32,341 nucleotides of DNA from assembly GCA_030692925.1 (NCBI GenBank), contig JAUYBY010000067.1:1-32341 (forward strand). The letters are read 5' to 3'. The stretch's first letter is position 1; each line of letters opens with the position of its first letter. The translations under genes were made by a program, and so were the position numbers. Shown here piece by piece: positions 1-32,341 of the stretch. The DNA is from Candidatus Zixiibacteriota bacterium. Its GTDB lineage: Bacteria > Zixibacteria > MSB-5A5 > RBG-16-43-9. The notes below the pieces were generated by a model. The model made no database searches. It was not told where the DNA came from and saw only the letters and a program-made list of their open reading frames with translations.

Positions 1-20
1 CCAATCAATTGGGCAACTAC
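1..20. repeat. Right half of a family A palindrome, copy A1
   Basis: CCAAT-CA-ATTGG followed by GCAACTAC matches the right half of A4. The left half is outside the window. Confidence 0.75.
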
Positions 21-26
21 AAAATT

Positions 27-47
27 GGACAGACAAAATTTCTGTCC
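27..47. repeat. Hairpin GGACAGA/TCTGTCC
   Basis: A seven-pair stem with a seven-base loop, then TACCTTTTT. It resembles the GGACAG hairpin of the 16748 terminator. Confidence 0.5.
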
Positions 48-87
48 TACCTTTTTCCCTGTCTACTGTATTCTGTCTACTGTCTAC

Positions 88-1218
88 TTATTTCGCTATT
101 TTCCCCGCCAACCAGCTTTTCTCTAAATAGATCGACTTCTGAGGACAGAGCTCCTGGCAGCACATACAGTTTACACAATTTGAATAATCAAAAGTTGGTC
201 TTTGCTTGCCAGCAGAAATTGTCTTAAGGGGGCAGTTTATAACACATATATTGCAGTTAGTGCAAGTGCCGTTGTAAATATTTGGACGCACCCAGACCAG
301 AGGTCCGAGCAGGTCAACCAAAAATTTAGGAACCAGTTTAAGAAGCCGGTTAGAGGGCAAGTTAAAAGAGATAGGCTTCACGCCTTCAATTTTTTCTCCT
401 GCCACCTCAATCTGAGAAAAATCAGCCGTTCCTAAACCTCTTTTAGCTGCAATTCTGGTCGAATCTATCTCCCAATCTTTAAAACCTAAAATCTTTGCGG
501 AGACCGTATCCAAAGCTACTGCGTCTTCACTGGCTAAAAGAAAACCTAAATATTTCGGGTCGCCGGAAGAGGGACCATCCCCTTCCATTCCCACAACTGC
601 ATCCATTAAAGTAATCCTGGGCTTGACTACAGAGTAGATATCTACTATTACCTCTGCAAACATTGCAGGCTTGGGTGCTTCTTTATGATATTCCCCTTTT
701 CTGAAACCGGGGATGACCCCAAACATATTTTTAACAGCGCCGGTCATCAAGGTAAGAGTATGCGTCTTAAGTTTCGCCAGGCTGATGATAACATCTGCTT
801 CTAAAACCGGTCGGGCAATATAATAGGTTTTGCCAGTTTGGGATTTTCTTTGTTCTACTCCTTTCTCTTCGAACGAAACCAGAGGAACTGAGGAATTCTG
901 CGAAGCTAAGCTCATCTGGGTATTATCCCAGACCCTTTTTATTCCTCTGTCCGCACCACCTGGGCTGTCACCGATATAAGGTTTTGCTTTTAAAGCCAAA
1001 ACCTGCTCCGCTACCGCCTGAACAACTGAAGGATGGGTGGTAATTGCCCTGGAAGGGTCTTTGGCTGAAAGGAGATTGGGTTTGATCAGGACTTTGTCAC
1101 CGGGCTTGACGAATTTATGTAATCCTCCCAAATTATCAAACGATTTCTTTACCGCTCCCCGCACATTATCTAAAAGATAATCCTGACACCTTTCTATCGA
1201 AACTCTGCTTTTTGTCAT
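88..1218 (-). CDS. DUF362 protein with C-terminal 2x[4Fe-4S] ferredoxin domain
   Basis: The 376-residue product has a DUF362 domain over about residues 1-300 and a ferredoxin-like tail. Visible signs are the N-terminal KVLIKPN segment, the IGDSPGG stretch and the AVKNMFGVIPG segment typical of DUF362. The tail has two CxxCxxCxxxCP clusters, with cysteines at about 319, 322, 325, 329 and 348, 351, 354, 358, which should bind two [4Fe-4S] clusters. DUF362-ferredoxin proteins are widespread in anaerobes, but their substrate is not established, so only a redox or iron-sulfur role can be inferred. No signal peptide is seen, so it is probably cytoplasmic. The ATG start has only a weak purine-rich site upstream. 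It lies 55 bases downstream of the CBS-domain gene on the same strand, and may be the last gene of the phoH-ybeY cluster transcript. Confidence 0.88.
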   Translation of the reverse strand: MTKSRVSIERCQDYLLDNVRGAVKKSFDNLGGLHKFVKPGDKVLIKPNLLSAKDPSRAITTHPSVVQAVAEQVLALKAKPYIGDSPGGADRGIKRVWDNTQMSLASQNSSVPLVSFEEKGVEQRKSQTGKTYYIARPVLEADVIISLAKLKTHTLTLMTGAVKNMFGVIPGFRKGEYHKEAPKPAMFAEVIVDIYSVVKPRITLMDAVVGMEGDGPSSGDPKYLGFLLASEDAVALDTVSAKILGFKDWEIDSTRIAAKRGLGTADFSQIEVAGEKIEGVKPISFNLPSNRLLKLVPKFLVDLLGPLVWVRPNIYNGTCTNCNICVINCPLKTISAGKQRPTFDYSNCVNCMCCQELCPQKSIYLEKSWLAGKIAK

Positions 1219-1229
1219 TTTCTATCTTT

Positions 1230-1262
1230 TATCCGTCATTCGTCATCAGTCATCCGTCATTT
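1230..1262. repeat. Short tandem CGTCAT motifs
   Basis: Five near-copies of CGTCAT or AGTCAT in about 33 bases between the CBS-domain and DUF362 genes, matching the set around 17738-17848. Confidence 0.5.
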
Positions 1263-1272
1263 GTTTCTCGTC

Positions 1273-2163
1273 TTACGTCTGACTTCTTACATTTTTTGTC
1301 TTTCTGACCTTTACTCTCACAATCCTCTGCCCTTTCACTTTTTCCACCTGAAAACTCAATCCTTTATATTCGATTGTCTTCCCCTCCTCCGGGACACCAC
1401 CCACCAGATCGTAGATTAGTCCTCCCAGGGTTTCAAATTCCTTCTCTGGCAAATCTGACCCCAGGGCTTCATTCAGGTCGCGGATTGTAACCTTTGCAGC
1501 GACCCTATATTCTCCCTCATTTATCTTCTGAAGCACAGACTCAGCCCTATCGTGTTCATCCTCTATCTCTCCTACGATCTCTTCCAGGATATCTTCCAGA
1601 GTGACCAGACCTGCTGTTCCTCCATATTCGTCCACCACAATAGCCACGTGTTGTTTATCCTTTCTCATCTCCTGTAGCAGCTCATCGATTTTCTTATCCT
1701 CCGGTATAAAAAAAGGTTTGTGAGCTGACTTTGTCAAATCCAGTGGTCCTGAATCTTTTTTCTCTTCCATGAAAAGGTCTTTTACGTGCAAGATGCCGAT
1801 TATCTGATCGATGGACCCTCGGAAAAGAGGTATGCGCGAATGACCAAATTTTTTCACTAACTCCTTTATCTTCTCCAGAGACTCCCCCTCCTCCACGCAA
1901 ATCATATCTATCCGGGGAATCATTATCTCCTTGGCAAGAGTTTTCCCCAGCTCGAAGATGCTGTGGATCATCTTTTTCTCGTCCTCCTCCAGGGTCTCCA
2001 TCTTCTCACCTTCAGTTAATGCCAGGGACTCTATCTGCTGCTCTAATTTCTCCTCAGGTGTTTTTTTGACAACTCCAAATCTGTAAGGATATTTGCAGGC
2101 TTTGATTAAGAGCTTGAGCAAAGGATTCAGAATTTTTCGGGTCAAACTCATCTCTGTTCCCAT
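1273..2163 (-). CDS. CorC/HlyC-like CBS-domain protein
   Basis: The 296-residue protein has a CBS-domain pair at about residues 70-200, including the TLAKEIMIPR segment, VDEYGGTAGLVTLEDILEEI and the following IVGEIEDE. A CorC_HlyC transporter-associated domain follows at about 210-290. There is no DUF21 membrane domain, so it matches the short soluble CorC type rather than the long HlyC/YhdP type. Relatives are linked to Mg2+/Co2+ efflux or resistance, and corC often lies next to ybeY, as here. Two in-frame ATGs are possible, at 2163 and 2151, and neither has a strong ribosome site. The 5' side abuts a repeat-filled spacer of about 270 bases that separates it from ybeY, so it may be transcribed independently. 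Confidence 0.88.
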   Translation of the reverse strand: MGTEMSLTRKILNPLLKLLIKACKYPYRFGVVKKTPEEKLEQQIESLALTEGEKMETLEEDEKKMIHSIFELGKTLAKEIMIPRIDMICVEEGESLEKIKELVKKFGHSRIPLFRGSIDQIIGILHVKDLFMEEKKDSGPLDLTKSAHKPFFIPEDKKIDELLQEMRKDKQHVAIVVDEYGGTAGLVTLEDILEEIVGEIEDEHDRAESVLQKINEGEYRVAAKVTIRDLNEALGSDLPEKEFETLGGLIYDLVGGVPEEGKTIEYKGLSFQVEKVKGQRIVRVKVRKTKNVRSQT

Positions 2164-2165
2164 AG

Positions 2166-2254
2166 TTCTAACTGACTTCAGTCAGGTTTTTCCCTCTCCT
2201 TTTAGCCGATAAAAGCTTCACGGCTCGTAGAGGAGAGGGATTAAGGGTGAGGTC
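2166..2254. repeat. Family G (G1) and family H (H1) modules
   Basis: G1 is CTGACT-TC-AGTCAG with TTTTT after it. H1 has CCCTCTCC and GGAGAGGG arms with about 30 bases inserted in the loop, followed by GGGTGAGGTCT. Confidence 0.6.
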
Positions 2255-2295
2255 TGTTTTTACCTTCACGTCTTTTGTTCATCAGCACACTTTTA

Positions 2296-2330
2296 CCCGC
2301 TTTGAGGACAAGGCGGGGTTACCGATTTAT
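2296..2330. repeat. Half family C module, C0
   Basis: CCCGCTTTG-AGGA-CAAGGCGGG with the tail GTTACCGATTTAT, which also follows copy C1 at 5641-5660. Confidence 0.7.
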
Positions 2331-2334
2331 TTTC

Positions 2335-2418
2335 GTAGCGCGACCCTTTTCCTGATAACGGAGACTACGTCTGGCGTAGCCACCATAGGACAGGGTCGCA
2401 TTGCCCTACGGGCGCTAC
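2335..2418. repeat. Family B long palindromic element, copy B1
   Basis: Outer arms GTAGCGC and GCGCTAC with an inner GCGACCCT/AGGGTCGC stem. Bases 2333-2404 are an exact 72-base reverse complement of 4414-4485. Confidence 0.88.
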
Positions 2419-2434
2419 AAACTCGCCCCCTACC

Positions 2435-2863
2435 CTATTGCGAAAAAATGTACTTCTCTTCTTTTTCCCTCATCTTTTCTAGATCTTTTTTGGTCTTATG
2501 GTCATAACCCAAAAGATGCAGAGTCCCGTGAGCCACCAGCCTTTTCAATTCCTGATCAAAGGTGGCCTGATAGTCGCGAGCTTGCTTTCTCGCTCTGTTG
2601 ACAGAGATATAGACCTCTCCTAAAAGACTTCTTTTAGCCTTTGTATTTTTATCCTCTTTAAAACTGAAAGAGAGAACATCAGTCGTTCCCTTCCTTCTGG
2701 TAAATCTCTGGTTCAGTTTTCTCATAAAACTATCCGAGACCAAGATTATATTCAGATTATCTTTTTCGCTGAAATCTTTTAAGATTTCCTGAGCTAATTT
2801 TTTTAGCGAAGAAAGTTTCACCTTAGAGTCGGAGGATATGTTCTCTATGAATACCTCTGACAT
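2435..2863 (-). CDS. ybeY: Endoribonuclease YbeY (rRNA maturation factor)
   Basis: The 142-residue protein has the YbeY zinc-binding signature HGTLHLLGYDH, with His at about 112, 116 and 122, and the upstream TDVLSFSF segment. YbeY is a single-strand-specific RNase used in 16S rRNA 3' maturation and ribosome quality control. The ATG directly abuts the TAG stop of the HD-domain gene (0 bases between), and its ribosome site, GGAGGAAAG, lies inside the end of that gene, which implies translational coupling. Length is normal for the family. The 3' end is followed within 17 bases by palindrome B1. The phoH-HD-ybeY order is seen in many bacteria and supports the call. Confidence 0.95.
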   Translation of the reverse strand: MSEVFIENISSDSKVKLSSLKKLAQEILKDFSEKDNLNIILVSDSFMRKLNQRFTRRKGTTDVLSFSFKEDKNTKAKRSLLGEVYISVNRARKQARDYQATFDQELKRLVAHGTLHLLGYDHKTKKDLEKMREKEEKYIFSQ

Positions 2864-4336
2864 CTAACTTTCCTCCACTAACTCCGGATAATCTATCCTG
2901 GGATGAAATACTCCGATCAAGATCGGGAGGAAGCTTTCTTCGATGATGTGTAGGTCTTTCAAGGTCAGCTCGCATTTCTCTAATTCGCCCTGCTCGAATT
3001 TGTCCATAATTATCTTCTTGATCAGACTCATTATCCGGGCAGGCTTGGGCTCTTCCAAGGTACGGGATGCAGCCTCAACTGCATCTGCTAACATAAGTAT
3101 TGCCGCTTCTTTGGAACGGGGCTTGGGGCCCGGATACCGGTATTCCAATTCCTGTGCCTCGGAGATTCCCTGGTCCAAGGCTTTTTTGTAGAAATAGGCC
3201 ATCAGGGTAGTGCCGTGGTGCTCCTTTATCAGATCAGTTAATTTTTTAGGAAGATGCTCTTTCTGTGCCAGCTCAGCCCCTTCCTTGACATGCGATTCCA
3301 AGATCAGAGCGCTCATTGATGGGGAAAGTTTCTCATGTTTACTTTTTGCTCCCATCTGATTCTCCACAAAATATTCCGGTTTTTCTATCTTGCCGATATC
3401 ATGATAATAAGCCCCTACCCGGGCAAGAAGCGGGTTGGCATTTAGAGCCTTGGCCGCCGCCTCAGCTAAAGTCCCCACAACTATGCTGTGATGATAGGTC
3501 CCCGGAGCTTCTAAAGCTAATCTTTTTAAAACCGGCCGGTTCAGGTCTGAAAGCTCCAGCAGAGTAACATCAGTGGTAATGTCAAACAGGTATTCGAAGA
3601 TCGGCAGAAGCCCCATGGCTAAGAATGTGGAGAAAAAACCGTTCAGGATCCCATACCCGCATTGTTCTAAGATAGCCTGGGCTTGACTCCCCTTTAGAAC
3701 CTCGAAAAGATAGATCATAACTAAATAGCTTAAAGAATTATAGAGCATCGGCCGGTAGAATTTATACCGCTCTTTTACCCCTCTTACGCTGAAAGTGGCA
3801 ACTGACCCAGCCACGATAGAGATAAAATCTAAATTAAAGCTGAAATTGAAAACGACCTCTAAAAGGAACCCTATCAGAAAGCTGTAGATCAACCCTACTT
3901 CGTGCCCCAGAAGGAGGGTCAGAAGCATCGAGCCTAAAGTAATCGGTATGAGATAGTATGAAAAGCCTAACTGCAATACTAAAAAATAGCCTAATGCCAT
4001 CTCTGCGACAACTAAGATGGCTATGATCAACAATTGAGAGAAGCTCTCCAGGACTTCTTTTTTTAGCAGGTAAAGGAAGATCAAGAAGAAAAGGAATACC
4101 AGTAATATCAGGACAAATCTTATGAAAAACGGAAGAATCGCCTGCCAGGGAGCCATAGTTACCACCTGGCTTTCCGGCAGTTGATGGAATGGAAAAAGAA
4201 AAGTCACGAATAGAACAGTCACTAATCCCAGGATGATCCCGGGGAGATACCTCAAGACCTTATTATTCTTCTTTCCCTCCCCGTTTAAAAACAAAATCCC
4301 TTTTAGCTTATTTTTGAATTTGAGAAAATTGCTCAT
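2864..4336 (-). CDS. 7TM-HD family membrane phosphohydrolase, lacking the extracellular domain
   Basis: From the ATG at 4336 the product is 490 residues. It has about seven membrane segments in roughly residues 35-255, then a cytoplasmic HD domain with YYHDIGK, a later EHHG and the LADAVEAASR segment. This resembles the PgpH-type c-di-AMP phosphodiesterases, also called 7TMR-HD proteins. Typical members are near 700 residues or more because a large extracellular (7TMR-HDED) domain follows the first membrane helix. Here only a linker of about 15 residues stands in its place. An upstream ATG at 4363 lies inside a repeat (G2), so 4336 is preferred, although its ribosome site is weak. Catalytic residues look intact. 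The nucleotide substrate is inferred, not shown. Confidence 0.88.
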   Translation of the reverse strand: MSNFLKFKNKLKGILFLNGEGKKNNKVLRYLPGIILGLVTVLFVTFLFPFHQLPESQVVTMAPWQAILPFFIRFVLILLVFLFFLIFLYLLKKEVLESFSQLLIIAILVVAEMALGYFLVLQLGFSYYLIPITLGSMLLTLLLGHEVGLIYSFLIGFLLEVVFNFSFNLDFISIVAGSVATFSVRGVKERYKFYRPMLYNSLSYLVMIYLFEVLKGSQAQAILEQCGYGILNGFFSTFLAMGLLPIFEYLFDITTDVTLLELSDLNRPVLKRLALEAPGTYHHSIVVGTLAEAAAKALNANPLLARVGAYYHDIGKIEKPEYFVENQMGAKSKHEKLSPSMSALILESHVKEGAELAQKEHLPKKLTDLIKEHHGTTLMAYFYKKALDQGISEAQELEYRYPGPKPRSKEAAILMLADAVEAASRTLEEPKPARIMSLIKKIIMDKFEQGELEKCELTLKDLHIIEESFLPILIGVFHPRIDYPELVEES

Positions 4337-4346
4337 ATCATTCTTT

Positions 4347-4372
4347 GTTCTGACTGACCTCATTCAGGTCTT
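4347..4372. repeat. Family G hairpin, copy G2
   Basis: TCTGACTGACCTCATTCAGG followed by TCTTTT, a diverged form of G1 and G3. Confidence 0.6.
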
Positions 4373-4379
4373 TTCTCTC

Positions 4380-4483
4380 GTAGCGCGTCCCGCTGTTGAG
4401 CGGGATCAGCCTCGCAATGCGACCCTGTCCTATGGTGGCTACGCCAGACGTAGTCTCCGTTATCAGGAAAAGGGTCGCGCTAC
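4380..4483. repeat. Family B element, copy B2, with extra hairpin
   Basis: Outer arms GTAGCGC and GCGCTAC. Relative to B1 one end carries an added CCCGCT-GTTG-AGCGGG hairpin, in place of the GCCCTACGGGC module. Confidence 0.88.
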
Positions 4484-4488
4484 GAACT

Positions 4489-4580
4489 CCCCTCTCCTCT
4501 CAGGAGAGGGTCAAGGTGAGGTTATTTTTAGGGTCACGTTTTTTATCCCTTGAACTCTTGAACCTTTAAACTATTGAACT
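4489..4580. repeat. Family H copy H2 and TTGAAC micro-repeats
   Basis: Hairpin CCCTCTCCT-CTC-AGGAGAGGG followed by TCAAGGTGAGGTT. After it, 4548-4580 contains repeated CTTGAACT/CTTGAACC/ATTGAACT words. Confidence 0.65.
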
Positions 4581-4583
4581 TTT

Positions 4584-5549
4584 TTATTGTTCTGATTCAA
4601 ACCTTTCATAAGCCCGGATGATATCCTGCACCAATTTATGCCTGACCACATCTCTCTCTGTAAGATACACAAACTCTATCCCCTCAATTCCGGATAAGAT
4701 CTTCTGAATCTGGACTAACCCTGAAGATCTCTTATCCACCAGATCGATCTGGGTTATATCTCCGGTTATCACTGCCCTGGAATTTACTCCCAGACGCGTC
4801 AAAAACATCTTCATCTGAGCTACCGTCGTATTCTGAGCTTCATCTAAGATGACGTAAGCATGATTAAGGGTTCTGCCGCGCATAAAAGCTAAAGGAACGA
4901 TCTCGATTATCCCCAACTCCATCAATCTCCTTATCTTGTCCGCTGAGAGCATATCATGCAAGGCATCATATACCGGGCGCAAGTATGGATCAATCTTTGC
5001 TCTGATATCGCCGGGCAGAAATCCTAAACTCTCACCAGCTTCAACTGCCGGACGAACTAAGACTAAACGGCTTACCTCTTTACTTTTCAAAGCCGCCACT
5101 GCTTTAGCCACTGCAAGATAAGTTTTACCTGTGCCTGCAGGACCTATGGAGAAAACCATATCGTATTCCTCCATAGCCTGAACATATTCCTTCTGCCCTA
5201 CTGTCCTTGGCTGGATGACCTCCTTAGTAAAAATCGAAGTCACCAGTGAGGATACCTGAAGATTGTCTGGAGAGCCTTCTTCCTCTTCTTTAACCAGGGA
5301 GATGGCATATAGCAGGTATTTTTCTGAAAGCTCATTATTCTTTCTAAGATGAGTTAACAGAGCATTGAATAAAGCCTCTAATTGGTTTATCTCTTTTTCA
5401 TCGCCCTGGATGATGACCTTATCCCCCCGGGCGATGATCTTGGCATCGAACTGGCTTTCGATCATCCTCAAGAATGAACCCCCCTGCCCGAATAAAATCC
5501 TCTGGTCCACATCCCCCAGATCGATTTTCTTAACCCATTTTTTCTTCAA
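4584..5549 (-). CDS. PhoH family P-loop ATPase
   Basis: The 321-residue PhoH-like protein has a Walker A GPAGTGKT at about 136-143, a Walker B with ILDEAQN near 235, and the GRTLNHAYVILDEAQNTT region of the family. The first 100 residues resemble the KH-like N-terminus of the PhoH/YbeZ group. PhoH proteins are predicted RNA-associated ATPases or helicases, often encoded next to ybeY. The first usable start is a TTG at 5549. A strong AAAGGAGGTG lies upstream, but at about 13-15 bases, which is long. An in-frame TGA in that gap excludes an earlier start. The spacer to the HD gene is about 250 bases and filled with repeats B2 and H2. Confidence 0.92.
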   Translation of the reverse strand: MKKKWVKKIDLGDVDQRILFGQGGSFLRMIESQFDAKIIARGDKVIIQGDEKEINQLEALFNALLTHLRKNNELSEKYLLYAISLVKEEEEGSPDNLQVSSLVTSIFTKEVIQPRTVGQKEYVQAMEEYDMVFSIGPAGTGKTYLAVAKAVAALKSKEVSRLVLVRPAVEAGESLGFLPGDIRAKIDPYLRPVYDALHDMLSADKIRRLMELGIIEIVPLAFMRGRTLNHAYVILDEAQNTTVAQMKMFLTRLGVNSRAVITGDITQIDLVDKRSSGLVQIQKILSGIEGIEFVYLTERDVVRHKLVQDIIRAYERFESEQ

Positions 5550-5590
5550 GCCTGTTTTTAATCACCTCCTTTAGTCCTTCGAAATTCTCG

Positions 5591-5661
5591 GTAGACCCGC
5601 GTTGTCCTCAACGTGGGTTAATTCTCCCGCCTTGAGGGCAAGGCGGGGTTACCGATTTATT
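5591..5661. repeat. Family C double hairpin, copy C1
   Basis: CCCGCGTTG-TCCT-CAACGTGGG and CCCGCCTTG-AGGG-CAAGGCGGG. The tail GTTACCGATTTAT is identical to that of C0. Confidence 0.8.
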
Positions 5662-5689
5662 GATTCGACATTCATTACTATCTAACTGA

Positions 5690-5768
5690 ACAGGCAAGAT
5701 GCCTGTCCCACTATTTTTCTTTTCCCTTGAACCCTTGAACTATTGTCCGCCTCTGGCGGATTGAACCC
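5690..5768. repeat. ACAGGCA hairpin, TTGAAC words and TCCGCC hairpin
   Basis: ACAGGCA-AGA-TGCCTGT at 5690-5706, TTGAACCCTTGAACTATTG words at about 5727-5745, and TCCGCC-TCT-GGCGGA at 5746-5760. Confidence 0.5.
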
Positions 5769-5772
5769 CTTT

Positions 5773-7596
5773 TTATTTTTCTTTAACTACCTTGATCCCT
5801 AATTCCCTTAGTTGCTCTTCTTCCACCTCTGCCGGTGCACCATCCATTAAGGACTGAGCTGCAGTTGTCTTTGGGAAAGCGATAACGTCTCTTATCGAAT
5901 CTGAGCCACAGATTAGCGCTACGATTCTATCCAACCCCGGTGCAATCCCTCCGTGGGGCGGGGCGCCATATTCTAAAGCATTCAGTAAAAACCCAAAAGC
6001 ATTTTCCGCTCTCTTATCATCCCAGCCCAGGATATTCAATATCCTCATCTGAATATCTCTTTTATGATTCCTTATTCCCCCTGAAGCTATCTCGGTTCCG
6101 TTCAAAACCAGATCATATTGCCTTGCTCTTATGTTCCTTAAGGGATGTTCTGGGTTATCAATCAGTAATTTCGATTTAAAACCTTCGTCCAGTTTGGACA
6201 TATCCTCTTCAAAAGGCTGGGTAACTATATTATGCATCGCCTGAATCTTTTTCTCCTCAGGGTTATACTCGAAAAGGGGGAATTCAGTAATCCACAGAAA
6301 CCCCCATTTGCTCTTATCGATTATATTATATCTACGTGCAATCTCCACCCTTAATTTACCTAAAACTGATAAAACCGTATCCTCCTTATCAGCCACTATG
6401 AATATTATATCTCCTTCTTTTAAATCTAATCTCCCGGCAATAGAATCAACCTCTCCCTGGCTGATATATTTGATAATCGGTGAGCGCAGACCTTCTTTTA
6501 GCTTCGCAATCCAGACCAGCCCTTTGGCTCCTGATTTTTTCGCACTTTCCTCTAACTCATCTATCTGCTTTCTACTCAGGAATGCGCCTTCTTTGAAATT
6601 TATCCCTTTGATTTTTCCGCCTGAATTTAGCGTTTCCGAGAAAACTTTGAAGCCTGAGTTCTTGACCAAGTCTGATAAATCAACAATTCCCATCCCGAAT
6701 CTGATGTCCGGCTTATCCGAGCCATACCTTTCCATTGCTTCCTGATACTTAAGCCTGGGAAAAGGGGTCTTTAATTCTAAATTCAGAACCTTCTTGAAAA
6801 CGTAGGTCATCATTCCTTCGATTACTGAGAAGATATCCTCCTCTATGACAAACGCCATCTCCATATCTATCTGGGTATGCTCCGGCTGACGGTCTGCTCT
6901 TAAGTCCTCATCCCGAAGACAGTGAGCGATCTGGAAATACCGATCAAACCCGGAGATCATCAGAATCTGCTTCAAGAGCTGGGGGGATTGCGGAAGCGCA
7001 TAGAACTTTCCCGGATTTACTCTTGAGGGAACAATGAAATCCCTTGCCCCTTCAGGAGTGGAGCGGATTAAAAGCGGTGTTTCGATCTCATAAAAGTCGA
7101 CCGAATCAAGATAGTCCCTTACAGCTTTAGTTACCCGGTGTCTCATCTTTATGTTGCGTTGTAAAGGGGGACGCCGCAAATCCAAATAGCGATATTTCAA
7201 CTTCAATTCCTCACTGGTATTGGTCTCTTCCACAATTTCAAAAGGAGTGGTCTTGGATTCGTTAAAAACAGCTAATTTCTCAACTATAACTTCGATCTCT
7301 CCGGTAGTCATTTCTTTATTCTGCATCCCAGCAGGCCTTTCAGCCACAGTACCTTCGACCCCAACCACAAACTCAGTCCTTAAACTTGCAGATAACTCCA
7401 TTGTCTCTTTATCCACTAAGTCCGGCTTAAAAACAACCTGGGTGATTCCATACCTGTCTCTTAAATCAATAAAAATCAATCCCCCGTGATTCCGGTAACT
7501 ATTCACCCACCCGTTCAACCTCACCTTCTGCCCGGAATGAGATTTTCTCAAATCCCCGCAGGTATGTGTCCTCTTAAGATTTTCAAATTTTATCAA
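5773..7596 (-). CDS. aspS: Aspartyl-tRNA synthetase
   Basis: The 607-residue class II synthetase has an N-terminal OB anticodon-binding fold (residues about 15-110), the catalytic core with YRYLDLRRP and RDEDLRADRQPEHTQ, an inserted GAD domain (about 300-410), and motif 3 with GGIAPGLDR. The GAD insertion and length are those of the bacterial AspRS type. It charges tRNA-Asp, and perhaps tRNA-Asn in organisms without AsnRS, which this window cannot decide. The start is a TTG at 7596 with GAGGAG five to six bases upstream. That site overlaps the stop region of the preceding 653-residue gene, only 15 bases away, so the two are probably co-transcribed. Confidence 0.97.
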   Translation of the reverse strand: MIKFENLKRTHTCGDLRKSHSGQKVRLNGWVNSYRNHGGLIFIDLRDRYGITQVVFKPDLVDKETMELSASLRTEFVVGVEGTVAERPAGMQNKEMTTGEIEVIVEKLAVFNESKTTPFEIVEETNTSEELKLKYRYLDLRRPPLQRNIKMRHRVTKAVRDYLDSVDFYEIETPLLIRSTPEGARDFIVPSRVNPGKFYALPQSPQLLKQILMISGFDRYFQIAHCLRDEDLRADRQPEHTQIDMEMAFVIEEDIFSVIEGMMTYVFKKVLNLELKTPFPRLKYQEAMERYGSDKPDIRFGMGIVDLSDLVKNSGFKVFSETLNSGGKIKGINFKEGAFLSRKQIDELEESAKKSGAKGLVWIAKLKEGLRSPIIKYISQGEVDSIAGRLDLKEGDIIFIVADKEDTVLSVLGKLRVEIARRYNIIDKSKWGFLWITEFPLFEYNPEEKKIQAMHNIVTQPFEEDMSKLDEGFKSKLLIDNPEHPLRNIRARQYDLVLNGTEIASGGIRNHKRDIQMRILNILGWDDKRAENAFGFLLNALEYGAPPHGGIAPGLDRIVALICGSDSIRDVIAFPKTTAAQSLMDGAPAEVEEEQLRELGIKVVKEK

Positions 7597-7611
7597 ATTT
7601 TCTCCTCAAAT

Positions 7612-9573
7612 TTACTTCTGTTTAGAATATTTTTCAGCATACCAATTCAAGAATCTAACTTCTGCCGAAATGACAACCTCTATATCTTCCAATTTCAACT
7701 CTTCAATATATGGGTATTCATCAGCATGCGAACCTTCTTTACCCACATTCCAAATCAATAACAACAAACTTCTAACATAATTATTTATTTTCCCTTGGTC
7801 CCACAGCTCCTTTACCTTAGCACTAAAACTAGAATCCTTATTCTCACCTTTGTAAATTTTTTTTAAATACTCATGAGCAATCGTTCTCAAAGGATTTAAT
7901 AGTATGTCCGGCATCTCATCGCCAATCTTTTCTACTAATTTTTTTATTCGCACATAGTGTTTAGGGAAGCTATCCTTTATACCATCCAGCTTAAAAATAA
8001 TTCTTTTAGTTGTTTCAAAAGGAATTTCTTTTGCAGTTATTTTTGGCAGATTCTCTACCTCAATTTGTAAATCTTTTATATTTTTATTAAAAAATGCTTT
8101 TGAAAAAGTCGAAATTTTCTTCTCCAATTCACAGTCCGCTGAATTACCAAACTTTTTATTCAGCTCTTCCGCAAGTTTGTATTCATAAACAGCATTTACT
8201 TTATCTTCCAACTTCTCATAAATTTCACCTATGTATTTGTGTGCCTTGGGAATAATTATTTCAAACTTCCCTAAATCAGGAAAAGAGACCCAATCTTCTA
8301 TAGGACCTTCGTAAATAGGCGGTAGACCATCCAGTTCGATACCTTCCGGATTATCAAAATTGGGCATACGTCTTGCGGTTCCAATTGATTCTTCAAAATA
8401 GTCTTTTGCTTCTAATAATAATTGTCTGCAGTCTTTACATGATGATGACAAAGCATACTCGAGAAACACTTTGCCTTTTAAAAAAGATAAATATATTTTA
8501 AACTCTTCATTTATAAAGTATTCAGGGTCGTCTTTATCTAAATGTTCGTAACCTTCAATTACATCAGCCTCTTTGATAAATTCATAAGCCTTGGCTTTAT
8601 CTTTTTCTGAAAGATATGACATCAGGCACAAGAAGTAATGAACATACTCCGTTTTGTCTGAAAAAGGATATTCAATGCCTAATTTTAGGGGATCTATTTC
8701 GTTTATTTGAGAAAAGATATCCTCCGTCTTATCACGCTCTTGTATCATGAATGCTGCACTGAAAGCTATCTTCCTCGCCCGTAAGTTTTTTTTCTGTAGT
8801 AGAGATTCAACTTCGACTCCTGCTTTTTTTTCTTTACTTTGTAAAGCATCTACCATTTCTCTAGTGTAACTCACTTTTGACAATAATTCTAATGCTTCTT
8901 GGTAAGCTCCATTCTTGAAAAGGAGCTCACCTCTGTTCACAAGATAATCATTATGTTCACATTCTTCTAAAGGTTTTGGTATAAATGGAAATTTCTCTCT
9001 CAACTGATTATTCAAGTCAAGAAACTCTAATGCCTTATCAAATTCACCAGCTCTTTCGTAAAAAACCCACAATATTAAAGAGATGTTGCGTTTTGCTGAA
9101 CCTTCGCTTTTCGTGAAAGCTTCTTCTAAATACTTAAAACCTTCCTGATTATTTCTATTAAACCTGTATAGGCCTTTCGTCAAATAAATATCACCATCTG
9201 TTAAGGACCCTTCCAATGCTTTCTTATAATTCAAAAACCTATTGAAGGAATTTTCGAATTCTTCTCCCTCCACGGCCTCCTGCGCTTTTTCCCCATAAAT
9301 ATCGACAAAGAGTCCGAGAATCTGTTTCCGCAGTTCTTCATCTGTGGCTTTACATTGGGCGAGGATTGATTCTAAAGGTTCTTGAAGATGTTCAAAGTCT
9401 TGCTTTAAATTAAATTTTATATTCAGTTCATCGAGAATGTCTTCAGTCGAAATTTCGTGCCCGCAGTTAAAGCATTTCCCAGTAAATCGAATAAACTCAC
9501 CTCGAATATAGCGGTGTGACGTATTAAATAGAGTCACCTCTTTACATTTTGGACATCTATTTATCTCACTCAT
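7612..9573 (-). CDS. Zinc-ribbon, helical-repeat protein with DUF4145-like C-terminus
   Basis: The 653-residue protein is of unknown function. The N-terminus has a four-cysteine zinc ribbon (C7xxC10 and C34xxC37). Residues about 90-540 look like TPR-type helical repeats (YQEALELLSKV, GEFDKALEFLDL, GEIYEKLEDKVNAVYEYKLA). The last 110 residues resemble DUF4145: LNPLRTIAHEYL, then KVKELWDQGKI, then IWNVGKEGSHAD. It has no signal peptide, so it is probably cytoplasmic. It is visibly AT-richer than its neighbours (13 G+C in the 60 bases 8041-8100) and sits between hisS and aspS, which are adjacent in many bacteria. This suggests a later insertion. DUF4145 domains occur in restriction and other defence proteins, but that role is only a possibility here. 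The ATG at 9573 has GGAGATAAC upstream. Confidence 0.8.
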   Translation of the reverse strand: MSEINRCPKCKEVTLFNTSHRYIRGEFIRFTGKCFNCGHEISTEDILDELNIKFNLKQDFEHLQEPLESILAQCKATDEELRKQILGLFVDIYGEKAQEAVEGEEFENSFNRFLNYKKALEGSLTDGDIYLTKGLYRFNRNNQEGFKYLEEAFTKSEGSAKRNISLILWVFYERAGEFDKALEFLDLNNQLREKFPFIPKPLEECEHNDYLVNRGELLFKNGAYQEALELLSKVSYTREMVDALQSKEKKAGVEVESLLQKKNLRARKIAFSAAFMIQERDKTEDIFSQINEIDPLKLGIEYPFSDKTEYVHYFLCLMSYLSEKDKAKAYEFIKEADVIEGYEHLDKDDPEYFINEEFKIYLSFLKGKVFLEYALSSSCKDCRQLLLEAKDYFEESIGTARRMPNFDNPEGIELDGLPPIYEGPIEDWVSFPDLGKFEIIIPKAHKYIGEIYEKLEDKVNAVYEYKLAEELNKKFGNSADCELEKKISTFSKAFFNKNIKDLQIEVENLPKITAKEIPFETTKRIIFKLDGIKDSFPKHYVRIKKLVEKIGDEMPDILLNPLRTIAHEYLKKIYKGENKDSSFSAKVKELWDQGKINNYVRSLLLLIWNVGKEGSHADEYPYIEELKLEDIEVVISAEVRFLNWYAEKYSKQK

Positions 9574-9661
9574 ACAAAATCGTTATCTCCAAATATCCTT
9601 TAGAATAAATAACTTCCCCAGTTATTCTTATCTCTCCCAAAGATCTAACTCAGTTACATAG

Positions 9662-9742
9662 TGTCATTCTGAGCGAAGCGAAGAATCTCGGACAACTCGA
9701 AGAGATTCTTCGGTCGTCCATTTGGACTCCCTCAGAATGACA
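9662..9742. repeat. Family D palindrome, copy D1
   Basis: TGTCATTCTGAG and CTCAGAATGACA are perfect arms, with GAAGAATCTC/GAGATTCTTC inside. Relative to D2 and D3 the stem words change together (TTCT/AGAA for TTGC/GCAA). Confidence 0.88.
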
Positions 9743-9785
9743 ACCTGGGCTTTTCGGCATACTCTAAAGGTTTACGCTCCAAGCC

Positions 9786-11042
9786 TCATGCTCGAATTAA
9801 TTCCTGCACCAATTTCTCAAACTCTATTTCTTTCTGCTCCTTAGTCTCCATATCCCTCAAAGTCCCTTTTCCTTTTTTCAGCTCATCTTCTCCGATAATT
9901 AAAACTTTTTTAGCCTTCTGTCTGTCTGCCTCTTTCAACTGAGATTTCAAACTTCTTTCTAAAAAGTCCAGATCACATCTCAGACCTTTCTCTCTCAAAT
10001 CCTTGAGAAGCTTTAGTCCCAAGCTTTTCTCTTTCTCTCCTAACGGAGCGATGAATACATCCAGCCTTTCATCCTCAAGCGGAAACTTCTTTTGCATCTC
10101 TAAAACCAGGAAAAGCCTTTCTATTCCTGCGGCAAAACCTATGGCAGGAGTATCTTTTCCGCCTAATTCGGAGACCAAAAGGTCATATCTGCCACCTCCG
10201 ATCAAGGTATCCTGAGCACCTAAGGCTTCAGATTTAATCTCAAATGTCGTCCGGGTATAATAATCCAGACCTCTGACTAACCTGCCGTCTAAAATATATT
10301 CAATTCCCATCTGGTCCAAGTATTCTCTGACTTTCTTGAAGTGGTTTTTACACTTGGCATCCAGAAAATCTAAAATCATCGGCGCGTCCTTCAGAGCCTC
10401 AATACATTTTTCATTTTTGCAGTCGAAAATCCTTAAAGGGTTTCGCAAAAGCCTTAACTGGCAATCCTGGCAGAACTTTTCGATCTTATCCTTGACGAAT
10501 TTATTAAAGGCATCCCGGTGAGCCGGGCGACAGTCTTTACAGCCGATGCTGTTTAGGTATAGTTTCAGACCCTCCAATCCAAAAGCTTTATTTATCCGAA
10601 CGCCCAACTCAATAACCTCAGCATCGACCAGCGGGTCTAAAGAGCCAATTACCTCCACGCCATATTGATTAAACTCCCTCAACCTTCCCTTCTGTGGCCT
10701 TTCCTGCCTGAACATCTGACCAAAATAGAAAAGTTTTACCAAAGGTGATTTCTCACCCAGGTTGTGCTCGATAAAAGCCCGGACGATGGAGGCAGTTCCT
10801 TCAGGCCTTAAAGTCAGGCTCCTTTTGCCCTGATCCTGAAAGGTGTACATCTCCTTCTGCACGATATCCGTATCATCGCCGATGCTCCTTTTGAAAAGCT
10901 CAGTCTGCTCAAAAACCGGAGTCCTGATTTCTTTATAGTTGTATAAAGACAAAATCTCCCGAATCTTATCTTCTATATATCTCCATTTGGGAGCATCTTC
11001 CGGCAATAAATCTTTTGTACCCTGAAGAGCAGTATATTTCAT
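9786..11042 (-). CDS. hisS: Histidyl-tRNA synthetase
   Basis: From the ATG at 11042 the product is 418 residues, normal for bacterial HisRS. It begins with the GTKDLLPEDAPKW segment. Motif 2 is present (RPEGTASIVRA, then FRQERPQKGRLREFNQ), followed by the HisRS signature GLDYYTRTTFE, IGGGRYD, and a C-terminal anticodon-binding domain after about residue 325. A longer reading frame reaches 11204, but its extra 54 residues run through repeat remnants. The ATG at 11042 has a good AAAGGAG site, so it is chosen. The gene charges tRNA-His. It lies upstream of the 653-residue gene and aspS on the same strand, separated by palindrome D1. Confidence 0.96.
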   Translation of the reverse strand: MKYTALQGTKDLLPEDAPKWRYIEDKIREILSLYNYKEIRTPVFEQTELFKRSIGDDTDIVQKEMYTFQDQGKRSLTLRPEGTASIVRAFIEHNLGEKSPLVKLFYFGQMFRQERPQKGRLREFNQYGVEVIGSLDPLVDAEVIELGVRINKAFGLEGLKLYLNSIGCKDCRPAHRDAFNKFVKDKIEKFCQDCQLRLLRNPLRIFDCKNEKCIEALKDAPMILDFLDAKCKNHFKKVREYLDQMGIEYILDGRLVRGLDYYTRTTFEIKSEALGAQDTLIGGGRYDLLVSELGGKDTPAIGFAAGIERLFLVLEMQKKFPLEDERLDVFIAPLGEKEKSLGLKLLKDLREKGLRCDLDFLERSLKSQLKEADRQKAKKVLIIGEDELKKGKGTLRDMETKEQKEIEFEKLVQELIRA

Positions 11043-11165
11043 CTTACTCCTTTTGAAAGCTCGAAAAATGATAATATCTCCTTCTTGCAAAGTCAACACA
11101 AAAAGCCAGAACTGTTTGCCTGGCCTATCCCTTTGTAAAACAGACATCCTTGTCTGTTGGGTTTG

Positions 11166-11308
11166 TCGTAGGGCAATGCCGTCAAGGTCTTGAGACTTCA
11201 GCATTGTTGATCAAAAAGATCGAAGGAACGTAGCGTCGGGCTTTATGCCCGACGAGAAAAAAAAGCAAACCTAAAAGTCCAAGATGGATCTTGAGATTTG
11301 CCCTACGA
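11166..11308. repeat. Eleven-base inverted repeat bracket with inner hairpin
   Basis: TCGTAGGGCAA at 11166-11176 and TTGCCCTACGA at 11298-11308 are exact reverse complements. Inside is CGTCGGGC-TTTAT-GCCCGACG (11234-11254). The same GTAGGGCAA word occurs in family B. An ACAGACA-TCCT-TGTCTGT hairpin (11139-11158) lies beside it. Confidence 0.6.
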
Positions 11309-11328
11309 AAAGCTCTGCATCATAAGTC

Positions 11329-11412
11329 TGTCATTGCGAGGAGATCATTTGACTGACGAAGCAATCCCTTCAAGGATAACGGATTGCTTCGCCCTACGGG
11401 CTCGCAATGACA
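11329..11412. repeat. Family D palindrome, copy D2
   Basis: TGTCATTGCGAG and CTCGCAATGACA are perfect 12-base arms, with GAAGCAATCC and GGATTGCTTC inside and a CGCCCTACGGGC module at the right. Confidence 0.9.
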
Positions 11413-11433
11413 CAAGGCCGACCCTAATTCTCC

Positions 11434-11868
11434 TCAGCTCGGTTTGACTGACTTTCTCCTGTGATAAACCCAGAAGCATATCTGGATTAAAGCCACACCC
11501 ACAAAATCAGCCGTGAAATCTAAGACGTCAGCCTGTCTACCCGGAATGAATTTTTGATGAAGCTCATCTAAAATTGCAAAAGATGCCCCGATTAAAAGGG
11601 AGATAAGCAGAACATTTTTTCTGAGAAAATCCTTTGAAGAGTTGAGCAGGGCAAAAAATAAAAATACTGAGAAGATGCTGTACTCTATGAAATGGTAAAG
11701 CTTATCCTGATACTCAAAACCCAATTGAGGGGGTGAAAGGTCAGGGATGGATGAGATTATCAAAATTAAAACAGCATAGGCTAAAGCCAGCCAGGCATAG
11801 GGGATTCCTTTTTTGAGCATCGGTTTATCTTCTTCTTGGGATCCGTTATCGGACAGATTCTTCTGCAA
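11434..11868 (-). CDS. VanZ-like family membrane protein
   Basis: The 144-residue small membrane protein has about four hydrophobic helices. VanZ-family features are IISSIPDLSPP after helix 1, the DKLYHFIEYSIFSVFL helix, and the LDELHQKFIPGRQADVLDFTADFVG segment with conserved acidic and His residues. The family is named for a teicoplanin-resistance accessory protein, but most members have no known role, and resistance should not be assumed. The preferred start is TTG at 11868, which has GAGGAG a few bases upstream and overlaps the end of the metallophosphatase gene by 23 bases. The alternative is ATG at 11820, with a weaker site. The overlap implies translational coupling. Confidence 0.85.
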   Translation of the reverse strand: MQKNLSDNGSQEEDKPMLKKGIPYAWLALAYAVLILIISSIPDLSPPQLGFEYQDKLYHFIEYSIFSVFLFFALLNSSKDFLRKNVLLISLLIGASFAILDELHQKFIPGRQADVLDFTADFVGVALIQICFWVYHRRKSVKPS

Positions 11869-13399
11869 CTTTCTCCTCTACCTTTTTCAATCTCAATATT
11901 CTCCCCTCAACCTGAGAATTTATTATTTTCCTTTTCTTTACTTCTCTGATGAACACTTCTCTGTCTAAATCTGGCAGGAACTTATATTTTATATTCTGCT
12001 GGGGGATTCCTAAAAAATCCTTAGACTGCGCCAGGATATAATCATTTATCACCGCTTTATATTTCTTATACGGTATTAACTTCTCTTTGTTAACTCTGAC
12101 CTCAACTACCCTTTCTCCATAAGGTCTTTCAAAAGTATAACTATATTTTATCCCTGAGACCTGTAACAAATCTATACCTTTTCTGCAATTCTTTTCAATC
12201 ACCTTCAGAAGCTCTTCTCCACTTAGTTCAATGGTTACTAATCGGTCAGAGAAAGGCGCTATTTCCCAGATATTACGGACCGTGATTGGACCTGCTTTTA
12301 GATTTTTCCTGATGCCGCCGGAATTGGTAAAAGCCACATCCGCCTTGGCATAACTCCTCATCGCATCCGCTAAAAAATCACCGATATTCGACTCTCCCTC
12401 ATCCTTTCTAATCCACGGGGTTTCAAGCTCGCCTATTTTTTCGTTTAAATTTATGTTCAGATTTCTCTCCATCTCATCTATCTTATTTTTCACCAGGGTA
12501 TCTGGTCGCACCTTATCTACAAACGTCTCCACTAAATTATTGTGGTAACTCAAAACCTTACCCTTTGAATCTAAGAAAAGGTCTAATTTCCCAATATATT
12601 TTCCATTCGACCCTGCCTGGCAGATCAAGGTCTTATCTACCCTTATAGGCTTGAATATGGTAGTGTGGCTGTGTCCGCCGATTATCAATTCCAGCCCTTT
12701 AACTTTTTTGGCAATGCTCTTATCTTTTTGAACTCCCATATGGCTGACCAGAATCTGAATATCAGTTTTATCATTTAATTCATTCATATAGTAAGTTAAA
12801 GTGCTCTCCGCATCCACGACCTGAAGTCTACCGCCTTCTTTGAGCATCTTTTCCAGCCCTTCGGTGATCAAGCCGATTAAGGCGATTTTTAACTTTCCGC
12901 TGTTCAGGATGAGATACGGCCGAACCAAAGGTTCTTTTTTTTCTTTATCGATGAGATTCGCACATACAACCGGGAATTGCGCCAGTTTCAAATCCTCTTT
13001 TAAGCTCTCCACTCCGTAGTCGAACTCGTGATTTCCCAGTTCAAATAAATCCGGCTTCTCAAGGTTTAAAATCTCTATCTGAGCCTTGCCCTGAGTTAAA
13101 GAGGAGAGCGGATCACCCGTGAACTCATCCCCGGCACAAACTAAGATGGTATATGGATTGAGAACTTTTAGGGAATCTAGATAACCTGCAAAATTAGCAC
13201 TTCCTGAAACCAAAGAGGCTCCCTCTTTCTCAGCCGAAGGGTAAGGATAGACTGAGGCATGGAAATCGTTCCAGTAGAGTATCGTTAGCTTGACCCTCTT
13301 GCTCTGCTGGTACAAAATAAAAAGGGCAAAGATCACCATTGCCAAAATCGCCAGCCAGATTCTTTTTCTGTTTTTCCTGGACATATTATTCAGAACCAC
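11846..13399 (-). CDS. Bifunctional metallophosphatase / 5'-nucleotidase-like protein
   Basis: The 517-residue protein of the UshA/YfkN type has an N-terminal signal anchor at about residues 12-30, so the enzyme body is outside the cytoplasm. The metallophosphatase motifs are NDFHA, AGDEFTGDPLS, GNHEFD, VSHMG and GGHSHT, which should bind two metal ions. The C-terminal 5'-nucleotidase domain has NIGDFLADAMR and TNSGGIR. It probably dephosphorylates nucleotides or related sugar phosphates, but the substrate cannot be read from sequence. Start is GTG at 13399 or ATG at 13384, neither with a strong ribosome site. No lipobox is seen. Coupled to the VanZ-like gene downstream by a 23-base overlap. 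Confidence 0.92.
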   Translation of the reverse strand: MVLNNMSRKNRKRIWLAILAMVIFALFILYQQSKRVKLTILYWNDFHASVYPYPSAEKEGASLVSGSANFAGYLDSLKVLNPYTILVCAGDEFTGDPLSSLTQGKAQIEILNLEKPDLFELGNHEFDYGVESLKEDLKLAQFPVVCANLIDKEKKEPLVRPYLILNSGKLKIALIGLITEGLEKMLKEGGRLQVVDAESTLTYYMNELNDKTDIQILVSHMGVQKDKSIAKKVKGLELIIGGHSHTTIFKPIRVDKTLICQAGSNGKYIGKLDLFLDSKGKVLSYHNNLVETFVDKVRPDTLVKNKIDEMERNLNINLNEKIGELETPWIRKDEGESNIGDFLADAMRSYAKADVAFTNSGGIRKNLKAGPITVRNIWEIAPFSDRLVTIELSGEELLKVIEKNCRKGIDLLQVSGIKYSYTFERPYGERVVEVRVNKEKLIPYKKYKAVINDYILAQSKDFLGIPQQNIKYKFLPDLDREVFIREVKKRKIINSQVEGRILRLKKVEEKVAEESVR

Positions 13400-13531
13400 A
13401 GGATAAGATAATTTTTCATTTAGTCAATAGAAAAGTACCCCTTTCAGGATGGCGCCGGGGAAAGGTTTCCTTCTTATTTTCCATTTTCTTTTGAGGGAAA
13501 AACCTTTATGCATCTATGAAGAGGGTTTATA

Positions 13532-13615
13532 GTAGCGCCCGTAGGGCAATGCGACCCTGTCCTACGGTGCCTACGGCAGACGTAGTCTCCGTCATCAGGA
13601 AAAGGGTCGCACTAC
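13532..13615. repeat. Family B element, copy B3
   Basis: GTAGCGC and GCACTAC outer ends (one mismatch), with CCCGTAGGGCAATGCGACCC at the left and AAAGGGTCGC at the right. It is a diverged, reverse-oriented copy of B1. Confidence 0.82.
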
Positions 13616-13660
13616 GAGCTTCCACCCTGATAAAAACTCGTAGGTTTAGAGCAAAACCCA

Positions 13661-13694
13661 AAAAAAGAGTCCCGCTTTAAAGCGGGACTCTTTG
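13661..13694 (-). terminator. Intrinsic terminator after the mini-ORF
   Basis: A perfect inverted repeat (AAAGAGTCCCGCTT pairing with AAGCGGGACTCTTT, two-base loop) is followed on the minus strand by a run of T before GGG. The T-run is on the minus strand, so it ends transcripts from the mini-ORF or the GxxExxY gene. The stem is also A-flanked, so weak action in the other direction is possible. Confidence 0.85.
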
Positions 13695-13716
13695 GGCGCA
13701 AAAAACCTAAAGGCTT

Positions 13717-13764
13717 TTATTTCTTTTTTCCCTTTTTAGCCTTTGCTTTTTTCTTTGCGGGCAT
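13717..13764 (-). CDS. Lysine-rich 15-residue mini-ORF
   Basis: The ORF encodes MPAKKKAKAKKGKKK and then TAA. It is preceded by AAAAGGAGGTG at 13774-13784, close to a perfect anti-16S match with nine bases to the ATG, the best ribosome site in the window. A strong minus-strand intrinsic terminator follows 24 bases after the stop. Ten of the fifteen residues are lysine, the rest Ala, Pro, Gly and Met. It lies 66 bases downstream of the GxxExxY gene on the same strand and could be the end of that transcript or an independent short transcript. Function is unknown. Lys/Ala/Pro-rich tails bind nucleic acid in histone-H1-like proteins, so RNA or DNA binding is a guess. It could also be a translated leader. 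Confidence 0.55.
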   Translation of the reverse strand: MPAKKKAKAKKGKKK

Positions 13765-13773
13765 CCTCTGCTT

Positions 13774-13784
13774 CACCTCCTTTT
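13774..13784 (-). promoter_or_regulatory. Strong Shine-Dalgarno of the mini-ORF
   Basis: The minus strand reads AAAAGGAGGTG, followed nine bases later by the ATG of the 15-residue ORF. The strength of this site is the main reason to believe the ORF is translated. Confidence 0.7.
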
Positions 13785-13830
13785 GAGTATAGGGTGAAAA
13801 GTTGGCATTTCTGAAATTTGCGCCAACCAT

Positions 13831-14226
13831 TTATCTGTGAACATTTTTTACCTCTAAACTCTCCTTGCCGAAATTTATTACCATCCCTAAGGGAAGCTTG
13901 GTGGCTTTCAAAAAGCTTTTCATTTTGGTTTCATCTGATTCGTTCACCGGCTCACCCGCTTTTATCATAACTATGATGCTGTTTTTCACCACGAATTCTA
14001 AATCATATTCCCCCGCCACGCTTCCTTTATAGGAAAGCTTGATATTTTTCTTTCTCTCGTACTCTGTCTTTCTGAGATCGAACTCATAGGCTAAAGCCTG
14101 ACTATAGGCTGCTTCCTGGAATCCTAAGCCCATGTTCTTGTGGACTTCCAGAGCTGCCTCCAGTATCTGTTCTTGAAGCTCTTTTAAAGACATCTCCTTT
14201 TCTGCTTTGCTTAATTTGTCGCTCAC
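13831..14226 (-). CDS. GxxExxY family protein with altered catalytic motif
   Basis: The 131-residue GxxExxY protein (PD-(D/E)XK nuclease-like fold) shows the family's ILEAALEVHKNMGLGF opening, the GFQEAAY signature, LSYKGSVAGEYDLEF, and the end segment FLKATKLPLGMVINFG. Typical members have VELKA after the catalytic Asp. Here the stretch is VMIKAG, so the Glu of the ExK motif is replaced by Met while Asp and Lys remain. If so, nuclease activity is doubtful. The family is common in environmental genomes and its role is unknown. Start is GTG at 14226 with a weak AAGG, or ATG at 14193 with AAGGAG touching the ATG. Members often stand alone, as here. Confidence 0.85.
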   Translation of the reverse strand: MSDKLSKAEKEMSLKELQEQILEAALEVHKNMGLGFQEAAYSQALAYEFDLRKTEYERKKNIKLSYKGSVAGEYDLEFVVKNSIIVMIKAGEPVNESDETKMKSFLKATKLPLGMVINFGKESLEVKNVHR

Positions 14227-14470
14227 CGTAATGCCTTATTAATAAATGACTTGCAATTAGCGTGCCATTTTTTAACGAAAGGCTAAGTCATTACAATTAA
14301 ATAAGTTAGGAATCAGCCCATTTTAAAATTCTTGATTTTATGCAACTAAACTGTTACACTCTCTTAAGACATTGATGTTAAAAAGGCTATACCGATGCTG
14401 TTTCATAAGATGTAACAGTAATGTGGCGAAATAACTATAATGTTGCAGAAAAACAGTTGAATATGTATTG
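14227..14470. other. Intergenic stretch with one long-range inverted repeat
   Basis: AT-rich DNA upstream of the GxxExxY gene. No gene or RNA family is recognised. The only structure seen is CTGTTACA at 14351-14358 pairing with TGTAACAG at 14411-14418, with a second short pairing (TCTTA with TAAGA) inside. It may hold the promoter of the GxxExxY gene, but no convincing -35/-10 pair was found. Confidence 0.4.
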
Positions 14471-14478
14471 AAAGAAGT

Positions 14479-14530
14479 CTGGAGTAAAAAACCTTTAATC
14501 TTATAGTAAAGCTGAAGCTTTACACTCCAG
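14479..14530. repeat. Nested palindrome CTGGAGT...ACTCCAG
   Basis: Outer arms CTGGAGT and ACTCCAG enclose an inner hairpin (GTAAAGCT, two-base loop, AGCTTTAC at 14506-14523). A related partial copy (TTGGAGTATAAACC) follows at about 14580. Confidence 0.6.
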
Positions 14531-14542
14531 TTCTTGTGGTTA

Positions 14543-14560
14543 TCGGGTCCCCTGACCCGA
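14543..14560. repeat. Hairpin TCGGGTC-CCCT-GACCCGA
   Basis: A seven-pair perfect stem with loop CCCT, the same loop as in the large palindrome at 14691 and in family C. Confidence 0.6.
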
Positions 14561-14614
14561 CAAATATATTAAGTTAGTCTTGGAGTATAAACCTTTAGGT
14601 TTATCGAAGGGTGG

Positions 14615-14638
14615 CACCCTCAAACTCGTTTGAGGGTG
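14615..14638. repeat. Family I hairpin (CACCCTCAAAC)
   Basis: A perfect 11-pair stem with two-base loop inside a GGTGGCACCC context. A sister copy at 24390-24416 has a paired change in the stem (CCCCCAAA/TTTGGGGG instead of CCCTCAAA/TTTGAGGG). Confidence 0.65.
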
Positions 14639-14690
14639 GATGAGCATTGGACTACAATATGCACCAGGGTCAAACTAGATCAACGTGGCT

Positions 14691-14743
14691 GCCAGGTCCC
14701 CTGACCTGGTTCGCCATAGGCGAACCAGGTCAGGGGACCTGGC
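14691..14743. repeat. Perfect 25-bp inverted repeat with nested hairpins
   Basis: The arms 14691-14715 and 14719-14743 are perfect reverse complements with the three-base loop ATA. Each arm is itself a hairpin: CCAGGTC-CCCT-GACCTGG on the left and CCAGGTC-AGGG-GACCTGG on the right, joined by TTCGCC-ATA-GGCGAA. The two inner loops, CCCT and AGGG, are complementary. It lies 45 bases past the end of the sigma-54 activator gene. There is no T-run, so it is not a standard terminator. Confidence 0.9.
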
Positions 14744-14788
14744 AAGCACTGCACTTGATTATTTTAGAAGTTTTATTGAAGAGGAAGA

Positions 14789-16591
14789 CTATTTATATTT
14801 CTTCAAAAGCCTCTGTAGTTCCACCCGGTGCATTCCAGCTTCTTTAGCTGCCCTGGAGACGTTGTTTTTATTTTTCGAAAGAAGATTTTCCAAGAATTTT
14901 TTTTCGACCTCTTCCACTGCCTTATTTCTCAAAGACTTCAGCTCTGAATAATTCTGGGCAATTTTAATATCTGAATCGTTTCCCGAACCATCGAAGATAT
15001 TTTTGGGGAAATCATCCCTGGTAATCCATTCCCCTTTAGCCAGGATAACCGCTCGCTCGATGATATTTTCCAATTCCCTGATATTCCCGGGAAATCGATA
15101 GCGGGAGAGAAAATTCAAAGCCTCAACCTCAATTCCCTTAATCTGCTTATCAGATTTTTTTGAAAATTTTCTGGAAAAACTTTCTGCCAGAGGAGCGATA
15201 TCCAGCTTCCTTTCCCTCAAAGGCGGAAGCCTGAGATTTATCACATTTATGCGGTAATAAAGGTCTTCTCTGAATTTGTTTTCTTTGACCTGGGCTAAAA
15301 GGTCCTTATTGGTAGCGGCGATTATCCTCACGTCTGACTTCTTGACTTTATTGGACCCTAAAGGCTCAAATTCGTGTGACTGCAAAAAGCGTAAGATTTT
15401 GACCTGGAGCAGAGGGCTCATCTCTCCGATCTCATCTAAAAAGATCGTCCCGCCATTGGCGACTTCGAATTTCCCTAACTTTTTCTGAGTGGCACCGGTG
15501 AAGGCACCTTTCTCATACCCGAAAAGCTCAGATTCCAAAAGGGTTTCTGGAATAGCTGCACAGTTTATAGGAACAAAAGGTTTTCGGGAACGGCTGGAGT
15601 TGAAATGGATGGCTCGGGCTAAAAGCTCTTTTCCGGTCCCACTTTCCCCATCGATCAGAACCGTAGCCTCAGTATCCGCAACATCTGCCACCGTTTTTAA
15701 AACCTCCATCATCTGAGGAGAATTCCCCAAAATCTCATCGAACTTGAACTTCCCCCTTAAATCCGCCAAGAGCTTCTCCTCGGATTCTTTCAGCTCCATA
15801 AAAAGAAGGTTATTCTCTAAAGCTACGGAGACCCTTTCGGCTAAGGAGTTCAAAAGCTCTATATCACCGATAGCGAACGATTCTCCTTCGCGAGTATCCT
15901 CCAGATAGATTACCCCTAATACATTCTCTTTGGATTTAAAAGGAACGCAGAGGAGAGATTTTGTCCCTTTGCCCCAATCTTCCTTTTCTTCCATCTCCTT
16001 GTAAATTAGCTGCTGAATTAGAACATTGTTGCCAGTGGAGAGGACGTCCTCTATCACGCCAGATTTGACCTCTTCTTCAGTTTCTTCCAGGACCTTTTTT
16101 TGTTTATCTTTAGCCAGCCTTAATTTCAGATTTTTATTCTCATCATAGACTTCTAAGAATCCCTTTTCTGCAGAGAAGATCTCGATGACTGAGTCCAGAA
16201 CCACCTCTAAAAGCAGGTTGATGTCCCTCTCCGCATAGATTACAGTGGAAAGCTCGTAAAGGATCCGGTAAATCCTTCTTTCGTCCTCCTTCTCCTCATA
16301 CTCTTTTTTGAGTTTTTGATATTCCTGTTCTATTTTATTTAGCCCCTCTTCTAAAGAATTCTCCAGAGACAGAATCTTCTTATCCAGCTCATCGATCCCT
16401 TGGGTTATCTTTTCAAAGGAGGAGGAGAGTTTCGAAGGAGAAAGATTAGATAGTTCGGAAAGGTCACCGCTGATCGAGTTCAAGCCCCGATACAAAAGCT
16501 TAATTCCCTTGCTGCCCGAGTTGGCCAGGGTTTTAAGATTTTCCTCTAAACTGTCTAATCTGGATTCTTCTTTTCTCCTCACGTTTTCCAT
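14789..16591 (-). CDS. GAF-domain sigma-54-dependent transcriptional activator
   Basis: From ATG 16591 the product is 600 residues. The first 100 are coiled-coil. A GAF domain spans about 105-270 and probably senses a ligand. A sigma-54 AAA+ domain follows at about 285-510, with Walker A GESGTGKE, an intact GAFTGA loop for contacting sigma-54, and Walker [11 protein letters not shown]. The end carries a Fis-type helix-turn-helix ([21 protein letters not shown]). There is no receiver domain, so it is a one-component activator. The frame is open to 16720, but the extra residues run through repeat A2. ATG 16591 has AAAGGA upstream and is preferred. No -24/-12 sigma-54 promoter was found in the window, so targets are unknown. 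Divergent from the cysteine-rich gene at 16850. Confidence 0.93.
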
Positions 16592-16642
16592 ATTATCCTT
16601 TATGATTTTTATTGTCAACAGAAAAATCGTTCTCGTTCTTGC

Positions 16643-16658
16643 GGGAATTGGAATTCCC
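16643..16658. repeat. Short hairpin GGGAATT/AATTCCC
   Basis: A seven-pair stem with a two-base loop just beside repeat A2 in the divergent spacer. Confidence 0.5.
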
Positions 16659-16672
16659 ACAAGAGTGGACTT

Positions 16673-16724
16673 GTAGTTGCCCAATTCATTGGGTCCATTT
16701 GGACTCGATAAATCGAGCAACTAC
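16673..16724. repeat. Family A palindrome, copy A2
   Basis: The outer arms GTAGTTGC and GCAACTAC enclose two small hairpins, CCAAT-TC-ATTGG and CTCGAT-AA-ATCGAG, predicting a three-way junction. It lies between two divergent genes. Confidence 0.85.
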
Positions 16725-16747
16725 AAATCCCCATTCTCAAGGGAATG

Positions 16748-16782
16748 TAAGGACAGGACATCGTCCTGTCCTTATTTTTTTT
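16748..16782 (+). terminator. Intrinsic terminator in leader of the cysteine-rich gene
   Basis: TAAGGACAGGAC pairs perfectly with GTCCTGTCCTTA around an ATC loop and is followed by eight T on the plus strand. It lies 68 bases upstream of the plus-strand ATG at 16850, where no upstream plus-strand gene needs ending. It may be an attenuator, a boundary element or a repeat that resembles a terminator. Confidence 0.75.
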
Positions 16783-16849
16783 GTTTTCTATTTCCATCCT
16801 GCTAATTCACGTATTAAATTTATGTAGTCCTGAAATTGGAGTTGTCTGC

Positions 16850-17737
16850 ATGCAGAAAACCTTAATCAACCAGCACAAAAGAGAGGACGTTTTCAGATGC
16901 GCTCACAAGTCGCATTTCAGATTCGAGAAAAACGTCTCGGTCCACCATGTTCTTAATGAGAAAAAATGTTTTCCTCAAGGGTGCGTTTATTTCCAGTGGA
17001 AGTGCACCCTTCTGAACAAGGGTATTGGCTGTCCAAAAAAATATAAACATGTTGGGAAGAGCTGTTTTTCCTGCAAATATTATTTTGAGGAGAAGCTGAA
17101 CTACCAGCCAGAGGTTTTGCTTTCGGAAACCGAATTCAAAATCTTTCAGAGGGAATTAGAGGATTATGAACATTGGCTGGCTGGACTCCTGGGGAAAATG
17201 GTTGATGTGGGCGGGGTGATAAATTCGATAGTTCCTCACTTCAGAAAAAATATCCTGTATAAAAAAGAGCAGATGAGCTTCCTGGGATTCCTGCTCAGTT
17301 TCAGAGAAGGATACATAGATAGAGTTTTCTTCCAGGACTATTTCTACTTGAACATCCCTGCAAAAATATATAGAGATTACCATCTCCTCCCTGGTGACAA
17401 AATTGATTTCCGGGCAAAACTAAAAACCGATCGCGGCAGAATTGTCTTTTACAGTCCAAAGGAAATTGAAGTTGCCCGCAACAATTCTATGGAGACATCC
17501 TCAAACTCATTCAGGTGGGATCCGGGAAAAGCTTTAGTCGCCAGTAAAACCGGAACCGAGTTTGACGCCCAGCCGGAAAAGTGTTTTGCCTGCGATAAAG
17601 GGATTTTGCTGGACATCAGCGAAGAGGATGCCAAGATGAAAAGAAACTACCGACATCTCTTCTGCCTGCAGGGAATAGAAAATCCGGAGAATTGCATATA
17701 TGACCTCAAAAAGAAATTGGAAATAAGAAATGACTGA
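16850..17737 (+). CDS. Cysteine-rich protein of unknown function
   Basis: From ATG 16850 (GGAG about nine bases upstream) the product is 295 residues. I do not recognise the family. Two cysteine groups stand out: an N-terminal one at residues 40, 45, 52, 61, 72 and 75 (ending SCFSCKYY), and a C-terminal one, CFAC at 245-248 plus C272 and C282. These could bind zinc or an iron-sulfur cluster. Residues about 95-165 are helical, and about 168-210 (LPGDKIDFRAKLKTDRGRIV) look like a small beta-barrel or OB-like segment. It has no signal peptide with this start. An upstream in-frame ATG at 16781 would add a hydrophobic stretch but overlaps the terminator-like hairpin. It appears monocistronic, divergent from the sigma-54 activator, which could regulate it. 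Confidence 0.75.
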   Translation: MQKTLINQHKREDVFRCAHKSHFRFEKNVSVHHVLNEKKCFPQGCVYFQWKCTLLNKGIGCPKKYKHVGKSCFSCKYYFEEKLNYQPEVLLSETEFKIFQRELEDYEHWLAGLLGKMVDVGGVINSIVPHFRKNILYKKEQMSFLGFLLSFREGYIDRVFFQDYFYLNIPAKIYRDYHLLPGDKIDFRAKLKTDRGRIVFYSPKEIEVARNNSMETSSNSFRWDPGKALVASKTGTEFDAQPEKCFACDKGILLDISEEDAKMKRNYRHLFCLQGIENPENCIYDLKKKLEIRND

Positions 17738-17848
17738 TGACTGATATCGAATGACGAATAAAAACCCTTTCGTCCGGATAATGCCGGACGCCACTTAAAC
17801 CCTCGAATCCTCGAGACCTTGTTCGACCGTCATCCGTCATTCGTCATC
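17738..17848. repeat. Short GTCAT/ATGAC direct and inverted repeats
   Basis: Runs of ATGACTGATGACTGAT (17738-17756) and CCGTCATTCGTCATC (about 17832-17847) form a loose inverted pair around the spacer. The same motif series recurs at 1230-1262. Related short tandem motifs based on TTGAAC/TCGAATCC also occur here. Confidence 0.5.
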
Positions 17849-17858
17849 AATTATTGTA

Positions 17859-17907
17859 TTGACTTTTATATTGAATCGGATAGATTTTAGCTGGAAGTAA
17901 TTATAAT
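17859..17907 (+). promoter_or_regulatory. Candidate promoter of the DUF4159 gene
   Basis: TTGACT at 17859-17864 is followed 16 bases later by TAGATT. A second -10-like TATAAT lies at 17902-17907 without a good -35. Both are at plausible distances from the ATG at 17951. Pattern match only. Confidence 0.35.
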
Positions 17908-17950
17908 AGATTTAATGGGCATTAAGGCCAGAATTTAAGGAGTCTTCTCA

Positions 17951-18727
17951 ATGTCCTCAAGAATTTTCAAAATTTCAATATTCTTATTTTATATAGCCCT
18001 GATGCTTTTCATAGATAATCCCATCCTCTTCTCCCAGATGATAAAGATGCCTGCAAGCCCTTCCTCTCAAGTCAAAAAAGACCCGAACGCTTTTACCATT
18101 GCTCGTTTAAAATACGAAGGGGGTGGTGACTGGTACTGGGGCTCTTCTGCAATTCCCAACATGCTCAAGTTCTTGAAAGAAAATACCAATATCCCGGTGG
18201 TCGATAAAAGCATTACGACCCGTAGGGACGAAAAAGAAGTCAGGGTGAGCATAATGGATAAGGAGCTTTTCAATTATCCTTTTCTATTTTTGACCGGACA
18301 TGGCAACATAAAATTTTCTGATGAGGAAGTGGAGAGGTTAAGGATTTATCTTACTCACGGTGGCTTTTTATTCGACAACGATTCTTATGGCCTGGATAAA
18401 GCTTTCAGAAGGGAGATGAAAAAGGTCTTTCCGAACAACGAATTGGTCGAGTTGCCGTTCAATCACGGGATTTACCATTCCTATTATGATTTCCCCAACG
18501 GACTCCCCAAAATCCACAAACACGAGGGAAAACCAGCCCAGGGATTCGGGATTTTTTATTCCGTAAACGGATCCGTAGGAGAGAATAGATTAGTAGCCTT
18601 TTACGTTTACGAATCCGACATCGGCGACGGCTGGGAAGACCCCCAGGTCCACAACGACCCTCCGGAAAAACGCGAAGCCGCCCTGAAAATGGGGGTGAAT
18701 ATTATAACCTGGGTGTTGGAGAATTAG
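17951..18727 (+). CDS. DUF4159 domain protein, exported
   Basis: The 258-residue protein has an N-terminal hydrophobic segment (residues about 5-25) that acts as a signal peptide or anchor. Residues about 45-255 form a DUF4159 domain, which has a class I glutamine-amidotransferase-like fold. Visible family segments are RLKYEGGGDWYWG, FLFLTGHG, YLTHGGFLFDND, a HGIYHSYYDF segment, and WEDPQVHNDPP near the end. The domain is typical of FCB-group and related genomes and is usually encoded with membrane or vWA-type envelope proteins. No enzymatic activity is established. The ATG has AAGGAG eight bases upstream, the clearest site in this block. It is followed by a repeat-filled spacer and then the DUF4175 gene on the same strand. 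Confidence 0.88.
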   Translation: MSSRIFKISIFLFYIALMLFIDNPILFSQMIKMPASPSSQVKKDPNAFTIARLKYEGGGDWYWGSSAIPNMLKFLKENTNIPVVDKSITTRRDEKEVRVSIMDKELFNYPFLFLTGHGNIKFSDEEVERLRIYLTHGGFLFDNDSYGLDKAFRREMKKVFPNNELVELPFNHGIYHSYYDFPNGLPKIHKHEGKPAQGFGIFYSVNGSVGENRLVAFYVYESDIGDGWEDPQVHNDPPEKREAALKMGVNIITWVLEN

Positions 18728-18743
18728 AAAAGCACTTTTCTCA

Positions 18744-18808
18744 GTAGACCCACGTTGCCCACAACGTGGGTGAGGTTATAAAAATCCCGCCTTGAGGGGT
18801 AGGCTGGA
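18744..18808. repeat. Family C double hairpin, copy C2
   Basis: Hairpin CCCACGTTG-CCCA-CAACGTGGG is followed by a decayed CCCGCC...GGCTGG hairpin. Confidence 0.75.
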
Positions 18809-18903
18809 CTTAATAATTTGAAAATTTAGGCTATTTTGATTACGTATTATAAATAGCAGTCGGTATTTCTTTTTTGGTCTCTGACAAGATGCAAGAAAAT
18901 CCG

Positions 18904-18963
18904 GTAGACCCAGGTTGCCCTCAACCTGGGTTAGTCAATGTCCCGCCTTGAGGGCAAGGCGGG
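18904..18963. repeat. Family C double hairpin, copy C3
   Basis: Hairpins CCCAGGTTG-CCCT-CAACCTGGG and CCCGCCTTG-AGGG-CAAGGCGGG. The first stem differs from C2 by a paired C/G swap, and the loops CCCT and AGGG are complementary. Most intact copy. Confidence 0.88.
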
Positions 18964-18979
18964 AATAGCAGACATCTGG

Positions 18980-19060
18980 TCTTTGCGAGGAGGTCATCTG
19001 ACCGACGAAGCAATCTGTTTAAGGTATACGGATTGCTTCGCCCTTCGGGCTCGCAATGAC
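18980..19060. repeat. Family D palindrome, copy D3
   Basis: Imperfect outer arms TTTGCGAG and CTCGCAATGA enclose GAAGCAATC and GATTGCTTC, and CGCCCTTCGGGC forms a small hairpin in the right half. Confidence 0.85.
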
Positions 19061-19087
19061 TCTATGAGGTAGTCCCAGAGCTTCCCC

Positions 19088-19116
19088 GTAGGGCTGCCCT
19101 CAACCCGGGTCGGTAA
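19088..19116. repeat. Decayed family C copy (C4) at the DUF4175 start
   Basis: GTAGGGCTGCCCTCAACCCG resembles the first hairpin of family C with broken pairing. It ends five bases before the ATG at 19121, in the place where a ribosome site would be expected. Confidence 0.55.
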
Positions 19117-19120
19117 CAAG

Positions 19121-22100
19121 ATGAAACCAACCAGCTATTTCAATCTCATCACCCGCCTCAACTCCTTGAGGTCGTATCACACCCGGACACGGCTAATTTA
19201 TGGTTCTCTTATTATTTTATCTGTCATCTTCGCCTATCTTTTATTCAGTTTCATTCTATCTTACCTGAGTGGATTCATCCTTCCGGTTTTCATCAGGGTA
19301 GCTCTTCTGGGAATTTTCCTTTTAGCCTTATCCATCGCCTTGTCATACTATTTGCTCAGACCTCTTTTCTATAAGCCCACTTTAGAAGATTTGGCCGTAA
19401 GAATCGAGTGGGAATATCCTCAGTTGAACAACAGATTAATCGGGGCTTTACAGCTTTACCGGAATTTAGAGAGAAATCCAGAAGGGTATTCTCTCCAGAT
19501 GATTGAGGCAATCATCGAGCAGGCAGACACAGTTGCCGGGGAGATGAATTTCAAATCTGTAGTGGATAAAAAACCTCTGCGAAAAACCTTTCAGATAAGC
19601 TCTGGTCTATTGGGATTGGTTTTAATCTTTACTTTTCTTTTCCCCGGTAATTTCAACCGCTCCTTATATCTTTTCTCCCATCCATTGACCTCTGTGCAAG
19701 CACCTCAGAAATTCTTTTTCTCCATCGCACCGGGTAATGCTGAGGTGGTGAAATATTCAGACGTGAAAATCGGAATCACCGCAGAAGGGCAAAAACCTTC
19801 TAAGATTAGTTTTTACTGGAGAGATGGAGAAGGTGCATGGAATGAGGAGAGACTGGAAAAACTCGACCAGCGCGGAGCAAAGAGTCAACTCCAGGATTCT
19901 GTCGGGACAAGTAAAGAATATGATTTCGAATATCTTTTCAAGCAGGTAAAAAGAGACATCGATTATTATGCTCAAGCCGAAGGGATAAAAAGCGAACAAT
20001 ACAAGCTGAAAGTCACTGACAAGCCCAGGATAATCAATCTGAAGCTGACCTTGAACTATCCGCAGTACACCCAGTTGAAACCTTTGGTTCTGGACCAGAA
20101 TGATGGAAATATCGAGGCATTAGCCGGAACAAAAGTCAAAATCGAGGCATCCGCCAATAAGGAGCTTTCAAAAGGAAATTTGGTTTTCTATGACTCAAGC
20201 AAAACACAGATGAAAATCGACGGCAAAAAAGCCACCGGAGAGATTTTAGTAAGAAAAGATGATACCTATCATCTTGAAGTTGAGGATAAATCCGGCAATA
20301 AAAACCCGGACCCGATCGAATATAAGATAACTAAAAAGGATGACCTTTCTCCCCAGGTGGAAATCCTCCAGCCGGGCGAAGACCGCGATCTGACTGAAAA
20401 TATGCAGCTCCCCTTGCTCATCCACGGCTCAGATGATTTCGGGTTCACTGGTTTGAGGCTGGTTTATCAGATCTCTTCTAAAGGTGAGCAGACGAAAAAT
20501 TTGAAACTCCCCTTTGAGGAAAAGCTCGAAGGAGAGCTTGGCTCAGATTATCTCTGGGACTTATCCAATATCGGGTTGATGCCCGGGGATAACGTGAAAT
20601 ACTGGGTCGAAATTTACGATAACGATAATTTCACTGGACCAAAAAAGGGGGTAAGTCAGAGCTATAATCTGCGCCACCCGACCTTAGCGGAGATAGTTGG
20701 AGAGATAGAGCAGGGAAGCGAGAACCAGTTATCCGATCTGCAAAAAAAATTAGCTGAGCAAAAGGAGCTTCAGAAAAAATTAGAACAGCTCTCCAAAGAC
20801 CTCTTGACGGAAAGCACCAATCCGCAGGAAAAAGGGTCAAAACTGTCCTGGGAGAAAAAAAATGAGCTGGGAAACCTCCTGCAGAAACAAAAGGACTTAG
20901 CGGAAAGCCTGAAGAAGTTAGGTGATGAGGCAGGTAAAACCGCAGACAAAATCGAACAGAACAATTTAGCCTCTTTGGAGATGTTAGAGAAAATAGCAGA
21001 GTTGAGAAAACTCTTTGAGGAAGTGGCCCCGCCTGAACTTAAAGAGGCGATGAGAAAACTGCAGGAGGCTTTAGAGTCCTTAGACAAGGAAAAAGTAAAG
21101 GAGGCTCTCCGGAATCTGAATTTATCAACTGAAGAGCTTTTAAAGAGGCTGGAGAGGACCATAGCCATGCTCAAACAGATGAGGATAGAGCAGAGAATGG
21201 AGGACCTGGTCAAACTGACGGAAAGACTTACCCAGGATCAGGAAAACCTGAATAAGGAGATAGAAAAAGCCAAAAAGGAAGAGTTAAGCTCTCTTAAAGA
21301 AAAGCAGGATGATTTGAAAAAGGGAACTGAAGGCCTGGAGAAAAAATTACAGGAGTTAAACGAGCTGATGAAGGAAACCCCGCTTCTTTCTTCTGAGGAT
21401 ATGGATACCCTAATGAATTCTGTGGAAAAATCCGGAGTCAAAAACGATATGGAGAAAACCAGCCAGAGTCTGCAAAAAGGAGAAAAAAGTGAAGGCTTAA
21501 AATCCGGGAAAACCTGTGCTAACAAGCTAAGTAACCTAAGCCTGAAGTTCCAATCCATGCTTCAGAAGATGAAGCAGGGAGATAAAGAACAGATTTTAGC
21601 AGATATGCGGAAATCGCTACAGGATATCCTTTATCTTTCAGATTCTCAGGAAAGTCTCTTTGAGGATACAAAAAACTTCCAGCCCAGAGAAGCTGGTTTA
21701 GCAAAGTTAGCCGCAGAAGAGCAAAAACTAATGGAAGGATTAACCCAGGTCGGAAGCGACTTAAAAGAGCTTGCCAAAAAAACCTTTTATATAAATCAGG
21801 ATTTAGCTGAGAAGCTATCCCTGGCTTTTATTAACATGCTTCAGGCAATCGGGAGATTAGAAGAGCTGGATGGTAACCGGTCTTTAAGCTATCAGTTCGA
21901 ATCTCTTTTTAATCTAAACCAGGCAGCAAAATCACTCTTAGAGGGGGTGGAGAATGCCCAGAAATCGTGTCCCAATCCGGATGCTTTTGCCCAGCTCCAG
22001 GGAATGTGTCAGAAGCAGGGAGCCATAAACGATCAGACTTCAGATCTTTCAGAGCTGGGGATGTATACCATGGAACAGCAAGCCGGATTAGCCCGTTTAG

Positions 22101-22516
22101 CCGCAGAGCAGCAGGCTTTGAAAGAGAATCTGGAGCGGCTTAATCAGGAGTCAGGTAACCGCTCTCAGATCCTGGGAAGTCTTGACGACATCGCCCAAGA
22201 TATGCAGAAGGTAGTTGAAGACCTGGAAAGGATGAAAGTGGACCAGAGAACCATAGACAGGCAAAAGCAAATCTTATCCCGGCTTTTAGATTCAGAGAAA
22301 TCTCTGGTCAAAAGGGATTATTCTGAGAAAAGAAAAGCCGAAACAGGCGAGGATATCACAAGAAAATCACCGGTTCGGCTCCCGGCCAATATCGGAGCCT
22401 TAGACCAGAAGGAAAGAGAAAGAGCCCAGAGGCTTTCTTCAGAAACCTATCCCAAGGAGTATGAAGAGGCAATAAAAGAATATTTTAAAGCCCTTTCCGA
22501 GCCGGAGAAAAAGTAG
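19121..22516 (+). CDS. DUF4175 family membrane-anchored coiled-coil protein
   Basis: The 1131-residue protein has membrane helices at about 26-50, 55-80 and 155-175. After them come beta-rich Ig-like segments (about 190-520) and a very long Lys/Glu/Leu-rich coiled coil (about 530-830), then more helices to the end. The layout fits DUF4175 of FCB-group genomes, anchored in the inner membrane with the bulk in the periplasm. Two related blocks recur at about residue 857 (AGLAKLAAEEQ) and 988 (AGLARLAAEQQ), 131 residues apart, which suggests an internal duplication. No catalytic motif is seen, so a structural or scaffold role is likely but unproven. The ATG has no clear ribosome site, because decayed repeat C4 lies directly upstream. 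The stop codon TAG lies inside repeat A3. Confidence 0.85.
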   Translation: MKPTSYFNLITRLNSLRSYHTRTRLIYGSLIILSVIFAYLLFSFILSYLSGFILPVFIRVALLGIFLLALSIALSYYLLRPLFYKPTLEDLAVRIEWEYPQLNNRLIGALQLYRNLERNPEGYSLQMIEAIIEQADTVAGEMNFKSVVDKKPLRKTFQISSGLLGLVLIFTFLFPGNFNRSLYLFSHPLTSVQAPQKFFFSIAPGNAEVVKYSDVKIGITAEGQKPSKISFYWRDGEGAWNEERLEKLDQRGAKSQLQDSVGTSKEYDFEYLFKQVKRDIDYYAQAEGIKSEQYKLKVTDKPRIINLKLTLNYPQYTQLKPLVLDQNDGNIEALAGTKVKIEASANKELSKGNLVFYDSSKTQMKIDGKKATGEILVRKDDTYHLEVEDKSGNKNPDPIEYKITKKDDLSPQVEILQPGEDRDLTENMQLPLLIHGSDDFGFTGLRLVYQISSKGEQTKNLKLPFEEKLEGELGSDYLWDLSNIGLMPGDNVKYWVEIYDNDNFTGPKKGVSQSYNLRHPTLAEIVGEIEQGSENQLSDLQKKLAEQKELQKKLEQLSKDLLTESTNPQEKGSKLSWEKKNELGNLLQKQKDLAESLKKLGDEAGKTADKIEQNNLASLEMLEKIAELRKLFEEVAPPELKEAMRKLQEALESLDKEKVKEALRNLNLSTEELLKRLERTIAMLKQMRIEQRMEDLVKLTERLTQDQENLNKEIEKAKKEELSSLKEKQDDLKKGTEGLEKKLQELNELMKETPLLSSEDMDTLMNSVEKSGVKNDMEKTSQSLQKGEKSEGLKSGKTCANKLSNLSLKFQSMLQKMKQGDKEQILADMRKSLQDILYLSDSQESLFEDTKNFQPREAGLAKLAAEEQKLMEGLTQVGSDLKELAKKTFYINQDLAEKLSLAFINMLQAIGRLEELDGNRSLSYQFESLFNLNQAAKSLLEGVENAQKSCPNPDAFAQLQGMCQKQGAINDQTSDLSELGMYTMEQQAGLARLAAEQQALKENLERLNQESGNRSQILGSLDDIAQDMQKVVEDLERMKVDQRTIDRQKQILSRLLDSEKSLVKRDYSEKRKAETGEDITRKSPVRLPANIGALDQKERERAQRLSSETYPKEYEEAIKEYFKALSEPEKK

Positions 22517-22561
22517 TCGCTCGATTTATCGAGCCAAGTTGCCCAATAAATTGGCAACTAC
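22513..22561. repeat. Family A palindrome, copy A3, containing a stop codon
   Basis: The arms GTAGTCGC and GGCAACTAC enclose CTCGAT-TT-ATCGAG and CCAAT-AA-ATTGG. The TAG at 22514-22516 is the stop codon of the DUF4175 gene, and the element fills almost all of the 53-base spacer to the next ATG. Confidence 0.85.
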
Positions 22562-22569
22562 AAAAAATT

Positions 22570-24354
22570 ATGCAGAAAAAAATTCTTCTTACTTTAGCTT
22601 TTATCCTTCTCTTTTCCTGCTTGGCTCACGCCCAGGATAAGGGTTCATTTAACCGGGATTTAGATTTAGCTCAGGCATTGGTCACTGCTGGGAGATCTTC
22701 TGAGGCTGTATCCATACTAGAGAAGTTGAAAACTATCTCCCCGGACAATAGACAGGTCTTTTTCTTCTTGTCCAGAGCCTACCTGGACACGAAGTCTTTT
22801 CCCAAGCTTGAAGAGCATCTCAAAGCCTGGCTCAAGAAACATCCGGATGAATGGACTACCTGGGCTATGTTAGGTGATCTTTATCTGAAAACAGGCGAAA
22901 AATCCAAAGCTGAGGAGTCCTTTAAACAGACATTAAAGGTAACCAAGGATACTCTGGAAGCTTATCATCTGGTAGCCGCTACCTATCTGGCAAACAAAGA
23001 GATGGAAAAGGGAATCGAAACCTATAAACAAGGTATTAAAAAATTGGGGAACCCGCCGGTTCTACTAAAGGAGCTGGCAGGCATCTACGAAGCCGCAGGA
23101 GATTATGCTTCGAGTCTGGAATACTATTTTGCCTGGGCAAAAGCTGATACCACTGTATATCAGGAGGTAGAACGGAAAATCATGCAGTCGATCGAATCCG
23201 GAGAAAGGACTGAGCAGCTCGAAAATGGAGTGAAGAGATTAATCCAGGTTGAGCCCAAGAAGAGTTTAGGCTACAAGCTTTACGGCGACCTCAAACTGAA
23301 AAAAGGTGAGATGGAACAGGCTTTTGAGCTTTACAAAACCGCAGATCTGCTCTCCTCTTCCAAAGGGGAAAACCTGCTCCTTTTTGCCCGGACCTGCCTG
23401 AAGAGAAAATCTTACGAACTTTCCCTGAAGGTAAGCCAGTACCTGGAGGGCACCTGTCAGAGCGTGGAATGTTCGATCGAGGCACGACTAATTTCTGCCT
23501 CCTCCTTTGCAGGGCTTGAGAAATATACTGATGCTCTTTCTGCTTACCAGAAATTGGCTCAGGATTTCCCGATCAGGGAAGTTCAGGCTCAAGCCTATTT
23601 TCAGATGGGAAATATCTGCCTGGATTATCTGAAGAAGAAAGACCAGGCGATTCTCTGGTACGGAAAAATCCTTCCCCTGAAAGAGACTACTCTTTATCCG
23701 GGCACATTGATTAAATTAGGAGAGATCTATCTTTTAAAAGACCAGTTGGATAGCGCCCTTGCCCATTACCAGAAAAGCCTTAAGGACCCCCAGGCTGAGC
23801 CGGTTTACGAGGAGCTTTCTTTCTGCCTGGCAGAGGTATATTTCTATAAAGGGGATTTAGAGCAGTCTGCAGAATTGTACCAGAAGATAATAAATGATTT
23901 TCCCAAAGGGATGTTCGTGAACAATAGCCTGGAAAGGTTAAATCTGATAAAAGATAACCTGGATATGAACCGTCCCTTTTTGAAAGATTTCTCCAAGGCA
24001 CAACTGCTGGAATATCAGGGGAATTTCACTGAAGCAGAAAAGTTATTTGAGAAGATCGCTCAGGCTAAGGTTTCGACTTTGTCTGATGCTGCATTGATGG
24101 AGCAATCTTCTCTTTTGCGAAAGGAAAGAGATTTCAAAGCCTCCATCCTTGCATACCAATCCCTGTTTGATAAATTCTCTGAAAGCCCCTATCTTCCACT
24201 GGCTTTAAAATCTATTGGGGAAATCTATATGCAGGATTTAAAGGAAAACCAGAAGGCTAAGGAGTCCTTTGAGCTTTTCTTAAAAAAATTCCCTAACTCT
24301 CTTTACGCCCAGGAAGTTAGGGAAAGACTGAAAGAGCTAAGTCCGGGGTCCTGA
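22570..24354 (+). CDS. Exported tetratricopeptide-repeat protein
   Basis: The 594-residue protein begins with a clear signal peptide (about residues 1-21, basic start, LLTLAFILLFSCLAHA then Q). The rest is TPR-like helical repeats, for example LVTAGRSSEAVSILEKL, EHLKAWLKKHPDEWTTW, ALMLGDLYLKTGEKSKAE-type units and a C-terminal AKESFELFLKKFPNSLYA block that resembles YbgF/BamD-type repeats. It is predicted to be periplasmic, where it may scaffold partners. No catalytic domain is seen. The ATG follows repeat A3 by eight bases with no ribosome site, so expression may depend on readthrough from the DUF4175 gene. The CDS ends just before family I hairpin 24390. Confidence 0.87.
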   Translation: MQKKILLTLAFILLFSCLAHAQDKGSFNRDLDLAQALVTAGRSSEAVSILEKLKTISPDNRQVFFFLSRAYLDTKSFPKLEEHLKAWLKKHPDEWTTWAMLGDLYLKTGEKSKAEESFKQTLKVTKDTLEAYHLVAATYLANKEMEKGIETYKQGIKKLGNPPVLLKELAGIYEAAGDYASSLEYYFAWAKADTTVYQEVERKIMQSIESGERTEQLENGVKRLIQVEPKKSLGYKLYGDLKLKKGEMEQAFELYKTADLLSSSKGENLLLFARTCLKRKSYELSLKVSQYLEGTCQSVECSIEARLISASSFAGLEKYTDALSAYQKLAQDFPIREVQAQAYFQMGNICLDYLKKKDQAILWYGKILPLKETTLYPGTLIKLGEIYLLKDQLDSALAHYQKSLKDPQAEPVYEELSFCLAEVYFYKGDLEQSAELYQKIINDFPKGMFVNNSLERLNLIKDNLDMNRPFLKDFSKAQLLEYQGNFTEAEKLFEKIAQAKVSTLSDAALMEQSSLLRKERDFKASILAYQSLFDKFSESPYLPLALKSIGEIYMQDLKENQKAKESFELFLKKFPNSLYAQEVRERLKELSPGS

Positions 24355-24389
24355 GAAAATCATGATTTTTTTCAGATTTCCGAAGTGTG

Positions 24390-24416
24390 GCACCCCCAAA
24401 CTTGCTTTGGGGGTGC
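24390..24416. repeat. Family I hairpin downstream of the TPR gene
   Basis: GCACCCCCAAA pairs with TTTGGGGGTGC around a five-base loop, 35 bases after the TPR stop. There is no T-run, so terminator function is doubtful. Sister of 14615-14638. Confidence 0.7.
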
Positions 24417-24425
24417 ATACTTTAG

Positions 24426-24503
24426 GCGGAGGCCTGAAGCCTCCGCTACGCGACTTTTTCAGGGAATATCTTTTACTGCGGGGCTGGTCCGCCTGAGGCG
24501 GAC
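24426..24503. repeat. Two further hairpins (GCGGAGGC and GTCCGCC stems)
   Basis: GCGGAGGC-CTGAA-GCCTCCGC (24426-24446) and GTCCGCC-TGA-GGCGGAC (24487-24503) are perfect stems in the convergent spacer after the TPR gene. Confidence 0.65.
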
Positions 24504-24604
24504 GTCTACGAGGGTGTAAAGTATCAAATCCCCGTAGGTTGGGCACCCTGTCCGCAGGATCCATTCTGGACCAGACCTCTTGGCTTGACTTTTTCAGGCT
24601 TTGA

Positions 24605-24844
24605 TTAGTAAATCTTGACTTTTTCCTTCAGGATTTTCACTTCCTCTTCCAGCTTTTTTATCTTCTCGATGTACCCTTCCATCTGTTTCATCTTCATTTT
24701 GGTGCTGGTTCTGACCAGAAGACCTAAGGAGACCAGCATAAAGAAAACCGAATTTATCCTCCTGAAGATCTCGCCAAAGGTAAAAAGGCTGTCTAAGAAA
24801 GCAATTATCCCCAGCAAAAACAAGACTGCACACCAGATAAGCAT
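24605..24844 (-). CDS. Small two-helix membrane protein with coiled-coil tail
   Basis: The 79-residue protein has two hydrophobic segments at about residues 3-22 and 32-45 and a charged helical tail (MEGYIEKIKKLEEEVKILKEKVKIY) with heptad spacing, likely a short coiled coil. I do not recognise the family. The ATG has AAGGAAAGG upstream. It is convergent with the TPR gene and divergent from the DUF2723 gene. The second possible frame over the same stretch has fewer protein-like features and was not chosen. Confidence 0.7.
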   Translation of the reverse strand: MLIWCAVLFLLGIIAFLDSLFTFGEIFRRINSVFFMLVSLGLLVRTSTKMKMKQMEGYIEKIKKLEEEVKILKEKVKIY

Positions 24845-24965
24845 AACCTTTCCTTGACTTTTAAGGTTTCGTTCGTATTTTATTAGTCGACCCTTTTTTT
24901 TATATCTTTAGGAGGTCTCTAAGAGGAGAACTGAAATAGACGTAGATAGTAGATAAATGAAAAGT

Positions 24966-25041
24966 GTAGTTGCTCGATTTATCGAGCTTAGATGCTACAC
25001 AGGAATGTAGCCAAAAAACGCCCAATGAATTGGGCAACTAC
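24966..25041. repeat. Family A palindrome, copy A4 with extra hairpin
   Basis: The arms GTAGTTGC and GCAACTAC hold GCTCGAT-TT-ATCGAGC, an additional GCTACA-CAGGAA-TGTAGC hairpin and GCCCAAT-GA-ATTGGGC. The extra hairpin makes a four-way design and explains the longer length. Confidence 0.88.
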
Positions 25042-25051
25042 AATGAATTCT

Positions 25052-25101
25052 GTAGTCGCTTGATTTATCAAGCAAATTAGCCTAATAAATTGGGCAACTA
25101 C
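25052..25101. repeat. Family A palindrome, copy A5
   Basis: Ten bases after A4. The inner hairpin is GCTTGAT-TT-ATCAAGC, a paired change from GCTCGAT/ATCGAGC in A4. It ends nine bases before the AGGAGG site of the DUF2723 gene. Confidence 0.88.
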
Positions 25102-25120
25102 ATATTTTTTCGGAGGTAAA

Positions 25121-27802
25121 ATGAGTTCAGGTATTATCCGCTGGTACAAGAAAGACCCGATAAATGTCTGGTTGTCAGCATTGGTGTTTTTGTTTGTTTT
25201 CTTGGTTTACCTTTACTGTATGGCGCCCACAGTTTCTTTCTGGGACTGCGGGGAGTTTATCGCCTGTTCCTATATTTTAGGTATTCCGCATCCCCCTGGC
25301 ACACCCTTGTTTGTGTTAATCGGGAGGGTATTCACCCTTTTGCCTTTATTTTCGAGCATAGCCCCCAGGGTGAATTTCATCTCGGTTTTATTTTCGAGTG
25401 TAACTGTCTGGTTATCCTACTTATTGATCGTGCGGATAGCAGGACACTTTTTCAAGGGTAAGGAGTCTTCAGGGTGGGGCAGGATAGCCACTTATGTGGG
25501 AGGGGTTTCTGGCAGTTTATTTTTAGGTTTTTCCTCCATCTACTGGTCCAACTCGGTTGAGGCGGAAGTGTATGGTGTAGCTATGTTGCTTATGGTTTTG
25601 ATCGCCTATTTGGGTTTACTCTGGTGGGAGAGAAGAGGTGAGCCAAAAGCAGATCGGTATTTAGTTTTGATCGGCTTTTTGGGAATTATTTCTACTGGCA
25701 TCCATATGACGGTTTATATAATAATGCCAGCTATTTTTTTATTAGTGATTTTGAGTGATAAGTCCAGGTTAAAAGATATCCGTTTTTGGGCAGGCGGGAT
25801 AATTCTATCTCTGGTTATGTTCACTCTGGTACCATTCTTAGTCTCTCTGGGTATTGCTTTGATCTTGAGTTTCATCTTCTGGCAGTTAAATCCCCATTCC
25901 CGGGGATGGAATTTCATCTTCGCCTTGATTGTATTTGCAGCTATAGGGTATACAGTGCAGTTATATATTCCGATCAGGTCAGCTTTAGAGCCAGCCATAG
26001 ATGAGAACGACCCCCGGGACTGGAAGAGCTTCAAGTATTTTTTGGAGCGCAAGCAGTATGGGCAGGTCTCGATGATCGATCGGATGTTCATCCGCAGGGC
26101 AAGCTGGACAAACCAGTTCGGGGTACACGAGCGGATGGGTTTCTGGGGATTTTTCCGGGAGCAGTATCTGGACAAGAGCTTATGGTTTATCCCGGTGCTT
26201 TTGGGGTTATTGGGTATTCTGGAATCGATCAGGAGAGTTAAAGGCATAGGCTGGATGCTGCTCTTTTTAGTTTTGATCTCTTCTGTGGGGCTGATTTTGT
26301 ATTTGAATTTCGGGGATGGCACCAGAGCCAACCCCCTGACCGGGGAGATAGAGCGTTTGGAGGTCAGGGACAGAGATTATTTCTACACCCCGGCATTTAC
26401 TTTTTTTGCCTTGCTTATGGGATTAGGAATTAGCAAGGTTTTGAGTTTCTTAGGTGATATTTTTACTAAACCAATAAAAACTTTACAGCTCGCAGAGTCG
26501 AAGTTAGACGGGGAGGGCGGAAAAGGGTTAGTTTATAGTCTTTCAATCATTTTCCGTTCATTGATAAATGGATTTCTCTGGATAATAACGTGGATGAGAA
26601 GAAATTTAGTTTATGGATTTTCAATTCTTTTCCTGTTAGCGCCTTTAATGCCTTTGAATCGCGGGCTGCACTCTCCCAATAACCGGCGAGGCGATTATCT
26701 ACCGTTCGATTATGCCTATAATATCCTTAGCTCCTGTGACCGGGATGCTATCATCTTCACCAACGGTGATAACGACACCTTCCCTTTATGGTTTATCCAG
26801 CAGGTGGAGAAATTCAGGACGGATGTTAGGGTGATAAACTTGAGCCTGCTCAATACGGACTGGTATATCCTGGAGCTTAAAAACAAATGGAATGTTCCAA
26901 TCAGTTTAAAAGATGACCAGATAAAATGGAGCGTGGATAGAAGGCGCTCGGATGGCACCATCATCTCCCTTCCCCGGGAGACGTATTACGACCCCTTAAG
27001 AGGAACTAACCATTATCTTTTCAGCTACTATGATGAGAAAAACAAAAAGCTCATCCGGGTCCAGGACCTGATGATCGAGAATATCATTTTGACCAACCAG
27101 TGGAAATACCCCATTTATTTTTCCTCCACCGTCCCTCCGGATGGCAGGATAAATCTGGACAGTCATCTAAAAAAGGCCGGATTCGGTTTAAAGCTGGTGC
27201 CAGAGGAAGGAAGGTTCATGTATGATGTGGACCTGTTCCATAAGCTCTTATGGGAGGTCTACAAGTACCGGGGTCTAAACGACACAAAAGTCTACAAGGA
27301 TGAAAACGCCATAGGCATGCTGATCAGCTATCCGGAGATGTTTATCGAATTAAGTAATGTCTATTTAACCGGTGGAGATAAAGGAAAAGCCATAGCTGAG
27401 CTGGAAAAAGCCGTCCAGGTATATCCGGATTATTACCGTACCTATTCGATCTTAGCTGATCTGTACAGACAGGAAGGAAAAACTCAAGAAGCTGATGCCC
27501 TGCTAAAAAAGGCTGAGGAGCACCTCAAGAAGTTATATGATTCAAATCCCCAGCTTCTTTACCTTCAGTATCTGGGGCTGTTTTACATAGGCCAGAGAAG
27601 AATTCAGGATGCGGAGAATACCTTTTATGAGGCTTATAAGATAAGCCCGGATAACGACATCAGCTTCCGGGCTCTTTCAGACCTCTATATCATGAATAAG
27701 AAATATAGCCAGTCGCAAAAAATCCTGGAGAGATGGGTGCAGGACCATCCAAATGACCCCACCGTCAACGACGTCCTGCAGAAATTAAGAAGTATCAGGT
27801 AA
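25121..27802 (+). CDS. DUF2723 GT-C-type membrane protein with C-terminal TPRs
   Basis: The 893-residue protein has about 10-12 membrane helices in the first 520 residues. The DUF2723 signature SFWDCGEF is at about 39-46, followed by LGIPHPPGTPLFVLIGR at about 53-69. An acidic residue after the first helix and this layout resemble GT-C glycosyltransferases such as protein O-mannosyltransferases, so lipid-linked sugar transfer is a reasonable inference. Residues about 530-740 form a soluble domain with FTNGDNDTFPLWFIQQVE. TPRs at about 740-893 (KAIAELEKAVQVYPDYYRTY and similar) may bind partner proteins. The ATG has CGGAGGTAAA directly upstream. It is the only gene in this unit, and two family A repeats lie just before it. 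Confidence 0.9.
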   Translation: MSSGIIRWYKKDPINVWLSALVFLFVFLVYLYCMAPTVSFWDCGEFIACSYILGIPHPPGTPLFVLIGRVFTLLPLFSSIAPRVNFISVLFSSVTVWLSYLLIVRIAGHFFKGKESSGWGRIATYVGGVSGSLFLGFSSIYWSNSVEAEVYGVAMLLMVLIAYLGLLWWERRGEPKADRYLVLIGFLGIISTGIHMTVYIIMPAIFLLVILSDKSRLKDIRFWAGGIILSLVMFTLVPFLVSLGIALILSFIFWQLNPHSRGWNFIFALIVFAAIGYTVQLYIPIRSALEPAIDENDPRDWKSFKYFLERKQYGQVSMIDRMFIRRASWTNQFGVHERMGFWGFFREQYLDKSLWFIPVLLGLLGILESIRRVKGIGWMLLFLVLISSVGLILYLNFGDGTRANPLTGEIERLEVRDRDYFYTPAFTFFALLMGLGISKVLSFLGDIFTKPIKTLQLAESKLDGEGGKGLVYSLSIIFRSLINGFLWIITWMRRNLVYGFSILFLLAPLMPLNRGLHSPNNRRGDYLPFDYAYNILSSCDRDAIIFTNGDNDTFPLWFIQQVEKFRTDVRVINLSLLNTDWYILELKNKWNVPISLKDDQIKWSVDRRRSDGTIISLPRETYYDPLRGTNHYLFSYYDEKNKKLIRVQDLMIENIILTNQWKYPIYFSSTVPPDGRINLDSHLKKAGFGLKLVPEEGRFMYDVDLFHKLLWEVYKYRGLNDTKVYKDENAIGMLISYPEMFIELSNVYLTGGDKGKAIAELEKAVQVYPDYYRTYSILADLYRQEGKTQEADALLKKAEEHLKKLYDSNPQLLYLQYLGLFYIGQRRIQDAENTFYEAYKISPDNDISFRALSDLYIMNKKYSQSQKILERWVQDHPNDPTVNDVLQKLRSIR

Positions 27803-27830
27803 TAAGCAGGGACTAACCAGAAATGCCACG

Positions 27831-27869
27831 TCATTGCGAGGAGGTCATTTGACCGACGAAGCAATCCTT
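27831..27869. repeat. Half of a family D palindrome, copy D4
   Basis: Only the left half is present: TCATTGCGAGGAGG, then GACGAAGCAATCC. The half itself folds, because ATTGC pairs with GCAAT. Confidence 0.75.
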
Positions 27870-27896
27870 CCAGTACTTATAAATCGACAACCCTCG

Positions 27897-27926
27897 TAAA
27901 CCCACGTTGCCCTCAACGTGGGTTTA
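27897..27926. repeat. Family C single hairpin, copy C5
   Basis: TAAACCCACGTTG pairs perfectly with CAACGTGGGTTTA around the CCCT loop. It lies 95 bases after the DUF2723 stop; the following ATGTTTTTG is a poor T-run, so terminator function is only possible. Confidence 0.8.
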
Positions 27927-27935
27927 ATGTTTTTG

Positions 27936-27962
27936 TTCTAACTGACTTTAGTCAGGTCTTTT
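27936..27962. repeat. Family G hairpin, copy G3
   Basis: CTAACTGACT-TT-AGTCAGG followed by TCTTTTT. Sister copies at 2166-2190 and 4347-4372. The T-rich end is consistent with a plus-strand terminator function here. Confidence 0.65.
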
Positions 27963-28030
27963 TAAGCTTCGGGACGATAACATCCCCCAGGTGAAGAACT
28001 TGGGGGTAATGTGATATACCGATCTTTTTC

Positions 28031-28130
28031 GTAGTGCGACCCTTTCAGGTTCACAAAGGATTTGGTAGAGACGCATAGCATGCGTCTCCAGTACCATGAC
28101 CTCACCTTATCCTTCTCCTGAAAGGAGGGT
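28031..28130. repeat. Partial family B, GAGACGCAT hairpin and family H copy
   Basis: GTAGTGCGACCCTTT (28031-28045) matches the left end of family B. A perfect hairpin GAGACGCAT/ATGCGTCTC follows at 28068-28088, then an H copy with TCCTTCTCCT and AAAGGAGGG at 28097-28130. The spacer between the DUF2723 and PiT genes is thus a mosaic. Confidence 0.6.
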
Positions 28131-28183
28131 GCAAAAATTTCTTTATTTGTGGGATGATAACATTCGGCAGAAGCAGTAAAGTT

Positions 28184-29188
28184 TCAATTCTTAAAAAATA
28201 AATGTTTAGCTATGGTGGTGAAGAGCCAGCTTATCCCTCCGCAGATAGGGAAAGTCAAAATCCAGGCTAAGACGATATTTCCAGCCACTCCCCACCTGAC
28301 TGCAGAAAGCCTCTTGGTTGCTCCTACTCCCATAATCCCTGAAGCGATGATGTGGGTTGTGCTTAAAGGCAGGCCGATCCTGGAGGCGGCGGTAATAACT
28401 AATGCGGCTGAGGTCTCAGCGGCAAATCCGTGAATCGGCTCTAATTTGGTTATCCTCATCCCCATAGTCCTTATCACCTTCCAGCCACCAAAAGCAGTCC
28501 CCAACCCCATTGTGGTAGCAGAAAGGAGGATAACCCAGATAGGAACGTGAAAAGAGGACCAGTGAAAATGGATAGCTAAAGCTAAGGTCATTATCCCCAT
28601 AGTCTTTTGAGCATCATTACTTCCATGGCTGAAAGCCATAAAAGCGGCTGAGACTATCTGGAATTTACGGAAGATCCCTCCAACTGCTCCAGGGGTAAAA
28701 CGTCTAAATATCCAGAGAAGCAAAACCATAAATAGTAACCCAATAGAGAAGCCTATTATAGGTGCAAAAACAAGTCCTAAAAATACCTTTTTCCAACCCG
28801 CCCAGATTAATGCTTTTACTCCTGCAGAAGCGATTACTGCTCCAGCTAAACCAGCCATTAGCCCGTGGCTCTCACTGGTTGGCAAACCGAAAACGGTTGC
28901 CACTGAGCTCCAGATGATGACTGACAATAAAGCTGTAGCGATGGTAAAAAGATTTATTGCTTCTGTGTCCACTAAACCCTTACCGATAGTAACTGCCACT
29001 GCTGTCCCGGATAATGCTCCGACTAAGTTAAAAAAAGCTGCCATCAAAACTGCGACTTGAGGGGTCAGAACGCGGGTGGAGACAACGGTAGCAATAGAAT
29101 TGCAGGCATCGGTCCAGCCATTTACAAAATCAAAACAAATAGCTAAGAAAAAGATTAAAATTAAAAATCCAAAAGATTCCATATTCAT
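28184..29188 (-). CDS. PiT-family inorganic phosphate transporter
   Basis: The 334-residue membrane protein has about ten helices. PiT signatures are seen near both ends: FVNGWTDACNSIATVVSTRV in the first repeat and SHGSNDAQKTMGI in the second. PiT carriers move metal-phosphate complexes driven by protons or sodium. Length is in the range of short bacterial PiT proteins. The gene follows the DUF47 protein gene by 14 bases on the same strand, a standard arrangement in which the PhoU-like partner affects transport. The ATG at 29188 has AAAGGTGG upstream. Confidence 0.93.
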   Translation of the reverse strand: MNMESFGFLILIFFLAICFDFVNGWTDACNSIATVVSTRVLTPQVAVLMAAFFNLVGALSGTAVAVTIGKGLVDTEAINLFTIATALLSVIIWSSVATVFGLPTSESHGLMAGLAGAVIASAGVKALIWAGWKKVFLGLVFAPIIGFSIGLLFMVLLLWIFRRFTPGAVGGIFRKFQIVSAAFMAFSHGSNDAQKTMGIMTLALAIHFHWSSFHVPIWVILLSATTMGLGTAFGGWKVIRTMGMRITKLEPIHGFAAETSAALVITAASRIGLPLSTTHIIASGIMGVGATKRLSAVRWGVAGNIVLAWILTFPICGGISWLFTTIAKHLFFKN

Positions 29189-29202
29189 CCACCTTTCAAT
29201 TT

Positions 29203-29817
29203 TCAGGCGTTTTTCACCACGATGGTCTCAATCACATTGGCGATATTCTCACAGTGGTCTGCCGCAGTTTCAAGTCTGCCGTAAATCTCTTTCCATTTGA
29301 TAGCCATTCTCCAGTCTGGCTCCTCATCCAGTAGCTTTCCTACCATTGCCTGAGAAATCTGGTCAGCTTCGTTTTCCAGACTATTTATCTCCACACAAAA
29401 AGGGTGGAGGTTTTTGAAATGTTTCAGATCAGCTATAGCTTTTTCTATTTCCACTGCCGCCTTATAAATTATGTTCACCAGCTGAATACACTCCGGAGTG
29501 GGTTTTTCTATCTTGAAAAACAAAAGCCGGCTGGAAATCCCCTCAATCGCATCTAAGACATCATCTAACTCGCTGGCAAGCTGGAGAATATCTTCTCGGT
29601 CCAGGGGAGTGACAAAGGTTTTGTTTAGACTTTCTACTATCTGATGGAAGATTTTGTCACCCTGATGCTCAATCTCTTTTATCTCTTTGAACTTTCTTTC
29701 CACGTCCGTGTAGTTCTCCACTAAGTCTTTTAATGCCTCTGCTCCTTTAAGAACGCAGTGAGCAGACTCCTTAAGCATTTCGAAAAACTTTTCCTCTTTG
29801 GGTAAGAATCTTACCAT
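29203..29817 (-). CDS. DUF47 (PhoU-like) family protein
   Basis: From ATG 29817 the product is 204 residues, a helical PhoU-like protein of the DUF47 type (MVRFLPKEEKFFEML start, then LKDLVENYTDVERKFKEIKEIEHQGD and the LDREDILQLASELDDVLDAIEG segment that carries metal-binding acidic residues in this family). It is the usual partner of the PiT transporter gene, which follows at 14 bases. An AAGGAGG lies only three to four bases before the ATG. Earlier in-frame ATGs exist at 29835 and 29856, but the upstream reading frame runs into repeat A6, so 29817 is preferred. Confidence 0.92.
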   Translation of the reverse strand: MVRFLPKEEKFFEMLKESAHCVLKGAEALKDLVENYTDVERKFKEIKEIEHQGDKIFHQIVESLNKTFVTPLDREDILQLASELDDVLDAIEGISSRLLFFKIEKPTPECIQLVNIIYKAAVEIEKAIADLKHFKNLHPFCVEINSLENEADQISQAMVGKLLDEEPDWRMAIKWKEIYGRLETAADHCENIANVIETIVVKNA

Positions 29818-29839
29818 AGTCCTCCTTTCTATCATTCCT

Positions 29840-29892
29840 GTAGTTGCCCAATTCATTGGGCCTTATATTAGCTCGATAAATCGAGCAACTAC
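29840..29892. repeat. Family A palindrome, copy A6
   Basis: The arms GTAGTTGC and GCAACTAC hold CCAAT-TC-ATTGG and GCTCGAT-AA-ATCGAGC. It lies 22 bases upstream of the DUF47 start, so it may sit in the 5' leader. Confidence 0.85.
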
Positions 29893-30012
29893 TTTCCCTC
29901 TCCTTATCAAGGGTCAGGTTGAAAATCCCGCCAGAGGCGGGAGTGAGGTCTTCAAAAATGTTTTCTAATCAACTCTTTAAAATTTCGTAGACGGGGCTCC
30001 CAGCCCCGTAAA
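29893..30012. repeat. Family H remnant and two small hairpins
   Basis: CCCTCTCCTT followed by GGGTCAGGTTG and TGAGGTCT matches family H. TCCCGCC-AGA-GGCGGGA and ACGGGGCT-CCC-AGCCCCGT (29991-30009) are perfect stems. Confidence 0.55.
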
Positions 30013-30049
30013 TTTGAGTTTTCCAAAGACCTCTCTTAAGAAGTTTTCT

Positions 30050-30096
30050 GTAGTTGCCAAATTTATTGGGCACTCTTTTGCTCTAATTAATCGAAC
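30050..30096. repeat. Decayed family A palindrome, copy A7
   Basis: The left half (GTAGTTGCC then AAATTTATTGGGC) resembles A2. The right half (GCTCTAATTAATCGAAC) has lost pairing. A decayed copy shows that intact copies are not simply recent. Confidence 0.65.
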
Positions 30097-30150
30097 TGGT
30101 AAAAGTTTTCCGTTCCAAAATCTTTTCAATCTTCTGTTATCACCCAATTT

Positions 30151-30669
30151 TCATTGTTTTAGAGTTTTAATGGAGAGTATATGTGTAGTAACACCCATGG
30201 CTATTAGAATCAAAATGATTCTAACTAAAAAAATGTGAACTACAAAAACCACTGAATATCCTATTGTTATCCATAAAAAAGAAATGGATAGAACCTTTAC
30301 TTTTAATGGAACCCCTTTTCTTTCTCGATAATTTTTAATGTAATTTCCAAACCATTTGTTGTTCAGGAGCCAATTGTAAAATCTTTTTGAACTCCTGGCA
30401 TAGCATACCGCGGCAAGTAAGAGAAAAGGAGTAGTAGGCAAAAGAGGCAAAAATATTCCAAGAACCCCGAGCCCTACAAAAAAGGTTCCTGTGATAATCA
30501 ATGCTCCTCTAATCGCTATGCTGGAAACTTTGTTTATCCTGTTGGAACCACTACCACATTCCCGCTTTTCATTCTTTCTCATAATAATACCACTACTGAA
30601 TTTCGCCTGACATTTTGTGGATAAAGGAACCTGCCTGGCAACTGGATTTGAAAAATCTTCGACTTTCAT
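30151..30669 (-). CDS. YbaN/DUF454 family small membrane protein
   Basis: Up to 172 residues, with the DUF454 core in the second two-thirds: GTFFVGLGVLGIFLPLLPTTPFLLLAA, then CYARSSKRFYNWLLNN, a KNYRERKGVPLKVKV loop and two final hydrophobic helices. The family is an inner-membrane protein of unknown role. The start is uncertain: ATG 30669 gives 172 residues and ATG 30582 gives 143, and neither has a strong ribosome site. The shorter one matches the family length better, while the N-terminal extension carries no recognisable features. About 100 bases separate it from the TerC gene upstream. Confidence 0.82.
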   Translation of the reverse strand: MKVEDFSNPVARQVPLSTKCQAKFSSGIIMRKNEKRECGSGSNRINKVSSIAIRGALIITGTFFVGLGVLGIFLPLLPTTPFLLLAAVCYARSSKRFYNWLLNNKWFGNYIKNYRERKGVPLKVKVLSISFLWITIGYSVVFVVHIFLVRIILILIAMGVTTHILSIKTLKQ

Positions 30670-30770
30670 TCTATCTGTTGTTATACCGTAGTACGCAAAC
30701 TGAATGTCCGCAGGTTGATGGATTTATCTCCCTATGGTGTCTGGCTCAAGTGATAATATCGGTGGTTTAC

Positions 30771-31763
30771 TCATAGTTCATCTTCACTCTGATGTGCACT
30801 GTTAAGTTTCATCTTCTCTGCCTTCGGTTCGGGTGATGCTGGGACAGTTTCTGACTTACGAGGTCGGACAACGGAGGTTATCACAGATAGAAACAGAATG
30901 CTGGCTATCACGGCTAAAGAAATGCCAACAGGAATCTTATAAATGTCGGCAAGTAGCATCTTCACGCCTACGAAGACAAGTATCGCCGAAAGCCCGTAAT
31001 GCAGGTAGTGAAATAGTTGCATAATCCCAGCCAATGCAAAGTAGAGAGCCCGTAACCCTAAAATAGCGAACACATTCGAGGTATACACAATAAATGGATC
31101 ATGCGTTATGGCAAGGATAGCAGGAATCGAGTCTGTGGCAAAGACTATGTCTGTAGTTTCAACTACTAACAGCACAACGAACAACGGCGTTGCCATGTAA
31201 CGCCCGGCTCTCTTCACAAAAAACTTACTATCTTCATAGCCATCCAAAACCGGCATAAATCGCCGGAAGAGCCTAAGTACCGGATTCCTTTCCGGATGGA
31301 TTTCTTTGTCTTTCTGCAAAGCCATTCTGATGCCGGACAGAACCAAGAAGGCTCCGAAAATATATATTATCCAATGAAACTTCTGAATCAAGGTTACGCC
31401 AGTGATGATGAAAATCGCTCGCAGGATCAGCGCTCCGAGAATACCCCAAAAAAGCACCTTATGCTGATAAAGAGGGGGTACCCGAAAGTAAGAGAAGATA
31501 AGCAAGAAGACGAAGATGTTATCCACGCTGAGTGACTTCTCGATGAGATACCCGGTCAGGAATTCGAGCGCTGTGGTCGGCCCACGCCACAAATAAAGTA
31601 ATAGATTGAAGAGAAGAGACAGGGCAATCCAGAAAGCACTCAACAGGAGTGCCTCTTTGAATTTAATTACATGAGCCTTACGGTGGAAAACCCCCAGATC
31701 CAAAGCCAGCATAGCAATCACGAAAATGTTAAAGACAACCCACAATAGAACTTGGTTTGGCAT
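30771..31763 (-). CDS. TerC family integral membrane protein
   Basis: From ATG 31763 the product is 330 residues with about eight to nine membrane helices. The TerC/Alx signature residues are visible: EKSLSVDNIFVFLLIF and VETTDIVFATDSIPA with Asp residues inside the membrane. The family acts in metal-ion export or membrane-protein metalation, including manganese. Which one applies here cannot be read. The ATG has AAGAGGTAG upstream; a TTG directly before it is less likely. No yybP-ykoY-like riboswitch pattern was seen in the 76-base leader. It lies downstream of an antiporter fragment in the same orientation. Confidence 0.92.
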   Translation of the reverse strand: MPNQVLLWVVFNIFVIAMLALDLGVFHRKAHVIKFKEALLLSAFWIALSLLFNLLLYLWRGPTTALEFLTGYLIEKSLSVDNIFVFLLIFSYFRVPPLYQHKVLFWGILGALILRAIFIITGVTLIQKFHWIIYIFGAFLVLSGIRMALQKDKEIHPERNPVLRLFRRFMPVLDGYEDSKFFVKRAGRYMATPLFVVLLVVETTDIVFATDSIPAILAITHDPFIVYTSNVFAILGLRALYFALAGIMQLFHYLHYGLSAILVFVGVKMLLADIYKIPVGISLAVIASILFLSVITSVVRPRKSETVPASPEPKAEKMKLNSAHQSEDEL

Positions 31764-31839
31764 CAAAACTACCTCTTTCCCTTTACACTAAAATCGCAAG
31801 CCAAGAAAAATACGAAAATCATCTTACCTTTTTATCCTC

Positions 31840-32341
31840 TTAAAAATGTTTTTTAACCAACCCCCTGAATTCATTGAAAGCTTTAAGCTTTCTTTTCCCT
31901 ACAAAAGCCAAAATCAACTCCACATACAGCCAGAAAAGATAAACCCAAGTTATCTCCTCTCTGATAGAGGGTATTACAAATTGTGTAAACCACAGGCCGA
32001 AAAGGCCTAGAGCCTCATACCAGCGAAATTCCATATTGGCTAAGAGGATCACACCTAAAGCTGATTGGGCAATGGTCAAGAAGATCTCTATCTTCTGATG
32101 GGAATCGAAATTAATGACAGAAACTTTTCCAGCGCTTATAGAGTAAACTATCGGGATCATCGCCACCAGCACGGTCCACTGGTTGATGTTGGAGGAGACC
32201 ATATTCATCAGAGCCATAGGAGCTTTTTTCACCTGCCGAGCCCAGTTAAAAGCGGTTACCTTTTCCGGGAATTCAGTGAGAAATGGGGAGACCCATTGAA
32301 CGAAAACAAAATCGGATACTCCCAGCAAGACTGCTAAGGCT
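31840..32341 (-). CDS. Cation antiporter (NCX/CaCA-like), C-terminal part, cut by window end
   Basis: About 167 C-terminal residues are visible, and the reading frame continues past position 32341, so the 5' end is missing. There are several hydrophobic helices and a segment SPFLTEFPEKVTAFNWAR followed by MNMVSSNINQW that resembles the second alpha repeat of sodium/calcium-type exchangers. The acidic residues in the helix fit ion binding. The exact family (Na+/Ca2+ versus Na+/H+ of the same superfamily) cannot be decided from the fragment. It is followed by the TerC gene 76 bases downstream on the same strand. Confidence 0.72.
   Translation of the reverse strand, partial: ALAVLLGVSDFVFVQWVSPFLTEFPEKVTAFNWARQVKKAPMALMNMVSSNINQWTVLVAMIPIVYSISAGKVSVINFDSHQKIEIFLTIAQSALGVILLANMEFRWYEALGLFGLWFTQFVIPSIREEITWVYLFWLYVELILAFVGKRKLKAFNEFRGLVKKHF

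Follow-up and report, generated by a model that had tools for sequence, protein, structure and literature searches.

A perfect palindrome in a Zixibacteria genome is very probably a doublet of inverted REP elements

Results

The perfect palindrome at positions 14691-14743 of the window (the whole 32,341-nt stretch that was analysed, contig C59 of genome G000) is best read as a REP doublet, that is, a REPIN or BIME unit of a kind probably spread by RAYTs (REP-associated tyrosine transposases, which act on single-stranded DNA), in which two inverted repetitive extragenic palindromes (REPs) lie with their feet outward around a short palindromic spacer; the probability of this reading was put at about 0.93. 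Genome G000 (2.41 Mb in 112 contigs, about 91% complete) was compared with two genomes of the same genus, G001 and G002 (RBG_16_43_9), and with one of the same family, G003 (4_1_July_SF_Bin42).

Anatomy of the element

The palindrome is flanked by a PD-(D/E)XK-family gene (13831-14226, minus strand) and a sigma-54 activator gene (14789-16720, minus strand). As a sequence-only reading had described, it is a perfect 25-bp palindrome whose arms are themselves hairpins with CCCT and AGGG loops: positions 14691-14715 and 14719-14743 are exact reverse complements with an ATA centre, and a single 25-nt arm folds alone into a 7-bp hairpin, CCAGGTC-CCCT-GACCTGG or its inverse. Chance was excluded as an origin because the folding energy had a z-score of -10.9 and none of 200 shuffles was as good. 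The inverted repeat extends, with two mismatches, to 14685-14749 (31-nt arms, 94%), with GTG and CAC ends; relatives of this whole doublet, 55-65 bp long and 88-95% identical, were found in the sister genomes.

The left REP, on the plus strand, consists of a GTG foot (14685-14687) and the CCCT-loop hairpin (14692-14709), which was defined by core matches, aligned copies and covariation and contains the invariant core used in the searches (14695-14706). The right REP is inverted: its hairpin (14725-14742, minus strand), which reads CCAGGTC-AGGG-GACCTGG on the plus strand, was assigned from core matches and aligned copies, and its foot (14747-14749, minus strand), a CAC equivalent to GTG, from aligned copies and foot counts. 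The spacer between them (14710-14724) is the palindrome TTCGCC-ATA-GGCGAA, a module common to a subfamily of doublets (C8, L084, L183, L186 and L188).

The earlier reading had stressed the complementary loops in this arrangement, but a special loop-loop design found no support. A functional RNA with two hairpins and kissing CCCT and AGGG loops would accommodate both the complementary loops and the presence of the same loops in the window's family C. However, such complementarity is automatic when one REP is inverted; the loops are complementary because the element holds two inverted copies of one REP, which makes kissing loops superfluous as an explanation. Every member of the exact-core set has this loop by definition, so its invariance lends no independent support; the length of the spacer varies widely among doublets, and an Rfam scan of the window gave no match. 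Furthermore, the lowest-energy fold of the palindrome as single-stranded DNA is one 25-bp hairpin (-35.1 kcal/mol), with the three-hairpin form far less stable (-16.2 kcal/mol). We regard a kissing-loop RNA as highly improbable.

Family C (5585-5661, 18738-18808, 18898-18964 and 27890-27923) is a REP doublet family as well; its loops are CCCT/TCCT and AGGG, its foot is GGTAG...TACC, and it also consists of an inverted pair of unlike hairpins. The proposal that the palindrome repeats the principle of family C and may be a product of the same process was sound; the principle is that of the other palindromic families in the window, and the process is the spread of REP doublets.

The repeat family

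A search of G000 for further copies, as the sequence-only reading had suggested, showed that the element is not unique: the 12-nt core GGTCCCCTGACC had 54 exact matches, compared with approximately 0.3 expected by chance and none for a reversed-pattern control. The family REP is a 28-30-nt repetitive extragenic palindrome, GTGNNNGYCRGGTC-CCCT-GACCYGRC. In the aligned copies an unpaired GTG is followed by three variable bases and then by the stem. The GTG was strong in G000 (G in 49, T in 45 and G in 46 of 52 copies) and the fourth base variable, mostly C (GTGN). A GTGG foot was present only in a minority of family copies, the left arm of the window copy among them, and the canonical GT[AG]G foot was not the form in most. 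Some RAYT subclasses are known to have REP-like palindromes in which the tag is incomplete (PMC6006769).

The stems covary. Stem pairs 1, 3, 5 and 6 were Watson-Crick in 47, 49, 37 and 40 of 52 copies, respectively, where independence predicts 25, 26, 21 and 23; these are counts of sequences and not of independent events, yet the two arm types recur at many places. Outside the fixed core, stem positions swap C-G for T-A, or G-C for A-T, in step, and 60 copies from relatives agreed with this covariation. The sites are intergenic, with one of 31 located within an ORF of at least 120 codons as against 74% of random positions.

Copies that matched the strict pattern numbered 52 and 21 in the two same-genus genomes and 12 in the same-family genome. 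The pattern was found in nine genomes of the order and in none of the 48 other genomes of the same class that were searched. Exact-pattern matches in Verrucomicrobia and Kuenenia were rejected as members of the family; with GTGTAGGCCGGGTC or GTGTAGGCCAGGTC, which include a GTAG foot, they appear to represent a separate REP family whose core is similar. Core GGTCCCCTGACC stood behind the GTAG foot (GTGTAGGCCGGGTC...) at the verrucomicrobial loci L063, L065, L071, L079, L081, L112, L116, L117, L119 and L095 and at L075 of Kuenenia. Its occurrence in other phyla may be due either to convergence or to horizontal transfer of a REP/RAYT pair.

Within G000 the family partners are arranged tail to tail. 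All six exact inverted pairs within 60 bp had their feet outward, and an inverted partner, with degenerate partners counted, was present on the tail side of 18 of 52 copies (0.0 in shuffles) and on the head side of 1 of 51, although the palindromic symmetry means that some partners also score in the direct orientation. This arrangement therefore points to the palindrome as a REP doublet. One doublet (G002:C36) matches, in G001, a lone hairpin that has a foot at either end; such a "double foot" REP could come from a central deletion of a dimer (PMC6006769).

Composite REPs were also observed (L003, L014, L021, L054 and L172, the last being G001:C141), and several further partners are of this form: a nested TCCCGCC-GGCGGGA hairpin takes the place of part of the REP, apparently through insertion of one palindromic element into another.

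The locus in the sister genomes

Upstream of the doublet in window coordinates is an older single REP of the same family (14536-14561, plus strand), with its GTG foot at 14536-14538 and an exact core at 14546-14557, which bore out the suggestion that the hairpin at 14543 is related. An orthologous REP was found in both sister species. The hairpin between the two (14609-14638) belongs to another palindromic family; it resembles the repeats that flank a RAYT gene of G000 itself on contig C46 (L060) and has many copies in the sister genomes.

At the corresponding locus of G001 and G002 the single REP was kept and the doublet was absent; the doublet, or its present form, is therefore specific to the G000 lineage among those seen. 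These data bear on the possibility that the element is a transcription terminator or an mRNA 3'-end stabiliser of the sigma-54 regulator gene. The doublet does lie just downstream of the stop codon of this gene (end at 14789, minus strand, approximately 40 bp away), and in other systems, too, most REPs lie downstream of genes and may act at the RNA level (PMC3733652). However, the regulator gene is 94-96% identical in both sister species, which lack the doublet, no T-run follows the hairpin, a terminator scan made no call, and the copies found throughout the family would be left unexplained. Such a role is an unlikely explanation of the element, and could be a side effect of insertion.

The perfect identity of the arms had been taken as a sign of recent formation or strong selection. 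The genomes of the relatives suggest recent change at this site, in keeping with the first of these; as for the second, the identity of the arms gives no sign that the family is under strong selection.

No clean empty site with matching junctions was found at the six loci compared, where the intergenic sequence was instead rearranged or decayed. For C102 an orthologue was lacking; polymorphism was seen at the window locus, at C107 and at G002:C25, but there the sequence was rearranged, replaced or contained in a larger block; and the C8 doublet was kept in G001 with a different spacer. The order of intergenic blocks sharing TTGGAGTATAAACCTTTAGGTTTATC (window 14470-14750 compared with L166 of G002 and L167 of G001) differed in the three species, as if the blocks had been exchanged through that repeat.

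RAYT genes

A RAYT gene flanked by REPs of the studied family was found in the same-family genome G003 (L067:950-1504, minus strand, contig G003:C222). It encodes a protein of 184 aa that scored 103 bits against NCBIfam REP_Tyr_transpos (cut-off 80) and whose sole PDB sequence match was 4er8 (TnpA_REP). Its upstream flank carries a TCG-type family REP, GTGTGCCCGTCGGGTCCCCCGACCCGACGG, which ends approximately 10 bp before the ATG, and an inverted CCA-type family REP, GACTCGCCAGGTCAGGGGACCTGGCGAGCAC, follows just after the stop codon. Judging from these flanks, the locus is a REPtron of the studied family.

No genome other than G003 yielded a cognate-type RAYT: in G000, G001 and G002 no RAYT was closer than 41% to the L067 protein. 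G001 carries the most family copies despite the absence of a close homologue among the RAYTs found. Copy number does not track the L067 RAYT; therefore, either that RAYT was lost or another acts in trans. The five RAYTs of G000, one of which (C85) falls just under the NCBIfam cut-off, were rejected as bearers of the family's REPs, each being flanked by palindromes of another kind. The most similar of these repeats belong to C39 and C85 (GTGCTGTCAGGTG..CACCTGACAGC; GTTGGTC-AGGA-GACCAAC), and these two RAYTs could be trans-acting candidates for the studied family.

Heterodimers and the window homodimer

Among approximately 29 zixibacterial doublets, a non-random collection in that many loci were fetched via the strict pattern or similarity to the window copy, 22 paired exactly one TCG-type with one CCA-type arm, and most others were one-step variants. 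The window copy alone was a CCA/CCA homodimer; one CCG/CCG pair is verrucomicrobial. Since the other doublets have unlike arms, perfect arm identity does not characterise the family and makes the window copy atypical.

Seven heterodimers had DNA folding energies of -17.6 to -21.4 kcal/mol, compared with the -35.1 kcal/mol of the window homodimer. Four of the seven folded as two separate REP hairpins, whereas the homodimer was locked into one. The models place heterodimers close to balance between a long hairpin and two separate REP hairpins, and the long hairpin of the window copy is probably a poorer RAYT substrate. The window copy is possibly an inactive, atypical derivative.

Its status as the sole homodimer could also reflect an assembly artefact, a chimeric palindrome built from two collapsed REP copies. 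REPs do break the G000 assembly, since contigs C4, C35, C71 and C88 start, within their first 30 bases, inside the REP family. Against an artefact, a usual read would be longer than the entire 65-bp element, and the two feet are not alike (GTGGC on the left, GTGCT on the right), as they would be in a simple mirror copy. An artefact is considered quite unlikely.

Template switching can correct imperfect palindromes, a process known as quasi-palindrome mutation. A doublet of G002 (L183, contig G002:C35) has the same spacer as the window copy, ttcgccataggcgaa, between TCG and CCA arms, which makes a heterodimer ancestor of the window copy plausible. The homodimer probably arose by such correction of a TCG/CCA heterodimer through a template switch: the left arm would have been rewritten from the right arm by template switching or quasi-palindrome correction, with perfect 25-nt arms and the long hairpin as the outcome. 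The fourth base of the foot was G in 3 of 45 CCA-type and 10 of 45 TCG-type arms (p = 0.07), which is weak evidence for arm conversion.

Discussion

By its anatomy, the element fits the RAYT scheme. REP doublets are the replicating unit in that scheme (PMC3116915), and the TnpA_REP protein of E. coli cuts and rejoins single-stranded REPs in vitro in a foot-dependent manner (PMC8266576). If the cleavage described and the dissemination proposed in this literature extend to the family, foot, covariation, tail-to-tail pairing, intergenic placement and REPtron observed here, the doublets would behave as non-autonomous mobile elements. In single-stranded DNA, such as the lagging-strand template, each REP would fold into its own hairpin; a RAYT (HuH/Y1 transposase) would then recognise foot and hairpin and cut and rejoin the DNA, so that the doublet is moved or amplified.

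The closest parallels are the REPINs of Pseudomonas fluorescens SBW25 (Bertels and Rainey 2011, PMC3116915), which share the inverted REPs, short spacer, predicted long single-stranded DNA hairpin, intergenic position, over-representation of doublets, compensatory changes and link to a RAYT. They differ in sequence and foot and in number, with 1,422 REPs in SBW25 and copies in the tens in Zixibacteria, where the arms, except in the window copy, are unlike. The GTAG-tagged REPs, dimers, REPtrons and TIRtrons of Di Nocera et al. (2013, PMC3733652) likewise include tagged palindromes, inverted dimers, spacers with complementary ends, a preference for heterodimers in many families and repeat-specific REPtrons, whereas the Zixibacteria tag is GTGN and not GTAG. 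The BIMEs of E. coli also combine a REP with an inverted REP, and REPs flank the tnpA_REP gene (PMC8266576). In contrast to the bulged stem and GTAG foot of E. coli, the Zixibacteria stem is a perfect palindrome, like the group 3 REPs of that paper.

The preference of many REP families for unlike arms has been left without an obvious explanation (PMC3733652). The near-exclusive heterodimer rule seen here, with 22 of approximately 29 doublets and one homodimer, provides a clean natural test of its cause. A tentative suggestion, made by analogy and held at odds well short of even, is that the TCG and CCA arms may represent two different ends, left and right, whose pairing the RAYT requires, as in IS200/IS605 elements. 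Heterodimers would then be obligate; unlike arms would keep the DNA poised between two hairpins and one, and homodimers would be immobile dead ends produced by palindrome correction.

The REP/REPIN kind of element is already known. As far as was found, its family in Zixibacteria has not been described previously: Zixibacteria are unmentioned in the text of PMC3733652, and a literature search that covered only a minority of subscription journals found no paper treating repetitive extragenic palindromic elements and Zixibacteria together. REP/RAYT elements account for a whole class of palindromes in the window, and Zixibacteria are added to their hosts. The RAYT/REP collection of the order is unusually rich: several RAYT genes were fetched per genome (L057-L061 and L120-L149), and most have a palindromic repeat of their own at their flanks, in many cases one that lacks a GTAG foot.
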